From positions 62,001 to 126,000 of the forward strand of contig CAUJDF010000039.1 in the NCBI GenBank assembly GCA_963169045.1: a DNA stretch of 64,000 nt, in the 5' to 3' direction. The DNA comes from Myxococcota bacterium. GTDB lineage: Bacteria > Myxococcota_A > Bradymonadia > UBA7976 > UBA1532. The notes under the pieces were generated by a model. That model made no database searches and was not told where the DNA came from. It saw only the letters and a list, made by a program, of their open reading frames with translations. The position numbers were made by a program, and so were the translations under genes. Each line of letters opens with the position of its first letter. Positions within the stretch are counted from its first letter, which is position 1. Below, piece by piece: positions 1 to 64,000 of this stretch.

Positions 1-2023
1 GCCGGTGCGGATCGAGGCCGACACGATCCTGCGGTTCCGCGGCGTCGACGCCGGCGGCAACTTCGAGGCGGTGCACATCGAGCGGTACACGGTGGGGCCG
101 GCCACGCTGCGCTCGGGCACGACCGAAGGCAAGGACGTCTTCGCCGTGGGCGGCGCGCTCGGGCTCGCGGGCGCGCTGCTCGACGCCGCAGGGCCACTCT
201 CGGGACGCGACGGCGCATCGGGCTTCGGCCGCGATTGGCAGGCCTGGGCCGCGGGCCGCACCGCCGCCGTGGCCTACCTGCTCCAGTCGGGCGTCGGCCT
301 CCACGCGCTCTACTCGCCGGCGGTGCGCGCGCTCGCGGCTTCCGAGGCTGGCACGCCCGACGGCAACGGCAACGGGACCAACCTCGACGAGACCTTCGCG
401 ACGCTGCTCGGGGGGCTCGCCGCGCGCACGGGCGCGACGCCGCCGGAGGGCCTCTTCCCGCTCTACGGCTTCTACGAGTTCGGACAGAGCCGGCTGATTC
501 GCCCTCTCGAAACTCGAAATGATTCCAATGGTTTGCCGCCTTGGGCCGCCGACTTCCTCAAGGTTCGTTGGGAGGGGACCGGCGGACGCGGACGGGTGCT
601 CACCGCCGACGCGCTCGCGGGCGGCCTGGCGGCGCTGACGGCGCAGGCGCGGTCGGCGACGGCGGGCGAGCACCTCGTGGCCGGCGGCTCGCTCGGGGCG
701 GACGTGGCGCCCGTGGTGGCGCTTCGATGCGCTGGCTGCCATCGCGCGGGCGCCGTCGAGCCGCCGCTGACGACCCCGGCGCAGTGGCACAGGGCGGCCC
801 TGGTGACGCCCGGCGCGCCGGGCGACAGCCCGCTGGTCGCGCTGCTGTCCGGCGCCGCCGCTCATCACGGCGACCGCGCGACGCCCGAGCAGGTGGCGAA
901 GGTCTCGGCCTGGATCGCCGACGGCGCGAACGATGATCCCGAGGCCGAGATGAAGCCCGGCTTCGAGGCGGTCGAGGGCTTCTACGGCCTGCTCGCCGCC
1001 GCGCAGGCGGGCTGGGCGGTGGATCGCGTCGTCGAGAGCGGCGTCTTCGACGTCGCGACGTCGTCGCTCGGCGCGCTGGCTGAGGGGGAGGGGGTGCGCT
1101 TCACTGCCGCGCGCGTCGCGGTGACCGAGGCGGCGGCGGCGCCGGGGCTGCCCCGGCGCCCCGACCGCATCCGGCTCGAGGATCCCTCCTTCGACACGGG
1201 CCCCCACGCGCGGCTCCTGGCCGCCCTCGTCGATCTGCACCGCCTGTTCGCCGCGCGCGGGGATCTGGCGAACGCCGGGGTGCGCGCGCGCGTCGCCGCG
1301 CTCGCGCGCGCCGAAGCCAGCGCGCTGCTGGCGCTCGCCTGGGACGAGGGCGCGGGCGCCTTTCGCTCGGGCTGGCATCCGGCCGACGGCGCGGCGCCGG
1401 ACGTCGACGTGGCGGCCGCCGCCGATGCCGCCACCGCGCTGCTCGAGCTCGCGTCCGACGGCCCCGAGGGCCTCGACGCGGAGGAGGCCGCGACGCGCAC
1501 GATCGACTTCCTCGCCGGCGTGCGTGACGCGTCCGGCGCGTACGCCGGGCGGTGGTACCCCGATCGCGGCGCCGACGCGAGCGAGCGCCCCCGTCTCGAC
1601 GTCCAGCTCGCGGTGCTCGACGCGCTGGTCGCGCGCGCCGCCCTGGCCGGCGACGGCGCCGCCGGCGAGGACGCACGCGCCCTGTGGGCACACCTCGAGG
1701 CGGTGTGGTGGGACGACGCCACCGGCATCTGGCAAACGGCGCTCGGCGAGCCGGAGGCCACCTATGACACGGCCTTGGCGGCGCGCGTCGTGCGGACGCT
1801 CGCGCGCGGCGCCGCGGCGGGCGTGCTCGAGGGCGCCGGCGCGCGGCTCGCCCGCTTCCACGACGTCGTCGTTGCGCGTGGCCTGCGTCCGTCGGAGACG
1901 TGGCTGACCGGCGAGATCGGCAGCGCCGCCGACGCCGACGGCGACGGCGTGCCCAAGCCGTGGGGCGTCTCCCTCGGCAACGGCGTCGCGCCCGGCTTCG
2001 CCCTCCGCGTCGTCTTCCGCTGA
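1..2023 (+). CDS. Cytochrome-c-motif protein, 5' end outside window
   Basis: The reading frame is open from the window edge, so the N-terminus is missing; the GTG at 5 is only the first start-like codon seen. The visible 672 residues contain one c-type heme motif CAGCH (Cys242, Cys245, His246 counted from that GTG), followed by a short segment (about 250-315) resembling a cytochrome c domain with GDSPLV and a helix ending in WIADGA. The C-terminal half (about 320-672) is Ala-rich and helical and ends with GVSLGNGVAPGFALRVVFR; I do not recognise its family. Heme attachment implies export to the periplasm or cell surface, but the signal peptide would lie upstream. It converges on the histidine kinase gene with a 24-base gap. 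The role (redox enzyme or electron carrier) is not determined. Confidence 0.75.
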   Translation, partial: PVRIEADTILRFRGVDAGGNFEAVHIERYTVGPATLRSGTTEGKDVFAVGGALGLAGALLDAAGPLSGRDGASGFGRDWQAWAAGRTAAVAYLLQSGVGLHALYSPAVRALAASEAGTPDGNGNGTNLDETFATLLGGLAARTGATPPEGLFPLYGFYEFGQSRLIRPLETRNDSNGLPPWAADFLKVRWEGTGGRGRVLTADALAGGLAALTAQARSATAGEHLVAGGSLGADVAPVVALRCAGCHRAGAVEPPLTTPAQWHRAALVTPGAPGDSPLVALLSGAAAHHGDRATPEQVAKVSAWIADGANDDPEAEMKPGFEAVEGFYGLLAAAQAGWAVDRVVESGVFDVATSSLGALAEGEGVRFTAARVAVTEAAAAPGLPRRPDRIRLEDPSFDTGPHARLLAALVDLHRLFAARGDLANAGVRARVAALARAEASALLALAWDEGAGAFRSGWHPADGAAPDVDVAAAADAATALLELASDGPEGLDAEEAATRTIDFLAGVRDASGAYAGRWYPDRGADASERPRLDVQLAVLDALVARAALAGDGAAGEDARALWAHLEAVWWDDATGIWQTALGEPEATYDTALAARVVRTLARGAAAGVLEGAGARLARFHDVVVARGLRPSETWLTGEIGSAADADGDGVPKPWGVSLGNGVAPGFALRVVFR

Positions 2024-2047
2024 GCCCCGGCGAGGAGGTTCGCGCCT

Positions 2048-4003
2048 TCAGGGCGTGGGCAGCGTCACGGTGAAGGTGGACCCGAGTCCCGGCGTCGACT
2101 TCACCGCGACGTGCCCGCCGTGGGCCGCCGTGATGCGCTTCACGATGGCCAGGCCGACGCCGGTGCCGCGCTCGTCGCGGTGGGCGCGGTGGAAGAGCTC
2201 GAAGATCTTCTCCTGCTCTTCTGCGGGAATGCCGCAGCCCTGGTCCGACACGCTGAGCGCCGCCCAGCCGGGCGCCGTCGTGCGCACGGCGATCTCGACC
2301 CGCGGCGCGTCGCCCTCGGTGTAGCGGATGGCGTTGCCCACCAGGTTCGTGAGCAGCGTCGACAGCGCGACGGGCTGGCCGAGCAGCGGCGTCTCGTCGG
2401 CGGTGACGACGATGTCGCCCCGGCGCTGCTCGAGCTCGGCGGCGAGCTCGTGGCGCACGCCCTCGAGCAGCTCGCCGAGCGGCACCGGGCGACTCGCGCC
2501 CTCGTCCGACGTCCCGCGCGCAAAGCGCAGCAGGCCCTCGACGAGCGTGGTGCCGCGCTCGGCGGCGGCATAGACACGCTCCGCGTGGGCCCGCGCCCTG
2601 GCGTCGGCGGGCAGGTCGTCGAGCAGCAGCTCGCTGAAGCTGGCGATGGTGCGCAGCGGCGCCTTCAGGTCGTGGGCCACGTGGTGCGCGAACGCAGTGA
2701 GCTCGTCGATGCGCTTCGTCTGCGCCGCGGCGTGGGCCACGTGGACGGACACGTTCGAGAGCGCCATCAAGCACAGGCTGGCCTCTCCGGGCTCGTGGGC
2801 GACCCAGTGGGCCTCGCAGGCCACCGCCAGACGTTCGCCGTGGCTGGTGATCAGGTCGAAGCGGGCCTCCTCGAGGGGCTCGCCCGTCCGCAACCGCTCC
2901 CAGTGCTGGGTGAAGCGGTCGAGCCAGTCGGGGTGCACGAGCCACGCCAGCGGCATGTGCAGGACGTCGTGGTCGAGGCCCATCTCTTCGAGGAAACGCT
3001 GGTTGGTCCGCACCACCCGTCCGAACCGGTCGAGCGCACAGAGCATCATCGGGGCCACGTCGAAGAGCTCGCCGAGCGCCGCCTGGGCCTGCCGCAGGGC
3101 GCCCGCCTCGCGCGCCAGGCCGAGGTGGGCGGCGAGGATGGGGACGGCGCGCCGTAGGACCTCACGGATGCGCGTCCGCGCGGGGGCCTTGCTGCGGTAG
3201 ACCAGCGCCAGCACCCCAACGAGGCCGCCCTGGGTCAGCAAGGGCTGGAGCAGCGCCTTGCGATAGCCGGCCGCCGCGAGCCGCGCCACGACGCCGCCGC
3301 GGTCGCGGCTCAGCGACAGGCGGGTGAGCTGGTCCCTCTCGAGGACGTCGAGGATGTCGAGATCCCGGCGCGCCACCGGCTCGCCGACGTGGAAGCCCAG
3401 CTCTTCGAGGGGCAGGCTGGCGCCGAACGGGGTGAGCGAGTCCTCGTCGACCGTCGCGACCACCACGAGATCGGCGGAGAACTCGTCGGCGAGGTGCCCG
3501 GCCACGCGGCGGAACGCCTCGCGCGGCGAGCCGGAGCGGGCCAGCACCTCGGTGAGCAGCCCGGCGAGATGCGTGGCGCCGCGCTTCTCCTCCCGCAGCA
3601 TGACCACGCGGGCGATGGCGTCGGCCATCGTCGGATCGATGAGCGTCGTGGCCTCGGCGGCCACATCGGGCGTGGGCGCGCGCTCGCGCAGGTAATCGCG
3701 CAGCTCGCGGTCGACGAGCATGCCGGCCATGACGAAGTCGCCGATGGGCTGGTCGCGGTAGGGCGGCGGATCGACGTAGCGCGCGAGCTGGTCGTCGGCG
3801 ATGGTCTCGCCCCGAAGCAGCCGTACCATGAACGCGATCGTCTCCCGCGCGATCGCGCGGCGGCCGGACTCGCCCATCGCGACGTAGATGCCGCCGGCGT
3901 GGGCCAGCGCGCCGGCCCAACGGCCGACGAGCTCCGCGTTGTCGGGTGAGACGAGCGCCAGGAGAGCGCGCGCGGCGGCGGAAATGTCGGGACGGCTCGG
4001 CAA
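2048..4003 (-). CDS. GAF/PAS sensor histidine kinase
   Basis: A 651-residue cytoplasmic-type sensor kinase with no clear membrane segment. From the N-terminus it has a helical region of about 150 residues, a GAF-like domain (about 150-290), a PAS domain (about 305-420) and a HisKA/HATPase core. The phosphoacceptor is probably His444 in AHHVAHDLKAPLR, an H-box of the type seen in phytochrome-like kinases. The N-box (NLVGNAIRYTEGD), G1 (DQGCGIP) and G2 (GTGVGLAI) are intact, so it should be active. No response regulator lies next to it, so its partner is unknown. The frame is open to an ATG at 4132, but that start overlaps the neighbouring gene by 91 bases; I prefer the TTG at 4003, which has GAGGA seven bases upstream and removes the overlap. 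Confidence 0.88.
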   Translation of the reverse strand: MPSRPDISAAARALLALVSPDNAELVGRWAGALAHAGGIYVAMGESGRRAIARETIAFMVRLLRGETIADDQLARYVDPPPYRDQPIGDFVMAGMLVDRELRDYLRERAPTPDVAAEATTLIDPTMADAIARVVMLREEKRGATHLAGLLTEVLARSGSPREAFRRVAGHLADEFSADLVVVATVDEDSLTPFGASLPLEELGFHVGEPVARRDLDILDVLERDQLTRLSLSRDRGGVVARLAAAGYRKALLQPLLTQGGLVGVLALVYRSKAPARTRIREVLRRAVPILAAHLGLAREAGALRQAQAALGELFDVAPMMLCALDRFGRVVRTNQRFLEEMGLDHDVLHMPLAWLVHPDWLDRFTQHWERLRTGEPLEEARFDLITSHGERLAVACEAHWVAHEPGEASLCLMALSNVSVHVAHAAAQTKRIDELTAFAHHVAHDLKAPLRTIASFSELLLDDLPADARARAHAERVYAAAERGTTLVEGLLRFARGTSDEGASRPVPLGELLEGVRHELAAELEQRRGDIVVTADETPLLGQPVALSTLLTNLVGNAIRYTEGDAPRVEIAVRTTAPGWAALSVSDQGCGIPAEEQEKIFELFHRAHRDERGTGVGLAIVKRITAAHGGHVAVKSTPGLGSTFTVTLPTP

Positions 4004-4041
4004 CGGCGTTCCTCGCGGGATTACCCCGAGGGTCGCCGGGC

Positions 4042-4845
4042 TCAGTCCCAGCGGCAGTCGACGTCCGAGCGGCGGAGCGTGAACGCGTCCTTCAGCAGGG
4101 GGTCGCGGTCGACCAGGAGATCGAGCCGGCAACGGCTCTCGAGACTCACGGCAGGATACTCGAAAGCTTCGCGGCGCACTCGCATTTCCTCGGCCTCCGG
4201 CAGGCCCTCGAGCGTGTCGAGGCCGACCCGCTGGGTGACCAACGTGCGGATCTCGAGGCGTCCGGCGTGGCGGGAGGGCACCCGGCCGTGCAGACGCACG
4301 GTGCGGACCGTCGAGGGGAGCAGCGGATCGGAGCGATCGCGCACGACCTCGGCGCGGCCTCCGCGCGCCAGGAGGCCGCGCAAGTCAGCATAGAGAAAGG
4401 CTTCTTGCCGCTTCAGGTCCTCGTGCCAGACCTCGATGTAGACGAACGGCGCCTGGCCGACGCCGTAGGGCGTGCTGACGTCGATCTGAACCCGCAGGTC
4501 GATGACGTCGTTGGGCGGGTACGCGTAGGCCGAGAACGCGGTGACCACGTCGTCGCTGGCACCCGCCTTCTTGAGGCGGACGAGCGTGTCGGCATCGGCG
4601 AGGGCGAGCACCTTGCGGGTGCGCATCATCTCGGTGATCGCCGCCTGGCCGACGCCGGCGCCGGCGAGCTTCTCGATCTCGTCGAGCGTGAGGGGACGGC
4701 TGTCGCTCGTGCGGTGCATCCGCTCCCAGGCGTCGACGTCGCCGGTCTGGAAGCTCATCAGGTCGATGCGCGTCGCCCTTGGCGCCGCCACGGCGGGGGA
4801 AGCCGCGAAGACCGCGAGGAGGGGGAGCAGGGCGGGTCGGAACAT
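4042..4845 (-). CDS. Secreted protein of unknown function
   Basis: A 267-residue protein whose first 21 residues form a signal peptide ending ASPAVAA. Residues about 35-90 form a helical segment (LTLDEIEKLAGAGVGQAAI and KKAGASDDVVTAF) resembling the short EI..L...G.....I repeats of many exported myxobacterial proteins. The rest is beta-rich without recognisable catalytic motifs. The ATG at 4845 is chosen over one at 4884 because a strong GGAGG lies seven bases upstream and the signal peptide begins there. It lies 38 bases upstream of the histidine kinase on the same strand, so the two are probably co-transcribed; it could be a periplasmic partner of the kinase, which is inference only. Confidence 0.8.
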   Translation of the reverse strand: MFRPALLPLLAVFAASPAVAAPRATRIDLMSFQTGDVDAWERMHRTSDSRPLTLDEIEKLAGAGVGQAAITEMMRTRKVLALADADTLVRLKKAGASDDVVTAFSAYAYPPNDVIDLRVQIDVSTPYGVGQAPFVYIEVWHEDLKRQEAFLYADLRGLLARGGRAEVVRDRSDPLLPSTVRTVRLHGRVPSRHAGRLEIRTLVTQRVGLDTLEGLPEAEEMRVRREAFEYPAVSLESRCRLDLLVDRDPLLKDAFTLRRSDVDCRWD

Positions 4846-4903
4846 CGGGGACCTCCGTACGCGAGGACGGACGCGACGCAACATCGCAAATTCACCCGCG
4901 TTG

Positions 4904-4932
4904 TTGCGAGGGCAAGGCGTCCCCTCTATAAC
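4904..4932 (+). promoter_or_regulatory. Sigma-70-type promoter for the FHA gene at 4965
   Basis: TTGCGA (4904-4909) and TATAAC (4927-4932) are separated by 17 bases, matching the consensus at 4 of 6 and 5 of 6 positions. The predicted transcript start is near 4939, leaving a leader of about 26 bases that contains GAGGGTGGGA just before the ATG. It lies in the divergent gap between the secreted protein gene and the FHA genes. Confidence 0.6.
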
Positions 4933-4964
4933 CGTCGGGCAGCCTGCGCACCAGAGGGTGGGAC

Positions 4965-5759
4965 ATGTCGGACACGGTCGTCTGCCCGAACTGCGAAGCA
5001 GAGGTTCCGGTCGCGCACCGGTTCTGCGGGCGCTGCGGCCATCCCATGCGCGAGGCCGCCGAGGCGCCCGCCGAGCCGACCGGACGCACCGCGATGTTCG
5101 GCAACTCGCCGCCCATGGGCAAGGCCAAGCTGATCCTCATCCGCGGCGAGGGCATGGATGGCGTCAGCTACCACCTCAACGCCGCCGAGCACATCTGCGG
5201 CCGGCGCGCCGGCGCGATCCTCTTCCCCGAGGACAACTACCTGTCGCCGCGCCACGCCAACTTCTTCTACGACGGCGGGCGCCTGTACGTGCGGGACGAG
5301 GGCAGCCTCAACGGAATCTTCCTGCGCATCCGCGAACCCGCCGAGCTGCGCGACGGCGACGTCTTCCTGGCCGGCGAGGAGCTGCTGCGCTGCGAGCTCG
5401 GCGAGCCCGGTGGCACCACCGTCAGCGCCGACCACACGCACTTCTTCGGCAGCCCGCGGCCGCCGCGGCCGTTCCGGCTGCGGCAGCTCTTCGAGGGCGG
5501 CCGCTCGGGGCTCTGTTTCTTCCCGCGCGACGAGACGGTCCTCATCGGGCGCGAGCACTGCCACGTGAACTTCCCCGACGACCGCTTCATCAGCGGCCGC
5601 CACTGCCAGGTCGAGTTCGCCGGCAACGTGGCCCGCGTGAGCGACCTGCAGTCCCGCAACGGTACATACGTGCGCATCCGCGGCCAGCGCGAGCTGCGCA
5701 ACGGCGACTACCTGTTCGTCGGCAAGCAGCTCCTCCGCGTCGAGATCAACATGGCGTAG
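4965..5759 (+). CDS. Zinc-ribbon protein with two FHA domains
   Basis: A 264-residue cytoplasmic protein. Residues 7-26 are a zinc ribbon (CPNC, then CGRCG). Two FHA domains follow. The first (about 60-145) carries the conserved GRR, SPRHA and SLNG motifs. The second (about 170-260) carries GRE, SGRHC and SRNGTYV. FHA domains bind phosphothreonine, so the protein is probably a reader for Ser/Thr kinases such as those at 20871, 24026 and 28407. The start has a purine-rich GAGGGTGGGA upstream and a good promoter. The next gene, 36 bases downstream, has the same architecture, so the pair looks like a duplication. No enzymatic domain is present, so it is most likely an adaptor. Confidence 0.88.
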   Translation: MSDTVVCPNCEAEVPVAHRFCGRCGHPMREAAEAPAEPTGRTAMFGNSPPMGKAKLILIRGEGMDGVSYHLNAAEHICGRRAGAILFPEDNYLSPRHANFFYDGGRLYVRDEGSLNGIFLRIREPAELRDGDVFLAGEELLRCELGEPGGTTVSADHTHFFGSPRPPRPFRLRQLFEGGRSGLCFFPRDETVLIGREHCHVNFPDDRFISGRHCQVEFAGNVARVSDLQSRNGTYVRIRGQRELRNGDYLFVGKQLLRVEINMA

Positions 5760-5795
5760 GCGCGCATTCCGCGTGCCTGCCCGGGAGCTTGGGGC

Positions 5796-7310
5796 GTGAT
5801 CATCTGTCCGAACTGCGCTCGGGAGAACGAATCCCACTACAAGTTCTGCCTGGGCTGCGGCACCGAGCTTTCGAAGTCGGCGGCGAAGGCCGCGGCGGCG
5901 GAGCCGCGGCCTGCCGCCGCGGAGGCCGCGACCCCGCGTCCGGTCGCGACGGCGTTGCCCCAGGCCGCCCCCCGCGCCGGCGGTCGGGCGCCGGCGCCCG
6001 CCCCGAACGTCTCCGCCGTGATCGCGCGCCTCGCGGCCGCCGATGCGCCAGCGCCCGCGGCGCCCGCGCCCGTCGCCGTCGCCATGGCCACGCCGGTCGC
6101 GCCGTCGGTGCCGGTCGCGGTGGCCGCCGTCGTCGCTGAGCCGCAGACCGACGAGATCGCGCCCGAGGCGCCCGCGTCCGAGGAGCTCGGGCCGCCCTTC
6201 GACGAGGGCGCGGGCATGTTGCCGACGCTGGCCGTCTCCGTCGAAGAGGTGCGCGCGGCGCTGGCCGACAGCCAGGCCGCGGAGCTCGCGGCGTCCAGCC
6301 TCGAGGCGGGCGGCGAGCTGCTCCAGACGAACCCCGGCGTCGAGGCGGTCAGCACCTCGGCGCCGCCCGACGAGGCGGCGCCGCCGGTCGCCGACGATCC
6401 GGACCTGCCGTTCGACGTCTCGGGCGCGGGGGAGCCGCTGCCCGCCGCCGACGCGGCCGTCGGCGGCGCCGCGGAGCTGCCCGATCCGCTCGCTGACGGG
6501 GATGCCCACGGCGCCCCGGCCGCGCTCGATGCGCACCTCTGCCGCTCGTGCGGGGCGGTGGTGCCGCCGGGCTTCCGGTTCTGTGGTGTCTGCGGCTCGC
6601 GGTATGAGCCCGCCGAGGCGCCCGCCGCCGCGATGTTCGTGCCGCACCTCGGTGCGGGCGAGACGGCGCCGGCGCGGCTGATCGTCATCCACCCCGACGG
6701 GAGCGAGGGCGAAACGTTCCCGCTCGGCCCCAGCGAGACGCTGGTGGGGCGTCTGCACCCGTCGCCGCTCTTCGCCGACGATCCCTTCCTGTCGCCGCGG
6801 CACGCCACGTTCTACTTCGTGAAGAACCAGCTGTTCGTGCGCGACGAGGCGTCGCTCAACGGCGTGTTCCTGCGGATCAAAGCTGAGGTGGAGCTCTTCC
6901 ACGGCGACATGTTCCGCATCGGGCAGCAGCTGCTCATGTTCGAGGAGATGCGGCAGGTGCGCCCCGTCCTGCCCGGCGCAGGCGACGGCACAACGGTCAT
7001 GGGCTCGCCGGCCCGTGGCGCGTGGGGTCGCGTCTCGAGCGTCGTCGCGGTCGGCACCAGCGCCGCCGTCTGGACGCTCCGTCGTCCCGTCGAGGCGTTC
7101 GGCCGTGAGCGCGGCGACATCCTCTTCCCCGAGGACGGCTTCGTCAGCGGCGCTCACTGCCGCCTGCACCAACGGGACGGCCGCTTCTTCCTGCTCGACC
7201 TCGGCAGCACCAACGGCACCTACCTGCGCGTCAAGGGCGAAGGCATCCTCGCCCGCGGCGACCTGCTCCTCCTCGGCCAGCAGCTGTTCCGCATCGATCT
7301 CCGGCACTGA
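5796..7310 (+). CDS. Two zinc ribbons plus two FHA domains, long Ala/Pro linker
   Basis: A 504-residue paralogue of the preceding gene, starting at GTG. It has an N-terminal zinc ribbon (CPNC and CLGCG, residues 4-24), about 220 residues of low-complexity Ala/Pro/Glu-rich linker, a second zinc ribbon (CRSCG and CGVCG, about 249-268), and two FHA domains (about 288-385 and 405-503). The first FHA has SPRHATF and ASLNGVF; the second has SGAHCR and STNGTYL. Compared with its neighbour, a linker and an extra ribbon have been added. The start is supported by GGAG and a G-rich stretch upstream. It is probably a phosphothreonine-reading scaffold co-transcribed with 4965-5759. Partners are unknown. 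Confidence 0.87.
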   Translation: MIICPNCARENESHYKFCLGCGTELSKSAAKAAAAEPRPAAAEAATPRPVATALPQAAPRAGGRAPAPAPNVSAVIARLAAADAPAPAAPAPVAVAMATPVAPSVPVAVAAVVAEPQTDEIAPEAPASEELGPPFDEGAGMLPTLAVSVEEVRAALADSQAAELAASSLEAGGELLQTNPGVEAVSTSAPPDEAAPPVADDPDLPFDVSGAGEPLPAADAAVGGAAELPDPLADGDAHGAPAALDAHLCRSCGAVVPPGFRFCGVCGSRYEPAEAPAAAMFVPHLGAGETAPARLIVIHPDGSEGETFPLGPSETLVGRLHPSPLFADDPFLSPRHATFYFVKNQLFVRDEASLNGVFLRIKAEVELFHGDMFRIGQQLLMFEEMRQVRPVLPGAGDGTTVMGSPARGAWGRVSSVVAVGTSAAVWTLRRPVEAFGRERGDILFPEDGFVSGAHCRLHQRDGRFFLLDLGSTNGTYLRVKGEGILARGDLLLLGQQLFRIDLRH

Positions 7311-7366
7311 CCGGGTCGCGCCTACCCCCCCTCAAGCCGCGCCGCCGTGCCGCCGTGACAAGGGGC

Positions 7367-7768
7367 ATGGAAAAAACCGAACATCGTGAAGCGCAGGCCC
7401 GGGCCGAGATCAACGGAATCCAGCGGCGCCGCTTCGAGCGGCTCGCGGTCGAGATCGAGGTCAACCTGACCAGCGATCACAACTTCTACACGGCGTTCAC
7501 CCAGAACATCAGCGAGGGGGGGCTGTTCGTGGCCACCACCCGGCTGATGCCGGTGGGCACGCCCATCGAGTTCTCGTTCACGCTGCACCCGGATCCCGAG
7601 CCGATTCAGGTCACGGGCAGGGTCAAGTGGGTGCGCGATCCCGTGCTCTACAACCGGGACACGGTGCCCGGCATGGGCATCGAGTTCGGCGTCCTCGACC
7701 CGAGGCTGCAGAAGAGAATCAACGACTTCATCGTGCGGACGCGCGACTCGCTGTTCTACGACGAGTGA
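7367..7768 (+). CDS. PilZ-domain protein
   Basis: A 133-residue single-domain protein. The PilZ fold is shown by RRRFERLAVEIEV near residue 25 (RxxxR) and QNISEGGLFV (N/D-x-S-x-x-G) about 25 residues later, the two motifs that contact cyclic di-GMP; both are intact, so binding is likely. A GGDEF protein that could make the ligand is encoded at 46054. The ATG at 7367 has AGGGG only one base upstream; a GTG at 7355 is also possible. The last 13 bases overlap the end of the convergent hydrolase gene. Confidence 0.85.
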   Translation: MEKTEHREAQARAEINGIQRRRFERLAVEIEVNLTSDHNFYTAFTQNISEGGLFVATTRLMPVGTPIEFSFTLHPDPEPIQVTGRVKWVRDPVLYNRDTVPGMGIEFGVLDPRLQKRINDFIVRTRDSLFYDE

Positions 7769-8661
7769 GCGGCGGCGGGGGCCCCGGCGCGGCTCGCGGG
7801 GAACCACGCCTCGAGGAAGCGCGCCACCTGCGTGCCGACGAGCGTGGGCTGCTCGAGGGGGGCGACGTGGGTGCCCTCCGGCACGACCAGCGGCTCGGCG
7901 GTGGGGATGCGACGCGCCATCTCAGCGGAGAGCCAGGCCGGCGTGAACCGGTCGTGCTCGCCGGAGACGACGAGCGTCGGCACATCGATGTGCGCCAGAT
8001 ACTCGCGCGCCGAGTGCGCGGCGGCCCGCGCCAGCATCTCGAAGAAGAGCATCGGCTGCACCTTCGCCAGGTGGTCGAGGTACGGCTGGAACTCGTGGTC
8101 GCGGATGAAATCCGCATTGATTTCAGTTAGTTTCGCCACGACGATGCCGGCGGGCAGCGGCACGAGGCGCTCCCAGACGCGCTGAAAGACCTTGCCGCCG
8201 CGCTGCGCCACCTTGCGCAGCAAGGGCAGCGCCATCATCAGCGCCTTGCCGTCGTGGAACGTGGCGACCGGGTTCTCGAACGACCCGCACATGAGCACGA
8301 GCCCCGACGCGCGCGGGCGATCCCGGTGCCACATCTCGAGCGCCACCTGGACGCCCATGCTGTGGCCGAAGACCACCGTGCGCTGGCTGCCTTCGGCATC
8401 GAGGACGGCGCGGAAGTCGGCGACCAGATCTTCGATGCCGACCGCCGCCGCATCCCGCGGCCCCTCGCTGTTGCCGTGTCCGCGGTAGTGAGGGTGAATC
8501 ACGCGGCAGCGCGTCGGGAGCCACTGGCGCAGGTGCCGCCAGATGAAGCCATCGCAGCCGATGCCGTCGCACAGCAAGAGGTCGAGATCGGCGTCAGGCG
8601 GGCCCTCGACCGTGTAGTGGATGCGGGTGCCGTCGATGGCGCTGACGTCGCGCTCCTCCAT
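7756..8661 (-). CDS. Alpha/beta-fold hydrolase
   Basis: A 301-residue cytoplasmic alpha/beta hydrolase with a complete triad: Ser101 in GHSMG, Asp237 in GEHDRFTP and His265 in EGTHVAP. The oxyanion region is near GIGCDGFIW, and HYRGHGNS is the usual strand-turn motif. The substrate is not determined; the family includes esterases, lactonases and lipases. Its ATG overlaps the TGA of the upstream lipoprotein by one base (TGATG), and GGGAGG lies seven bases before it, so it is translationally coupled as the last gene of the bactofilin-pyrE operon. Confidence 0.87.
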   Translation of the reverse strand: MEERDVSAIDGTRIHYTVEGPPDADLDLLLCDGIGCDGFIWRHLRQWLPTRCRVIHPHYRGHGNSEGPRDAAAVGIEDLVADFRAVLDAEGSQRTVVFGHSMGVQVALEMWHRDRPRASGLVLMCGSFENPVATFHDGKALMMALPLLRKVAQRGGKVFQRVWERLVPLPAGIVVAKLTEINADFIRDHEFQPYLDHLAKVQPMLFFEMLARAAAHSAREYLAHIDVPTLVVSGEHDRFTPAWLSAEMARRIPTAEPLVVPEGTHVAPLEQPTLVGTQVARFLEAWFPASRAGAPAAAHSS

Positions 8662-9245
8662 CAGGGGGCCTCCCAGTGCAGGTCGACGACCGCCGGCGGG
8701 CCGGCGATGCGGAGGGTCACGCGCTTCGGATCGGGCAGCTGCGGGAACGTCACCCAGTAGACCGTCGTGAGCGGACCCACATACGGAAAGAACGGAAACA
8801 GATCCGCCTGTCGCTCGTCGCTCACCTGCTCGACGGACGTGGGCCGAATCTCCTCGCCACCCTGCACGATCGCGACGCGCAGCGTCGACCCTTCGCCGCC
8901 GAGATCGCTCCACCGCGGATCGTGGGTGTTCAACGCCAGGATGAACCGCGCTTCTTCGGCCGCCGTCTTCACCAGCGCCTCGCGTCGGCCGGTGGCCTCG
9001 GACGTCGGCAGCGCGAGGCGCTCCTGGGCGCGCTCGGCGTACGCCGCGGCGAAGGCGGGTGAGAACCACGTGGCCCGCACGAACAGGCGGCCGACGAATT
9101 CTTCGTACGCTTCGCCGCCGCGCGTCCAGCGGTTCAGCGCGCCCTCGTAGGCGGCGGGCAGGCGGACCGGCGCGTCGGTCGCCAGCATGGGCGCCGACGG
9201 ACCGCCGCAGGCACACAGCGCGAGCGCGATCAGCGCCCGCCTCAC
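8661..9245 (-). CDS. Small lipoprotein in bactofilin-pyrE operon
   Basis: A 194-residue lipoprotein starting at GTG, with signal RRALIALALCACGG and a lipobox Cys near residue 12-14. The mature part is mixed alpha/beta (for example NTHDPRWSDLGG) and ends with a beta-rich segment; I recognise no family. Its GTG overlaps the pyrE stop by four bases (GTGA), and its own stop overlaps the hydrolase start, so expression is tightly linked. Its likely location is the inner leaflet of the outer membrane or the cytoplasmic membrane. Confidence 0.78.
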   Translation of the reverse strand: MRRALIALALCACGGPSAPMLATDAPVRLPAAYEGALNRWTRGGEAYEEFVGRLFVRATWFSPAFAAAYAERAQERLALPTSEATGRREALVKTAAEEARFILALNTHDPRWSDLGGEGSTLRVAIVQGGEEIRPTSVEQVSDERQADLFPFFPYVGPLTTVYWVTFPQLPDPKRVTLRIAGPPAVVDLHWEAP

Positions 9246-9832
9246 GGCGACAGGCCCGCCCGCAGATCGTCGAGCGTGAAGAGCGCGTCGACGGGCAGGC
9301 CATCGCGCTCGAGCGCCTCGCGTCCGCCCGCCTGGCGGTCGACGATCGCCGCGACGCCGAGCGGCTCGAGGCTCTCCTCGCGCACGCGCTCGGCGGCCCG
9401 CAGGGTGGAGCCGCCGGTGGTGACGACGTCCTCGAGCAGGATCACGGCGCTGCCGTCCGGCAGGTTGCGGCGGCCTTCGACCCAAGCGCCCGTCCCGTGC
9501 CCCTTGCGCTCTTTGCGGACGAGGAACGCGGGCAGGTGCCGACCCCGCGCGAACGCGGCGAGGCTGACGGCGGTGGCGAGCGGATCGGCCCCGATGCTCA
9601 TGCCACCGACGCCAGCCGCCGTGCAGCCGAGGCGCGCCTCGAGGCGCTCCACGGCGTCGAGCAGCAGCGCGCCGAGCGCCGCCGCCCCCTCGGGGTGCAG
9701 CGCCGTCTGCTTGCAGTCGAGGTAGAAGTCGCTCTTCTGGCCCGAAGCCAGGACGACCTCGCGGCGTTCGTACGACAGCGACAGCAGCAGCGTGCGGAGG
9801 CGGTCGCGATCGGGGGGGGTGGCGGCGGTCAC
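9242..9832 (-). CDS. pyrE: Orotate phosphoribosyltransferase
   Basis: A 196-residue enzyme that joins orotate to PRPP to give OMP in pyrimidine synthesis. The PRPP-binding signature VILLEDVVTTGGS lies near residues 130-142. The family's N-terminal motif is present (SGQKSDFYLDCKQ), and RKERKGHG matches the flexible catalytic loop. Length is normal. The start is GTG, overlapping the stop of the upstream bactofilin by four bases, and its own stop overlaps the next start by four bases. A pyrimidine gene inside a cytoskeletal operon is unusual. Confidence 0.95.
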   Translation of the reverse strand: MTAATPPDRDRLRTLLLSLSYERREVVLASGQKSDFYLDCKQTALHPEGAAALGALLLDAVERLEARLGCTAAGVGGMSIGADPLATAVSLAAFARGRHLPAFLVRKERKGHGTGAWVEGRRNLPDGSAVILLEDVVTTGGSTLRAAERVREESLEPLGVAAIVDRQAGGREALERDGLPVDALFTLDDLRAGLSP

Positions 9833-10461
9833 TTCTTCCTGCGGACGTTGACCTTCTTGGGGGCAGCGCCGTCGGGGAGGTCGGGTTCCTCGCCCTCCGG
9901 TTCGTCGCCGCTGCCCTCTTCGGCCATCGCCGGCGCGGGCTCGGGCGGCGGCGGTGCGGCGGGGGCGGGGCGCGGCGCCGGACGCGCCGGCGGCGGTGCC
10001 GGACGCGCAGGCGGCGGCGCCGGCCGGCCGGGCACCGGCGCGCCGGGGCGGCCGGCGGCGGGCGCGCCCGGACGCGATCCGGGCCGGGCGGGCGTCGCCA
10101 CGGCGGCCGGGCGGCGCGGCGCCGGCTCGGCACCCTCGACGTCGCCCATGTCGATGGCGCCGGAGAACGCCGCGCCCTCGTCGATGATGATGCGGGGCGC
10201 CGTGAGATCGCCGAGCACGCGCGCCGTGGACGAGAGCTCGACGCGATCGCTGGCGATCACGTTGCCGACGTAGATGCCGTGGATGATGGCGGCGATGACC
10301 TCGGCGTCGGCCTCGACCCGCGCCTCGGCGTCCACCAGCAGCTCGCCCTCGAGCCGGAGCGTGCCCCGAAGCTGACCGAGGACGGTGACGTCCTCGGCGC
10401 CCTCGACGCGGCCGCTGACGACGGTGCCGGGCGCGATGACCGTGGTCGACTTCGCGGCCAT
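9829..10461 (-). CDS. Bactofilin with Pro-rich tail (third of three)
   Basis: A 210-residue protein. Residues about 10-110 form the bactofilin beta-helix (DUF583), with six-residue strand repeats such as VSGRVEGAEDVTVLGQL. It then has about 90 residues of Pro/Ala/Arg low-complexity sequence and a basic end, PKKVNVRRKK. Bactofilins polymerise spontaneously at the membrane. In Myxococcus xanthus three of them (BacNOP) scaffold chromosome-segregation proteins, and one carries an extended tail; the arrangement here is similar, but no parAB or padC follows. The ATG has GGAG seven bases upstream. One base separates it from the preceding bactofilin stop. Confidence 0.9.
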   Translation of the reverse strand: MAAKSTTVIAPGTVVSGRVEGAEDVTVLGQLRGTLRLEGELLVDAEARVEADAEVIAAIIHGIYVGNVIASDRVELSSTARVLGDLTAPRIIIDEGAAFSGAIDMGDVEGAEPAPRRPAAVATPARPGSRPGAPAAGRPGAPVPGRPAPPPARPAPPPARPAPRPAPAAPPPPEPAPAMAEEGSGDEPEGEEPDLPDGAAPKKVNVRRKK

Positions 10462-10462
10462 G

Positions 10463-10783
10463 TCAGCGCTCCACGTCCATGTCGATGTTGCCCTTGAAGA
10501 GGGCGCCGTCGGCGATGTGGATGCGCGGCGAGCGGATGTCGCCGACCATCTTGCTCTCGGCCTTCAGCTCGACCTTCGCGCTGGCGCTGATGTTGCCCGT
10601 GACGACGCCGCCCACCTCGACCGAGTCGGCCTCGAGGTCGGCCTCGACCTGCGCCGAGCTCTCGATGAAGACGCTCTCGGAGAGGGCGATGCGGCCCTTG
10701 ACGGTGCCCTGGATGACCAGCGGCTCGCTGCCGGTGATCTCGCCGTCGATGCTGATCGAGCTGCCGATGACGGTGTTCGCCAT
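10463..10783 (-). CDS. Bactofilin, core-only (second of three)
   Basis: A 106-residue minimal bactofilin with almost no N- or C-terminal extension. The whole sequence is beta-helix repeats (GSSISIDGEITGSEPLVIQG and similar), with the typical end ALFKGNIDMD. A tailless core probably co-polymerises with its longer neighbours. AGGAAG precedes the ATG. It lies 41 bases downstream of the first bactofilin gene. Confidence 0.93.
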   Translation of the reverse strand: MANTVIGSSISIDGEITGSEPLVIQGTVKGRIALSESVFIESSAQVEADLEADSVEVGGVVTGNISASAKVELKAESKMVGDIRSPRIHIADGALFKGNIDMDVER

Positions 10784-10824
10784 GTTCTTCCTCGGCTGAA
10801 TGCGGTGCGGGCCCGGGACGCGCG

Positions 10825-11187
10825 TCAGCGGCGGCGCTGAGGCTGGCCGCCCTGGGCGGCGGCGCGGGTCTCGAGGCCGGGGATGTCGACGTGCATGGTG
10901 ACGCGCCCCTTGAAGCGGGCGCCGTCCTGGATCACCAGCCGCGGCGTGGTGAGATCGCCGACAACGATCGCGCCGGCCTCGAGCGTCAGGCCTTCGTTGG
11001 CCACGACGCTGCCGCGGACCGTGCCGCCGACGGCGACGGTGCGCGCTTCGACGTCGGCCGCCAGCTCGGCACCGGGCTGGATGGTCAGGTCGCGGGACAG
11101 GCGCACCGACCCCTCGATGCGGCCCTCGACGGTGAGGTCCTCGTCGCCGCTGACGTTGCCGCGGATCGTGATCCCCGGACCGATCAT
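10825..11187 (-). CDS. Bactofilin (first of three)
   Basis: A 120-residue bactofilin beginning MIGPGITIRGNVSGDEDLTV, with the full beta-helix core and a short basic tail (QGGQPQRRR). It is the promoter-proximal gene of the operon bactofilin x3-pyrE-lipoprotein-hydrolase. The start has GGAGG eight bases upstream, and a near-consensus promoter lies 34 bases further up. Confidence 0.93.
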   Translation of the reverse strand: MIGPGITIRGNVSGDEDLTVEGRIEGSVRLSRDLTIQPGAELAADVEARTVAVGGTVRGSVVANEGLTLEAGAIVVGDLTTPRLVIQDGARFKGRVTMHVDIPGLETRAAAQGGQPQRRR

Positions 11188-11220
11188 GCGTACATCCTCC
11201 GAGCTCGAGCTTGGTGGGCC

Positions 11221-11249
11221 GTCATAAACCCTGCGCTGGTCAGTGTCAA
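11221..11249 (-). promoter_or_regulatory. Sigma-70 promoter of the bactofilin-pyrE operon
   Basis: Read on the minus strand, TTGACA (a perfect -35, bases 11249-11244) is followed after 17 bases by TATGAC (11226-11221, 4 of 6). The predicted start of transcription is near 11214, giving a leader of about 27 bases that carries the GGAGG of the first bactofilin. The -35 overlaps the stop codon of the upstream MPN-like gene. This is the strongest promoter match I found in the window. Confidence 0.7.
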
Positions 11250-11776
11250 CGCGCGTCGGGGCGGATCAGGCCGACCGGCGAGGTCTGCCATTGATCGCCC
11301 ACGCTGCGCAGCGCGAGCGGCGGCCGATCGTCGGCCGGGACCTGCACCGCGACCTGCCACGGCTGGGTGAAGAAGGTGTTGTGCAGCACCAGGGCGTCGG
11401 GGTCCCAGGCGGGATCGGCGCCACGCCACGAGAGAAACCACCCCACCACCTCGGCGGTGGGGAAGTGATAGCGCAGCGTCGCCCCGGCGGACCGCCACTG
11501 CGTGCGGAGGTAGCGCCCGAAGTCCTTCAGGTCGTCGGCGTGCGTCGCCGCGATGAACCCCTCGACCTCGACGTATCCCTCGCCGGTGTCGGGGCAGCGG
11601 AAGTGGGCGCCGACGAGCAGGCCGCCGGCCACGCGGGCCGGCTGCCAGCCGCCATTGAAGCGGATCTCGTCGAGCACGTCGCCGAACAGATAGGCGGCGG
11701 GCGGCTCGGGAGTGGGCGTCACGACGGGCGGTCGGGCACGGGTGAGGGCTTCGATCACGCGTCTCGTCTCGCACAC
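11246..11776 (-). CDS. MPN/JAMM-like protein lacking metal ligands
   Basis: A protein of about 176 residues (GTG start at 11776; a GTG at 11758 and an upstream ATG at 11848 are alternatives, none with a clear Shine-Dalgarno). After a Pro-rich lead come a strand-helix region and the segment AEVVGWFLSWRGADPAWDPD, then LHNTFFTQPWQVAVQVPAD. This order matches the MPN (JAB1/Mov34) fold, where the same place normally reads VGWYHSHP...D...H..FF..PWQVALVVDP. The HxH of the metal centre is replaced by FLS, so it should not be an active deubiquitinase-like metalloprotease but a structural or binding version. The assignment comes from pattern memory, without a search. It sits directly upstream of the bactofilin operon. 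Confidence 0.6.
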   Translation of the reverse strand: MCETRRVIEALTRARPPVVTPTPEPPAAYLFGDVLDEIRFNGGWQPARVAGGLLVGAHFRCPDTGEGYVEVEGFIAATHADDLKDFGRYLRTQWRSAGATLRYHFPTAEVVGWFLSWRGADPAWDPDALVLHNTFFTQPWQVAVQVPADDRPPLALRSVGDQWQTSPVGLIRPDAR

Positions 11777-11865
11777 TCGCCGATTCGTTACAAGACCTGG
11801 CTTTCCCCCGCCGTCGGAGGTTCCGTATAGTGAGGTCTCGGCCGCCACACGGGGGAATCCGCCGC

Positions 11866-14800
11866 TTGCGCCGTACGACTACGTGGGGATGGGGAATCCG
11901 CGCGCTCCTGCCGATCGTGCTCGCCCTGGCGGGCTGCGGTGAGAGCAGCAGCAGCGGCGGCGACGACTTCCGCGTCGACATCGGCGCCGAGGGCGTGCCG
12001 GCGGCCGACAAGCTGGTGCTCACGGTCAAGCGCGAGACGCCCTCCGGGCGGGTCGTCGTCAGCCGGTCGGCCAGCCTGTCGAACGGCCTGCTGATCGACC
12101 GACCGGTCCAGCTGCCGAAGGACGCCGTGCCGCCGGGGGAGGGGCCGCTCTACGTCCACGCCGTCGCGCAGCTCGAAGGCAGGGCCGTGGCCGTGACCGA
12201 CGGCGCGGTCGGCGACGGCGCGGAGGGGCGCTTCACCTTGAAGGTGGTCCCGCTCGTCGCCAGCTGCGACCGCGACGGCGACACGTACCGCGACTGCACC
12301 AACGTTCGCGACGAGTGCTGTGTCGACGTTCCCGAGGCGACGCGCGCGGCCGTCATCGATTGCGTCGACGATCCCGCCGGCATCGCGCCCCCCGTCACGC
12401 CCGACGGGAAGCGGCGGCGCGCCGAGGCCGCCCACGGCTTCGCGCCGTCCGAGAACGCCGGCGACTACGCGACCTGCGGCAACGGCCTCGACGACGACTG
12501 CCGCGGCGGCGATCTCGCCTGCGACACCGAGACGGACGCCGACGGCGACCAGCACCCCATCGCCGAGGACTGCAACGACGCCGACGACCAGATCCACGTC
12601 GGCGCTTACGACCGGCCGGGCGACGGCGTCGACCAGGACTGCGACGGCATCGACGGCTTCGGCACCGACGAGGACGAGGACGGCTGGCTCGCCGACGATC
12701 CGGACGAGGCGCGCCGCGACTGCGCCGACGACGATCCGCGGCGCTTCCCCGCCGCGGCCGAGGTGCCGTGCGACGGCATCGACCAGGACTGCGACGCCAG
12801 CGATCCGTGCCCGGACATGGGCGACATGGACGCCGACGGCGTGCCGGCGGCGGTCGACTGCGACGACTACGATGCCGGGGCCTTCCCCGGCGCGCGCGAG
12901 CGGTGCGGCGATGGCATCGACCAGGATTGCAACGGCACGGACCTGGCCTGCGCCGAGGGCGACACCGATCGCGACGGGCGCGTCGGGGCCGACGATTGCG
13001 ATGAAGGCAATGCGTTCGTCCACCGTGGGGCGCCGGAGAAGTGCGGCGACGGCGTCGACCAGGACTGCGACGGCGCCGATCTGCCCTGCGCCGGCGTGCG
13101 CGACGGGGACGGCGACGGCTTCGCGGCGCCCGCGGACTGCGACGACGGCGCGGCGGAGGTCCATCCGTTCGCCGACGAGCTCTGCAACCTGATCGACGAC
13201 GACTGCGACGGTCTGCTCGACGAGGGCTCGCCCCTGCGCCTGGCCGCGGGTGACGTGCCGCGGGAGCCCACCTGCGGTCTCGAGGGCGGCACCTGCTTCC
13301 TCGGCCGCAATGTCTGCACGCGGGACCAGGTCGAAGGCGGTCCCGCGCGCCCCGCCATCGTGTGCCTCGGCCAGGAGCCCCAGCCCGAGGTCTGCGACGG
13401 CCTCGACAACGACTGCGACGGCATGAGCGACGAGCCGGACCAGGAGGACGGGCGGCTCTCGGACGAGGGGCTCGAGGCTTGCGGTCCCGAGCGTGAGATG
13501 GGCGGCTGCCGGCGCGGCACGCTGTTCTGCGAGAACGGGTCGCTGAGCCGTTGCGTGGGCGCCGTCTTCCCGGCCGAAGAGGAGTGCAACGGGGCCGACG
13601 ACGACTGCGACGGTCGGGTCGACAACGACGCCGCCGGCGGCGCCCTGACGCGCGCGTGCTTCGACGGCGCCGAGGATTTGCGCAACCAGGGGCTCTGCCG
13701 CGACGGGATCCAGCGCTGCGACAACGGCCGCTTCGGCGCCTGCGAAGGCCAGGTCGTGCCCGCCGACGAGACCTGCGACACGAGGGACGAGGACTGCGAC
13801 GGGGCCGCCGACGACGAGGTGCTCGCCGACTGCTACTCGTTCCCGCCGGAGACCCGTGGCGTGGGCGTGTGCGCCGCCGGCCGGCGCCTTTGCGCCGACG
13901 GCGTGTTCGGCGAGTGCGAGGGCGAGGTGGGCCCGTCGCCGGAGCAGTGCAACAACCGGGACGACGACTGCGACGGCCGCATCGACCAGTTCGCCGAGCG
14001 GTGCTTCGAGGGCGATCCCGCGGTGATCGACGTCGGTCGATGCCGCGCCGGCGAGCGCGCGTGCATGGGCGGCAACTGGACGGAGTGCCGTGGACAGATC
14101 GTCCCCGAGGCCGAGACCTGCGACCTCGAGGACGACGACTGCGACGGCGCGATCGACGAGGACTTCGACCTGCTGACCGATCGCCAGAACTGCAACCAGT
14201 GCGGTCGTGCCTGCGGTGATGCCGAAGAGTGCTGCCAGGGCCGTTGCCGTCGGCTCGACACGGCCGAGAACTGCGGGGCGTGCGGGAACTCCTGCGATCG
14301 CCGCGCCGACCGTTGCGAGGTCGGCCCCGACAGCGCCCGCTGCCGCTGCGGCGACGGCGACGCCTGCCCCGATGGGCAGCGATGCGTCGACGGCCAGTGC
14401 CGCTGCCTGAGCAATGACGACTGCGGGCCCGACCAGCTTTGCTGCAACGGCGCGTGCCAGGCGACGCGCGTGGAGGCCGGCCCGAACGGCGAGCCCGCCC
14501 AGTGCGCGGCGTGCGGCGATGGCGGCTGCAACCCGCGCTTCGCCGAGCACTGCGAAGAACGCGTCTGCAAGTGCGGTGACACCGACGCCTGTACCGGCAC
14601 GACGGTGTGTCTGCAGGACGACGACGATGGCGAGTACCTCTGCTTCGGGTGCGAGCGGGACCGCGACTGCCTGCAGGCCGGGACGATCTGTTGCCGCAAC
14701 GCATGCGTGCCGGTGAACGCCGACGCGCAGTGCGAGGCGTGCGGCGAGCGGTGCTCGCCGACGGCGGCGGACCGCTGCGTCGAGGTGGGCCGCAACGCGG

Positions 14801-17793
14801 AGCCGCCCGTGGCCTGCGTGTGTGGCGATGGTCGCGCCCCCTGCGCCGCGCCGACGCCGTTCTGCATCGGCGGCGCCTGCGAGGAGTGCCGCAACGACGC
14901 CGACTGTCCCGGAGACCGCTCGCGCTGCGTGGACAACGTGTGCCGCGAGTGCAATCCGGCGGATCACCGGCCATGCGGCGCCGACCAGCTCTGCTGCAAC
15001 TTCCGCTGTCAGGCGACCGGGCCCACCGCGGGCGAGCAGTGCGAGGCCTGTGGAGAAGCCTGCGACCAGCTCTCGACGAACCGGTGCACGGGACGGGACT
15101 GCCGCTGCGGCAACAACCCGGAGTGCAGCGGTGCCACGCCGATCTGCGACGACGCGCGCGGGGTGTGCGTGAACTGCCGCAACGACACGGATTGTCAGGG
15201 AAATCCGAACGGCGGCCAGTGCGTGAACAACGTGTGCCGCACCTGCGATCCCAACGGACACGACGGCTGTGCCGGCAACCAGCTCTGTTGCGCGCGCGGC
15301 GGCGTGCCGCGGTGCGAGGCGACCGGGTCGCGGCAGGGCGACGAGTGCGAGGCCTGCGACGTGGCGTGCGCCCAGGCGCCCACCAACGCCTGCAACGGTC
15401 GCTCGTGCGGGTGTGGCAACGGCCCGCCGTGCGGCGGCGGCACGCCGATCTGCGACGACGGCCGCAGCCTCTGTGTGGAGTGCCTCGTCGACGGCCACTG
15501 CAACAACCGCCCCGGTGGCAGCCAGTGCGTGAACAACGTCTGTCGTCCCTGCGATCCGGGCGACCATGCCGGCTGCGGCAACGATCAGCTGTGCTGCAAC
15601 TTCCAGTGCCAGGCCACGAGCGGGGCCGTGAACGGTCAGTGCGAGGCGTGCGGCCAGGCGTGCGGCAGCAGCGCCGACACGTGCCGGAACCGCGACTGCG
15701 TCTGCGGCGGCGCCGCGGGGGCGGCCGCGTGCGGTGATCCGAGCCCGTTCTGCCAGAACGGCGCGTGCCAGCGCTGCCGGAACAACAACGACTGCGCCGG
15801 CAACGAGCTCTGCTGCAACGGCGCATGCGTGCCGACGGGTGCCGAGGCGCCCCTGCCGTGCACCGCGTGCGGCACCTCGTGCAACGCCACGAACTCGAAC
15901 CTCTGCACGAACCGCGGCTGCCGGTGCGGCGTGAACAACGCGTGCGGTGGCGCCTCACCGGTGTGCAACGACGCCGCCGGCCGTTGCGTGCAGTGCCTCG
16001 CCGACGTCGACTGCAATGGGCGCGCAGGCACGCCCGAGTGTGTCGGCGAGACGTGTCGCGCCTGCGATCCGGCCACGTCGGCGGGCTGCGCCGAGAACGG
16101 CGCCATGCCGATCTGTGATGCCGGGAACTTCACGTGCCGCACCTGCAACGGCGACGCGGAGTGCGTGACGCGAAATGGGAATCAGAACGAGTGCGTCATG
16201 GGCCGTTGCCGCGCCTGCGAGCCGGGCACCAACGCCGGCTGCAGCGACGAGACGCCCACCTGTGATCCCATGTCGTTCACCTGCCGCGCCTGCGCCAACA
16301 ACAACGAGTGCACCGCCGGCCAGCAGTGCGTCGCCGGCGCCTGCGTCGGCTGCAACCCCGCCAACGGCGCCGGCTGCGGACCGGATCAGCCGATCTGCGA
16401 GGCGGGCACCTTCGTGTGCCGGACGTGCCGCAACGACAACGAGTGCGGCGCGCGCACCGGCCCCGAGGACCAGTGCGTGCTCGGCCGCTGCCAGGCCTGT
16501 GACACGGCAGATCACGCGGGCTGTGCCGCCAACCAGCTATGCTGCAACTTCCAGTGCCAGGCGACCGGCGCGGCGGCCCCTGCGGCGTGCCAGGCGTGCG
16601 GTGTGTCGTGCAACGCCGACAGCACGAACACGTGCAACGGCCGGGCGTGTCGCTGCGGCAACAACGCGCCCTGTAGCGGGCAGACGGCCTTCTGCGACGA
16701 TCCACGCGGCGTCTGCGTGAACTGCCGCGACGACGACGATTGCGGCGGTGCGCGCGGCGAGTGCGTGAGCAACGCCTGCGAGGCGTGCGATCCCGCCGAT
16801 GACAGCGGCTGCGCCCCCAACAGCAACACGCCCATCTGCGCCGGCGCGACGCCGGCGTGCCGCGCGTGCCAGAACGACGCCGAGTGTCCCAACAACGGTC
16901 AGTGCCTCGCCGACGGTCGCTGCCGTCCGTGCGATCCCACGAACGCGGCGGGCTGCGGCGAGGGCAGCGCGGCGCCGATCTGCGACGCGGCCAATGCCAC
17001 GTGCCGCGCCTGCGCCAACGATGGCGAGTGCGCGGCGCGGCCCGGCACCCTCGACTGGTGTGTCCAGGGAGAATGCGAGGCCTGCAAGCCGGCCGACAAC
17101 TCCGGCTGCAACGCCGCGAGCGCCACGCCGATCTGCGACGCCGCCTCGCGGACGTGCCGCGCATGCAACAACGACGTGGACTGCAACGGGAATCCGAACG
17201 GCGGGGAGTGCGTCGCCGGCGCCTGCAAGCCGTGCGATCCCGGAGACTATGCGGGCTGCGACGCCGCGAGCGCGACGCCGGTGTGCAACGCGGCGTTCGC
17301 GTGCGTCGGTTGCACCCTCGACCCGCAGTGCGTGACGAGTCCGGGCAACGCAGATCAGTGCGTCGCCGGCGGCCGCTGCAAAGTCTGCGACACGGCGGAT
17401 CACGCCGGGTGCGTCGAGTCCAGCGCGACGCCGATCTGCGGCGCCGGCAATACGTGCGTGGCCTGCGAGGAGGACGACGAGTGTGCCGCGCGGCCCGGCA
17501 GCCGCGATCTGTGTGTCGACGGCGCCTGCAACGTGTGCGATCCCGACGACAGCCGAGGTTGCGTCGCCCAGGTCTGCAGCGCGCAGCAGTGCGTCGCGTG
17601 CACCGGCGACCCGGACTGCGACGGTCATCAGAACGGCGAGGTGTGCGACGACGGCCTCTGCGTCGAGTGCGCCGATCACGCCGACTGCATGGGTCGACTC
17701 TGCACGGCCAACGTCTGCGTGAACTGCGCGACCGACGAAGACTGCGAGAACGCCGAGCTCGGCGACACCTGTAACAATGGCACCTGCCAGTAG
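11866..17793 (+). CDS. Giant MopE-related, cysteine-repeat lipoprotein
   Basis: A 1975-residue lipoprotein. The TTG at 11866 has GGGGGA about 10 bases upstream and gives a clean signal ending LALAGC; TATAGT at 11826-11831 may be its -10. Residues about 140-770 hold eleven units of the MopE-related putative metal-binding motif (D-x-D-C-D/N-G with acidic surroundings). From about residue 770 to the end the sequence is an array of Cys-rich modules. A larger module of about 95-100 residues containing QLCCNF.CQATG recurs four to six times, then shorter modules of about 45 residues with TPICDA..TCRAC follow. There is no membrane anchor other than the lipid. It is probably a disulfide-stabilised surface fibre binding calcium or another metal; the role is unknown. 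Its end overlaps the next gene by 17 bases. Confidence 0.88.
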   Translation: MRRTTTWGWGIRALLPIVLALAGCGESSSSGGDDFRVDIGAEGVPAADKLVLTVKRETPSGRVVVSRSASLSNGLLIDRPVQLPKDAVPPGEGPLYVHAVAQLEGRAVAVTDGAVGDGAEGRFTLKVVPLVASCDRDGDTYRDCTNVRDECCVDVPEATRAAVIDCVDDPAGIAPPVTPDGKRRRAEAAHGFAPSENAGDYATCGNGLDDDCRGGDLACDTETDADGDQHPIAEDCNDADDQIHVGAYDRPGDGVDQDCDGIDGFGTDEDEDGWLADDPDEARRDCADDDPRRFPAAAEVPCDGIDQDCDASDPCPDMGDMDADGVPAAVDCDDYDAGAFPGARERCGDGIDQDCNGTDLACAEGDTDRDGRVGADDCDEGNAFVHRGAPEKCGDGVDQDCDGADLPCAGVRDGDGDGFAAPADCDDGAAEVHPFADELCNLIDDDCDGLLDEGSPLRLAAGDVPREPTCGLEGGTCFLGRNVCTRDQVEGGPARPAIVCLGQEPQPEVCDGLDNDCDGMSDEPDQEDGRLSDEGLEACGPEREMGGCRRGTLFCENGSLSRCVGAVFPAEEECNGADDDCDGRVDNDAAGGALTRACFDGAEDLRNQGLCRDGIQRCDNGRFGACEGQVVPADETCDTRDEDCDGAADDEVLADCYSFPPETRGVGVCAAGRRLCADGVFGECEGEVGPSPEQCNNRDDDCDGRIDQFAERCFEGDPAVIDVGRCRAGERACMGGNWTECRGQIVPEAETCDLEDDDCDGAIDEDFDLLTDRQNCNQCGRACGDAEECCQGRCRRLDTAENCGACGNSCDRRADRCEVGPDSARCRCGDGDACPDGQRCVDGQCRCLSNDDCGPDQLCCNGACQATRVEAGPNGEPAQCAACGDGGCNPRFAEHCEERVCKCGDTDACTGTTVCLQDDDDGEYLCFGCERDRDCLQAGTICCRNACVPVNADAQCEACGERCSPTAADRCVEVGRNAEPPVACVCGDGRAPCAAPTPFCIGGACEECRNDADCPGDRSRCVDNVCRECNPADHRPCGADQLCCNFRCQATGPTAGEQCEACGEACDQLSTNRCTGRDCRCGNNPECSGATPICDDARGVCVNCRNDTDCQGNPNGGQCVNNVCRTCDPNGHDGCAGNQLCCARGGVPRCEATGSRQGDECEACDVACAQAPTNACNGRSCGCGNGPPCGGGTPICDDGRSLCVECLVDGHCNNRPGGSQCVNNVCRPCDPGDHAGCGNDQLCCNFQCQATSGAVNGQCEACGQACGSSADTCRNRDCVCGGAAGAAACGDPSPFCQNGACQRCRNNNDCAGNELCCNGACVPTGAEAPLPCTACGTSCNATNSNLCTNRGCRCGVNNACGGASPVCNDAAGRCVQCLADVDCNGRAGTPECVGETCRACDPATSAGCAENGAMPICDAGNFTCRTCNGDAECVTRNGNQNECVMGRCRACEPGTNAGCSDETPTCDPMSFTCRACANNNECTAGQQCVAGACVGCNPANGAGCGPDQPICEAGTFVCRTCRNDNECGARTGPEDQCVLGRCQACDTADHAGCAANQLCCNFQCQATGAAAPAACQACGVSCNADSTNTCNGRACRCGNNAPCSGQTAFCDDPRGVCVNCRDDDDCGGARGECVSNACEACDPADDSGCAPNSNTPICAGATPACRACQNDAECPNNGQCLADGRCRPCDPTNAAGCGEGSAAPICDAANATCRACANDGECAARPGTLDWCVQGECEACKPADNSGCNAASATPICDAASRTCRACNNDVDCNGNPNGGECVAGACKPCDPGDYAGCDAASATPVCNAAFACVGCTLDPQCVTSPGNADQCVAGGRCKVCDTADHAGCVESSATPICGAGNTCVACEEDDECAARPGSRDLCVDGACNVCDPDDSRGCVAQVCSAQQCVACTGDPDCDGHQNGEVCDDGLCVECADHADCMGRLCTANVCVNCATDEDCENAELGDTCNNGTCQ

Positions 17794-20700
17794 CCGGCGA
17801 GCCCTCCTGGCGCTCGTCCTCGCCTTCGGCTGCTCCGAACGGGAACCTGGTCAGCTCGACGTGGAGATCGTGCGGGGCGATGTGGACGCGCCGCTCGAGG
17901 ACCTGGTCGTCTTCCTCCGCCTGGGGGACGGGGACGAGCGTCGTGTGGGCGCCGATCTGTTCCGATTGAAGCAGGCTGGCATCGATCTGGCGACCGAAGG
18001 CTCGGTCACGGTCGGCCTGCGGGTGCCCGGTGGCATCGACGGGGAGGCCACCGTTTATGTGGTGGGCTGCGGGACGCCCGCGCGCTGCGCGAACGATCTC
18101 GTCGCCGGTCCCGACTGCCGGTGCGACGAGCCCCGGGCGTTCGGCGCGCTGCAGGTGCGCGTCGGTGGCCCCACCCGCAAGGGCCTTCGCCTCTGGCCGT
18201 ACGACCCGGCCTGCGACGGCGACGGCGATCTCGTCGTCGATTGTGGTCGCGTCGCGCCGTCCGGCGGGTGTTGCCGGATGCTCGGCTCGGACCTCGTCGC
18301 CGGCGTCGGCGATTGCGAGGACGCGCCCGTCGACCCGCAGTGCGGCGGGCGAGGCTGCGACGCCCGCCTGGCACACCCGTTCCGGCCCCTCGAGCCCGGG
18401 CCGACGTCGGCGGTGGAGGGGGCCGCCGCCGACCGGCAGGCTCGCTGGTGCGGCGACGGCCTCGACAACGACTGCCGGGGCGGCGACGCCCCATGTGCCG
18501 ACGTGGACGCGGACGGCGACGGCCATGCGGCGGGCACCGACTGCGACGACGGCAACCCCGCCATCCACCCCGGTCGTCCGGAGGTCTGCGGCGACGCGGT
18601 GGACGACGACTGCGATGGCGTCGCGCCGGGCTGCGACGCCGACGGCGACGGCGTCTACGCCGACCAGGACTGCGACGACGACGACGCCGGTCGGCACCCC
18701 GGGCGCCCGGAGATCTGCGGGGACGGGGTCGACCAGGACTGCAACGGCGTCGATCCACCCTGCCTCGACGACGACCTCGACGGCGACGGCTACGATTGCC
18801 ACGCCGAGGCGCCCTGGGCCTCCCATCGTTGCGCCGGCGTCGGCCTCGACTGCGACGACCTGGACGCCGGCACCTACCCGGGCGCGCCCGAGCGCTGCGG
18901 CGACGGCGTCGACCAGGACTGCGACGGCGTCGATCCGCCGTGCGCCCCCGGCGACGCCGATGGCGACGGGGTGGTGTCCGCGGCGGCCAACGGCACCGAC
19001 TGCGACGACATGGACCGCCTCGTCCACCCGGGCGCGCCCGAACGCTGCGGCGACGGGGTCGACCAGGACTGCGACGGCGCCGACCGCCTGTGCGCGGGCC
19101 TCGTCGACGCCGACGGGGACCGCTGGTCCCCGCCGGCCGACTGCGACGACCGCCGGGCGGACGTGCATCCGGCGGCGGAGGAGCTCTGCAACGCCCGCGA
19201 CGACGACTGCGACGACTCGATCGACGAGGGCAATCCGCTGCGAACGGGCGACGCGCCGCCGCTGGCGAGCGTGTGCGGCGACGAGTGCCCGCCGGGCTCG
19301 GTGGCGCCGTGTCCTTGCCGCCGCGCGCCCCGCGTCTGCCGCAACGACCGCAGCGATCCGGCGGCGGGCGCCGTGGTGCTGTGCCTCGGCGTGGCCGCCG
19401 GCGATCGCGCCGAGACGTGCAACGGCATCGACGACGACTGCGACGCTCGCATGGACGAGCTGCGCGACGGCGTCGTCCTGCAGCAACGCTGCTACGACGG
19501 GCCGGCGCCCACCGACGGTGTCGGCGCGTGCATCCCCGGCGTGGCGACCTGCGCGGCCGCGCCGGGGGCCGGCGCGCCGGCCTGGGGTCCGTGCGAGGGG
19601 CAGATCCTCCCCGGCGTCGAGGACTGCAATGGGCGCGACGAGGACTGCGACGGCGTCGCGGACCGACGCGGCGGATCGCCGCTCGAGCGGGACTGCTACC
19701 CGTTCGAGGCGGGCACGCCCGACGTGGGCATCTGCGCCGAGGGCACGCAGACGTGTCGCGTCGACGACCCCGTGCCCGACTGGGGCGCTTGCGTCGACGC
19801 GGTCGGGCCGGCCGGCGAGACCTGCAACGACACCGACGACGACTGCGACGGTACTCGCGACGAGGGCGCCGACGGACAACCGCTGCGGCGCGACTGCTAC
19901 ACGGGTCCGGCGGGGACGGAGGACGTCGGCGTCTGCCACGGCGGCTTCGCGCTGTGCCGTGCGGGGCAGTTCGGCGCGTGCCAGGAGGAGGTGCTGCCTG
20001 CCGCCGAGATCTGCGACGGCGAAGACGATGACTGCGACCGCAGCGTCGACGAGGCGGCCACCGACGTCGGCGAGGCCTGCGAGGTGGGCCGCGGCGCGTG
20101 CCTGCGGCGTGGGCACACGATCTGCCGGATGGGCGCCGAGGCCTGTGATGCCATCCCCGGGAACCCGGGCCCCGAGACCTGCAACGGGGTCGACGACGAC
20201 TGCGACGGCAACGTCGACGACATGCCCGTGGACGCGGGCGGTGCGTGTAGCGAGGGGGTCGGCGCCTGCGCCCGAAACGGCAACCTCGTCTGCCGCAACG
20301 GCCGTATCGTCTGCAACGCGATGCCTGCCGCCGCGGGGATGGAGGCCTGCAACCGCGTCGACGACGACTGCGACGGGCGCGTGGACGAGTCGCTGACGCG
20401 ACGCTGCGGGACGGACGCGGGTGTCTGCCAGTTCGGCATGCAGACGTGCGCGGGCGGCGACTGGGGTCCATGCGTCGGCGGCGTGCCGCCGGTCGACGAA
20501 GTGTGCAATGGCCGGGACGACGACTGCGACGGCAACGCCGACGACATGACGGTCGACTCGAACCGGCCGTGCTTCGTCGGCGTGGGCGCGTGCGTCGCCG
20601 AGGGCCGCTCCGTGTGTCGCGAGGGTCGCCTCGACTGCCAGGGCCAGCCGGGCGCCGGCGGGCCCGAGGTGTGCGACGACCGCGACAACGACTGCGACGG

Positions 20701-20833
20701 CCGGACCGACGAGGCGGCGACCGGCTGCGACGCCCGCAGCGATCGGTGCGTGTCCGGTGCGTGTCGCTGCGGCAACACCGGCGGTCCCTGCGCGGCGGGC
20801 GAGCGCTGCGAGGGCGGGGCCTGCCGTCCCTGA
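17777..20833 (+). CDS. MopE-related lipoprotein with DCDG repeats
   Basis: A 1018-residue lipoprotein with signal RRALLALVLAFGC (lipobox LAFGC). After a beta-rich N-terminal domain of about 130 residues, it carries about fourteen MopE-related units of the form NGxDDDCDGxxDE, spaced irregularly at about 35-70 residues, with D-x-D-G-D linkers that could bind calcium. The ATG lies inside the end of the upstream giant lipoprotein gene (17-base overlap) with no Shine-Dalgarno, implying translational coupling and joint production. The C-terminus is short and Cys-rich (CRCGNTGGPC). Likely surface-exposed; no enzymatic motif seen. Confidence 0.88.
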   Translation: MAPASSRRALLALVLAFGCSEREPGQLDVEIVRGDVDAPLEDLVVFLRLGDGDERRVGADLFRLKQAGIDLATEGSVTVGLRVPGGIDGEATVYVVGCGTPARCANDLVAGPDCRCDEPRAFGALQVRVGGPTRKGLRLWPYDPACDGDGDLVVDCGRVAPSGGCCRMLGSDLVAGVGDCEDAPVDPQCGGRGCDARLAHPFRPLEPGPTSAVEGAAADRQARWCGDGLDNDCRGGDAPCADVDADGDGHAAGTDCDDGNPAIHPGRPEVCGDAVDDDCDGVAPGCDADGDGVYADQDCDDDDAGRHPGRPEICGDGVDQDCNGVDPPCLDDDLDGDGYDCHAEAPWASHRCAGVGLDCDDLDAGTYPGAPERCGDGVDQDCDGVDPPCAPGDADGDGVVSAAANGTDCDDMDRLVHPGAPERCGDGVDQDCDGADRLCAGLVDADGDRWSPPADCDDRRADVHPAAEELCNARDDDCDDSIDEGNPLRTGDAPPLASVCGDECPPGSVAPCPCRRAPRVCRNDRSDPAAGAVVLCLGVAAGDRAETCNGIDDDCDARMDELRDGVVLQQRCYDGPAPTDGVGACIPGVATCAAAPGAGAPAWGPCEGQILPGVEDCNGRDEDCDGVADRRGGSPLERDCYPFEAGTPDVGICAEGTQTCRVDDPVPDWGACVDAVGPAGETCNDTDDDCDGTRDEGADGQPLRRDCYTGPAGTEDVGVCHGGFALCRAGQFGACQEEVLPAAEICDGEDDDCDRSVDEAATDVGEACEVGRGACLRRGHTICRMGAEACDAIPGNPGPETCNGVDDDCDGNVDDMPVDAGGACSEGVGACARNGNLVCRNGRIVCNAMPAAAGMEACNRVDDDCDGRVDESLTRRCGTDAGVCQFGMQTCAGGDWGPCVGGVPPVDEVCNGRDDDCDGNADDMTVDSNRPCFVGVGACVAEGRSVCREGRLDCQGQPGAGGPEVCDDRDNDCDGRTDEAATGCDARSDRCVSGACRCGNTGGPCAAGERCEGGACRP

Positions 20834-20870
20834 CCGCGGTCCGACGCGCACCGTGTTACAGTCGCGGTCG

Positions 20871-22520
20871 ATGGGCCTGGAGCTTCCGAGCGACTTCGGG
20901 CGGTACCGCTTGCTCCGGCTCCTCGGCCGCGGGGGCATGGCCGAGGTGTTCCTCGCCGACGACGCGGGGCGTCCCGTGGCCATCAAGCGCCTGCTGCCGC
21001 ACTACGCGGCGGAGCGCCGGTTCGCGCGGATGCTGCGCGACGAGGCGCGCATCGGCGCCGCGATCCGCCACCCCAACGTGGTGGGGGTGATCGACGCGGG
21101 CGTCGTCGAGGGCGTGCACTACCTGGCGATGGAGTACGTCGACGGCGTCGACCTCGCCCGCATCCTGCGCGATCTCGGCACGCACGGCCGGTACCTGCCG
21201 GTGGCCGCCGCGCTCTACGTCGCGTGCCGCGTCGCCGAGGGCCTGCACGCCGCCCACGGCGTCACCGACGAGAACGGCGTCCCGCTGTGCGTCACGCACC
21301 GCGACGTCAGCCCGCACAACGTGCTGATCTCGTTCGACGGCGAGGTGAAGCTGATCGACTTCGGCGTCGCCAAGGCGATTACGAACCGCACGCATACGCG
21401 CAGTGGCGTCATCAAGGGCAAGCTGCAGTACATGAGCCCCGAGCAGGCGCAGGCACGCGCGATCGACGCGCGGTCTGACGTCTTCTCGCTGGGTCTGACG
21501 CTCTACAAGATGCTCACGGGTCGCCTGCCGTTCACGGGGGCGAACGAGTTCCAGATCTACGAGCAGATCCTGCGCTGCGAGGCGACGCCGCCGCGGCTGC
21601 TGCGCCCGGAGGTCTCCGAGGTCGTCGACGCGCTGGTCCTCCGCTCGCTGCGCAAGCGGCCGGAGCGACGCTTCGCGAGCGCCGCGGAGATGGCGGCGGT
21701 CGCGGGGCGCGTCCTCGACGGCATCGCGCCGGGGTTCGACGCCGCCGATCTGGCGGCCTGCCTCGCCGACGCCCTGCGCGCCACGCCCGACGACGACGAG
21801 ACCGTCGCCGCGCCGGCGGACGTCGGCGCGAACCGGCCCGAGCCGCTACCGCCGGCGCCGCCGGAGGACGAGTCCCGGGTCGACATGCTGACGCGATGGG
21901 ACCTGCCGTCCCCGGAGCCGCAGGCCCCGCCGCCGTCCGCCCCGCCGCAGGCCATCCCCGTCGGACCACCGTCGCCGAGCGTCGTCTCCGTCCGCACACA
22001 CGAGCTGCGCGGCCTGCGGCGGCGTTCCACCGGCCTCGCGGTGGCGCTCGCGGGCGCCGGCGCGCTCTGCGGCGCCGCGGTCCTCGCGCTCGACAACGGG
22101 ACGGCGCCGGCCCGCGGCGGCGAGGCCGAGGCCGTCGCTCTGCCGGTCCGGGTCGCGGCGCCCGACGCCGCCCCGCCCGCCGTCCCCGTCGCGCTCGTCG
22201 AGCCGCGCCCCGATCCCGCCAGCGTCCCCGCGCCGAGCCGCGTCGCCGAGCCGGCGCCCGCCCCCGCGCCGGCGACGGCCTCCCCCCGCCGCGACGCGCC
22301 GCCCGCGGGCCCCGGCTTCGTCACGATCACCGCGCTCCCGTGGGCCTGGGTCGAGGTGGACGGCCGAACGCTCGACCAGCAGACGCCGATCACGCGCCTT
22401 CCGCTCAAGCCCGGCCGCCACACGGTCCGCCTGTCGTCCCCCGATCGCACGGCGTCCGTCGAGCGCGTGATCGACGTGCGCGCCGGCCGCGGCACCCAGG
22501 TGAGCCACCAGTTCCCCTGA
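20871..22520 (+). CDS. Membrane Ser/Thr protein kinase with PEGA-like domain
   Basis: A 549-residue kinase. The catalytic domain spans about 8-270: glycine loop GRGGMAEV, VAIK lysine, catalytic HRDVSPHN, DFG (IDFGVAK) and SPE in YMSPEQA, so it should be active. A Pro-rich linker leads to one membrane segment (about 385-405, LAVALAGAGALCGAAVLAL). Outside the membrane is a Pro/Ala stretch, then a PEGA-like domain (about 480-549, VEVDGRTLDQQTPI) that is probably surface- or peptidoglycan-facing. The ATG at 20871 has no Shine-Dalgarno but lies eight bases after TACAGT. It follows the two giant lipoprotein genes, which may hint at a link. Confidence 0.92.
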   Translation: MGLELPSDFGRYRLLRLLGRGGMAEVFLADDAGRPVAIKRLLPHYAAERRFARMLRDEARIGAAIRHPNVVGVIDAGVVEGVHYLAMEYVDGVDLARILRDLGTHGRYLPVAAALYVACRVAEGLHAAHGVTDENGVPLCVTHRDVSPHNVLISFDGEVKLIDFGVAKAITNRTHTRSGVIKGKLQYMSPEQAQARAIDARSDVFSLGLTLYKMLTGRLPFTGANEFQIYEQILRCEATPPRLLRPEVSEVVDALVLRSLRKRPERRFASAAEMAAVAGRVLDGIAPGFDAADLAACLADALRATPDDDETVAAPADVGANRPEPLPPAPPEDESRVDMLTRWDLPSPEPQAPPPSAPPQAIPVGPPSPSVVSVRTHELRGLRRRSTGLAVALAGAGALCGAAVLALDNGTAPARGGEAEAVALPVRVAAPDAAPPAVPVALVEPRPDPASVPAPSRVAEPAPAPAPATASPRRDAPPAGPGFVTITALPWAWVEVDGRTLDQQTPITRLPLKPGRHTVRLSSPDRTASVERVIDVRAGRGTQVSHQFP

Positions 22521-22529
22521 ACCGAAAAT

Positions 22530-22544
22530 CATCACCTTGTGATG
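22530..22544. promoter_or_regulatory. Perfect inverted repeat, candidate operator
   Basis: CATCAC-CTT-GTGATG is a perfect 6-base inverted repeat ten bases after the kinase stop. It overlaps the -35 element of the candidate promoter for the beta-helix lipoprotein, which makes an operator more likely than a terminator (low GC for this genome, no T run). Confidence 0.35.
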
Positions 22545-22566
22545 TTACGTGACAGCCTGTGATAGA
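22538..22566 (+). promoter_or_regulatory. Candidate promoter of the beta-helix lipoprotein gene
   Basis: TTGTGA (22538-22543) and GATAGA (22561-22566) are 17 bases apart, matching the sigma-70 consensus at 4 of 6 and 3 of 6. The region is locally AT-rich against a very GC-rich background. The leader would be about 65 bases and would carry the AGGAG of the gene at 22637. Confidence 0.35.
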
Positions 22567-22636
22567 AGGGGGCGTTCGCCACCATCGGCGCCGACGTACG
22601 TGGAGGCAGGCGCCGATCCTTCACCACAGGAGTCCC

Positions 22637-24025
22637 ATGCGGTTTTCGAAGTCCTGCATCCTGATTGCGGCGCTCGGCGCCGGCTGCAGTGAGAAGGTTG
22701 GTCGCGACGACGGCGCCTCGGCGCTGCGGAGCGTCCCCGACCAGGTCGTCGCGCTCGGCAAGGCGCAGCCCCGGCTCTCCGGCGCCGCCCTCCCCGCCCT
22801 CAAGCCCTCGGCGCGTCTGCTCGAGGAGGCCGCGCGCCGGCCCCGCCCGGCGCCCCAAGAGCCCGAAGTCCCGGAGACGCCGGAGGCGCCCGAGGCCCCC
22901 GAGCCGGCGGAATTCTGTCCGCCCTACGTCGAGTCCCCGCTCTTCCGGCAGCGCGATCGCCAGGTGGTGGTCGGGCCGGGCGACGACTGGGTCGGCGCCA
23001 TCCAGAACGCCCGGACGGGCACCGAGGTGCTGCTGCGCGACGGCGAATACCGCCTCGGCCGCGTGCGCCGCGTCCAGGTCGGCAGCGGCGTCACCGTGCG
23101 CGGCCAGAGCGGCGATCGGGAGCGTGTCGTCGTGCGCGGCGAGGGTTACGGCCCCGAGGCCGAGGGCTTCTACATCACCGGCCGCGACGTCACCATCGCC
23201 GACCTCAGCGTGACGCGGGTGCGCAGCTTCGCCATCTCGATCAAGGGCGAGCTCGGCGCGCAGGCCCCGCACCTGTACAACCTGCACCTCACCGACACCG
23301 GCAAGCAGCACATCAAGATGTCGCCGGGCGAGTCGCGCGACGGCGTGATCGCCTGCTCGTCGATCGGGTACTCGCCGGGCGCGGTGTCGGGTGACTACAT
23401 CGACGCCATCGACCTGCACAACGCGATCGACTGGGTCATCCGCGACAACTACATCTACAACATCACCGGCGAGCACAACGGCTGCAACGTCGACACCGAC
23501 TGCGGCACGTACGTGAGCGGCCCGGCGATCCTCGTGTGGAACCACTCGCGCGGCACGATCATCGAGCGCAACACCATCGTCGACAGCTATCGCGCCATCG
23601 CGCTCGGCCTCGGCAACCACCACGAGGGCGGCATCGTGCGCAACAACTTCATCTGGCGCACGGAGGGCGGGGACTCGGGCGTCGAGCTGCGGACCGCCAA
23701 CAACGCGGTGGTGGCCAACAACACGATCATCCACGGCGGCAACCGCGGCCCGATCGAGGTCAGCCGCGGCCACGGCCACCGCATCTACAACAACCTGCTG
23801 AGCGCGCCGATCCGCGACCGCGGCGACGCCTCGTGGGACGAGGGCGGCAACATCACCGACGCCACCGTGGACGATCTCGCCGCGCCGCGCGAACCGTACC
23901 TCGCGCCCGGCAGTCGCGCCGTCGAGGCCGGCGTGCCGGTCGCGGAGGTCGAGACGGACTTCGAGGGCGAGCCGCGCAGCGGGCGTCCCGACGTGGGCGC
24001 GGACGAGGCTTCCGCCGCGCGCTGA
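22637..24025 (+). CDS. Right-handed beta-helix lipoprotein
   Basis: A 462-residue lipoprotein with signal MRFSKSCILIAALGAGC and a Pro/Glu-rich tether (about 60-95). Residues about 115-440 are a right-handed parallel beta-helix of the NosD/pectate-lyase-like kind, shown by stacked Asn-rich turns (IIERNTIVDS, IVRNNFIW, VVANNTII, RIYNNLL). Such folds are found in polysaccharide lyases and surface adhesins; I cannot identify catalytic residues or substrate. The ATG is favoured by AGGAG five bases upstream. It ends head-to-head with the kinase at 24026, the two stop codons touching in TGATCA. Confidence 0.85.
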   Translation: MRFSKSCILIAALGAGCSEKVGRDDGASALRSVPDQVVALGKAQPRLSGAALPALKPSARLLEEAARRPRPAPQEPEVPETPEAPEAPEPAEFCPPYVESPLFRQRDRQVVVGPGDDWVGAIQNARTGTEVLLRDGEYRLGRVRRVQVGSGVTVRGQSGDRERVVVRGEGYGPEAEGFYITGRDVTIADLSVTRVRSFAISIKGELGAQAPHLYNLHLTDTGKQHIKMSPGESRDGVIACSSIGYSPGAVSGDYIDAIDLHNAIDWVIRDNYIYNITGEHNGCNVDTDCGTYVSGPAILVWNHSRGTIIERNTIVDSYRAIALGLGNHHEGGIVRNNFIWRTEGGDSGVELRTANNAVVANNTIIHGGNRGPIEVSRGHGHRIYNNLLSAPIRDRGDASWDEGGNITDATVDDLAAPREPYLAPGSRAVEAGVPVAEVETDFEGEPRSGRPDVGADEASAAR

Positions 24026-24032
24026 TCAGCGC
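24019..24032. repeat. 14-base palindrome at a convergent gene junction
   Basis: GCGCTGATCAGCGC is a perfect palindrome whose centre TGATCA forms the stop codons of both converging genes (22637-24025 and 24026-25636). It might help terminate both transcripts but has no T tract and could be chance. Confidence 0.3.
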
Positions 24033-25636
24033 CGGAGGCGGTCGATCTGCTCGTCCGCCCAGGCGCGCTCGGCGTGGCCCTTCACCCGGGCGCGATACTC
24101 GCGGCACCGGCGGACCCCCGGATCGGGGCGCCGGAGCCGCGCGTAGTTCGCGCAGAGCATGCGGTAGGCCGTGAGGTCCTCGCCTACGAGGGCGAGCGCG
24201 GCCTCGGCGCGCTCGATCGCCCCCTCCCGATCCCCCTTCAGCACCCTCCGCTTCGCCTCGGCCATCAGCCGCGCGTGTGCCGCCGCGCGGTCGTCCGGGA
24301 GCCGCGGCGCCGCCCGCTTCGGGGTCCGGACCGGCGGCGGCTTCGGCGCGATCGCCACGGCGGCGTCCTCCGGTGGCGGCAGTGCCGCGTCCAGTGCCGA
24401 GGCCGGCGCCGACGCGTCGACGGCGGGCAGGGACTCCGGCGCGACCGCCAGCGCGCCGATCGGCGCCTCGGGGCCAGGCCGATGGAGCGCGAACGCGGAG
24501 AGCACGGCCACCACCGCGAAGGTGGCGACGACCTCGAGCCCGCGCGTGCGGCGTCGCCGCGTGCGCCCCGACTGCTCGGGCGGAGACGCTTCGGCGGGCG
24601 CCGCCGGGGCCGGCGGCGGGACGGGCGCCTTCGCGCCCTCTCCGACGCTCTCGAGCAGCGCCCGCGCCATCGACTGCGCGTCCGGGTAGCGCGCCGCCGG
24701 CGCTTTCGCCAGCGCCCGCAGGACGACGCGCTGCAGCGCCTCCGGCACGCGCAGGTCCGGGGAGAAGGGCGGGGGCGGCCGCTCGATTTGCGCGCTCAGC
24801 ACTTCGAGCCAGTGGCCCTGGAACGGCACGCGCGCGCTCAACATGTGATAGAGCACCACCCCCAGCGAGTACAGGTCGGCGGCCGGACCGATTTCCTCAG
24901 TCTTTCCAATGGCTTGCTCCGGCGATGCGTACTCGGGCGTCCCGAAGAAGCTGCCGGTCATCGTCTCGAAGGTCGGCGTCGATCCCGCGTCGAACGCGCG
25001 GATGTGCTTCGCGATGCCGAAGTCGAGCAGCCGCGTCTGCTCCTCGCCGAACGCGTCGCGCACCAGCATCAGGTTCTCGGGCTTCAGGTCGCGGTGCACC
25101 AGGTCGAGCGCGTGCGCCGTGGCGAGCGTGCGCAGGATCTGCGCGGCCAGGCGGACGACGCGCCGCGGATGCATGGGCGCCTCGCGGTCGATCACCCGGC
25201 GCAGCGTCTCGCCCTCGACGTACTCGAGCGCCATGAAGAGGAGGCCGTCCGCCGGCTCGACGCCGTAGTCGTACAGCGCCACCGCCCCCGGATCGCGGAT
25301 GAGCGAGATGGCGCGCGCCTCGCGGAAGAAGCGACGCGTGAGCTCGTCGATGTCCGCCCGATCCGGCCGGATGATCTTGACCGCCACGCGGCGCGCCACA
25401 GGGTGCTGGATGGCGCCGTACACCGCGCCGCAGCCGCCCATCGCGATGCGGTCGACCACGGCGAACTTGCCGGCGAGCACGCGGCCGAGCAGCGGGTCGT
25501 CCGGCGTCCGCATGAGCGCCGCCTCGGAGACCAGCGCGCCGCAGCCTTGCGGACACGGCTCGCCGGGGGGGCCGTCGGCGCGGGCGCCGCAGCTGCGGCA
25601 CACGAGCCGCACTGGTGCTCGATGGGTCTCGGTCAT
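24026..25636 (-). CDS. Ser/Thr protein kinase with N-terminal zinc ribbon
   Basis: A 536-residue kinase. Residues 13-35 are a Cys-rich ribbon (CRSCG, then CPQGCG), an unusual addition. The kinase domain spans about 55-315: glycine loop MGGCGAVYG, VAVK lysine, catalytic HRDLKPEN, DFG (LDFGIAK) and SPEQA, so it is intact. One membrane segment lies near 370-388 (TFAVVAVLSAFALH). The extracytoplasmic part is Pro/Ala-rich and then helical (about 470-530, TPR-like, EAALALVGEDLTAYRMLC). It is probably the last gene of a leftward unit with the acyl-CoA dehydrogenase and the sigma-54 activator, though 99 bases separate it from the former. Confidence 0.92.
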   Translation of the reverse strand: MTETHRAPVRLVCRSCGARADGPPGEPCPQGCGALVSEAALMRTPDDPLLGRVLAGKFAVVDRIAMGGCGAVYGAIQHPVARRVAVKIIRPDRADIDELTRRFFREARAISLIRDPGAVALYDYGVEPADGLLFMALEYVEGETLRRVIDREAPMHPRRVVRLAAQILRTLATAHALDLVHRDLKPENLMLVRDAFGEEQTRLLDFGIAKHIRAFDAGSTPTFETMTGSFFGTPEYASPEQAIGKTEEIGPAADLYSLGVVLYHMLSARVPFQGHWLEVLSAQIERPPPPFSPDLRVPEALQRVVLRALAKAPAARYPDAQSMARALLESVGEGAKAPVPPPAPAAPAEASPPEQSGRTRRRRTRGLEVVATFAVVAVLSAFALHRPGPEAPIGALAVAPESLPAVDASAPASALDAALPPPEDAAVAIAPKPPPVRTPKRAAPRLPDDRAAAHARLMAEAKRRVLKGDREGAIERAEAALALVGEDLTAYRMLCANYARLRRPDPGVRRCREYRARVKGHAERAWADEQIDRLRR

Positions 25637-25735
25637 CTCCGGGCGGCGTCGATCGGGCTTGATGCCGCTCGCCGCGCTCGGAGGTTCGATCCGTTCAGAC
25701 GGGGAGAAGATGCGCGCTTCGTGGCGGGCGGTCGG

Positions 25736-26887
25736 TCAGAGGCCGATCCACTTGGAGATGATCTCCTTCATGATCTCGCTCGTACCGCCCCCGATGGTGA
25801 TCAGGCGCATGTCTCGCCAGGCGCGGGCGATGAAGTACTCCTCCATGTAACCCATGCCGCCGTGGAACTGCAGGCAGCGGTCGATGATCTTGTTGGCCAC
25901 CTCGCCGCAGTAGAGCTTGGCCTGGGAGATCTCAATGGTGGCCTCTTCGCCGCGGGCGAACTTGTCGGCGGCGCGGTAGGCGAGCAGGGTGCCGGCGTCG
26001 ATCTCGGTCAGCATGTCGACGAACTGGTGCCGCCACACCTGGAACGAGCCGATGGGACGCCCGAAGGCCTTGCGCTCCTTGCCGTACTGGACGGAGCGCT
26101 CCCAGGCGCGCCGCGCGCCAGCGATCGCCGACAGCGCGCCCACCAGGCGCTCGCCCTGGAAGTTGCGCATGATGTAGACGAAGCCGTGGTTCTCCTCGCC
26201 GAGCAGGTAGCGGCGCGGGACGCGACAGCCGTCGAAGTGCAGCTCGGCGGTGTCGCTGCTGTGGTTGCCGAGCTTCTTCAGCTTGCGGCCGATGCTGAAG
26301 CCCTTGGTGTCGGTGGGGAAGAGCAGGAGCGAGATGCCGGCGAACGGCGGGTCGGCGTCGGGGTTGGTGCGCACCGCCAGCGTGATGAAGTCGCACTGGG
26401 TGCCATTGGTGATGTAGGTCTTCGCGCCGTCGATGACATAGTCGTCGCCGTCGCGCCGCGCCGTGGTGCGGATGTGCGCCACGTCGCTGCCGGCGCCGGG
26501 CTCGGTCACGCCGAGGGCGGCGATCTTCTCGCCGCGGATGGCTGGCTTGAGGAACTCCTCGATCTGTTCGGGCGTGCCGAGGTCGCCGATGACCGGCGTC
26601 GCCATGTCGGACTGCACGAGCAGGCCCATGGCCGTGCCCGCGAGGCCGGAGCGCGCGAGCTCCTCCGTCCAGATGACGGTGTACCAGAAGTCGCCGCCGC
26701 TGCCGCCGCACCGCTCGGGGAAGCGCGCGCCGAGGAAGCCGAGCTGCCCGGCCTCGTGGAAGACCTCGCGCGGCGTCAGCTCGTCGGCCTCCCACTTCTC
26801 GGCGTTGGGCACGATCGTCTTTTGCACCCAGTCGCGCACCGACTTGCGGAAGATGCGGTGCTCCTCGGTGAAGCGCTCCTCGAACAT
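25736..26887 (-). CDS. Acyl-CoA dehydrogenase
   Basis: A 383-residue flavoprotein of the acyl-CoA dehydrogenase family, oxidising an acyl-CoA to the trans-2-enoyl-CoA. The family motifs LGVTEPGAGSDV and YITNGTQCDF (FAD contacts) and the C-terminal QFHGGMGYMEEY are present; the catalytic base is probably the Glu in GYMEEY. Length is normal. Chain-length preference is not determinable. AGGA lies nine bases before the ATG. It starts 11 bases after the sigma-54 activator gene, so the two are likely co-transcribed, which suggests the activator may control lipid or branched-chain metabolism (inference). Confidence 0.95.
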   Translation of the reverse strand: MFEERFTEEHRIFRKSVRDWVQKTIVPNAEKWEADELTPREVFHEAGQLGFLGARFPERCGGSGGDFWYTVIWTEELARSGLAGTAMGLLVQSDMATPVIGDLGTPEQIEEFLKPAIRGEKIAALGVTEPGAGSDVAHIRTTARRDGDDYVIDGAKTYITNGTQCDFITLAVRTNPDADPPFAGISLLLFPTDTKGFSIGRKLKKLGNHSSDTAELHFDGCRVPRRYLLGEENHGFVYIMRNFQGERLVGALSAIAGARRAWERSVQYGKERKAFGRPIGSFQVWRHQFVDMLTEIDAGTLLAYRAADKFARGEEATIEISQAKLYCGEVANKIIDRCLQFHGGMGYMEEYFIARAWRDMRLITIGGGTSEIMKEIISKWIGL

Positions 26888-26898
26888 GCTGGAATTCC

Positions 26899-28329
<1,431 letters not shown>

Positions 28330-28406
28330 CGCCGGGGAGTGTGCGTCGCGGGCCCGTCGGCCGTCAACCTCGCCCGGGCCGCGACTTTGGCCTATCATGC
28401 CCCGCG

Positions 28407-31139
28407 ATGCACGAACAGTTCGGCCGTTACATCCTGCTCGAGCGCATCGCCATCGGGGGCATGGCCGAGATCTTCCGGGCGAAGGCCTCGGGGCTCGGCG
28501 GCTTCGAGAAGATCCTGGCGATCAAGCGCCTGCACCCGCGCTACAGCCAGGACGCCGACTTCATCGAGATGCTGATCGATGAGGCGCGCATCTCGGTCGA
28601 GCTCGCCCACGGCAACATCGGGCAGATCTTCGACCTGGGAAAGGTCGACGACCACTACTTCATCGCGATGGAGTACATCGACGGTCGCGACCTGTATCGG
28701 GTCATGAAGCGCCTCAAGGATCGGGTGCACGCCTTCCCGATCGAGGCCGCCGCCCACGTCGCGATGGAGGCCGCCGCGGGCCTCGACTACGCGCACCGCA
28801 AGAAGGACGCCCGCGGGCGTCCGATGAACATCATCCACCGCGACGTCTCGCCCCAGAACGTGCTGCTGTCGTACGAAGGCGAGGTGAAGCTGGTCGACTT
28901 CGGCATCGCCAAGGCGGCGCTGCGCGCTTACGAGACCGAATCGGGCATCATCAAGGGCAAGTTCTATTACATGAGCCCCGAGCAGGCTCGTGGAGAGCCG
29001 CTCGACCATCGCACCGACATCTTCAGCCTCGGCATTGTCCTGTACGAGATGCTCACAGGCGATCTCCTCTACAAGGACGACGACGAGGTCACGCTGCTGT
29101 CTCGCGTGCGGCGCGCCGAGATCCAGCCGCCGACGCACCTGCGGCCGGAGATCCCCGCGGCGCTCGAGCGCGTGGTCATGCGCGCGCTCTCCCGCGACCG
29201 CGAGGACCGCTACCCGTCGGCGCTGCACCTGCACCGCGATCTGCAGCGCTTCCTGCGCGCACAGGGGGCCGACTACGGCAAGGCGCAGATCGGGCGCTTC
29301 ATGCGCGACCTCTTCCTCGACGAGGGCGAGCCCGATCCCACCGAAGACGGCGTCTTCCTGCGCAACCGCAGCGACTTCATGGTCGACCGGCAGTCGGTCA
29401 TCTCGTTCGGTGACGGCCGCGGCTTCGCGTCCGAGCCCGACGACAGCGAGGACTCGACGGCCATCGACTCCCACGGCGGGCCGCCCTCGGTGGTGCTCGA
29501 CGCCTCGGCGCTCGGCAGCTTCGGCGACTCCGAGGCGCTCGAGCTCGGATCGGGCGAGATCCTGCTGGTCGACGAGCACGAGTCGACCGACGTGCCGGGG
29601 CCGCGCCCCGTCGCTGCCAGCTTCGACTCCATCGAGATCGGGGTGGCGGGGGCGCCGGTCGACTTCGGCGAGGACGAGTTCGAGGACGAGACGACGAAGG
29701 CGTTCCAGGGGGCGGTGAAGCGGCGCATCGAGCGCGCGTCCGTCGGCCCGGCCGACCCCACCGGCGACCTTCGCGGCCCCGATCCGGCGGCGTTCGCGGC
29801 CGCGCCGACGCCGGTGCCCGCGCGTCCGTCCCGCTTCGAGGTCGACGCGCCCGTGAAGGGGCCGCCCGCCGACGTGGGCCGGCGAGGCGGGCGCGGCGGG
29901 CGATCGGCGGCGGTCCCGTCGCGCGGCGCGTCGTCGCGGGCCGACTCCGCGGTCGTGCCGCACGAGGAGGACGGCTTCACGCGTCAGCCGACGGTGATCG
30001 TGCCGTCCGACCAGCCGCAGCCGCCCCAGGCGCCGCCGCGGCAGGCCCGGCCGGCGCGCGCTCGCCGCCCCGGCGACGTCGAGACGCCCACGCCGGCGAA
30101 CGCCATCCCCATCCCGTCCGGCGCGCGCTGGCCCGCCTGGCTGACGCGCGAGCGGCTCATCCTCGGCGGCGTGCTCTCGGCGGTGATCGTCGTGGCGGCG
30201 GTCGTCACGAGCGTCCTCCTCGACCGTGGCGAGGGCCCGACCGCGCCGAAGGACGAAGAACCCGCGGTCATCACCATGGGCGCGCCGGTCCCCCAGTCGG
30301 GCGTGCTCAGCATCACGTCCTACCCGAGCGGCGCCACCGTGAAGGTGGCCGACCGGCTGTTCTTCGAGACGACGCCCACCAAGATCGACATCCCGGCGCC
30401 GCAGACGGTGAAGGTGCGTGTCACGCTCGAGCAGTACGAGCCCTACGAGAGCGAGGTGACGCTCGAGCCCGGCGAGAACCGGTCGCTCCACGTCCGCCTC
30501 GAGAAGATCCGCGGCACCATCGCGGTGGAGTCGATCCCGAGCGGCGCGTCCGTCTTCATCGACGGCACCGACGTCGGGCTGACGCCGCTGACGAAGTCCG
30601 ACGTGCCCGCCGACCGGCCCGTGCGCCTCCGCGTCGCCAAGGACGGGTTCGTCGCCCACGAGAAGACGATCGACTGGAACGGTCGCCGCGAACTGAACGT
30701 CGAGGTGCAGCTCGAGCCCGCCGAGGACGACCGCGCGACGGTCGCCCGCCGCGAGCCGCCGCCGGCGCCGCCGCGCCTCGAGCGCGAGCCGCCGCCCCGC
30801 CGCGTCGTCGAGCGCGATCCGGCGCCGCCCCGCCGATCGCGTGAGCCGCCCGCCATCCGCGAGCTCGAGCGTCCGCGCGCGTCGCCACCCGCGCGGGCTC
30901 CGGCGCGCGAGACGGGCGACCGGCAGTCCGGCCTCGGCTACCTCAGCGTCAACGCGCGCCGCTGGGGGTCGGTGTACGTCGACGGGCAGCTCGTTTCGCC
31001 CGAGACGCCCCTCGTCAAGTACAAGATCCCCGCGGGCTCCCACCGCGTACAGGTCTACTTCGGCGGCGATGCGGGACAGAAGAGCCCCGTCAAGACGGTC
31101 AAGATCAACCGCGGCGAGAACTCCGTCGTCCTGTTCTGA
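28407..31139 (+). CDS. Ser/Thr kinase with three PEGA repeats
   Basis: A 910-residue membrane kinase. The kinase domain spans about 5-270 (IGGMAEIF, AIK lysine, HRDVSPQN, DFG in VDFGIAK, MSPEQARG), all intact. A long acidic then Pro-rich linker runs to a membrane segment near 592-614 (LILGGVLSAVIVVAAVVTSV). The outer part has two clear PEGA domains (SYPSGATVKVADR and IPSGASVFIDGT), a charged Pro/Arg stretch and a third PEGA-like domain at the end (WGSVYVDGQLVSPETPLV). It diverges from the FHA/sigma-54 activator and is its most plausible upstream kinase. No Shine-Dalgarno is present; TATCAT lies eight bases before the ATG. Confidence 0.94.
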   Translation: MHEQFGRYILLERIAIGGMAEIFRAKASGLGGFEKILAIKRLHPRYSQDADFIEMLIDEARISVELAHGNIGQIFDLGKVDDHYFIAMEYIDGRDLYRVMKRLKDRVHAFPIEAAAHVAMEAAAGLDYAHRKKDARGRPMNIIHRDVSPQNVLLSYEGEVKLVDFGIAKAALRAYETESGIIKGKFYYMSPEQARGEPLDHRTDIFSLGIVLYEMLTGDLLYKDDDEVTLLSRVRRAEIQPPTHLRPEIPAALERVVMRALSRDREDRYPSALHLHRDLQRFLRAQGADYGKAQIGRFMRDLFLDEGEPDPTEDGVFLRNRSDFMVDRQSVISFGDGRGFASEPDDSEDSTAIDSHGGPPSVVLDASALGSFGDSEALELGSGEILLVDEHESTDVPGPRPVAASFDSIEIGVAGAPVDFGEDEFEDETTKAFQGAVKRRIERASVGPADPTGDLRGPDPAAFAAAPTPVPARPSRFEVDAPVKGPPADVGRRGGRGGRSAAVPSRGASSRADSAVVPHEEDGFTRQPTVIVPSDQPQPPQAPPRQARPARARRPGDVETPTPANAIPIPSGARWPAWLTRERLILGGVLSAVIVVAAVVTSVLLDRGEGPTAPKDEEPAVITMGAPVPQSGVLSITSYPSGATVKVADRLFFETTPTKIDIPAPQTVKVRVTLEQYEPYESEVTLEPGENRSLHVRLEKIRGTIAVESIPSGASVFIDGTDVGLTPLTKSDVPADRPVRLRVAKDGFVAHEKTIDWNGRRELNVEVQLEPAEDDRATVARREPPPAPPRLEREPPPRRVVERDPAPPRRSREPPAIRELERPRASPPARAPARETGDRQSGLGYLSVNARRWGSVYVDGQLVSPETPLVKYKIPAGSHRVQVYFGGDAGQKSPVKTVKINRGENSVVLF

Positions 31140-33081
31140 TCGCGTCCTCCTCGCGGCGCTGGCGCTCGCGGCCTGCGCGGCGCCGCCGGTCGAGGGGCCG
31201 GGCGCGGGCGCGGCGCTGCGCGTCCGCTCGCCGGTGGCCGGCGTCGTGCTCGTCGGCGACGTCTCGGTGCCGGTCTCGGCCCGCGGCGAGGCGGTGGTGG
31301 GAGGCCTCGGCGAGCCGCCGTACGCGGTGACGCTCGAGACGCCGACGGAGCGGGTGACGGTGATCGGCGTCGAGGGGCCGGTGGTCGATCTCGGCGGCGT
31401 CATCGACGGGCCGACGCCGCTGCGCGGACGCCTGGTCGAGCTGCTCGCCGACGTGACGACGGCCGTCGATGCGGGGACCTCGGGTGACGCGGCGTCGCCC
31501 GTCGAGGTGGTCGCGCGGGCCTTCACCGATCGGCAGGTGGTCGTCGGCCGCGAGCTGCGCCCGGGGCGGTGGGCGTTCGAGGTGCCCGCCCACGAGGGCC
31601 GGGTCGAGATCGTCGCCGTGTGGTCCGCGCGGGGCCGGCCGTTGCGGTTCGCGCGCGCGGTCGTGCCGGATGCGTCGCGGCAGGCGACGTCGATCCTCGC
31701 GCTCGAGCCCGAGCATGCGTTCGACGAGCGTGTCGTGGTCTCCGTGGACCGTGCGCCGTCGGCGCTGGTCGCCGCCGAGCTCACCTACGCCGGACAGCCG
31801 ACCGGCCTGCGCCTCGGCGACGCCCTGGCCGAGCCCGGCCTCGCCGCGAACCTGCCCCGTCCCGGCGCGGGCCTGTCCGCGTCCTACGGCCTCTGGATCA
31901 CCGCCACCGCCCGGCGTCCGGGCGGCGACGTCGTGGCCGCCGTCGGCGAGCAGCTCCCCATCGGGAGCGACGAGCACGTGATCCGGTGGCCGGCGGTCCC
32001 CGAGGTGGCGCCGGTCCCGACGGTGGACGCGGCCGACGCCCTCCCGCTGGGGCGCCGCGCCGCCACGATGAGCTGGACCGGCGCGAGCCGCGAGGCCACC
32101 TGGGTGGAGGCGTCGCTCGTCGGCGATAGCGGCTGCGGCACCCGGCGCTGGCGCGTGATCGCGCCGGCCGAGGCCGGCGAGGCGGTGTTCCCGGGGATCC
32201 TCGACGGGGAGGACGTCCTGAAGATGTCAGTGATTTCAGGACGTTTCGAGACGGTCTCCGTTGCCGACCGCACGTTCGCCGACATGTTCGCCGCCGGCGC
32301 GACACCGTTCGACCGGCTGCCGGCGGAGGCGAGCCGCATCGCCCGCCGCGCGGTCGTCGGCTGGTGGCGCGGCGAGACGCCGGGCTGCGACGACGCGCCG
32401 CTGGCCGGTCGGTACGCCGTCGTCGCGGCGGCGGCACGCGACGGGCTCTGCGGCGCCGACGTCGACCTCACCGAGGGTCTCGTGGATCGCTGCGGTCGCT
32501 GGGTCCCGCTGAGCGACGGCGGCCCCGGCGGCGTCCTGCGCTGCGCCCGCCTCGACGGCGACCGCGTGGTGTTTCCGTCGGGCGCCGCGCGCCGGCTGAG
32601 GGCGGTCGACTGGGGTCGCCACGACGCCCACGCGTTCGATCAGCCGGACGGCGCGCGGGTGATGGTCGTCGCGACGCCCCCGCCGCGGCGCGTGCAGGCG
32701 GCCGTCCTCGTCGGCACGTGGCGCCGCGTCACGATCCACGTCCGCCACTACGCCGTCGGCGAGGAGGGCGCCCGGGGACCGGCGCTCGAGGACCCCCAGG
32801 TCCTGTTCTCGGGCGAAGCCGAGGCCGGGCCGTGGCTCGAGGTCACGGCGGGCGGCGCGATGCGGGTCGTCACGCCCGACCTCGCCCTGCGCGGCGTGGT
32901 GTCCGCCTTCGACGGCCGACGCGGCGAGCTGGCGCTGCAGCCCGACGTCTGCACGGGCGCCGCGCGCACGGCGACCCTCCTTCTCACCGAGGGTGGCGCG
33001 CTCGGCATCACCTTCGAGGCGCCCGGTCGCCACGAGGGCGAGCCGGCAGTGCGCGTCACCTCGATGACATTCCGGCGTTGA
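31069..33081 (+). CDS. Large lipoprotein, start overlapping the kinase
   Basis: About 670 residues. The hydrophobic signal VLLAALALAAC begins exactly at the upstream kinase's stop codon, but the only in-frame start codon before it is the ATG at 31069, giving a 71-base overlap and a long Arg-rich n-region. The lipobox is LAAC. The mature part is beta-rich with a PEGA-like first segment (VAGVVLVGDVSVPVSARGEAVVG); the rest (with GWWRGETPGCDDAPLAGRY, Cys-containing) is unrecognised. Because it directly follows the PEGA-kinase it may be a partner in the same sensing complex. The true start could differ. Confidence 0.72.
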   Translation: MRDRRAPSRRSRSTAARTPSSCSDRVLLAALALAACAAPPVEGPGAGAALRVRSPVAGVVLVGDVSVPVSARGEAVVGGLGEPPYAVTLETPTERVTVIGVEGPVVDLGGVIDGPTPLRGRLVELLADVTTAVDAGTSGDAASPVEVVARAFTDRQVVVGRELRPGRWAFEVPAHEGRVEIVAVWSARGRPLRFARAVVPDASRQATSILALEPEHAFDERVVVSVDRAPSALVAAELTYAGQPTGLRLGDALAEPGLAANLPRPGAGLSASYGLWITATARRPGGDVVAAVGEQLPIGSDEHVIRWPAVPEVAPVPTVDAADALPLGRRAATMSWTGASREATWVEASLVGDSGCGTRRWRVIAPAEAGEAVFPGILDGEDVLKMSVISGRFETVSVADRTFADMFAAGATPFDRLPAEASRIARRAVVGWWRGETPGCDDAPLAGRYAVVAAAARDGLCGADVDLTEGLVDRCGRWVPLSDGGPGGVLRCARLDGDRVVFPSGAARRLRAVDWGRHDAHAFDQPDGARVMVVATPPPRRVQAAVLVGTWRRVTIHVRHYAVGEEGARGPALEDPQVLFSGEAEAGPWLEVTAGGAMRVVTPDLALRGVVSAFDGRRGELALQPDVCTGAARTATLLLTEGGALGITFEAPGRHEGEPAVRVTSMTFRR

Positions 33082-33084
33082 GCA

Positions 33085-35664
33085 TCACAGCGTGAAGGGG
33101 AGCAGCGCCAGCGCCTGACCGCTGCGGAAGTGGAGCAACGGGTGGTCGAGGAGCGGCCGCAACAGCTCCGGCACCAGGGCGAGGGGGCTCCCGGGCGGCG
33201 CCGCCTCGCCGCGCAGCTTCGCGAGGCGCTCGGTGATGCCTTCGAGCGCGTGCACCGGCGCGCGGGGCGCGCCGCCGAAGCCGCTGGTGCGGGGGTAGAC
33301 GCCGACGTCGAAGTCGTCTGCGCCCAGCTCGGCCCGGGCGGCGGCGAGGTCGATGGCGGTGAGCAGGCCGGCCGGCCGGTCGACGAGCCCGCACGCGCGC
33401 GCCTGCTCGCCGGTGAAGACGCGGCCGCGGCCCACGGCGTCCACCTGCTCCACCTCGAGGCCGGGCCGGCCCTCGGCCACGCGCTCGAGGAAGAGGCGGT
33501 ACAGGGCCTCCATGCCGCCGCGCACGATGGCGAGGTCCTCGTCGTCCCAGGCCGTCGCGGCGCTGAGCAGGTCGGCGTGCTCGCCGCGCTGGAACACCGC
33601 GCGGTTGACGCCGAGCAGCCAGAAGAGTCCGGAGAGATCGAACTTTCCCGTGAAGATCCCGATGCTTCCGGTGATCGTCTCCGGTGACGCGAGGATCTCG
33701 GCGCCCGGCGCGGCGATGTAGTAGCCGCCCGAGGCCGCGATGTCGCCCATGCTGACGATGAGCGGCTTCTCCTCGGCGAGCAGCTTGAGCTCGCGCCACA
33801 TCGCGTCGGAGGCGGTGACCGAGCCGCCGCCGCTGTCGATGCGCAGGACGACGGCGCGCACGCCGGGATCCTCGCGGAGAGCGCGCGCCGTGCGAACGAA
33901 CGTGTCGCCACCGACGGTGACGGTGCCCGTGAACGGGTTCACCACCGAGTCGCCGTCGGTGATCGTCCCGACCGCATAGAGCACCGCCACCTCGGACGCC
34001 GATCCCCAGCGCCGCTGGCGCGTGGCGAGCACGTCGCGCGCCTCGGCGAACCGGAAGCGAGGCCCCAGGTCCTCGCGCGCGATGCGCTCGAGCTCGTCGT
34101 AGTGGATGACGGCGTCGGCGAGGTTCGCCTCCTTCGCCTGCTGCGCGGTGTAGGGCGCCTTGTCGATCAGGGCCCGCGCCTGCTCCACCGTGACCTTGCG
34201 GCCGTCGGCGACGTGCTTCAGGACGCGGCCGAACAGCGCGTCGAGGACGGCCTCGGTCTGCGCCCGCGCGGGCTCGCTCGGCTCGCGCCGCGTGAACGTC
34301 TCCGGCGCCGACTTGAAGTCACCGATGGCCACGAACTGGGGCCGGACGCCGATGCGCTCGAGCAGCTCCTGGAAGTACATGGGCTCGCTGCGCAGGCCGG
34401 TCGTCAGCAGGCCGCCGGAGGGCGCCAGGAACACCTTGTCGGCCGCGGCGGCGATGCTGTAGGCGAGCGTGTCCGCGACGGTGATGTACGCGTAGACGCG
34501 CTTGCCCGCGGCGCGCAGCGCCTTGACCTCTTCGCGCAGCTCGTTGGCGCGCGCCCAGCCCAGTTCCGGATCGCCGAAGCTCAGGACGACCGCCGCCACG
34601 TCTTCGTGCCGGCCCAGGGCCCGCAGGTCGCGCAGCAGGTTCAGGAACGGCGTGGCGGGCCGAGACGCGAAGAGACCGCCCGATCCGTACTCGCCGAGGT
34701 CGCCCGCGATGGGGACCTCGACGATCCAGGGGGGCGTGAGCAGCGGTGCGTCGGGCTCCCGGGCGCTGCCGGCCCGCGCGAGGATGCCGAGGCCGGCGCG
34801 CACGTCGTCCGCCGCCGCGTCGGGCACATAGCCGAACGCGCCGGCGAGCAGCCGGTCGGTCAGCTGGTCGGTGAGGCCGACGAGCAGGGTGTGGGCGCGC
34901 GCGTCGCCGACGTCGGCGGTGTCCCACCGGCCCACGAGCGCGAAGGGCCCGGGCAACCCGAGGCGGACGCGCGCGCCGTAGACCGGGTCCGGATCGCCGC
35001 CGTCCTCGAGGCGCACGCGGCCGGAGAGGGTGAGCGCGTCGGTGCCGGGCCGCACCGCCAGGCCCAGCTCGTACCCGCGATCGAGCGGCAGGCCGGCCAC
35101 CTTCGGCGTCGTGAAGTCGGTCACTGCCAGGCCGGCGGCGAGCCACTGGAAGGCGCGCCACTGCAGGCCGGCGTCGAACGTGTCGAGGTCGTCGAGGAGC
35201 GGGTCGCCGTCGGCCACGAACGTGTTCCACGAGAAGCCGATCGACAGCCGCTCGGAGAGGCGCAACGCGTGGCCCCAGGTGACCTTGAGCGGCTCGTTGG
35301 CCTGCCCACCGGGCTGCTCGAGGAACTGGAAGCCCAGGCCGGTGTGGTACGGCCCGAGCCGCAGGGCCGTGAACAGCGCGTGGCCCTCGTGGGGCGCGTC
35401 CGTCCCCGCGCTCGTATAGGCGTAGGTGAGGTCGAAGCCCTCGTTGAAGCCGATGCCGGCGGGGTTGTCCTCGAGCGACTCGGCGTAGCCGTTCGCCGCG
35501 ACGTCGGCGGTCGGCAGCCGCACGCCGCCCGTGAGCCGCTGGGCGCCGGCGGGCAGCGCCGCGAGACAGGCCGCTAGGACAACAGCACCACCGTGACGCC
35601 GTCGCCGCCCTGGTCCTCGGGTGCCGGCCGGAAGTCGCGCGCGTAGCGAGAGGTCTTGAGCCAC
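33085..35664 (-). CDS. sppA: SppA-family (S49) protease with N-terminal barrel-like region
   Basis: About 859 residues. The C-terminal 550 residues are a full double-length S49 peptidase: Lys451 in DFKSAPETF and Ser645 in IAASGGYYIA form the expected Ser/Lys pair 194 residues apart, as in SppA. Residues about 45-310 form a run of alternating strands (LTYAYTSAG, RLGPYHTGLGFQF, LSIGFSWNTF, LGLAVRPG) resembling an outer-membrane beta-barrel or PorV-like domain, so the protease may be tethered at the outer membrane. The hydrophobic signal AVVLAACLAALPAGAQ starts right at the mutS2 stop; the nearest usable start is the GTG at 35664, making a 91-base overlap. The stop is three bases from that of the convergent gene. 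Confidence 0.85.
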   Translation of the reverse strand: MAQDLSLRARLPAGTRGPGRRRRHGGAVVLAACLAALPAGAQRLTGGVRLPTADVAANGYAESLEDNPAGIGFNEGFDLTYAYTSAGTDAPHEGHALFTALRLGPYHTGLGFQFLEQPGGQANEPLKVTWGHALRLSERLSIGFSWNTFVADGDPLLDDLDTFDAGLQWRAFQWLAAGLAVTDFTTPKVAGLPLDRGYELGLAVRPGTDALTLSGRVRLEDGGDPDPVYGARVRLGLPGPFALVGRWDTADVGDARAHTLLVGLTDQLTDRLLAGAFGYVPDAAADDVRAGLGILARAGSAREPDAPLLTPPWIVEVPIAGDLGEYGSGGLFASRPATPFLNLLRDLRALGRHEDVAAVVLSFGDPELGWARANELREEVKALRAAGKRVYAYITVADTLAYSIAAAADKVFLAPSGGLLTTGLRSEPMYFQELLERIGVRPQFVAIGDFKSAPETFTRREPSEPARAQTEAVLDALFGRVLKHVADGRKVTVEQARALIDKAPYTAQQAKEANLADAVIHYDELERIAREDLGPRFRFAEARDVLATRQRRWGSASEVAVLYAVGTITDGDSVVNPFTGTVTVGGDTFVRTARALREDPGVRAVVLRIDSGGGSVTASDAMWRELKLLAEEKPLIVSMGDIAASGGYYIAAPGAEILASPETITGSIGIFTGKFDLSGLFWLLGVNRAVFQRGEHADLLSAATAWDDEDLAIVRGGMEALYRLFLERVAEGRPGLEVEQVDAVGRGRVFTGEQARACGLVDRPAGLLTAIDLAAARAELGADDFDVGVYPRTSGFGGAPRAPVHALEGITERLAKLRGEAAPPGSPLALVPELLRPLLDHPLLHFRSGQALALLPFTL

Positions 35665-38021
35665 TGACGGATCTCGCGTTTCAGGGCACCCGTGCCGTGC
35701 CCGTGGATGAGGAACGCCGCTGCCTGGTCCCGTTCGAGCAGCGCGTCGAGGAAGCGTTCCGCCTTTTCGAGCGCCTCGTCGGCCCGCAGGCCGCGCAGAT
35801 CGACCGAATTGTCGCTCGTCTGCGGCGGGAGGTGGTCCCAGTCGACCGGCGGGGGCGCCGCCGGTACGGGGACGGGGACCGTGGGCTTCGGCGCCTTCGG
35901 CGCCTGCTGGACCGCCGGACCCTTCGCGCCCCCGAGGCGCAGATCGTCGACGCTCACCGTGGCCGTCAGGATGCCGGCGCGCACCTGCACCCGGCCGCGC
36001 CCGTCGGGCGCCGTGAGGACCTCGGCGTCGCAACCCAGCGAAATCACGTGGACTTTCTTGCCGGGCTTCACCTGGTCGACGTTCGGCGGCGGGCCGGCCT
36101 GGGCGCGGACCGCGGCCGCCTGCTGCTCCACGACGTCGGCGATCACCTGGTCGACGCGCCGCTGCTTCTCGCGCAGGGTCACGTCGTCCTTGCGGGCCTC
36201 CGGCGCCTGGATGGCCCGCTGAAGGCCGCGGATCTCGTCGCGCAGGCGCCGCGCCTCGGAGAGCAGGGCGGTGCGCTCCTTCTCGAGGCCGCTGCGCAGC
36301 CGCTCGCGCAGCTTGCGCTCGAGGTCCTCGGCGTTCTCCCGCGCCTCCTGCAGCCGCCTGCGCTCCGCGGCGAGCGCCTCGTGCTCGAGCCGCGCCTTCT
36401 CGGCCTCGGCCTGCAGCTGCGCCAGCACCGCCTCGAGGCTGCGCTGCGTCGGGCCGGCCAGCTCGGCCGCGCGATCGACGATCGCCGCGGCGAGGCCCAG
36501 GCGCCGCGCCGTCTGCAGCGGCGAGGACGCGCCCGGCACGTCCATCCGCAGCCGATACGTGGGCACCAGACGATCCGGGTCGAAACCCACGGCGCCGTTG
36601 CGGAACCGCGGATCGGAGAAGGGCAGCGCCTTGAGCGACTCGTAGTGCGTGGTGACGAGGGTGATCGCCCCGCGATCGGCGAACGCCTCGAGCAGCGCCT
36701 GCGCCAGCGCCGCGCCCTGCATGGGATCGGTGCCGATCACGATCTCGTCGAGCAGCACCAGGCTGCCGGGCTCGAGCGCATCGAAGATCGCCATCAGGTT
36801 GACGATGTGGCCGCTGAACGTCGACAGGTGCTGCTCGAGGTCCTGCTCGTCGCCCAGATCGCTGAAGATCGAGGGCACGCGCGGCACGATCGAGCCGCTG
36901 TCGGCGGGGATGTGCAGGCCCGACAGCGCCATCATGGCGCACAGGCCGACCGTCTTGAGCGTCACCGTCTTGCCGCCGGTGTTCGGGCCGGTGACGACGA
37001 GGACGCGCTGCGGCGGCGAGAGCTCGACGTCGTTGGGCACCACCTGCACGCCGCCGAGGATGAGCAGCGGATGCCGCGCGCGCCGCAGCGCGAGGCGCCC
37101 CTCGTCGGAGAACCGCGGCTCGGTGCCGCCGAGCTCGTGCGACAGCCGGGCGGCGGCGAACGTCAGGTCGAGGACGGCGAGCAGCTCCTGCGAGACCAGG
37201 ATCTCCTTCGCCTTCGCGCCCACGCGCTCCGAGAACTTGCGGAGGATGCGATGGATCTCGCGATCGACTTCGGCCTGGGCCAGCCGCAGGCGGTTGTTCG
37301 CGTCGACGACGACCTCGGGCTCGATGTAGACGGTGTGCCCCGAGCCGGACCAGCCGTGCACGATGCCGGGCACGTGCCGCTTGTGCCCGGAGCGGATCGG
37401 GAGCACGTAGCGGTCGTCACGCAGCGTGTAGTAGTTGTCCTGCAGCAGATCGACGTAGTCCGCGTCGGAGAGCAGGGAATGCACCCGCTGCTTGAGCTCC
37501 TCGTGCAGATTCGCGACGCGGCTCCTCAGAAAACCGAGGTCGCCGCTCGCCGCGTCGACCAGCTCGCCCTTCTCGTCGAAGGAGGCGTTCAGCTCGCGGG
37601 CCAGCTCGCGCAGGTCGACGAGCCCGCCGTCGGTGTTGAGCGCCACCAGCGCCAGCGCGGGGAAGGTGTCGGCCCGCAGGCCGAACCACTGGCGGGCCCG
37701 CGCCGACGTCTCGAGCAGCTCGCCGACGGCGGCGAGGTCGCCCGGATCGAGCACCGCGCCGCGGGCCGCGGCGTTCACGGCGGCGGCCACGTCGGGCAGG
37801 CCGCCGAGGGGCGGGGACTGGTTCGCGTCGATGAGCGTGCGCGCCTCGCTCGTGCGGCGCAGGCGCACCGCCACCTCGTCGCGGTCGCTCGCGGGCTCGA
37901 GGGCGCGGGCGCGTCCGGCGGCCACGGGCCCCCGGCAATGGAACGCCAGGCGCTCGAGCAGGCGGTGCCATTCGAGGTGGGCGCGCGTCTTCTCGGACAG
38001 GGTCTGCGTCACGGGCTGCAT
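35574..38021 (-). CDS. mutS2: MutS2 family DNA-binding ATPase/endonuclease
   Basis: An 815-residue protein. The MutS-type ATPase core has Walker A GPNTGGKT and Walker B LVLLDEIVIGTDPMQGAAL (the usual GAGT is VIGT here). A coiled coil rich in Glu/Arg/Lys (about 515-625) follows, then a KOW-like stretch and a C-terminal Smr nuclease domain with DLRGL and HGHGTGALK. MutS2 suppresses homologous recombination or rescues collided ribosomes rather than repairing mismatches. The ATG at 38021 gives the usual N-terminus (TLSEKTRAHLEW). It overlaps sppA by about 91 bases downstream. Confidence 0.95.
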   Translation of the reverse strand: MQPVTQTLSEKTRAHLEWHRLLERLAFHCRGPVAAGRARALEPASDRDEVAVRLRRTSEARTLIDANQSPPLGGLPDVAAAVNAAARGAVLDPGDLAAVGELLETSARARQWFGLRADTFPALALVALNTDGGLVDLRELARELNASFDEKGELVDAASGDLGFLRSRVANLHEELKQRVHSLLSDADYVDLLQDNYYTLRDDRYVLPIRSGHKRHVPGIVHGWSGSGHTVYIEPEVVVDANNRLRLAQAEVDREIHRILRKFSERVGAKAKEILVSQELLAVLDLTFAAARLSHELGGTEPRFSDEGRLALRRARHPLLILGGVQVVPNDVELSPPQRVLVVTGPNTGGKTVTLKTVGLCAMMALSGLHIPADSGSIVPRVPSIFSDLGDEQDLEQHLSTFSGHIVNLMAIFDALEPGSLVLLDEIVIGTDPMQGAALAQALLEAFADRGAITLVTTHYESLKALPFSDPRFRNGAVGFDPDRLVPTYRLRMDVPGASSPLQTARRLGLAAAIVDRAAELAGPTQRSLEAVLAQLQAEAEKARLEHEALAAERRRLQEARENAEDLERKLRERLRSGLEKERTALLSEARRLRDEIRGLQRAIQAPEARKDDVTLREKQRRVDQVIADVVEQQAAAVRAQAGPPPNVDQVKPGKKVHVISLGCDAEVLTAPDGRGRVQVRAGILTATVSVDDLRLGGAKGPAVQQAPKAPKPTVPVPVPAAPPPVDWDHLPPQTSDNSVDLRGLRADEALEKAERFLDALLERDQAAAFLIHGHGTGALKREIRQWLKTSRYARDFRPAPEDQGGDGVTVVLLS

Positions 38022-38131
38022 GGTGTGTCCAAGGCGGGGCCGGCGCAAGGCGTAAGCGCGCGGATGGCGCGGCGCGGCTCGGGTTTTGCTATCACGGTCG
38101 GCCGTCAGGAACCGAACGGGGCGGTGAACCG

Positions 38132-41005
38132 GTGAACTTCCGCAGGCTGATTTCGCTTCCCGTCTACGTGGCCGCGCTCGCGGCCGCGCTGCTCGCCGCC
38201 TGCGACGACGGCGACACGACCTCCGACGACGATCGCGGCGTCGAGGAGAGCGACGCCGGACCGGGCGACGACGCGGCGCCCTTCATGCCGCCGCCGGACG
38301 CGGGCCCGGGCGCCGACGGCGGCGACGCGGCGCCGGTCGGGCCGCGCGTCAACTCCGTCATCCCCAACCGCGGCGCGATCGACGGCGGCACGCGCATCCT
38401 CATCGTCGGCGAGCGCTTCACGGCCACCACCGAGGTGCACCTCGGCGGCGACGCCTGCACCGAGCTCGCATTCGAGAGCGAGAACCACATCCGCTGCACG
38501 ACCCCGCCCCACCCGATCGCCGAGCCGGTGCACGTCACGGTTCGCTGGGCCGAGGGCGGCGAGCCGTCGCGCCTCGACGAGGGCTTCACCTACTTCCAGC
38601 CGCTTGCCGTGGCGATGATCGACCCGGCGCGCGCCAGCGTGCGCGGCGGCATCGACGTCACGATCGACGGGCGCGGCTTCATCGAGCCCACCGAGGTGCG
38701 CTTCGGGAACACGCCGGCCACCGACATCCGCGTGCAGAACGCCGGCCGCATCGTGGCGCGCGCCCCCGCCGGCACGCCCGGGGTGGTGGACGTGAAGGTG
38801 CGCAACATCAACGGCGAGGCCGTGCTCGCGCAGGCCTTCACCTACACCGAGAGCCTCGCGGTGTCCGGCCTCGAGCCGCGCTGGGGATTCACGACCGGCG
38901 ACGCCGAGGTGGTGATCTCGGGCGGCGGCCTCGTGCAGGACTCGGTCGTGCGCTTCGGGGGCGAGGCGGCAACGGTGGTCGGCAGCGAGCTGAACCGCGA
39001 GCGCCTGCGCGTCCGCACGCCGCCCGGGGACGTCGGCGTGGTGGCCGTCGAGGTCGAGAATGTCAACGGCTCGTCGCGGCAGGAGGACGCCTTCCTGTAC
39101 GTCGACGCGGCCGAGGGGGCGCTGTCCGTCGTGGGCGCTGTGCCGCGGCGCGTGCCGACGGTGGGCGGCGCGCCGTTCCTCGTGGGCGGCGGCGGCTTCA
39201 CCGAGGCGACCGAGGTGACGGTCGACGGCGTGGGCGCCGGCTGTGAGCTGCTCCTGCCGCAGCTGTTGCGCTGCACGGCGCCGCCGCACGCGCGCGGGCC
39301 GGTCGAGGTGACGATCACCGAGGGCGACCGCACGCTGCCCGTGCCCGGCGGGCTGACCTACTACGAGCGCCTCGAGCTCTTCGACGTGCGTCCGGGCCGC
39401 GGCGCCATCGCCGGCGGCACCGTCGTCGAGGTGCGCGGTCGGGGCCTCACCCCCGAGACGCAGCTCTTCCTCGACGGCGAGCCGATGTCGGTGCTCGAGG
39501 TGATCGACGGCGAGATGGCCATCGCCGTGACGCCGCCCGGCCATGCCGGCCTCGCGCCCCTGCAGGGCATCAGCGCCGACGACGCCACGCTGCTCCCTGA
39601 CGCCTACGAGTTCTTCGACCCGGTCTCGCGCTTCGGCGGTGTCTGGGGCGACCCGATCGGCGGCGCGGTCAACGTCACCGTGCTCGACGCCTACACCAGC
39701 GAGCCGCTGCCGGAGTCGACGGTGCTCGGCGTCCCGCTCGACGGCTCCGAGACGCTCATGGGGCTCACCGACGCGAACGGGCAGGTGACCCTGTCGCGCC
39801 GCGCCCTGACCGGGCCCCTCAACGTCACCGCCGCGCGCCTGGCGTACGAGGTCTACACGATCGAGCGCGTCACGACCGAGAACGTGACGGTGTACCTGTT
39901 CCCGCAGAACCCGCCGCAGGGCAACGGCGGCGGCAACCAGGAGCCCATCCCGCCGGCGCGCCTCGCCGGCACCGTCACCGGCATCGACAAGCTGCTCAAG
40001 CCGCGCGATCCGGAGCTCATCCTCGTCGCCTTCGTCGACACCACCCACTCGTCGCCCTTCAACCGGCGGGCGCTCCAGCGGCCGGCCCCGAACGGAATTC
40101 TCTATGAAGACGGCCCCTTCGAAGTGTTCTGCCGGCCGGGGGAGCTGGCGGTGATCGTGACGGCGGCCTATGTCCGCCGCGACGCCCTCGAGCTCTACTC
40201 GCAGAACCGCCTGTCGTACTGGGACCTGCGCGAAGGCGTGACGCCCCTGGCCATGGGCCTGCGCCGGTTCGTCAGTGTCAGCCCGGGCGCGTCCGCCGAG
40301 AACCTGGTCGTCGACATCGACCGGCCGATGGACCTGGAGATCCCAGTCACGCTCGGCAACCCGTCGGGCGGCGCGCCCGGCACGCCCAACACCTACGAGG
40401 CGTGGACGTTCCTCGACTTCGGCGCCGAGGGCTACTGGGAGCTCGACTCGCGGGCCGCCGGCGACGCCCCGCAGCTGCGTGTGCGCTACCTGCCCGACAT
40501 CACGACGTGGGACGCCGACATCGAATACGAGTGGGTCGGCGAGGCGCGCGCCGAGTCCGACCTCGGGTACCCGTACGCGATGGCGTTCCAGCGCGAGCGC
40601 GACATCCGCGGTGGCGTCACGATCGGCCCGTTCGTCGGCGCGCCGGAGCCGCTCCACCCCACCGTCGGCGGCGCCCTCGAGGGCAACCGCACCATCGAGT
40701 GGGCGGTGCAGCCCGGCGTGAGCGGGCCGACCGAGCCGGCGCAGGTCAACCTCATCCAGATCAGCACCGGCCGCGGCCTGCCCCTGTGGACCTACGTCAC
40801 GCCGGGGCCGGTCACGCGCTACACCCTGCCGGTGCTGCCCGCCGAGATCGTGCCGGGCGGCCTCAAGCCCGACGAGCCGATGTACCTGACGATCGTCCCC
40901 ATGATTCTGCAGGGGCGGTTCGCCTTCGAGGAGTTCACCCTCGACGACCTGAGCTTCTGGAACCGCAAGTCCTACGCGGTGACCGTCATCGAGTTCTTCG
41001 AGTGA
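38132..41005 (+). CDS. IPT/TIG-domain lipoprotein
   Basis: A 957-residue lipoprotein starting at GTG, with signal ending ALLAAC. After an acidic Pro/Gly tether it has about five to six IPT/TIG (immunoglobulin-like) repeats, each starting in the form P.RG...GG..V.I.G..F (about 70-500). A carboxypeptidase-regulatory-like beta domain follows (about 510-590, VTVLDAYTSEPLPESTV). The remaining 370 residues are beta-rich and unassigned. It is probably an adhesin-like surface protein. The stop overlaps the astB start by four bases. A weak TATCAC at 38090-38095 could be a -10. Confidence 0.88.
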   Translation: MNFRRLISLPVYVAALAAALLAACDDGDTTSDDDRGVEESDAGPGDDAAPFMPPPDAGPGADGGDAAPVGPRVNSVIPNRGAIDGGTRILIVGERFTATTEVHLGGDACTELAFESENHIRCTTPPHPIAEPVHVTVRWAEGGEPSRLDEGFTYFQPLAVAMIDPARASVRGGIDVTIDGRGFIEPTEVRFGNTPATDIRVQNAGRIVARAPAGTPGVVDVKVRNINGEAVLAQAFTYTESLAVSGLEPRWGFTTGDAEVVISGGGLVQDSVVRFGGEAATVVGSELNRERLRVRTPPGDVGVVAVEVENVNGSSRQEDAFLYVDAAEGALSVVGAVPRRVPTVGGAPFLVGGGGFTEATEVTVDGVGAGCELLLPQLLRCTAPPHARGPVEVTITEGDRTLPVPGGLTYYERLELFDVRPGRGAIAGGTVVEVRGRGLTPETQLFLDGEPMSVLEVIDGEMAIAVTPPGHAGLAPLQGISADDATLLPDAYEFFDPVSRFGGVWGDPIGGAVNVTVLDAYTSEPLPESTVLGVPLDGSETLMGLTDANGQVTLSRRALTGPLNVTAARLAYEVYTIERVTTENVTVYLFPQNPPQGNGGGNQEPIPPARLAGTVTGIDKLLKPRDPELILVAFVDTTHSSPFNRRALQRPAPNGILYEDGPFEVFCRPGELAVIVTAAYVRRDALELYSQNRLSYWDLREGVTPLAMGLRRFVSVSPGASAENLVVDIDRPMDLEIPVTLGNPSGGAPGTPNTYEAWTFLDFGAEGYWELDSRAAGDAPQLRVRYLPDITTWDADIEYEWVGEARAESDLGYPYAMAFQRERDIRGGVTIGPFVGAPEPLHPTVGGALEGNRTIEWAVQPGVSGPTEPAQVNLIQISTGRGLPLWTYVTPGPVTRYTLPVLPAEIVPGGLKPDEPMYLTIVPMILQGRFAFEEFTLDDLSFWNRKSYAVTVIEFFE

Positions 41006-42321
41006 TCGAGTACAACTTCGACGGCATCGTCGGACCGACCCACAGCTACGCGGGGTTGAGCCCCGGCAACCTGGCGGCCACGAGGCACGCGGGGCAGGCG
41101 GCGAATCCGCGGGCGGCGGCGCTCCAGGGCCTCGAGAAGATGCGCTTCGTCGCCTCGCTCGGCGTCGGGCAGGCGGTGTTGCCGCCGCAGCCGCGGCCGG
41201 ACGTGGCGACGCTGCGCGCGCTGGGGTTCGGTGGCAGCGACGCCGACGTGCTGGCGGCGGCGTCTCGGGACGACGGCCTGCTGCTGCGGCTCTGCAGCAG
41301 CGCGTCGGCGATGTGGACGGCGAACGCGGCCACCGTGGCGCCCTCCGCCGACACGCTCGACGCGCGCGTGCACTTCACGCCGGCGAACCTGTCGACGATG
41401 TTCCACCGCGCGCTCGAGGCGCCGACGACCACGCGCGTGCTCCGAAACATCTTCCGTGATCCCGAGCACTTCCAGGTGCATGACCCGCTGCCGGCGCACC
41501 TCGCGGACGAGGGCGCCGCGAACCACACGCGGCTGCGCACTCCGCGCGCATCGGTCCAGCTGTTCGGCTGGGGGCGACAGGCCTGGCCCCGCGGCGGCGT
41601 GGCGACGCCGGCGCGTTTCCCGGCGCGGCAGGCGATGGAGGCGAGCGAGGCGGTGGTGCGGCGACACCGCCTGCGGGACGGCATCGCGCTGCTCTGGCAG
41701 CAGGATCCCGGCGGCATCGACGACGGCGCCTTCCACACCGACGTGCTCGCCGTCGGAAACGCCCACCTGCTCCTGCTGCACGAGCGTGCCTTCGTGGACC
41801 CGACGCGCCTGCTCGCGGCGTTGCGCGAGCGGCTGGGGCCGGACTTCGTGTGGGTCCTCGCCACCGAGAAGGCGCTGCCCGCCGCCGACGCCGTGGCCGC
41901 GTATCCCTTCAATTCTCAAGTAGTTTCGCTGCCTTCTGGCGGCCTGGCGATCGTCGCGCCGATCGAGTCGGCCGAGAACCCGCGCGCGCATGCGTTTCTG
42001 CAGCGCGTGGTCGCCGAGGGCGCCGCCGAGGCCGTGCACTTCCGCGACGTGAAGTCCTCGATGGACAACGGCGGCGGCCCCGCGTGCCTGCGCCTGCGCG
42101 TGGCCCTCACCGCGACGGAGCGCGCCGCCGTCGGCGCCCGCGTGTTCTTCGACGACGCGCTCCATGCCGACCTCGCCGCCTGGATCGAGCGCCACTACCG
42201 TGACCGCCTCACCTTCGCGGACCTGGCCGATCCGGCGCTGCTCGTCGAGGTGCGCACGGCGCTCGACGAGCTGTCGGGCCTCCTCGGCCTCGGCAGCGTC
42301 TACGACTTCCAGCGGGCCTGA
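41002..42321 (+). CDS. astB: N-succinylarginine dihydrolase
   Basis: A 439-residue enzyme that hydrolyses N2-succinylarginine to succinylornithine, ammonia and CO2, the second step of arginine succinyltransferase (AST) catabolism. The N-terminus (NFDGIVGPTHSYAGLS) is the family signature. The expected triad is Glu170, His245 and Cys362, within four residues of the E. coli positions (174, 248, 365). It starts at GTG, overlapping the lipoprotein stop (GTGA). No astA, astC, astD or astE is nearby, so it is an orphan here; the rest of the pathway may lie elsewhere, or it may serve another guanidino substrate. Confidence 0.95.
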   Translation: MIEYNFDGIVGPTHSYAGLSPGNLAATRHAGQAANPRAAALQGLEKMRFVASLGVGQAVLPPQPRPDVATLRALGFGGSDADVLAAASRDDGLLLRLCSSASAMWTANAATVAPSADTLDARVHFTPANLSTMFHRALEAPTTTRVLRNIFRDPEHFQVHDPLPAHLADEGAANHTRLRTPRASVQLFGWGRQAWPRGGVATPARFPARQAMEASEAVVRRHRLRDGIALLWQQDPGGIDDGAFHTDVLAVGNAHLLLLHERAFVDPTRLLAALRERLGPDFVWVLATEKALPAADAVAAYPFNSQVVSLPSGGLAIVAPIESAENPRAHAFLQRVVAEGAAEAVHFRDVKSSMDNGGGPACLRLRVALTATERAAVGARVFFDDALHADLAAWIERHYRDRLTFADLADPALLVEVRTALDELSGLLGLGSVYDFQRA

Positions 42322-42396
42322 CCGACCCACCCCTGTAGCGCCGGGGAGACGCCGCCGACCAGTGGGGCGACCGCAAACCGCCCTCGGAGGTCCGCC

Positions 42397-43353
42397 GTGT
42401 CGCTGCCCCTCGTCGCCCTGCTCGCCTCGGCCGCGGCGCCGTTCCCGTCCGAGACGCCGCCGCGCATGGTGGACGTGCCCTGCGCGGTCTCGCTGCAGTC
42501 CGCCATCGACCGGCTGCACGGCGCCTACCCCGATGGCGGCGCCCTGCGACTCGCGGCGGACTGCACCTGGAAGGCGGATCTGCGGCTGCGCGGCGAGCGC
42601 CCGCTGGCGCTGATCGGCGGCGAGGGGAGCCGCATCGTGGGGCGCGTCGTGTTCGACGGCGAGGCGCCGGTGACGATCCGCAACCTCACGATCGAGGGGC
42701 CACTCACGCCGCTGGTGGTCCGTGGCGCCGGCCCGCTCACGCTCGACGGCGTCACGATCCGAAGCGGCGACGACGGGGTACACGTGCAGGGGAGCGGCAC
42801 GGTGTTCCTCCGCGCGAGCGAGGTCGTGGCGGCGTCGACAGGCCTGTGGGTCGAGGACGCCGCCGGGTTGCGCATCCTCGGCGGCGCCATCCGGGCGGGC
42901 GAGCAGGCGCTCGTCGTGCGCGGGACCACCGGCCCCGTGCGCCTCGCGGACGCGCACGTCGAGGTCGGCCCGGCCAGCCCGGCGCCGGCGGCGGTCCGCA
43001 TCGACGGCGCCGGGCCGGTGGAGGTGCTGGGCAACGTCTTCGTGCACCAGCCCGACGGCACGAACGAGGCGGCGGTGGTCCTCGACCTCGCCACTGCCGG
43101 CGTCGTCGCCGAGAACGACTTCCGCACAGGCGCGCTGGCCGTCCGGACGCACCGGCCGCTGAGCCTCGGCTGCAATCGCTTCCAGACGCTCGTCCACACC
43201 GTGGACGGACCCGCGGAGCGCGTCTGCGCCCGCGACCTCGCCCCGGACCGCCTCGACTGGCGCGCGCGCGTCGGCGGGCCCGACGTGACCGCCTGCCTCG
43301 CCGCCTTCGAGGTCGGCGTCTGCCCGGACTTCAGCGCCGCCGTTCGCGATTAG
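42397..43353 (+). CDS. Secreted beta-helix repeat protein
   Basis: A 318-residue protein starting at GTG with GGAGG seven bases before it. A short signal (LPLVALLASAAA) is followed by a pectate-lyase-like start (LQSAIDRLHGAYPDGGALRL) and a right-handed beta-helix with regular strand repeats (VTIRNLTIEG, LTLDGVTIRSGDDGVHV, VEVLGNVFVH). GDDGVHV is typical of polygalacturonase/pectate-lyase folds, but no catalytic set is clear. Six Cys are present. The stop codon is two bases from a repeat element. Confidence 0.82.
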   Translation: MSLPLVALLASAAAPFPSETPPRMVDVPCAVSLQSAIDRLHGAYPDGGALRLAADCTWKADLRLRGERPLALIGGEGSRIVGRVVFDGEAPVTIRNLTIEGPLTPLVVRGAGPLTLDGVTIRSGDDGVHVQGSGTVFLRASEVVAASTGLWVEDAAGLRILGGAIRAGEQALVVRGTTGPVRLADAHVEVGPASPAPAAVRIDGAGPVEVLGNVFVHQPDGTNEAAVVLDLATAGVVAENDFRTGALAVRTHRPLSLGCNRFQTLVHTVDGPAERVCARDLAPDRLDWRARVGGPDVTACLAAFEVGVCPDFSAAVRD

Positions 43354-43354
43354 C

Positions 43355-43597
43355 CTCGAGTCTCGCCATTTTCGGCTGCCTGCGGCCGGCCCCGACCGGC
43401 CGCCGCAGCTCGCTCCCACAGGCGAAGCCGCCGTCTTGCGGTGGCGAGTCTGCCCGAAGGGGTCGGTCGCCTCGCTGCGCGCGGCGCATTTCGGTCTCGA
43501 CGTGCATCAAGCACGCCTTCCACCAAGATTCGCCTTGCTCCTTGCTGCGACTCGGTCGTTGCTCGGCCTCGCCGACGCCGAAACGGCGAAACTCGAG
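43355..43597. mobile_element. MITE-like element A, copy 1 (243 bp)
   Basis: It is bounded by CTCGAG palindromes inside imperfect terminal inverted repeats (left CTCGAGTCTCGCCAT; right GGCGAAACTCGAG). It shares long blocks with copy 2 at 52276: GGCTGCCTGCGGCCGGCC, GCGGCGCATTTCGGTCTC, CGTGCATCAAGCACGCC and CGACTCGGTCGTTGCTCGGC. Relative to copy 2 it carries about 66 extra bases after the first block. It has no ORF of its own and fills the gap between two convergent genes. Confidence 0.75.
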
Positions 43598-43604
43598 ACT
43601 GGCC

Positions 43605-44441
43605 TCAGCGCCTCGAGGGCTGGAGGGGGCGGAACTTGCGCTCCGGGGGTGGCGCGGCGCCCCGCAGGCGATCGGCCTCGGCGAGCGCGGCGAGCGCGGC
43701 GGCCTCGTCGCCCTGCCGGCGGAGGAACTCCGCCAGGCGCAGATGCACGAGCGGGTTGCGAGGGAAGTCGGCGGCGAGCGCGCGGTAGGCCTCGCCGGCC
43801 TCGCGCGCGCGGCCGCCCGCCTCGAGCAGCTCGGCGCGCTTGAGGCGCAAGGGGGCGTCGAAGGGATCGGCGCGGACGACCTCGTCGATGTGCGGCCAGG
43901 CGTCCTGCGCGCGGTCCAGCCGCAGCAGCGCGTCGACGAGCCGGCGGCGTTCGTCGACCGTCAGCGCCGAGCGCTGCTCGAGCAGCTGCAGGTGGCCCAC
44001 GGCATCCGGCTCGCGGCCCAGCTCGAACTCGAGGGCGGCGAGCGCACGCAGCAGCGACGCCCGTCGATCGCCGAGCCCCAAGAGCCGCGTCAGCTGGGCC
44101 GCGCGCGCCTCGGCCGGCGCCTTCGTGTCGTCGAGGCAGCGCGCGAGCTCCTGGTGATCGACCAGCACCGGCGGGCCGAGCGTCTCGGCCACCTCGAGGT
44201 GCTCGCGCGCCTCCGCGCAGCGGCCCTCGGCCAGGAGCGCCGCCGCGTGTGCCCGGTGCGCGCCGTTGATGCCGCGCGTGGGGGAGGGATCCTCGGGCAA
44301 CCGCGCCCGCGCCTGCTCGTAGAAGCCGATGGCCTCGACGTAGCGGCCGTGCGCGAGGGCCTCGTCGCCGCGGCGGAGGTCGGGATCGACGCAGCCCGCG
44401 GCGGCGAGCGCGAGCGTGGCGACGACTGGCACGTTTCGCAT
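43605..44441 (-). CDS. TPR-repeat lipoprotein
   Basis: A 278-residue lipoprotein (signal MRNVPVVATLALAAAGC, lipobox AAGC). The mature part is all helical, with about six TPR-like units (GDEALAHGRYVEAIGFYEQA, RRLVDALLRLDRAQDAWPHI, VHLRLAEFLRRQGDEAAALA). It probably acts as a scaffold for protein complexes at the outer membrane or periplasm. The divergent TlpA-like gene starts 65 bases away. The stop is eight bases from element A copy 1. Confidence 0.86.
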   Translation of the reverse strand: MRNVPVVATLALAAAGCVDPDLRRGDEALAHGRYVEAIGFYEQARARLPEDPSPTRGINGAHRAHAAALLAEGRCAEAREHLEVAETLGPPVLVDHQELARCLDDTKAPAEARAAQLTRLLGLGDRRASLLRALAALEFELGREPDAVGHLQLLEQRSALTVDERRRLVDALLRLDRAQDAWPHIDEVVRADPFDAPLRLKRAELLEAGGRAREAGEAYRALAADFPRNPLVHLRLAEFLRRQGDEAAALAALAEADRLRGAAPPPERKFRPLQPSRR

Positions 44442-44470
44442 GCGCGGCAGGATAACGCATGCGCCGTCGC

Positions 44471-44499
44471 TTTACCTTCCTGCCACCCGCGCGCATACT
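44471..44499 (+). promoter_or_regulatory. Candidate promoter of the TlpA-like gene, leaderless
   Basis: TTTACC (44471-44476) and CATACT (44494-44499) are separated by 17 bases, each matching consensus at 4 of 6. The ATG lies seven bases after the -10, so transcription would begin at or next to the start codon; no Shine-Dalgarno is present. Confidence 0.5.
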
Positions 44500-44506
44500 C
44501 CGCGCC

Positions 44507-45046
44507 ATGTCACGCCCCCTCGCTGGTGCGGGGCTGGCGCTGCTCTGCCTGGTCGCCGCGGCCTGCGGCGGCGGGCCCCGCGCGACCTCCGGGCCGCCGG
44601 CGGCCGGCTCCGGCGGCGACGCCGCCCTCGGCATCGAATTCGCCCTGCCGGACCTCGACGGTCGCGTCGTCCGTCTCTCCGACTTCCGCGGCAAGGTCGT
44701 CCTGGTCAACTACTTCGCGACCTGGTGCCAGCCGTGTCTCGGCGAGATCCCGTCGCTCAACGAGCTCGTCGCCGACGAGGGCGGTCTGCCGGGCTTCGCG
44801 GTGGTCGGCATCTCGGTCGACCTGCAGCCGGACGAGGTGCTGCGCCCCTTCGCCGAGTACATGCAGATCCGCTATCCGGTCCTGAAGGCGGACGAGGCGA
44901 TGATCCGCGGTCGTACGCCCTTCGGCGACGTCCCTGCCATTCCCGCGTCATTCCTGATCGACCCCCGGGGTCGGGTCGTCGAGTCCTTCGTCGGTCTCGC
45001 GCCCATCGAGTACATCCGGAAGCGGGCGGCGGAGCTTTTGGACTGA
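44507..45046 (+). CDS. TlpA/ResA-like thioredoxin lipoprotein
   Basis: A 179-residue membrane-anchored thiol-disulfide oxidoreductase. The signal ends CLVAAAC (lipobox), followed by a Gly/Ala/Pro tether and a thioredoxin fold with WCQPC (Cys74, Cys77) and cis-Pro in VPAIPASFLID. This class reduces periplasmic disulfides, often in cytochrome c maturation, or responds to oxidants. With so many Cys-rich exported proteins encoded nearby, a role in handling their disulfides is possible (inference). Two bases separate its stop from the next start. Confidence 0.92.
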   Translation: MSRPLAGAGLALLCLVAAACGGGPRATSGPPAAGSGGDAALGIEFALPDLDGRVVRLSDFRGKVVLVNYFATWCQPCLGEIPSLNELVADEGGLPGFAVVGISVDLQPDEVLRPFAEYMQIRYPVLKADEAMIRGRTPFGDVPAIPASFLIDPRGRVVESFVGLAPIEYIRKRAAELLD

Positions 45047-45048
45047 TC

Positions 45049-45699
45049 ATGCGAGAGCTCGGCGCGATGTTGGCGACGGGCGGCGTCCTGATGCTGCCCA
45101 TCCTGTCCCTGTCGGTGGTGGCGCTGGCGGTGTTCCTGGAGCGCGCCTGGGCGCTGCGGCTGAGCACGGTGCTCCCGCGGGACTTCCTCGAGCAGGTCCT
45201 CGACGACCTCGCCGCGGGACGCATCGCCGAGGTCGCTACGGCTTGCGAGAACCATCCTTCAGTGATCTCGGCGGTGACCGCGGCCGGTCTCGAGTATCAC
45301 GGGCACGCGCGCGAGCAGATCAAGGAGAATCTGGACCTCGTCCGGCGCGCCGAGGTGATGTACCTGGACCGCTACGTGAAGCTTCTGGGAGCGATCGCGG
45401 TGCTGGCGCCGCTCCTCGGGCTCCTCGCGACGGCGATCGGGGCGATCGACGCGCTGCGCGGGCCGGAGTCCGCGCTCTCCGAGGCGCTGGCGCGGGCGCT
45501 CGTCGGGACGGCGGCCGGCCTCGCAGTAGCGGCGCCGTCGTGGGCGGGCTTCGCCTTCCTGCGGGCCCGCATCGGGCGGCTGGACCTCGAGCTCGAGGAC
45601 GCCGCGCTCGACGTGCTCGACGCGCTCTCCGGGACGGCCCCGCGCCGCCTGGAGCGGCGGGCGCGGACGGCCGAGGCCGGCGTGCGTGAAGGTGCGTAG
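45049..45699 (+). CDS. MotA/TolQ/ExbB proton-channel family protein
   Basis: A 216-residue membrane protein with three predicted membrane segments: near 8-26 (TGGVLMLPILSLSVVALAVF), 108-128 (LLGAIAVLAPLLGLLATAIG) and 147-165 (ALVGTAAGLAVAAPSWAGF). The pattern APLLGLLAT...I and GTAAGLAVA is the family signature of TolQ/ExbB-type proton-driven motors. The expected partner (ExbD/TolR) is not encoded beside it; the next gene is FtsB-like. The ATG follows the TlpA-like stop by two bases; GGAGC lies about 13 bases upstream. Confidence 0.87.
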   Translation: MRELGAMLATGGVLMLPILSLSVVALAVFLERAWALRLSTVLPRDFLEQVLDDLAAGRIAEVATACENHPSVISAVTAAGLEYHGHAREQIKENLDLVRRAEVMYLDRYVKLLGAIAVLAPLLGLLATAIGAIDALRGPESALSEALARALVGTAAGLAVAAPSWAGFAFLRARIGRLDLELEDAALDVLDALSGTAPRRLERRARTAEAGVREGA

Positions 45700-45742
45700 G
45701 GGACACTTCCCCACGTCGTCGAACAGTGTTATGCAGCCTTCC

Positions 45743-46057
45743 ATGAAGCACCGACTGCTGCGCTGGCTCGGGCCGCCGCTCGCCGTGGCGGCTCTCTCGG
45801 GCACCGTCTACGGGGTCTGGCGCCTGTCGCTCGATCCGCGGGTCGAGGCTCGCAACGGGGCCCTCCATGACGAGCTGCTCCGCATCGAGTCGCGCAACGG
45901 CCGTCTGCGGGCCGACATCGCCGCGCTACAGGGCGAGATCCGCCGCCTGCGCGAAGACGAAGCCGAGAGTCTCCACCGCGCGCGCACGGGCCTCGGCATG
46001 GTCCGTACCGGCGAGGTCGTCTACCAGCTCGCGCCCGCGGCGGGCGGTCCCCGTTGA
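45743..46057 (+). CDS. FtsB/DivIC-like septum protein
   Basis: A 104-residue protein: a short N-terminus, one membrane segment (about 10-26, LGPPLAVAALSGTVYGVW), then a coiled coil (LHDELLRIESRNGRLRADIA to about 80). This is the size and layout of FtsB/DivIC, which bridges cell-division proteins. Low sequence conservation in the family keeps confidence moderate. Alternative starts are an ATG at 45731 and a GTG at 45686; none has a Shine-Dalgarno. TATGCA preceded by TG lies seven bases before the ATG at 45743. The stop overlaps the next start in TTGA. Confidence 0.7.
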   Translation: MKHRLLRWLGPPLAVAALSGTVYGVWRLSLDPRVEARNGALHDELLRIESRNGRLRADIAALQGEIRRLREDEAESLHRARTGLGMVRTGEVVYQLAPAAGGPR

Positions 46058-48210
46058 GACGGAAGGAGCCCGTCGGCGCGGTCGCGCTCCGTCTGCTCGA
46101 GGCCTGGTACGTGCCCGGCGTGGCCGCGCTCGGCGGCGGCGCCGTCGTCGCCGGCGCCTTCGATCCCGGCCGCCACGCGCCGTGGATCGGCCTGCTCATC
46201 GGCGCGATCGTCGTCTTCCTCGGCGCCCGCGACGTCCGCGAGCGCGTGCGGGGCCAGCGCAACGACCATCCGCTCGGCTCGGTCGAGGGACCGCTCCTGT
46301 GGGTGGTCGGCACGTGGATGCTGCTGCGCACCGCCGGCAGCTTCGGACCGCACCTGACGCCGCTCGCCGCCGGCCTCCTGGCGTGGTTCCACGCCACCTG
46401 GCCGCGGCGAATGAACGTGTTCCCGCTCGGGGCCGCCGCCGTGCTCGAGTTCGGCCTCACCGCCGCCGGACGCCAGACGGCGGGCGTCCTGGTCGTGCAC
46501 CTGCTCGTCTTCGGGGCGGCGGCGATCGCCCTCTCGCTCTTCGCCCGCAGCGAGGCGCACCGCAGCCGGGTCCGCGAGGAGCGCGCCCGCGCCGAGGAGG
46601 AGGCCGCCCGCCGCCAGCACGCGCGCGACTTCGGCCTCCTCACGACGCAGGCCCCCGCGCTCACCGAGCTGCCGCAGGTGGCCGACCACGTGGCCGACGA
46701 CCGCAGCGTCGGCCACATGACCCTCGACTTCCTCCAGGAGTCCTTCGCGCTGCAGCTCGACCAGCTCCGCGCGGCGCTGGGCCTGGACACGGCCGCGGTC
46801 CTCTGGCGCTCGCCCGACGACGAGAAGCTCCACCTGCGCGGGCTGTCGACGAACCGGCAGGACCGCATCGAGCCCGGGCCGTTCCCCGCCAACGCCGGCG
46901 TGACGGCGAGCCTCCTGCGCGACGTGCGCGAGGTGGCGCTCGCGCCGGTCAAGAGCGGCTTCGGCGGGCTGCCGTACTACCGCGACGCCGAGGGCGTGGG
47001 CGGGGTGCTGGCGGTGACCATCCACGGCGACGGCGAGGCGGTGGCCGGGGTGCTCTCGGTCGACCGCGCCGCGGGCGATCGCTGGACGGACGCCGAGCGA
47101 CAGGTCGTGCGCCTCGCCGCGCGCAAGCTGTCGCTCGACGTCGCCACCGGCCAGCGCCTGAAGGCCACCGACCACGAGCGCAACACCTTCTCCCGCTTCT
47201 GCGCCGGCCTGCGCGAGCTCAACGCGTCGCTCGACCTCGAGGGCGTGTCGCACGCCGCCATCGACGCCGTGCGGGCGCTCGTGCGGACGGATCTCGTCGC
47301 CATCAGCCTCGTCCACAGCGACGTGCATCGTGTCATCGCGGCGCAGGGACTCCACGCGGAGCGCTTCCAGGGCCTCCAGTTCGCCGAGGATGAGGGCCTC
47401 GTCGGCCGCGCCGTCCGCCTCGGGCACGCGCTGCCCGCCGGTGGGCGCTACCGCGGCGCGCGGCCCGTCTTCACCGCCGATGACCGCCTCACCGAGATTC
47501 GCTCGCTGCTGATCGTGCCGCTCCGCAAGGAGGAGGGCCCGCCAATCGGCGCGCTGACGGTTGCGTCCTGCGACGAGGACGTCTTCGTCTCGCCCCACGG
47601 TGACATGCTGCAGCTCATCGCCGACCAGGTGGCGATCAAGCTCGATCTGGCGCGGGCACACGACCAGATCCGGGAGATGGCGACGGTCGACGGCCTGACC
47701 GGGCTCAAGAACCACCGCATCTTCCAGCACTCGTTCGACGTCATGCTGGAGCGTGCCGAGCGGCGCCAGGGGCCGCTCTGCCTGATCCTCACCGACATCG
47801 ACAAGTTCAAAGTGCTCAACGACACCTACGGGCACCCGTTCGGCGACAAGGTGCTCAAGGGGGTGGCGCGGGTCCTCGGGCGCGCCGTGCGCGGGGTCGA
47901 TCTGGCCGCCCGCTACGGCGGCGAGGAGTTCGCGCTGCTGCTCGAGGACTCCGACAACGACGGCGGGCGCATCCTCGCCGAGCGCATCCGCGCTGAGGTC
48001 GAGGGACTCGAGTTCCCGCACGAGAGCGGCATGGTGCGGGTGACGTTGTCGCTGGGCATCGCCGCCTATCCCCACGACGGGCGCACGAAGCCCGAGCTGA
48101 TCGAACGCGCGGACCAGGCGCTGTACCGGGCCAAGGAGAGCGGGCGCAATCGCTCGATCTGCTGGCGCGATGTGCCGGTCGAAGTGCGCAAATCGGTCTC
48201 CCACGCGTAG
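46054..48210 (+). CDS. Membrane diguanylate cyclase with two GAF domains
   Basis: A 718-residue protein starting at TTG (four-base overlap, TTGA). The N-terminal 170 residues contain about five hydrophobic membrane segments. A helical linker rich in Arg/Glu follows, then two GAF-like domains (about 230-375 and 395-540) and a GGDEF domain (about 555-710) with active-site GGEEF in RYGGEEFALLLE, the metal-binding Asp in LTDIDKFK, and LKNHRIF. It should make cyclic di-GMP, which the PilZ proteins at 7367 and 57492 could bind. No I-site RxxD is obvious just before GGEEF (RGVDLAARYGGEEF has RGVD at the right spacing and may serve). Confidence 0.93.
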   Translation: MRRKEPVGAVALRLLEAWYVPGVAALGGGAVVAGAFDPGRHAPWIGLLIGAIVVFLGARDVRERVRGQRNDHPLGSVEGPLLWVVGTWMLLRTAGSFGPHLTPLAAGLLAWFHATWPRRMNVFPLGAAAVLEFGLTAAGRQTAGVLVVHLLVFGAAAIALSLFARSEAHRSRVREERARAEEEAARRQHARDFGLLTTQAPALTELPQVADHVADDRSVGHMTLDFLQESFALQLDQLRAALGLDTAAVLWRSPDDEKLHLRGLSTNRQDRIEPGPFPANAGVTASLLRDVREVALAPVKSGFGGLPYYRDAEGVGGVLAVTIHGDGEAVAGVLSVDRAAGDRWTDAERQVVRLAARKLSLDVATGQRLKATDHERNTFSRFCAGLRELNASLDLEGVSHAAIDAVRALVRTDLVAISLVHSDVHRVIAAQGLHAERFQGLQFAEDEGLVGRAVRLGHALPAGGRYRGARPVFTADDRLTEIRSLLIVPLRKEEGPPIGALTVASCDEDVFVSPHGDMLQLIADQVAIKLDLARAHDQIREMATVDGLTGLKNHRIFQHSFDVMLERAERRQGPLCLILTDIDKFKVLNDTYGHPFGDKVLKGVARVLGRAVRGVDLAARYGGEEFALLLEDSDNDGGRILAERIRAEVEGLEFPHESGMVRVTLSLGIAAYPHDGRTKPELIERADQALYRAKESGRNRSICWRDVPVEVRKSVSHA

Positions 48211-48220
48211 GAGAGCCCGC

Positions 48221-49540
48221 ATGCGGAAGATCTTCGTCCTCGACACCAACGTCGTCCTGCATGAGCCGCGGGCGCCGCTCATGTTCGGCGACAACGACGT
48301 CGTGCTGCCCATCTACGTGGTCGAGGAGCTCGACCAGTTCAAGAAGGAGCTGTCGGAGCTCGGCCGCAACGCCCGCGAGCTGTCGCGCACGCTGGACAAG
48401 CTGCGCGACAAGGGATCGCTGGCCGACGGCGTCGCGCTCGAGAACGGCGGCACGCTCAAGGTGGGGTTCCTGCGCGACCGCGCCACGGAGGTGGCGCAGC
48501 ACTTCGCGCAGCGACACGTCTACGACAACCTGATCCTGGGTGTGGCCCTGCAGCTCCGGCGAGAGAATCCGGACCGCACCATCGTCTTCGTGACCAAGGA
48601 CTCGAACCTGCGCATCCGCGCCGACGCGGTGGGTCTGACGTCCGAGGATTTCGACACCGAGCGCGTCGAGATCTCCGAGCTCTACTCGGGGCGACGCGAG
48701 GTGATCGTCTCCGACGAGCAGCTGCGCCAGTCGTTCGACGAGGGCGCCGAGCTCACGCCGGAGCTCCCATTCAAGCCCAATGAATACGTGCTGTTGCGCG
48801 ACGCGGCCAAGGCGAGCCACACGGCGCTCGCCCGCTTCGAGCACCGCAGCGGCCGCGTGCGCGCGCTGCCGAAGCGTCGCGAGGCGGTGTGGGGCATCCT
48901 CCCGCGCAACCTCGAGCAGAGCTTCGCGCTCGACCTCCTGCTCGACGACGACGTGAAGCTGGTGACGCTGGTGGGCAAGGCGGGCACGGGCAAGACGCTG
49001 CTCGCCATCGCCGCCGCCCTCTACAAGGTGACCGACGACGATGCGTACCAGCGCGTCCTCGTGAGCCGGCCCATCCTGCCGCTGGGCCGCGACATCGGCT
49101 ACCTGCCGGGCACCATCGAAGAGAAGCTGAACCCGTGGATGCAGCCGATCTACGACAACGTCGAGCTGCTCATGGGCCTCCACCGGTCCGACGTGAAGGA
49201 GGGGCGCAGCCACCACGAGCTCGTCGACATGGGGATCATCCAGATCGAGCCGCTGACCTACATCCGCGGCCGCTCCATCCCCAACCAGTTCCTGATCGTC
49301 GACGAGGCGCAGAACCTCACGCCACACGAGGTGAAGACCATCGTGACGCGCGCGGGCGAGGGGACGAAGGTGGTCTTCACCGGCGACCCCTACCAGATCG
49401 ACAACCCGTACGTGGATTCGACCAACAACGGGCTGGTCCACATCGTCAACCGCATGATGGACCACCCCATCGCCGGCACGATGACGCTCTCGAAGGGCGA
49501 GCGCAGCGAGCTGGCGGAGATGGCGGCGAATCTCTTGTGA
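48221..49540 (+). CDS. PIN-PhoH fusion (YlaK/PhoH2-like)
   Basis: A 439-residue cytoplasmic protein. The N-terminal PIN ribonuclease domain (about 1-145) has VLDTNVVLHE, VEELD, TKDSNLRIRADAVG and so carries the acidic residues for RNA cleavage. The C-terminal PhoH ATPase/helicase domain (about 225-439) has Walker A GKAGTGKT, Walker B FLIVDEAQNL and TGDPYQID. Such fusions act as RNA unwinding and cleaving enzymes. The ATG has GGAGAG eight bases upstream. It follows the GGDEF gene by 10 bases. Confidence 0.94.
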   Translation: MRKIFVLDTNVVLHEPRAPLMFGDNDVVLPIYVVEELDQFKKELSELGRNARELSRTLDKLRDKGSLADGVALENGGTLKVGFLRDRATEVAQHFAQRHVYDNLILGVALQLRRENPDRTIVFVTKDSNLRIRADAVGLTSEDFDTERVEISELYSGRREVIVSDEQLRQSFDEGAELTPELPFKPNEYVLLRDAAKASHTALARFEHRSGRVRALPKRREAVWGILPRNLEQSFALDLLLDDDVKLVTLVGKAGTGKTLLAIAAALYKVTDDDAYQRVLVSRPILPLGRDIGYLPGTIEEKLNPWMQPIYDNVELLMGLHRSDVKEGRSHHELVDMGIIQIEPLTYIRGRSIPNQFLIVDEAQNLTPHEVKTIVTRAGEGTKVVFTGDPYQIDNPYVDSTNNGLVHIVNRMMDHPIAGTMTLSKGERSELAEMAANLL

Positions 49541-49546
49541 TTTCGC

Positions 49547-49837
49547 CTACTTGATGTCGGGGTACCACTTGCGCAGGACGTCGACGAGCGCCTGCGCCTG
49601 CTTCTCGGACGAGATGTTGAAGCGGCTCTGCTCGCGATACTCGCCCTTGAACTTCTTGTAGCGGCGGATCGACACCTTCTTGTCGCCCCAATCGTCCGAG
49701 TCGCGCTCGATCTCCTCGATCAAGAAGGCGATGGTGCTCCAGGCGCCCTTGCTCAGGACGGCCTTGTCGAGGGTCCGGCGCACCTGGCGACCGTTCTCCT
49801 CGTAATCCAGGGTCAGCTCGTCGATGGTCTCGGCCAT
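49547..49837 (-). CDS. Small conserved-type protein of unknown function
   Basis: A 96-residue soluble protein with an acidic N-terminal half (MAETIDELTLDYEENGRQ) and a basic C-terminal half (VSIRRYKKFKGEYREQSRF, then NISSEKQAQALVDVLRKWYP). The second half loosely recalls the single-strand-DNA-binding PC4/YdbC pattern, but I would not assign it without a search. GAGGGAGAATC directly precedes the ATG. It is convergent with the PhoH gene (six bases between stops) and diverges from the secreted-protein gene at 49938. Confidence 0.75.
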   Translation of the reverse strand: MAETIDELTLDYEENGRQVRRTLDKAVLSKGAWSTIAFLIEEIERDSDDWGDKKVSIRRYKKFKGEYREQSRFNISSEKQAQALVDVLRKWYPDIK

Positions 49838-49937
49838 GATTCTCCCTCGGGTGCGGCTCGCGGTCGCAAGTACCAGAAGGCTTGCCCGGTCCACAAGGGT
49901 CGGCGCTATCCTGTGCCGCGGATCCGAAGGAGCTCGA

Positions 49938-50495
49938 ATGCGCGTCATCGCCGGCCTCTGTCTCGTCGCGCTCTTCGCGCCCGCGACGGCGCGCGCCACC
50001 ACCGCGCTCGCGCAGAGCCTCGAAGAGATGGCCGAAGTGGCCGACGTGGTCGCGATCGGCACCGTCGAAGCCGCCGAGCCGTTCTTTCGCGGCCGCCGCA
50101 TCCTCACCCGCGTGCGCGTCGCCCCGCTGGGTGTCCTCAAGGGCGCCGCCGGCGACGTGCTGTGGATCGAGGCGGAGGGGGGCGAGATCGACGGGCTCGG
50201 CCAGCGTGTGGCCGGCGCCGCGCGCTTCGTGGCGGGCGAGCGGATCGCCGTCTTCCTCGAGGCCGTCCCCGGGCGGGGCGAGCCGGTCTTCCGCGTCGTC
50301 GGCATGGCGCAGGGCAAGCTGCGGGTCGAGGCGGGCTTCGGCGGCGCGGAGGTGGTTCGCGACGACCTCGTCGGCCTCGTCCTCGTGGCGCCCGACGACC
50401 GGGGCACGCTCCGGCCGGCGCCGGCGCCGCCCGCGCGGCAGCCGCTCGGCGAGTTCATCGGCGACGTCTCGAGCGCGCTCACGGCGGCCCCCTGA
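49938..50495 (+). CDS. Secreted protein of unknown function
   Basis: A 185-residue protein with signal MRVIAGLCLVALFAPATARA and AGGAG six bases upstream of the ATG. The mature part is beta-rich (VVAIGTVEAAEPFFRGRRIL, RVRVAPLGVLKGAAGDVLWI), the kind of pattern seen in proteins that precede secreted metalloproteases, with no catalytic motif seen. Its stop is shared with the CTG start of the next gene (CTGA), and it heads a three-gene unit with two matrixin-like proteases, so it may be an inhibitor, chaperone or co-factor for them (inference). TTGCCC and TATCCT at 49882-49912 are a weak promoter candidate (spacer 19). Confidence 0.75.
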   Translation: MRVIAGLCLVALFAPATARATTALAQSLEEMAEVADVVAIGTVEAAEPFFRGRRILTRVRVAPLGVLKGAAGDVLWIEAEGGEIDGLGQRVAGAARFVAGERIAVFLEAVPGRGEPVFRVVGMAQGKLRVEAGFGGAEVVRDDLVGLVLVAPDDRGTLRPAPAPPARQPLGEFIGDVSSALTAAP

Positions 50496-51433
50496 GACGC
50501 GCCCTGCCGATGCTCGTGGCGTTGCTGGCGCCGTCGGCGCACGCGTGGACGCCGCTGCGCGCCGCCGACGAGACGCCGCTGCGCTGGCCCGCCGAGGCGT
50601 GGCCGCTGGCGCTCGTCGACGACGACGCCCCCGCGTGGAGCCGCGCCGCCGCCACCTGGACGCAGCTCGGCCCGGCGGCGTTCTCGCCGGTGGCGGGCGG
50701 GGGGGCCGTCTCCCTCGAGCGCGTCGCCGAGGCGGCGACCTGGGCGGCCCGCGTCGGGGATCCGGCGCTGGTGGCCTTCACCCTCGTCGAGCACGCCCAA
50801 GGCGAGCTTCGCCGCGCGGACGTGCTGCTCAACGCGGCCCGCTTCCGGTTCGCGGATCCGCCGGCCACGCGCGCGTTCGACCTCGAGGCCGTGCTCGTCC
50901 ACGAGCTGGGTCATGCGCTCGGACTCGGGCACAGCTGCGGCCCCGACGCGGAGGCCGGCTGCTTCGATCTCGAGTCCGACGATCCGCGCCGCGCGGCGGT
51001 CATGGCCCCCCAGGTGGCGCCGGGTCCAGGGCGACGCCGGCCGAACGACGATGACCTCACCGGCCTCGAGGCCGTCGCCGAGGGCGTGACGCTGCGGCGG
51101 CCGGCGCTGCGCGCCGTCGCGTCCGACGGACGCTCCGCCTGGACGCTCGTCGTCGACGGCCTCGCGCCGGGCGACCTGGTGCGGGCGCGGCGCGGCGCGG
51201 TGGTGGCCGCCCGGATCACCGTGGAGGCGGGCCGCGCGCGCATCGAGAGCGACGCCGCGCCGCCGCTCGACGTCGAGGTATGGACGACGGCGGGCCAGGG
51301 GTTGTACGCCCCCGGCGTGCTGTCGGTCGAGGGGGCAGACGAGGCCGACGCCGGGGCGGACGGGTGCGCCGCCGTCCCCGGCGGGTGGATCTGGCTGGGT
51401 GCGGGCATGCGGGTCAGGAGGCGGCGGCGATGA
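50492..51433 (+). CDS. Matrixin-like metalloprotease, possible MYXO-CTERM tail
   Basis: About 313 residues. The zinc motif HELGHALGLGH (His137, His141, His147 from the chosen start) and the Met-turn VMAP are those of matrixin/reprolysin-like metzincins. I chose the CTG at 50492, which overlaps the upstream stop (CTGA) and yields a normal signal peptide (RRALPMLVALLAPSAHA); the ATG at 50510 would leave a very short, uncharged signal. The C-terminus (GADGC, WIWLGAG, then RRRRR) looks like a degenerate MYXO-CTERM sorting tail. The stop overlaps the next ATG (ATGA). Confidence 0.82.
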   Translation: MRRALPMLVALLAPSAHAWTPLRAADETPLRWPAEAWPLALVDDDAPAWSRAAATWTQLGPAAFSPVAGGGAVSLERVAEAATWAARVGDPALVAFTLVEHAQGELRRADVLLNAARFRFADPPATRAFDLEAVLVHELGHALGLGHSCGPDAEAGCFDLESDDPRRAAVMAPQVAPGPGRRRPNDDDLTGLEAVAEGVTLRRPALRAVASDGRSAWTLVVDGLAPGDLVRARRGAVVAARITVEAGRARIESDAAPPLDVEVWTTAGQGLYAPGVLSVEGADEADAGADGCAAVPGGWIWLGAGMRVRRRRR

Positions 51434-52239
51434 GGCGGGCGCAGGTGCTGTTTGTTTGGGCCGCGGTCGGCGCGTCCGTCCCGGCGGCGGCCTACGTGCG
51501 CTCCCGCAGCGACGGCGGTGCGCCGCTCGCGTGGGGCCGGCGCTGTCTGCCGTTCTGGATCAACGAGCGCGGCAGCGCGGATCTCGGCGGCTTCGCCGTG
51601 GCCGAGGACGCCACGCGGAAGTCGTTCCAGGCCTGGGCGGACGTTGCCTGCTCCGACCTCGAGTTCCCCTACCAGGGGTCGACTGACATCGACGAGGTGG
51701 GCATCGACTTCCGCAACGTCATCGTGTGGCGCGACGAGGCCGGATCGTGGTCGCACCCGCGCGGCGTCATCGCCCTGACGACCACCACCTTCTGCACGAA
51801 GCCCGACGGCAACCAGTGCGACGTCGCCGGGCGCATCCTCGACGCCGACATCGAGATGAACGGCGTCGACTACGACTTCACGCACACGAGCAACCCGCTG
51901 CGCACCCGCTTCGACGCGCGCAACACGTTGACCCACGAGATCGGGCACTTCATCGGCCTCGACCACACGCCGGTGCCCGAGGCCACGATGTACGACGAGG
52001 CGCCGCGCGGCGAGACGGCGAAGGCGTCGCTGCACCCGGACGACATCCAGGGGATGTGCGACATCTACCCGAGCGAGGCGGAGCCGGGGCCGTGCGAGCC
52101 GATCCCCGATCCCGCCGACCTGACGGGCGGCCGCGCCGACGACGGCGGCTGTGAGGCGGCGGGCGGCGTCGGCGGTCCGGGCGCCCTCGCGCTCCTGGCG
52201 GCCACGGCCCTCGCGCGCCGGCGGCGTCGTCCGGCTTGA
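51430..52239 (+). CDS. Matrixin-like metalloprotease with MYXO-CTERM tail
   Basis: A 269-residue secreted zinc protease. Signal peptide RRAQVLFVWAAVGASVPAAA; zinc motif HEIGHFIGLDH (His169, His173, His179) and Met-turn in ATMYDEAP. Cys residues near the N-terminal half suggest disulfides. The last 35 residues (DGGC, then Gly-rich, then ALALLAATALARRRRR) match the MYXO-CTERM surface-sorting signal. Its ATG overlaps the upstream protease stop (ATGA), so the two proteases are co-translated. Confidence 0.92.
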   Translation: MRRAQVLFVWAAVGASVPAAAYVRSRSDGGAPLAWGRRCLPFWINERGSADLGGFAVAEDATRKSFQAWADVACSDLEFPYQGSTDIDEVGIDFRNVIVWRDEAGSWSHPRGVIALTTTTFCTKPDGNQCDVAGRILDADIEMNGVDYDFTHTSNPLRTRFDARNTLTHEIGHFIGLDHTPVPEATMYDEAPRGETAKASLHPDDIQGMCDIYPSEAEPGPCEPIPDPADLTGGRADDGGCEAAGGVGGPGALALLAATALARRRRRPA

Positions 52240-52275
52240 GCCCGGCGCCCGGGCGGTCCGGGGGCGCCTCTCAGA

Positions 52276-52452
52276 CTCGAGTTTCGCCATCACCGGCTGC
52301 CTGCGGCCGGCCCCGACCGGCCGCCGCTGCGTCGCGCGGCGCATTTCGGTCTCGCCGTGCATCAAGCACGCCTTCGACCGGAATTCGCCTTGCTCGTTGC
52401 TGCGACTCGGTCGTTGCTCGGCCTCGTCGACGCCGAAATGGCGAAACTCGAG
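52276..52452. mobile_element. MITE-like element A, copy 2 (177 bp)
   Basis: It has perfect 15-base terminal inverted repeats CTCGAGTTTCGCCAT (52276-52290) and ATGGCGAAACTCGAG (52438-52452), flanked on both sides by TCAGA (52271-52275 and 52453-52457), a possible 5-base target-site duplication. Internal blocks match copy 1 at 43355, including the hairpin-forming CGTGCATCAAGCACG. No protein is encoded. It lies after the second matrixin gene. Confidence 0.8.
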
Positions 52453-52454
52453 TC

Positions 52455-52665
52455 AGAGGGTCGGCGGAGATGAGCCGCCGGCTGCGAGGCCGCCTTCCAG
52501 GGCGCTCCCCGCCGGGATTCCTCGAGACGAGCTCGACGGGCCTCTTGGCCCGCCTTCGCTCGGCTCTCCGGTGCCGCTTGACGCTGCGCCGTGGACCGGT
52601 CGCCTTCGGCTCCCTGCGCTCCCGGCTGACGGCCTCTCGCTCGGCGTCTGTCTCCGCCGACCCTC

Positions 52666-52666
<1 letters not shown>
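52455..52666. mobile_element. Palindrome-ended element B (212 bp)
   Basis: It is bounded by perfect 16-base inverted repeats AGAGGGTCGGCGGAGA (52455-52470) and TCTCCGCCGACCCTCT (52651-52666), with a different interior from element A. It directly abuts element A copy 2. Its right end touches the stop codon (52666-52668) of the leftward MopE-related lipoprotein gene, so it forms that gene's immediate 3' region; the inverted ends could fold in the mRNA and serve as terminator or stabiliser. No second copy was seen in the window. Confidence 0.6.
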
Positions 52667-54429
<1,763 letters not shown>

Positions 54430-54436
54430 GGACGGC

Positions 54437-56857
54437 TCATGGGGCGATGCAGCTGTCGAGGAGGCACACCTGCGAGTCCGGACAGACCAGGAAAGGCAAC
54501 GGCACGAAGCCGCAGCCCGTACACACGCGGAACAGCGCGTTGCACGTGTGGTTGGGTCGGCAGTCGTTGTCGTTGACGCACTGGCCGTCGAGTCGGTAGC
54601 AGCGCTGCAGCAGCTCGTCGCATCCGCGACCTTCGCCGCAGTCCGCGTCGGCCAGGCAGACGTCCGTCGGCGCAACGCAGCGGCCAATCAGCTCGTTGCA
54701 GGTCGTCCCGCCGCCGCAGTCGGCGTCGCGCTGACACTCGACGCACAGCTGCAGGATGCCGTGACAGAACGGCGCCCGCGCGCCGCAGTCGCGGTCCGCC
54801 TGGCACTCGACGCAGCGCTCGTCCTCGGTGCAGACGCCGCCGGGGCAGCGCTGACCCGGAATGCAGGCCCGGCAGCGTCCCGAGCCCGGATCGCACGTCG
54901 GCGTGTCGCCGTCACAGTGGGTGTTGTTGGCGCACTCCACGCAGCGGTCGTTGGCCGCGTCGCAGCGCAGGTCGCCGCCGCAGTCGGCGTCGCGCCGGCA
55001 CCGAACGCAGCGCTGCTGGTCGCACACACCGGGGCTGCAGTGAGCGTCCTCGGTGCACTGCACGCACCGGTCGGCCGCGCGGTCGCAGCGCTGGCCGGCG
55101 GGGCAGTCCTGGGGGCCGAGGCAGGCGTGGCACGCGTGGTCGTCACCACACTTGCCGCCGTTCGGGCAGTCGGCGTCCGCCAGGCACGCGACGCAGCGGC
55201 GCTCCCCGGGCAGGCACCGCGCGCCCGGGCAGTCGGCGTCCTCGAGGCAGGCCACGCAGCCGGCGGCTGGATCGCAGCGTCCCCCGGGACAGTCGGCGTC
55301 GGCGAGGCAGGGCGCGCAGCGGCCCGCCGCCACGTCGCAGCGGCCGTTCAGGCAGTGGGCGTCGGCGGTGCACTCCACGCAGACGCCGGCGGCATCGCAG
55401 TGGCGACCCTCGGTGCATCCGTCGTCGTCGCGGCACTCGACGCACCGCTCGTCGCGGCAGACGCGCCCGGCGCCGCAGTCGCCGTCTCCGGCGCAGCCGG
55501 TGCAGCGCGCGTCCGGGCCGCACCGTGCATTCGCCCCCGGACAGTCGGCGTCGACGCGGCAGTCGACGCAGGCGTTCGTCGCCGGATCGCAGCGTCGTCC
55601 GGCGCAGTCGGCGTCCTCGATGCAGACGACGCAGGCGTGCGTGGCCGGGAGGCAGCGGCCGCCGGCGCAGTCCGCGTCGGCGACGCAACCCACGCAGGCC
55701 TTCGTCTCGGCGAGACACTTGCCGCCGGGGCAGTCGTCGTCGCCGCGGCAGCCGACGCACGTCTGCGATCCGGGCTCGCACACGCCGGCGGGGCAGTGGG
55801 CGTCCTCGGTGCACGCCACGCAGGCCCCGAGCGTGCGGTCGCAGACCTGCCCGCCGAGACAGTCGCCGTCGGCGGCGCACGACACGCAGCGGCGGGCCTC
55901 GGGATCGCAGACGGCGCCCTCGGGACACTGCGCGCGACCGCGGCACTCGACGCACTCGTGGATGCGCACGTCGCAGACGCCCTCGGCGCAGTGCTCGTCC
56001 CCGACGCAGGGCACGCAGCGGCCCTCGGCGCGCAGGCAGGCCCCGCCGGTGCAGTCGGCGTCGTCGTCGCACGCGCGGCAGCGGCCGCGGGCCAGGTCGC
56101 AGGTGCGCTCCGCGCCGCAGTCGGCGTCGGCGCGGCACTCGACGCAGCGGCCGCGTGCCCCGTCGCAGACCGCGGGCGCGGTGCAGTCGCCGTCGGCCAC
56201 GCACTCGCGGCACAGCCCGGTCTCCGGACGGCACCGCGTCGGCGGCGGGCACATGGAGGCGTCGGGATCGCAGCGGCCGACGCAGGACCCGAGCAGCGGA
56301 TCGCAGACCTCGCCGTCCCCGCAGGCGACGTCCGCGCAAGCCTGCCGGGGGCGGCAGCGCCGATCGTCGGGGACACAGCGGCCGCTCTCGCAGGCGAATG
56401 TCGGTGGGCACGAGCCGTCGGCGGCGCAGGCGAAGGCGCAGAAGCGGCCGTCGGCGAGCTCGACGCAACCGTCGTCGGGGCCGCCGCAGTCGCGGTCCGC
56501 GGTACAGCTCGCGCACGGCGCGCCACCGAACGGCGCGCACTCGCCGGACGCCGCGTCGCAGTACGTGCCGTCGGAGCACAGCCCGCCACGCCGGCAGTCG
56601 AACGTCTCGAGGACGCAGACGCCTTCCGCACAGCGCTCGCCGGCGAGGCAGTCGCCGTCGATCCGACACGCCGCGCCCGCGAAGCGGCACGATCGCGTGC
56701 GCGGGTCGCACACGCCTCCGGGACAGTCGGCGTCGCTGCCGCACCCGACGAGCGCGTCGCGATCCTCGGGCTCAGGCCCCGCCGGCGCGGCGTTCTCGCC
56801 CGCACAGCCGGCGAACGCCGCCCACACCACAACCATCAGCCAGCGCCGCAGTGCCAA
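54437..56857 (-). CDS. Cysteine-repeat lipoprotein (about 29 tandem units)
   Basis: An 806-residue lipoprotein starting at TTG, supported by GGAGG six bases upstream and signal WLMVVVWAAFAGC. From about residue 225 to 770 it is an unbroken array of roughly 29 units of 18-22 residues, each with four Cys (consensus Cx3DxDCxGGxCDxxxxxCVxC), preceded by less regular Cys-rich sequence. There are no enzymatic motifs. The layout implies an extended, disulfide-stapled rod on the cell surface. It is followed seven bases later by the MopE-related lipoprotein gene. Confidence 0.88.
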   Translation of the reverse strand: MALRRWLMVVVWAAFAGCAGENAAPAGPEPEDRDALVGCGSDADCPGGVCDPRTRSCRFAGAACRIDGDCLAGERCAEGVCVLETFDCRRGGLCSDGTYCDAASGECAPFGGAPCASCTADRDCGGPDDGCVELADGRFCAFACAADGSCPPTFACESGRCVPDDRRCRPRQACADVACGDGEVCDPLLGSCVGRCDPDASMCPPPTRCRPETGLCRECVADGDCTAPAVCDGARGRCVECRADADCGAERTCDLARGRCRACDDDADCTGGACLRAEGRCVPCVGDEHCAEGVCDVRIHECVECRGRAQCPEGAVCDPEARRCVSCAADGDCLGGQVCDRTLGACVACTEDAHCPAGVCEPGSQTCVGCRGDDDCPGGKCLAETKACVGCVADADCAGGRCLPATHACVVCIEDADCAGRRCDPATNACVDCRVDADCPGANARCGPDARCTGCAGDGDCGAGRVCRDERCVECRDDDGCTEGRHCDAAGVCVECTADAHCLNGRCDVAAGRCAPCLADADCPGGRCDPAAGCVACLEDADCPGARCLPGERRCVACLADADCPNGGKCGDDHACHACLGPQDCPAGQRCDRAADRCVQCTEDAHCSPGVCDQQRCVRCRRDADCGGDLRCDAANDRCVECANNTHCDGDTPTCDPGSGRCRACIPGQRCPGGVCTEDERCVECQADRDCGARAPFCHGILQLCVECQRDADCGGGTTCNELIGRCVAPTDVCLADADCGEGRGCDELLQRCYRLDGQCVNDNDCRPNHTCNALFRVCTGCGFVPLPFLVCPDSQVCLLDSCIAP

Positions 56858-56890
56858 CCGCTACCTCCCCGAGCCCCCACGAGGTGGCCG

Positions 56891-56920
56891 ATTGTAGGCG
56901 TGGCAAGGATCGCGGTGCAA
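56891..56920 (-). promoter_or_regulatory. Candidate promoter of the Cys-repeat/MopE pair
   Basis: On the minus strand TTGCAC (56920-56915) and TACAAT (56896-56891, 5 of 6) are 18 bases apart. The predicted leader is about 27 bases before the TTG start at 56857 and contains GGGGAGG. Confidence 0.45.
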
Positions 56921-56994
56921 ACGGGCAGCGCGGCCGAATATCGACGGCGGCCGCCGCGTCCCGCCCGCCGGAACCGCCTGCCATGGAGGACTCC

Positions 56995-57435
56995 ATGCGC
57001 CGATTGGCCTCGACCGCCGCCCTGTGCTTCGCCTCGGTCGCGCACGCGGGGCCGCCGGCGGGCGTCGACGTGGTCCGCGAGGCCGAGGCACGCATCGATG
57101 ACCTGCGCGCCACGCCGCGCGACGAGACCCCCGCGGCGCCGGTCGATGAGGCCACCTTCGGCGCGCTGGTGTTCGAGATGCACGCCGCGCCGTTCGTGGC
57201 GGAGCGCCGGGACGTGCTGCGCGCCGCTGTCGCCGGGCGCTGGTTCACCTCGGCCCAAGTCGCGCGCGTGCTCGACGCGTTCCCGTTCTCGTCCGACCAG
57301 GTCGAGGCCGTCCGCCTGCTGGTGCCCCGGCTGACGGATCCGGAGAACGCCTTCCGCCTGTTCGGCGCTTTCCCGTTCGAGGCCGATCGCGCGGCCGTGC
57401 GGGCGCTGCTCGAGGCGCGGCGTCCCGCCCCTTGA
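56995..57435 (+). CDS. Secreted DUF4476-domain protein
   Basis: A 146-residue protein with signal MRRLASTAALCFASVAHA and GGAGG five bases before the ATG. Residues about 50-140 match the DUF4476 pattern of repeated helices (RWFTSAQVARVLDAFPFSSD, VRLLVPRLTDPENAFRLFGA, FPFEADRAAVRALL). The family's function is unknown. It is followed 56 bases later by a PilZ gene on the same strand. Confidence 0.82.
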   Translation: MRRLASTAALCFASVAHAGPPAGVDVVREAEARIDDLRATPRDETPAAPVDEATFGALVFEMHAAPFVAERRDVLRAAVAGRWFTSAQVARVLDAFPFSSDQVEAVRLLVPRLTDPENAFRLFGAFPFEADRAAVRALLEARRPAP

Positions 57436-57491
57436 CGGGCGCGAGCGCGCGGTACGAAGATCGCGCGCGTTTCGTTCTGATGGAGGCGACG

Positions 57492-57848
57492 ATGTCGCGC
57501 ACCCGCCGTCGTTTCGGGCGCTTCGAGCGCGCGCTGCCCGTCGAGCTCGCGTTCGGGAGCGACATCCGCTCCGCGACGACGATCAACCTCGGCCTCGGCG
57601 GCATGCAGGTCGAGGCCGACGCCGACGTCGCCTTCGACACGCCCGTCATCTGCCGCTTCGACGTGCCGTCGCCGCCGCAGGCGGTCGAGGCCGGCGGCCG
57701 CGTGCTGTGGAGCCGTCGCGCCGAGTCCGGCCAGTGGGCGCTCGGCATCGCGTTCGACGCGCTGCGGCCCATCGACGTGTGGGCGCTGCTGCAGTACTTC
57801 AACCTGTCGAGCGCGGGTCAGCAGCAACAGGCGCTGCTCGACGACTGA
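57492..57848 (+). CDS. PilZ-domain protein
   Basis: A 118-residue single-domain PilZ protein. RRRFGRFERALPVEL supplies the Arg-rich loop, and INLGLGGMQV replaces the usual N-x-S-x-x-G (Gly for Ser), so cyclic di-GMP binding may be weaker. The ATG at 57492 is chosen because GGAGG lies five bases upstream; starts at 57480 and a TTG at 57432 are also open. It is convergent with the MYXO-CTERM gene at 57924. Confidence 0.82.
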   Translation: MSRTRRRFGRFERALPVELAFGSDIRSATTINLGLGGMQVEADADVAFDTPVICRFDVPSPPQAVEAGGRVLWSRRAESGQWALGIAFDALRPIDVWALLQYFNLSSAGQQQQALLDD

Positions 57849-57860
57849 GAGCCTGCGGAG

Positions 57861-57895
57861 CCCCCCGAGGCGGTCGAACGAGCGGCTCGCGGGGG
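57861..57895. terminator. GC-rich stem-loop between convergent genes
   Basis: CCCCCCGAG (57861-57869) can pair with CTCGCGGGGG (57886-57895) as a stem of eight or nine pairs with one bulge and a loop of about 16 bases. It lies in the 75-base gap between two convergent genes. There is no T tract. Confidence 0.3.
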
Positions 57896-57923
57896 ATCGG
57901 CATCGCCGACGCGCCCCGTCCGT

Positions 57924-60620
57924 TCAGCGACGCCGGCGCCTCAGCGCGACCAGCGCGAACAGCGCCGCGAAGACGGGCGCCGGGGCGCCCCGCGTCGCGT
58001 CGCAGTCACAGCCCGATTCGGCTTGCGTCTGTCCGACCGGCGTGCCGTCGGGCACTGCCGCATCCAGCGTGGGCGGCAGCGGCGCCGCGTCCGCCTCGCC
58101 GATGGGGGGACCGACGTCCGGCGCCCCGACCGTGCCGTCCGCCGGAACGGCGCCGTCCGTCGCGACGCCCGCGTCGCCGCCGGGCAGCACCGTCACCGGA
58201 TCGCGCACGCACTGGCCCGTGCCCATGACGATGGCGCAGTGCTCGCCGCGCGGACACGCCACGTCGCGGCACGGATCCTCGACGCAGCGGCCGTTGAGGC
58301 ACCGCAGGCCGAAGGCGCAGGCGACGCCGCCGCACGCGTCGTCGCGGCAGGCGCCGCGGACGCACACCTGGGCGCCGACGCAGGCGACGCCGCCGCACGC
58401 GTCCTCGGTGCACGCGCCGTCGATGCAGGACTGACCGAGCGGGCACGCCACCTCGGCGCACGAGCGGACGCAGGCGCCGTCGCGGCAGAACGTGCCCCCG
58501 CCGCACGCCACCCCGGCGCACGGATCGGGCTCGCACCCATTGAGGCGGCAGCGCAGACCCTCGGGACATCCCACGCCGTAGCAGTTGTCCGGCACGCAGG
58601 CGCCGTCGCGGCAGGCGTGGCGGGCCGGACACTCGACGCCGGCGCAGGGATCGACGCAGTCGCCGCTGCGCTCGCAGACCTGTCCTTCGGGGCACGCCTG
58701 GATCTCGCACGGGAGCAAGCACGCGCCGCCGGCGCAGCGGAGTGATCCGGCGCACTCGTTGTTGACGCACGGCTCGGCGCACCGGCCCGCGGCGCAGAGC
58801 TGCTCGCCGGCGCAGGTCGCCTCCTCGTCGGCGGCGCCGTCGCAGTCCTCGTCGCGGCCGTCGCAGGTCTCCGGAGGCACGGGACCGCAGCCACCGCACG
58901 CGTTGCGCAGGCCGTCGTCGACGCGTCCGTCGCAGTCGTCGTCGGTGCCGTTGCAGACCTCGGGCGCGCGATCGGACTTCGGGACGCAGGCGAGATCCCC
59001 ATCCACGCAGCGCACGGCGCCCACGCCGCAGCGACCGACCGCTCCGGTCGCGCAGGGTTGGTCGTCGATCGCCTCGTCGATGGCGCCGTCGCAGTCGTTG
59101 TCGAGGCCGTCGCAGCGCTCGACGCCGGCTTCCACCTCGGGCCGGCAGACGACGCCCGCGCCGTTCTCGTCGCACACCTCGCGTCCGGCGGCGCAGACAC
59201 CGGGCATGCCGCTCTCGCAGGCGGCGCCGGCGCGACCGAGGCCCTCGTCGATGCGTCCGTCGCAGTCGTCATCGTCGCCGTTGCACTGCTCTTCGCCGGG
59301 CGCGGCGCGATCCTGGCACATGGGCACGCCGTCGAGGCAGGCGCGCACGCCTGCCTCGCACACGCCCGGGCGTCCGGTCCGGCAGGCGTCCCCGAGCCCG
59401 GGTACCTCCTCGTCGGTCGCGCCGTCGCAGTCGTTGTCGACGGCGTCGCACGCCTCGGGCAGCGGGGGCTCGCAGCGATCGCAGACGTCGCCGCGGCCGT
59501 CGCCGTCGAAGTCGGCCTGATCGGCGTTGGGTCGCCCGGGGCAGTTGTCGCACGCGTCGCCGATGCCATCGCCGTCTGCGTCGAGCTGGTCGGCGTCCGG
59601 CGCCTCGGGACACGAGTCGCACGCGTCGCCGACGCGGTCGCCGTCGACGTCGACCTGGTCGGGGTTGGCCAGCTCGGGGCAGTTGTCGTCCCGAACGCAG
59701 ACGGCGTCGCCATCCTCGTCCGAGCAGGCCACGCCGACGCCCCACTGCACGTTGTAGCAGAGGCGCGCGCTGAGGGCCCCGGGCCGCAGCGGTCCCGTCT
59801 CGTAGCGCAGGCTGAGCGTCACGTCGTAGCCGCGGTCGGTCACGAGGTCGCGGTTGACGTCGGTGGAGTCCCCGCGCTCGTCGGTGATCGCGCGCCGCAG
59901 CGGCTCGCAGCCGTCACCGGTGCGCGCGATGCGACGCCGGCTCTCGCTGTACTCGCCGAGCTCCCAGCCCTCGAGGCGCCGGTCCTCGGGATCGCTGCCG
60001 AAGAGCGCGAGATACGTCGTCGGCTGGTTCGGATCGTCCCCCTGGTCGAACTCGTAGACCGTCTTGGGGCTGCCCTGTGATACCCCACCGAAATCATTGT
60101 TGAAATTGCTGGCGAAGAACAGGTCGCCGTCCATGTAGGGCGTCAGGTAGATGCCCGCGATCGGCGCGTCGGTCTCGTTGCGGAAGGTGTAGCACTGGGT
60201 CAGGACGTTGCAGTTGAACTCGGCCTCGAGGTGCACGGCGACGCCGTCCACCGTGAAGTCGCTGACGAGGCGGTTGCCCTCGCCATGGGCGCGCGCCGGC
60301 ACGTCGCCGATGCGCCCCAGCTCGAGCCACCGGCCGCGGCTCTCGCCCTCCTGGGTGACGCAGAGGAACGGCATGCTCTCGAAGACGGTGCTGCGTGCGC
60401 CGACGTCGGGCTCGTCGCCGGCGGGATCGAACAGCGCGTCGACGTCGACGGCCGTGGCGCTGCCGAAGGCGCCGAAGACGTCGAGCCCCAGCTCGACTCG
60501 TCCGAGCTCGACGTCGCACGCGGGATCCGTCGCGAACGCCTGGAATCGGTCGACGGGCGCCGCGTGCGCCACGCCCAGTCCGCCAGCCGTGATGGCCGCG
60601 GCGATCCGCCCCCGCTTCAT
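57924..60620 (-). CDS. Thrombospondin-3/MopE/Cys-rich protein with MYXO-CTERM
   Basis: An 898-residue secreted protein (signal [25 protein letters not shown] five bases before the ATG). Residues about 30-300 are a beta-rich N-terminal domain. Three thrombospondin type 3 calcium repeats follow ([39 protein letters not shown]; about 320-390). Then come five MopE-related units (about 395-640) and Cys-rich modules (about 640-800) with [21 protein letters not shown] Pro/Ala/Asp linker leads to the MYXO-CTERM tail (SGCDCD, hydrophobic stretch, RRRRR). It is probably surface-anchored and calcium-stabilised. Confidence 0.9.
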
Positions 60621-60682
60621 CCGTGCTCCCCGAGACGTTGCGCACAGGATGCGCAGCGCCCGGTGATGGCGTCAAACGCGCT

Positions 60683-63574
60683 TCACAGCAGGGGATGCAG
60701 GGCGCGCCCCGTGTGGCTGGCGTCGACGAGGGACACCGCCTCGGGGGTACCTTCGGCGATCACCCGGCCGCCGCGACTGCCACCTTCGGGGCCGAGGTCG
60801 ATGATCCAGTCGGCGACCTTCATGATGTCGAGGTTGTGCTCGATCATCACCACCGTGTTGCCGCCGTCGACGAGCCGCTGCACCACCTCGAGCAGGCGGC
60901 GGATGTCCTCGAAGTGCAGCCCGGTCGACGGCTCGTCGAGGATGTACAGCGTGCGCCCGGTGGAGCGGCGCGCCAGCTCGCGGCTCAGCTTGATGCGCTG
61001 CGCCTCGCCGCCGGAGAGCGTCGTCGACGCCTGCCCCAGGTGCAGGTAGCCGAGGCCGACGTCCTGGAGTGTCTGCAGCGTGCGCTTGATGCCCTTGTGG
61101 TTCTGGAAGAGCTCCACCGCGTCGTCGATCGACGTCTCGAGCAGCTCGGCGATGTTCTTGTCGAGGTAGCGCACGCGCAGCGTCGCCTCGTTGAACCGCT
61201 GGCCGTGGCAGACCTCGCAGGGCACGTAAACGTCGGCGAGGAAGTGCATCTCGACCTTGGTGACGCCCGCGCCCTCGCACGCCTCGCAGCGCCCGCCCTT
61301 CACGTTGAAGCTGAAGCGCCCCGGCCCGAAGCCGTAGGCGCGCGCCTCCCGCGTGGACGCATACACGCTGCGGATCTCGTCCCAGAGCTTGGTGTAGGTG
61401 GCCGGATTGCTGCGCGGCGTGCGCCCGATCGGGCTCTGGTCGATGTCGATGACCTTGTCGAGGTGCTCGAGCCCCTCGAGCGCATCGTGGTGCGCCGGAG
61501 TGACCTGCGCGCCGTTGAGCGCCCGGGCCGCCGCCGGGAACAGGATCTCGTTGATCAGGGTCGACTTGCCGGCCCCGCTCACGCCGGTGACGCAGGTGAA
61601 CACCCCGAGCGGGATGGCGACGTCGACGCCGCGCAGGTTGTTGGCGCGGGCGCCGCGGATGACGATCTGACGCTTCGGGTCGACCGGACGACGCTTCTCG
61701 GGCATGTCGATGGCGCGCCGGCCTGACAGGTAGGCGCCGGTGAGGCTGCGCGGATCGTCCTTGATCGCCGACGGCGGACCGCTGAAGACGACCTCGCCGC
61801 CGTGCCGGCCCGCGCCCGGACCGAAGTCGACGATCCAGTCGGCGGCCTCCATCGTCTCGGTGTCGTGCTCGACGACCAGCACGCTGTTGCCCAGGTTGCG
61901 CAGGTGCTCGAGCGTGTCGATCAGCCGCCGGTTGTCGCGCGGGTGCAGGCCGATCGACGGCTCGTCGAGGATGTACATCACGCCGGTCAGCTCGCTGCCG
62001 AGCTGGCTGGCGAGCCGGATGCGCTGGCTCTCGCCGCCGCTGAGGCTCGGGCCGGGCCGGTCCAGCGTCAGGTAGTCGAGGCCGACGTTGTTGAGGAAGC
62101 GCAGGCGACCGACGATCTCGCGCACGAGGTCCTGCGCGATGACGCCGCGGTTGCCCGACAGCCGCAGACTCCCGAAGAACTCATGGGCTCTCTGAATCGT
62201 CCAGCCGCCGACCTCGACGATCGTTACGCCCTCGACCCGCACCGCCGCCGACTCGGCGCGCAGGCGGTGCCCCTTGCAGGTCTTGCACGGCCGGCTGCTG
62301 AAGTAACCGGCGAGGTGCGCCCGGGCGTCCTCGCTCTGGCTCTCGCGCCACCGCCGCATCATGTACGGGATGACGCCCTCCCACGCGCTCGAGAAGCCGC
62401 GCGAGCCGCCGCCGTGCTTGAACCGGACCTGGACCTCGGTCTCGCCCGATCCGAGCAGCATCGCGTCCTGCTGCGCCTTCGTGAGCTTCACGAACGGAGT
62501 GTCGAGGTCGAAGCCGTAGTGCTCGCCGACGGCCTCGCCCATGCGGCGCAGCCATGCGCCCGAGGGGTGGTTCATGAGCCAGCGCCACGGCTTGATGGCG
62601 CCGTCGTTGATCGAGAGGGCCGGGTCAGGGACGACGCGCTCCGCGTCGATCTCGAGCGCCGTCCCGAGGCCGTTGCAGTCGCGGCACATGCCGAGCGGCC
62701 CGTTGAACGAGAAGGCCGCCGGCGTGAGCTCGGGGAACCCGATCTTGCAGTGCGAGCACCAGCGGTCCTCGCTGAAGAGCCGGTCCGCCTCCTCGCCGAC
62801 CACCGACACCACCAGCTTGCCGCTGCCGCGCTTGAGCGCCGTCTCCACCGAGTCGGTGACGCGCGGCCGCGCGTCGGGGCGCGCGACGAGCCGGTCGATG
62901 ACCACGTCGAGGTCGTGCTTGCGCTTCTTGTCGAGCGTGAGCTTCTCGTCGAGCTCGACGACCTCGCCGTTCAGGCGGATGCGCGCGAATCCCTGCGTGC
63001 GCAGCTCGTCGAGCAGCTCCTTGTACTCGCCCTTGCGGTTCTCGACGACCGGCGCCAGCAGCACGTACTTCGTGCCCTCGGGCAGCCGCTGCAGCTCGTC
63101 GACGATCTCCTGGGCGCTCTGGGCGGTCACCGGCCGCTGACACTGATGGCAGTGCTGGACACCGGCGCGGGCGAACAGCACGCGGAGGTAGTCGTAGATC
63201 TCGGTGATGGTGCCGACGGTCGAGCGTGGATTGCGGCTGGCCGCCTTCTGCTCGATGGAGATCGTCGGCGACAGCCCGCGAATGCTGTCGTACTTGGGCT
63301 TCTCCATCTGACCGAGGAACTGGCGCGCGTAGGCCGAGAGGCTCTCGACGTAGCGCCGCTGGCCCTCGGCGAACAGCGTGTCGAACGCCAGCGACGACTT
63401 GCCGCTGCCGGAGACGCCGGTGAAGACGACCAGCTTTTTTTTCGGGATGGCGAGGTCGACGCCCTTGAGGTTGTGCTCGCGCGCACCGCGCACGATGAGA
63501 TGGTCGAGCTCGCGGACGGGCTCGTCGGCGGGCGTGCCGGCCGCAGAGGACGCGTCGTCAGACATTCTGGACAT
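60683..63574 (-). CDS. uvrA: Excinuclease ABC subunit A
   Basis: A 963-residue DNA-damage-recognition ATPase of nucleotide excision repair. Two ABC ATPase halves each have Walker A (GVSGSGKSS and GVSGAGKST), signature (LSGGESQR and LSGGEAQR) and Walker B (YILDEPSIGLH and YILDEPSTGLH). The zinc modules are present (CSHC...CRDC and CEAC...CEVC). Length is close to the usual 940. The start at 63574 is followed by ATG at 63565; neither has a strong Shine-Dalgarno. TTGCAA and CATCTT (63630-63602, 17 apart) form a weak promoter candidate. It diverges from mpl. Confidence 0.98.
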   Translation of the reverse strand: MSRMSDDASSAAGTPADEPVRELDHLIVRGAREHNLKGVDLAIPKKKLVVFTGVSGSGKSSLAFDTLFAEGQRRYVESLSAYARQFLGQMEKPKYDSIRGLSPTISIEQKAASRNPRSTVGTITEIYDYLRVLFARAGVQHCHQCQRPVTAQSAQEIVDELQRLPEGTKYVLLAPVVENRKGEYKELLDELRTQGFARIRLNGEVVELDEKLTLDKKRKHDLDVVIDRLVARPDARPRVTDSVETALKRGSGKLVVSVVGEEADRLFSEDRWCSHCKIGFPELTPAAFSFNGPLGMCRDCNGLGTALEIDAERVVPDPALSINDGAIKPWRWLMNHPSGAWLRRMGEAVGEHYGFDLDTPFVKLTKAQQDAMLLGSGETEVQVRFKHGGGSRGFSSAWEGVIPYMMRRWRESQSEDARAHLAGYFSSRPCKTCKGHRLRAESAAVRVEGVTIVEVGGWTIQRAHEFFGSLRLSGNRGVIAQDLVREIVGRLRFLNNVGLDYLTLDRPGPSLSGGESQRIRLASQLGSELTGVMYILDEPSIGLHPRDNRRLIDTLEHLRNLGNSVLVVEHDTETMEAADWIVDFGPGAGRHGGEVVFSGPPSAIKDDPRSLTGAYLSGRRAIDMPEKRRPVDPKRQIVIRGARANNLRGVDVAIPLGVFTCVTGVSGAGKSTLINEILFPAAARALNGAQVTPAHHDALEGLEHLDKVIDIDQSPIGRTPRSNPATYTKLWDEIRSVYASTREARAYGFGPGRFSFNVKGGRCEACEGAGVTKVEMHFLADVYVPCEVCHGQRFNEATLRVRYLDKNIAELLETSIDDAVELFQNHKGIKRTLQTLQDVGLGYLHLGQASTTLSGGEAQRIKLSRELARRSTGRTLYILDEPSTGLHFEDIRRLLEVVQRLVDGGNTVVMIEHNLDIMKVADWIIDLGPEGGSRGGRVIAEGTPEAVSLVDASHTGRALHPLL

Positions 63575-63665
63575 CGGTTCAGTGTTCCGAGGTTCGCGGG
63601 AAAGATGCCCACCGCCCCCGCGCCTTGCAAGTCATCGGGAAAAAAGTCGTGTTAAAAGGCCCTCC

Positions 63666-64000
63666 ATGACCAAGCCCCATCAGCCGTGGTTCGTCCGGCG
63701 TCCGATGCCGACGACGGTGAAGAAGGTCCACCTCATCGGCATCGCCGGCGCCGGCATGGGCGCGTTCGCCACCATGCTGCAGGAGGCCGGCTTCGAGGTC
63801 CGCGGGTCCGACCGCGGCGTCTACCCGCCCATGAGCGACGTGCTCACCCGCGCCGGGATCCGGTGGATGGAGGGCTGGGCGCCCGAGCACCTCGACTGGA
63901 ATCCCGACCTCGTCGTCGTCGGCAACGTCTGCAGGCGGGACAACCCCGAGGCCGTCGCCGCCGAGCAACGCGGCATCGCGGCGGTGTCGTTCCCGCAGGC
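63666..64000 (+). CDS. mpl: Mpl-type murein peptide ligase, 3' end outside window
   Basis: The first 111 residues of a Mur ligase. The nucleotide-binding HLIGIAGAGMGAFATM is present near residue 22, and VYPPMSDVL and VVGNVCRRDNPEA match UDP-MurNAc:L-Ala-gamma-D-Glu-meso-DAP ligase (Mpl) rather than MurC. Mpl re-uses tripeptide from old peptidoglycan. The start ATG is at 63666, preceded by AAAGG at six bases and TTAAAA at eight bases. The gene is cut by the window edge. Confidence 0.88.
   Translation, partial: MTKPHQPWFVRRPMPTTVKKVHLIGIAGAGMGAFATMLQEAGFEVRGSDRGVYPPMSDVLTRAGIRWMEGWAPEHLDWNPDLVVVGNVCRRDNPEAVAAEQRGIAAVSFPQ

Follow-up and report, generated by a model that had tools for sequence, protein, structure and literature searches.

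A predicted MPN pseudoenzyme encoded beside bactofilin genes in one family of the Bradymonadia, and mostly beside enolase in other families of the class

What is an MPN-like protein without metal ligands doing directly in front of a row of bactofilin genes? The question comes from a stretch of 64,000 nucleotides of a Myxococcota genome from the class Bradymonadia, the whole of which we call the window. It is a bacterial question with a eukaryotic background, since it is mainly from eukaryotic scaffolds that MPN− domains are known. We take it in steps: the gene and its fold, the loss of the ligands and the spread of the family, the neighbouring genes, and finally the role that these suggest.

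The gene and the fold of its product

A minus-strand open reading frame with AEVVGWFLSWRGADPAW...FFTQPWQVAVQVP occupies window positions 11246-11776. The preliminary description of this DNA had it as a gene, and it is indeed real, lying on the minus strand directly upstream of three bactofilin genes. Where does translation begin? We compared 11 rows from the window's own family, here f1 (window included, L012 left out), at the codon aligned just before a conserved IE, VE, LE or NE, or just before E in the case of L010. GTG stands there in eight rows and ATG in three. Because one or the other is found at the aligned position in all 11 rows, we place the start at 11758; the start codon is very probably GTG, 11758-11756, which gives a protein of 170 residues. 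Residue numbers in this text are counted from the earlier start at 11776.

11246..11758, minus strand: gene of the probable MPN-fold pseudoenzyme, 170 aa from a probable GTG start (an earlier, longer version began at 11776)
11708..11758, minus strand: codons of the N-terminal tail, VIEALTRARPP..., specific to f1 and probably disordered
11759..11794, minus strand: upstream element seen in most of the 11 f1 rows, a possible promoter

Three positions at this end of the protein, E9, R15 and P16, are invariant across the nine rows of alignment A3, which holds the window protein and eight homologues found with profile A1. Two short motifs mark the upstream element in most of the 11 f1 rows: CTTG, some 36 nt ahead of the start codon, and GTGnGA, some 16 nt ahead of it. 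A sigma-70 scan of the gene's promoter region found none, and the element is possibly an alternative-sigma promoter.

The divergent neighbour, at window positions 11830-17793 on the plus strand, encodes a protein of 1987 residues with six MopE-type stretches that are putatively metal-binding (PF11617, E 6.2e-24). Nine of the 11 f1 relatives also have a similar gene in divergent orientation to the MPN gene.

An MPN fold had been claimed from the sequence at the outset, with structure prediction and profile comparison named beforehand as the check, and both agree with MPN. The AF2 model, for which A3 was the input, has a mean pLDDT of 78 and a pTM of 0.75, with residues 1-19 below 50; over the five models pLDDT runs from 78.0 down to 50.5. 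In the best of these, pLDDT averages 72 and 65 over the blocks of residues 121-140, a part that holds two of the five positions of the former motif. Among the best 50 of 581 Foldseek matches (best E 2.4e-6), 49 are titled as MPN-bearing proteins or complexes, the titles including proteasome, COP9, BRCA1-A/BRISC, eIF3, Rpn11, BRCC36 and Mov34, and one row, 9is6_F, has an uninformative title. VIA-align gives Z 14.2 and an rmsd of 2.6 Å over 141 residues against chain A of 4ocn, a crystal of Rpn8-Rpn11 in which we take chain A to be Rpn8. The same Z is reached with 8amz_U, from the plant 19S particle, and with 2o96_A, metal-free human Mov34. Sequence identity in the VIA-align rows is 10-19%.

How do sequence profiles compare? 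Profile A2 was made from 23 of the 30 proteins then collected, picked for spread. Searched against PDB sequences it returns JAMM/MPN chains in all of its first ten rows (E 0.002-0.056), among them CsRpn11 (6fjv), bacterial 2kcq and yeast Rpn11; the E-values are modest, and four of the 23 rows are non-MPN, all from rank 11 on. The narrower profile A1 puts a single JAB_MPN chain first (7ase_G, E 0.028). Pairwise hhalign comparisons with JAMM-positive proteins reach E 5.8e-12, 3e-14 and 4.6e-18, in a set (A4) of which four of the five proteins came from A2 searches and are therefore not fully independent; the fifth, a Prok-JAB protein of the window's own genome, is independent. As a single sequence the protein matches no Pfam or NCBIfam family above cut-off (PF01398 and PF14464, for example), and JAB is matched by only two of the 23 members, at best with E 0.05. 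The two hits of a single-sequence PDB search, 6tmg_h (ATPTG6, E 0.007) and 2x8r_A (E 0.64), are not MPN proteins and were dropped, since the profiles and the structure agree on MPN. As modelled, then, the window protein has an MPN fold.

Loss of the JAMM ligands and spread of the family

Are the metal ligands really gone? They had been reported as missing, and the zinc motif E...HxH(x7)SxxD is indeed absent from the window protein: in alignment with JAMM-positive proteins, V49, L115, W117, D125 and A128 stand at the places of E, H, H, S and D. For the family as a whole we aligned the window and 48 loci to the profile, giving 50 rows. The second His is absent from all 45 in-class proteins. The first-position His is kept in six of the 45, some keep S or D, and none has the full set; at the place of the Glu, 26 of the 50 rows have a gap, so this position is read from fewer sequences. 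The frame of the MPN motif that had been noticed earlier corresponds to the best conserved positions, G56, G112 and F136, together with the less strictly conserved P139 and Q141. Four relatives from other classes of the phylum (L107-L110) match the same profile and show, at least in part, the VGW....FF..P.Q frame. Unlike the window protein, all four retain E, HxH, S and D.

Lacking the JAMM zinc ligands, the window protein is therefore expected to act through binding rather than to cleave isopeptide bonds, and we infer, with high confidence, that it is a non-catalytic MPN protein. Could it instead be a diverged enzyme that is still active, having exchanged its metal ligands or doing without them? 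Its sequence does place three acidic residues, D121, D125 and D127, in the neighbourhood of the former metal site. The old S and D positions, however, are free to vary, with ten and eleven residue types in the 50 rows (the four JAMM-positive proteins included), and the alignment suggests no replacement set of ligands. An active enzyme of this kind seems to us very improbable.

How widely is the gene found? A single-sequence scan of the genome contigs gave no relative, and profile A1 led to eight loci. Within f1, homologues at 53-34% identity occur in 11 of the 12 relatives. The family profile matches 50 of the 57 class genomes, with nine candidates scored per genome; each has a single match, except that the match in G025 is split. 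The genomes with no match are G005, G013, G014, G015, G030, G044 and G050; G013-G015 are also without a bactofilin match, and G005 has only one bactofilin, of another type. Outside the class, the profile is matched by four of 320 genomes.

The computed gene tree, drawn from 48 of the 50 rows with both L072 pieces left out, runs family by family: the seven family labels need six changes, which is the minimum, even though f7 taken alone does not form a group on one side of any branch. The JAMM-positive proteins are separated from the rest by one branch (100/97) and are drawn beside f4 (91/84). If the root, whose place is not proved, lies on the JAMM-positive branch, the ligands may have been lost just once. 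The MPN pseudoenzyme is a single-copy gene family maintained at class level.

Does the protein work as the inactive half of an MPN+/MPN− heterodimer, in the manner of Rpn8-Rpn11 or CSN6-CSN5, with its JAMM enzyme encoded elsewhere? The top structural matches include Rpn8-Rpn11 crystals, and the window's own genome has one JAMM-positive Prok-JAB protein (C53:17015-17323). A Prok-JAB match is found, however, in only 34 of the 57 class genomes. None of the eight f4 genomes has one, though all eight carry the MPN gene, and five f1 members have the MPN gene without a Prok-JAB match (G001, G004, G008, G010 and G012). Nor does A2 find a second protein in any class genome among nine candidates per genome, a search in which the own Prok-JAB protein is not reported by A2. 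An obligate Prok-JAB partner was rejected from the figure of 34 in 57 and from the five f1 genomes, and we think a heterodimer of this type very unlikely.

It is useful here to set the protein against its better known relatives. Rpn8/Mov34, CSN6 and eIF3h are eukaryotic MPN− scaffold subunits; they share the MPN fold without the JAMM ligands and are among the best structural matches. The window protein differs in being bacterial, about 170 residues long and MPN domain only, in having no MPN+ partner that we found, and in lying beside bactofilins or, in its relatives, enolase. Likewise prokaryotic are CsRpn11 (6fjv), 2kcq (Mov34/MPN/PAD-1 family) and 2kks (DSY2949); 2kks reaches a VIA-align Z of 13.0, and 6fjv and 2kcq are top sequence matches. 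CsRpn11 is described as a deubiquitinase in the text available to us from PMC6043591, whereas the f1 proteins have lost the ligands.

Neighbouring genes: bactofilins in one family, enolase in the others

Downstream of the MPN gene in the window lie the following genes.

10825..11187, minus strand: bactofilin 1, 120 aa
10463..10783, minus strand: bactofilin 2, 106 aa, the best conserved of the three in f1 loci
9829..10461, minus strand: bactofilin 3, 210 aa, with a long proline-rich C-terminal tail ending KKVNVRRKK
9242..9832, minus strand: pyrE-like phosphoribosyltransferase, the next gene after the bactofilins

The three bactofilins match PF04519 with E 3.5e-24, 1.4e-25 and 8.7e-21. The order MPN-bac1-bac2-bac3, on one strand, is found in the window and in all 11 f1 relatives that have the gene, and pyrE follows the bactofilins in eight of the 11. 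The MPN gene thus heads a three-bactofilin operon in f1, with which it is presumably co-transcribed and co-expressed. No enolase lies in the fetched stretch of any of the 11 f1 loci. Five of seven f1 genomes searched have an enolase, always apart from the MPN gene; in the window genome the two share a contig but lie about 155 kb from each other.

Conservation of synteny with the bactofilins had been suggested as a test, and the answer is divided: the arrangement holds throughout f1 and does not hold elsewhere in the class, where enolase adjoins the MPN gene. Of the 33 class loci outside f1, 30 have enolase following the MPN gene in the same orientation. The three exceptions are L075 and L111, which end at a contig edge, and L116, which is without enolase. 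Among the JAMM-positive relatives outside the class, L107-L110, no enolase match was found in the fetched stretch. Bactofilins were found at none of 26 tested non-f1 loci, within fetched stretches some of which are short. Five genomes that bear the MPN gene have no bactofilin match at all (G019, G021, G022, G028 and G017), and the job of the protein outside f1 therefore needs no bactofilin. As bactofilin synteny is confined to f1 and enolase takes its place elsewhere, it follows that the protein is not intrinsically a bactofilin partner.

Two broader ideas were given up. That the MPN gene accompanies bactofilins through the whole class was rejected, the non-f1 loci having enolase instead. That f3 is a bactofilin-free family, an idea that came from G021 having none, was dropped as G016 and G018 have three bactofilins each.

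A second neighbour is a protein of about 420 residues, which precedes the MPN gene and enolase in 26 of the 33 non-f1 class loci, in families f3, f5, f6 and f7.

L065:7514-8965: example of the preceding protein of about 420 residues

No match to it was found in six f4 loci and in L064. Four members have no match in Pfam, and one member has, by eye, a hydrophobic N-terminal stretch.

Does the MPN protein, then, do the same bactofilin-independent job in all families, for example with enolase or central metabolism or with the preceding protein, and did its gene land before the bactofilins in a single rearrangement that supplied a good promoter? The downstream enolase outside f1, with two of the three exceptions running off the contig, fits such a job, as do the single copy, the family-by-family tree and the members in genomes without a bactofilin match. 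It is harder to reconcile with an adjacency to bactofilins that persists in all 11 f1 relatives, down to 34% identity and with no enolase in the fetched stretches. The preceding protein, moreover, was not found in nine family or order genomes, in a search run without a positive control. We rate this explanation a serious one, somewhat short of an even chance.

What of bactofilin clusters elsewhere? Three tandem bactofilins occur without the MPN gene at eight loci in f6 and f7, with an alpha/beta hydrolase nearby in six of the eight, an FHA protein in five and pyrE in two. Ten more loci hold two or three bactofilins each; among these, pyrE is near in all three that are in class and in four of the seven out of class, and the MPN gene is near none of the ten. 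Because these clusters have no MPN gene, the gene either joined an old bactofilin operon in f1 or remained with the operon only there.

The third tandem bactofilin was scanned in three f6 loci, and each time a SAP domain was found at its C-terminus (PF02037, E 8.4e-13, 5.9e-13 and 9.5e-11).

L146:9330-10037: SAP-bearing f6 bactofilin
L145:9215-9970: SAP-bearing f6 bactofilin
L148:9281-9877: SAP-bearing f6 bactofilin

The domain putatively binds nucleic acid, and it is fused here to a protein of the cytoskeleton. In the same place, most f1 loci have a basic KKxVxVKK tail instead.

At window positions 5796-7768, on the plus strand, lies a gene whose product combines two zinc ribbons with two FHA stretches; a PilZ protein is encoded next. 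Other families, too, have FHA proteins close to the bactofilin cluster, and in fewer cases PilZ proteins, which hints at phosphorylation or c-di-GMP as an input.

A scaffold for bactofilins?

The nearest parallel to the f1 operon is in Myxococcus xanthus. According to the portions of PMC5703909 available to us, bacNOP forms a putative operon with two other ORFs, and PadC, encoded directly downstream of bacNOP, is an adaptor that recruits ParA. The KKKVVVKK motif of BacP is given as potentially involved in PadC binding in the accessible part of PMC12448750. The host operon of the MPN gene has the BacNOP-type features of three tandem bactofilins, the third with a long tail and a KKKVVVKK-like motif. 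Among 11 complete bactofilin 3 tails (window included, one further tail being cut by a contig end), this basic motif is clear in seven, weak in two and absent in two. The likeness, as far as those portions describe the myxococcal system, lies in the three clustered bactofilins with accessory genes in one putative operon and in the long-tailed third bactofilin. The difference is that PadC is a ParBC protein encoded downstream, whereas the accessory gene in the window lies upstream and encodes an MPN pseudoenzyme of unrelated fold; a PadC-type ParBC domain was not found in the window protein, which has the MPN fold instead and no Pfam match of any kind. The adaptor model for f1 draws on this parallel because the tail of bactofilin 3 resembles the KKKVVVKK motif, which is an analogy, and we put forward an adaptor in the PadC sense only tentatively.

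The best explanation overall, in our judgement, is that the protein is an MPN pseudoenzyme that serves the bactofilin polymer of f1 as a scaffold or adaptor, without catalysis, a proposal to which we give about an even chance. That it is a functional partner of the f1 bactofilins in some form we likewise regard as evenly balanced. Four features fit a scaffold or adaptor role: the MPN− state, the fact that no Prok-JAB partner is obligate, the gene's position at the head of the operon, and an N-terminal tail that is conserved and probably disordered. In outline, a soluble scaffold would use its MPN body and its f1-specific N-terminal tail to dock a client onto the bactofilin polymer. The MPN body may form a dimer like that of Mov34 in 2o96, and docking would perhaps run through the basic tail of bactofilin 3. 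Our doubt about a bactofilin role arises mainly because of the enolase link elsewhere in the class.

What is new here? In the open-access literature we found no report of this MPN− family, or of its pairing with bactofilin or enolase. Prokaryotic JAB domains are treated as peptidases or nucleases in what is available to us of PMC3482391, and the 'inactive' domains in the available part of PMC1779556 are E2-like folds, not JAB. MPN− scaffolds as such were known already; new is a bacterial MPN− family at class level, unlabelled in Pfam and NCBIfam, that is tied to enolase or to bactofilins.

What might this mean for the class? One scenario is that the class keeps the MPN pseudoenzyme as an enolase-linked housekeeping scaffold, from which one lineage made a dedicated bactofilin adaptor, so that an MPN− scaffold would have arisen in bacteria, away from the proteasome lid, the signalosome and eIF3. 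We consider this scenario possible, though somewhat below an even chance. If the protein is catalytically dead, single-copy and class-wide, then the switch from protease to scaffold would have occurred in bacteria also. In f1 the likely partners are few and set by one small operon, which makes a scaffold role directly testable there, and the enolase link in the other families offers a second handle on the role of the protein in them.

Follow-up and report, generated by a model that had tools for sequence, protein, structure and literature searches.

What is the palindrome-ended sequence that lies against the stop codon of a lipoprotein-like gene with MopE metal-binding motifs (PF11617), in a 64,000-nucleotide stretch of a Myxococcota genome (hereafter the window)? 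A first-pass annotation had described perfect 16-base inverted repeats around 180 bases of unrelated sequence, and had suggested either a mobile element different from the neighbouring element A or a large 3′ UTR structure. The perfectly complementary arms are present as described (AGAGGGTCGGCGGAGA at 52455-52470 and TCTCCGCCGACCCTCT at 52651-52666), and one end does touch the MopE-motif gene at its stop codon. Comparison with other copies indicates that the element proper, which we call element B, is 210 bp long, starts with GAGGG and ends with CCCTC. Its terminal inverted repeat (TIR) accounts for 15 bp of each 16-base arm, and the remaining outermost base (A on the left, T on the right) comes from a duplicated TCA found on both sides of the element. 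The right-hand TCA provides the minus-strand gene with its TGA stop codon (Table 1). The interior, by contrast with its earlier description as unrelated, mostly continues the palindrome, such that the whole unit is one long imperfect hairpin, with a predicted RNA fold of -143.6 kcal/mol (z -7.4) and a predicted DNA fold of z -4.7. Because about 0.04 perfect 16-base pairs at a spacing of 150-300 bases are expected by chance per window (a base-composition estimate that assumes 72% GC), the single pair is only suggestive, and it is the copies elsewhere in the genome that decide what B is.

Table 1 Features at the element B locus (window coordinates).
Feature	Position	Strand	Remarks
Element B, 210 bp, putative MITE, TIR GAGGGTCGGCGGAGA	52456..52665		dispersed copies, TIR, duplicated TCA/TGA
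Left TIR of element B, 15 bp	52456..52470	+	
Right TIR of element B, 15 bp	52651..52665	-	
Right copy of B's 3-bp target duplication (TCA), the TGA stop codon of the MopE-motif gene	52666..52668	-	
TCA bordering B's left end, copied again at the landing of element A	52453..52455		
MopE-motif (PF11617) lipoprotein-like gene, insertion in stop codon	52666..54429	-	
Neighbouring convergent gene, matrixin-like peptidase M10 (PF00413)	51430..52239	+	
Element A copy, TIR CTCGAGTTTCGCC, different family, 5-bp duplication TCTGA/TCAGA	52276..52452		
TCAGA, left duplication of A: TCA as B's original left duplication, GA duplicating B's first two bases	52271..52275		inference
TCAGA, right duplication of A, overlapping B's first two bases	52453..52457		

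Copies of element B and related families

The genome that contains the window (9.0 Mb in 109 contigs, completeness 95%) holds 36 occurrences of the 16-mer with at most two mismatches, compared to three for a reversed control pattern. A whole-element search of the same genome returned eight other copies of B, of 156-202 bp and 87-91% identity, together with several fragments; copies and fragments elsewhere in this genome number about a dozen (84-93% identity), genome-wide counts being search-based and long repeats probably missing from the assembly. The first-pass annotation had asked for such a search, and had held that either a lack of any other copy or the same sequence downstream of every orthologue of the gene would tell against a mobile element. 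Copies exist, and they adjoin unrelated genes, mostly with TGA or TCA flanks. Among the aligned copies the TIR varies and small indels are present, and the window copy is the only one of those with both ends readable to have a perfect 15-bp TIR.

A sister family (B2), which has B's TIR and a different interior, occurs in the same genome and in Loclat_bin-06019, a MAG of an uncultured Myxococcales, and there are minimal copies of 27 bp, about 31 bp and 56 bp with little beyond the TIRs. Family C (GAGGGTGTTCCCATG) has only GAGGG and the target in common with B. We note that families C and D (CAGCGGCGGGCG), both palindrome-ended and TGA-flanked, are found nested with A and B (L112-L141, L117, L127 and L013), no transposase for C or D having been found, and that three loci (L021, L123 and L134) appear to join a B-type end to a C-type interior or other end; these apparent hybrids suggest recombination or end exchange between the families. 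Pieces of 32-36 bases from B's interior, at 89-91% identity, are present in a genome of another family (L070, L072 and L073 in G056), and in G011, from a different genus of the window genome's own family, two apparently convergent genes have a related degenerate element between their stop codons (L071/L089). Matches to the TIR among genome contigs of Streptomyces, Acidobacteria and Anaerolineae look like chance or coding matches, and a TIR search of viral contigs returned none.

Transposons with the same ends

Searching Loclat with the TIR led to a 1,647-bp unit (G057/G009) that has TGA on both sides and ends in GAGGGTCGGCGGAATTATC and GAGGCTCGGCGCTAATT, the first 14 bp of the TIR GAGGGTCGGCGGAATTATC being the common end of B and B2. 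This unit encodes a protein of about 526 residues that matches nearly the whole NCBIfam IS1182 model (NF033551; E=6.8e-76) and carries the Pfam domain DDE_Tnp_1_6 (68 bits against a threshold of 25.1). Since its IS1182 score of 256 bits is below the curated cut-off of 270 bits, we refer to the transposase as IS1182-type, a divergent relative rather than a member of the family. A homologue that is 70% identical was found in the window's own genome by protein search alone (C85:17805-19480; 1,676 bp, TGA on both sides); its ends, GAGGATCGGCCAGAATAT and GAGGGTCGGCCAGAATTG (TIRs GAGG[A/G]TCGGCCAGAAT), match B over the outer 10 bp only (9/10 on the left). A third transposon of the same type, in G002, is divided between two contigs, and plasmid-borne relatives of the transposase share only some 25% identity with it. 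The transposase frame in G009 and G002 reaches the last base of the element, so that the duplicated TGA serves as its stop codon; in the own-genome copy the frame stops about 40 bp before the element end. That copy is inserted at the TGA of the last repeat of a CRISPR-like array, which is not a stop codon. The CRISPR-like array itself (L150:30-1005, contig C85) comprises 14 repeats (GTATCCCCAGGCATGAACCTGGGGCTCCATTGAAGC).

Element B is short and without a transposase gene, is present in multiple dispersed copies, and shares 10-14 terminal bp with IS1182-type transposons in three genomes. These are properties of MITEs, and we infer that an IS1182-type transposase moves B.

TGA targets and stop codons

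We compared the outside base triplet at 61 distinct B- or C-type ends, drawn from the own genome, two relatives and a few unrelated chance matches in other bacteria, and found TGA at 27 and TCA at 25 (together 52/61). Elements with two intact ends have the same triplet on either side in direct orientation (TGA..TGA or TCA..TCA), which fits target duplication. Consistent with this notion, one gene that ends in a 27-bp Loclat copy has an orthologue in G002 (87% identical) with the TGA stop and no element, an empty site. This sole empty site concerns a 27-bp relative of B, in another genus, and downstream of the stop the two sequences have diverged; three of the four Loclat insertions yielded no orthologous site in G002.

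For an outside TGA to be scored as a genuine gene's stop codon, it had to end a frame open for at least 100 codons in which GC was highest at codon position 3 (at least 85%) and lowest at position 2, a simple GC-by-codon-position rule. This was so for 17 of 22 independent TGA-side ends, a set that omits ends abutting other elements, autonomous copies and one unrelated match; the 17 include one degenerate single end (contig C102) and one that ends in TAA. The corresponding pass rates in the window were 4.1% for all TGA, 28% for TGA outside called genes and 50% for CTGA outside called genes, giving p about 3e-6 against non-coding TGA and about 0.008 against non-coding CTGA, values that treat the sites as independent and depend on a simple gene caller. 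Because half of the window's non-coding CTGA sites are themselves stop codons, the latter excess is modest, and most of the enrichment at stop codons is attributable to the (C)TGA target together with the loss of insertions inside genes. The elements do reside in stop codons; with an excess that is strong against TGA generally and modest against CTGA, a genuine bias of insertion towards stop codons may exist but is not proven.

Taken together, the dispersed copies, the TIRs, the target duplication, the empty site in a relative and the same-ended transposons support the earlier suggestion of a different mobile element, and we consider it very likely (probability about 0.87) that B is a non-autonomous MITE of an IS1182-type transposon that duplicates TGA and survives in stop codons. 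The IS1182-type transposase encoded by transposons of about 1.65 kb with the same ends (GAGGGTCGGC...) would recognise the 14-15 bp TIRs, insert B at TGA trinucleotides (in most cases CTGA) and duplicate these three bases. If the TGA is a stop codon, one copy would stay in frame and leave the host protein unchanged, so such insertions would survive and many copies would end up at stop codons. Every insertion would also leave ...CCCTC-TGA, a fresh TGA (and TCTGA) site; with the site regenerated each time, further elements could land there and short arrays would form. Among six further element-end junctions in the own genome, five are joined by just TGA/TCA or TCTGA/TCAGA, as expected if every insertion recreates a target.

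The window locus may illustrate this succession. The first-pass annotation had placed B as wedged between element A and the stop codon; the position is right, and the implied history is probably reversed. In the five copies of element A with both ends readable the 5-bp duplication is TCTGA/TCAGA, and at this locus A's TCAGA includes B's first two bases. Had A arrived before B, TCAGC, which is found today past the stop codon, would be expected as the left copy of A's duplication. That copy is TCAGA instead, which suggests that B landed first, in the stop codon, creating a TCA-GA junction into which A later inserted. A degenerate copy of element A is also found at 43352-43597 of the window, between two convergent genes and near both of their stop codons.

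Alternatives and known systems

The favoured reading has to be weighed against the possibility that stop codons are targeted directly, with the transposase, or a link with the termination of translation or the ends of transcripts, preferring the TGA of gene ends. Both stop-codon comparisons lean this way, as does the use of the target's TGA as the transposase's own stop in two genomes. IS1272/TnSha1, an IS1182-family element of staphylococci with 16-bp TIRs, often inserts at the 3′ ends of genes and at terminator hairpins (PMC4923244, PMC5678879), and the updated IS1272 has no stop codon within the element (PMC4923244). We nevertheless regard direct targeting as a tentative and rather unlikely alternative, as a (C)TGA preference with selection against coding insertions accounts for the greater part of the excess, the autonomous copy of the own genome lies within a CRISPR repeat, and 5 of the 22 ends are not stop codons. 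IS1272 itself raises another mechanism, replacement of an existing hairpin without target duplication (PMC5678879, PMC4923244), and the own-genome transposon does lie just after the hairpin of a CRISPR repeat. That hairpin is intact, however, the single, diverged empty site in G002 shows no sign of a hairpin that was replaced, and 52 of 61 ends are flanked by TGA or TCA, in direct repeat where both ends are intact, a duplication that the IS1272 mechanism lacks, making hairpin replacement very improbable here.

By position, B also becomes a large hairpin in the 3′ UTR of the MopE-motif gene, which keeps its stop codon and gains this predicted structure, and to that extent the annotation's other suggestion holds. 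It is a different matter to regard B as a conserved 3′ UTR regulatory or terminator element of this gene. An RNA hairpin of such high predicted stability, placed immediately downstream of the stop codon, would suit such a role, but B's sequence also follows unrelated genes as dispersed copies with target duplications, and position 11 of the TIR, which is variable, differs in several copies on one arm with no compensating change on the other. In addition, a terminator scan of the region found no U-tract after the hairpin, as an intrinsic terminator would have, and an Rfam scan of the region gave no match, and we give this reading very little credence. Equally implausible is an origin of B as a MITE of an IS5-family element. 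IS5-family members of the IS1031/IS427 type also duplicate TNA, and there is an IS5-like transposase in the own genome, but the IS5-like element ends in GGGCGTGTTTGGCAACC, unlike B (one element was read, in an incomplete genome), and the transposase of the transposons that have B-type ends is IS1182-type. The IS5-like element (L076:1160-2030, contig C2) has a two-frame transposase, and a copy of element A comes immediately after it.

REP/BIME sequences and REPINs are, like B, dispersed palindromes at the 3′ ends of genes; they are not known to make target duplications or to share their ends with a DDE transposon, and membership of B among them is unlikely given the target duplications. IS870 of Agrobacterium vitis has a transposase stop codon formed by its target site (CTAG), as the partner transposon of B appears to have with a different target. 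With IS1272 the elements described here share an IS1182-type transposase and, in G009 and G002, a transposase frame without an internal stop codon; IS1272, in contrast, deletes its target hairpin, has no sequence preference and makes no duplication, whereas here 3 bp are duplicated at a fixed trinucleotide, TGA. B resembles bacterial MITEs such as the Correia elements, RUP, ERIC and MITEAba12, which are short and non-coding, have TIRs and target duplications and depend on a same-ended transposon acting in trans, and which differ in transposase family and in the duplication made. The words 'stop codon' and 'IS1182' do not occur in a 2024 review of prokaryotic MITEs, and our search of the open-access literature found no description of MITEs resident in stop codons.

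The kind of element is therefore known, and what appears to be new, judging from the open-access literature, is an IS1182-type MITE that duplicates TGA and often resides in stop codons. It is possible, though unlikely, that these parts make up a whole system centred on TGA stops, with a stop-borrowing transposase, a preference for host stop codons, MITEs that act as portable hairpin 3′ UTRs, and arrays built by site regeneration. Occupying a stop codon and returning a copy of it would be a harmless lifestyle for mobile DNA in a gene-dense genome, and it offers a concrete case for asking whether a transposase aims at stop codons or whether selection alone gives that appearance. IS1182-type elements would thereby gain a sequence-specific, duplicating mode of target use that is unlike the hairpin replacement of IS1272.
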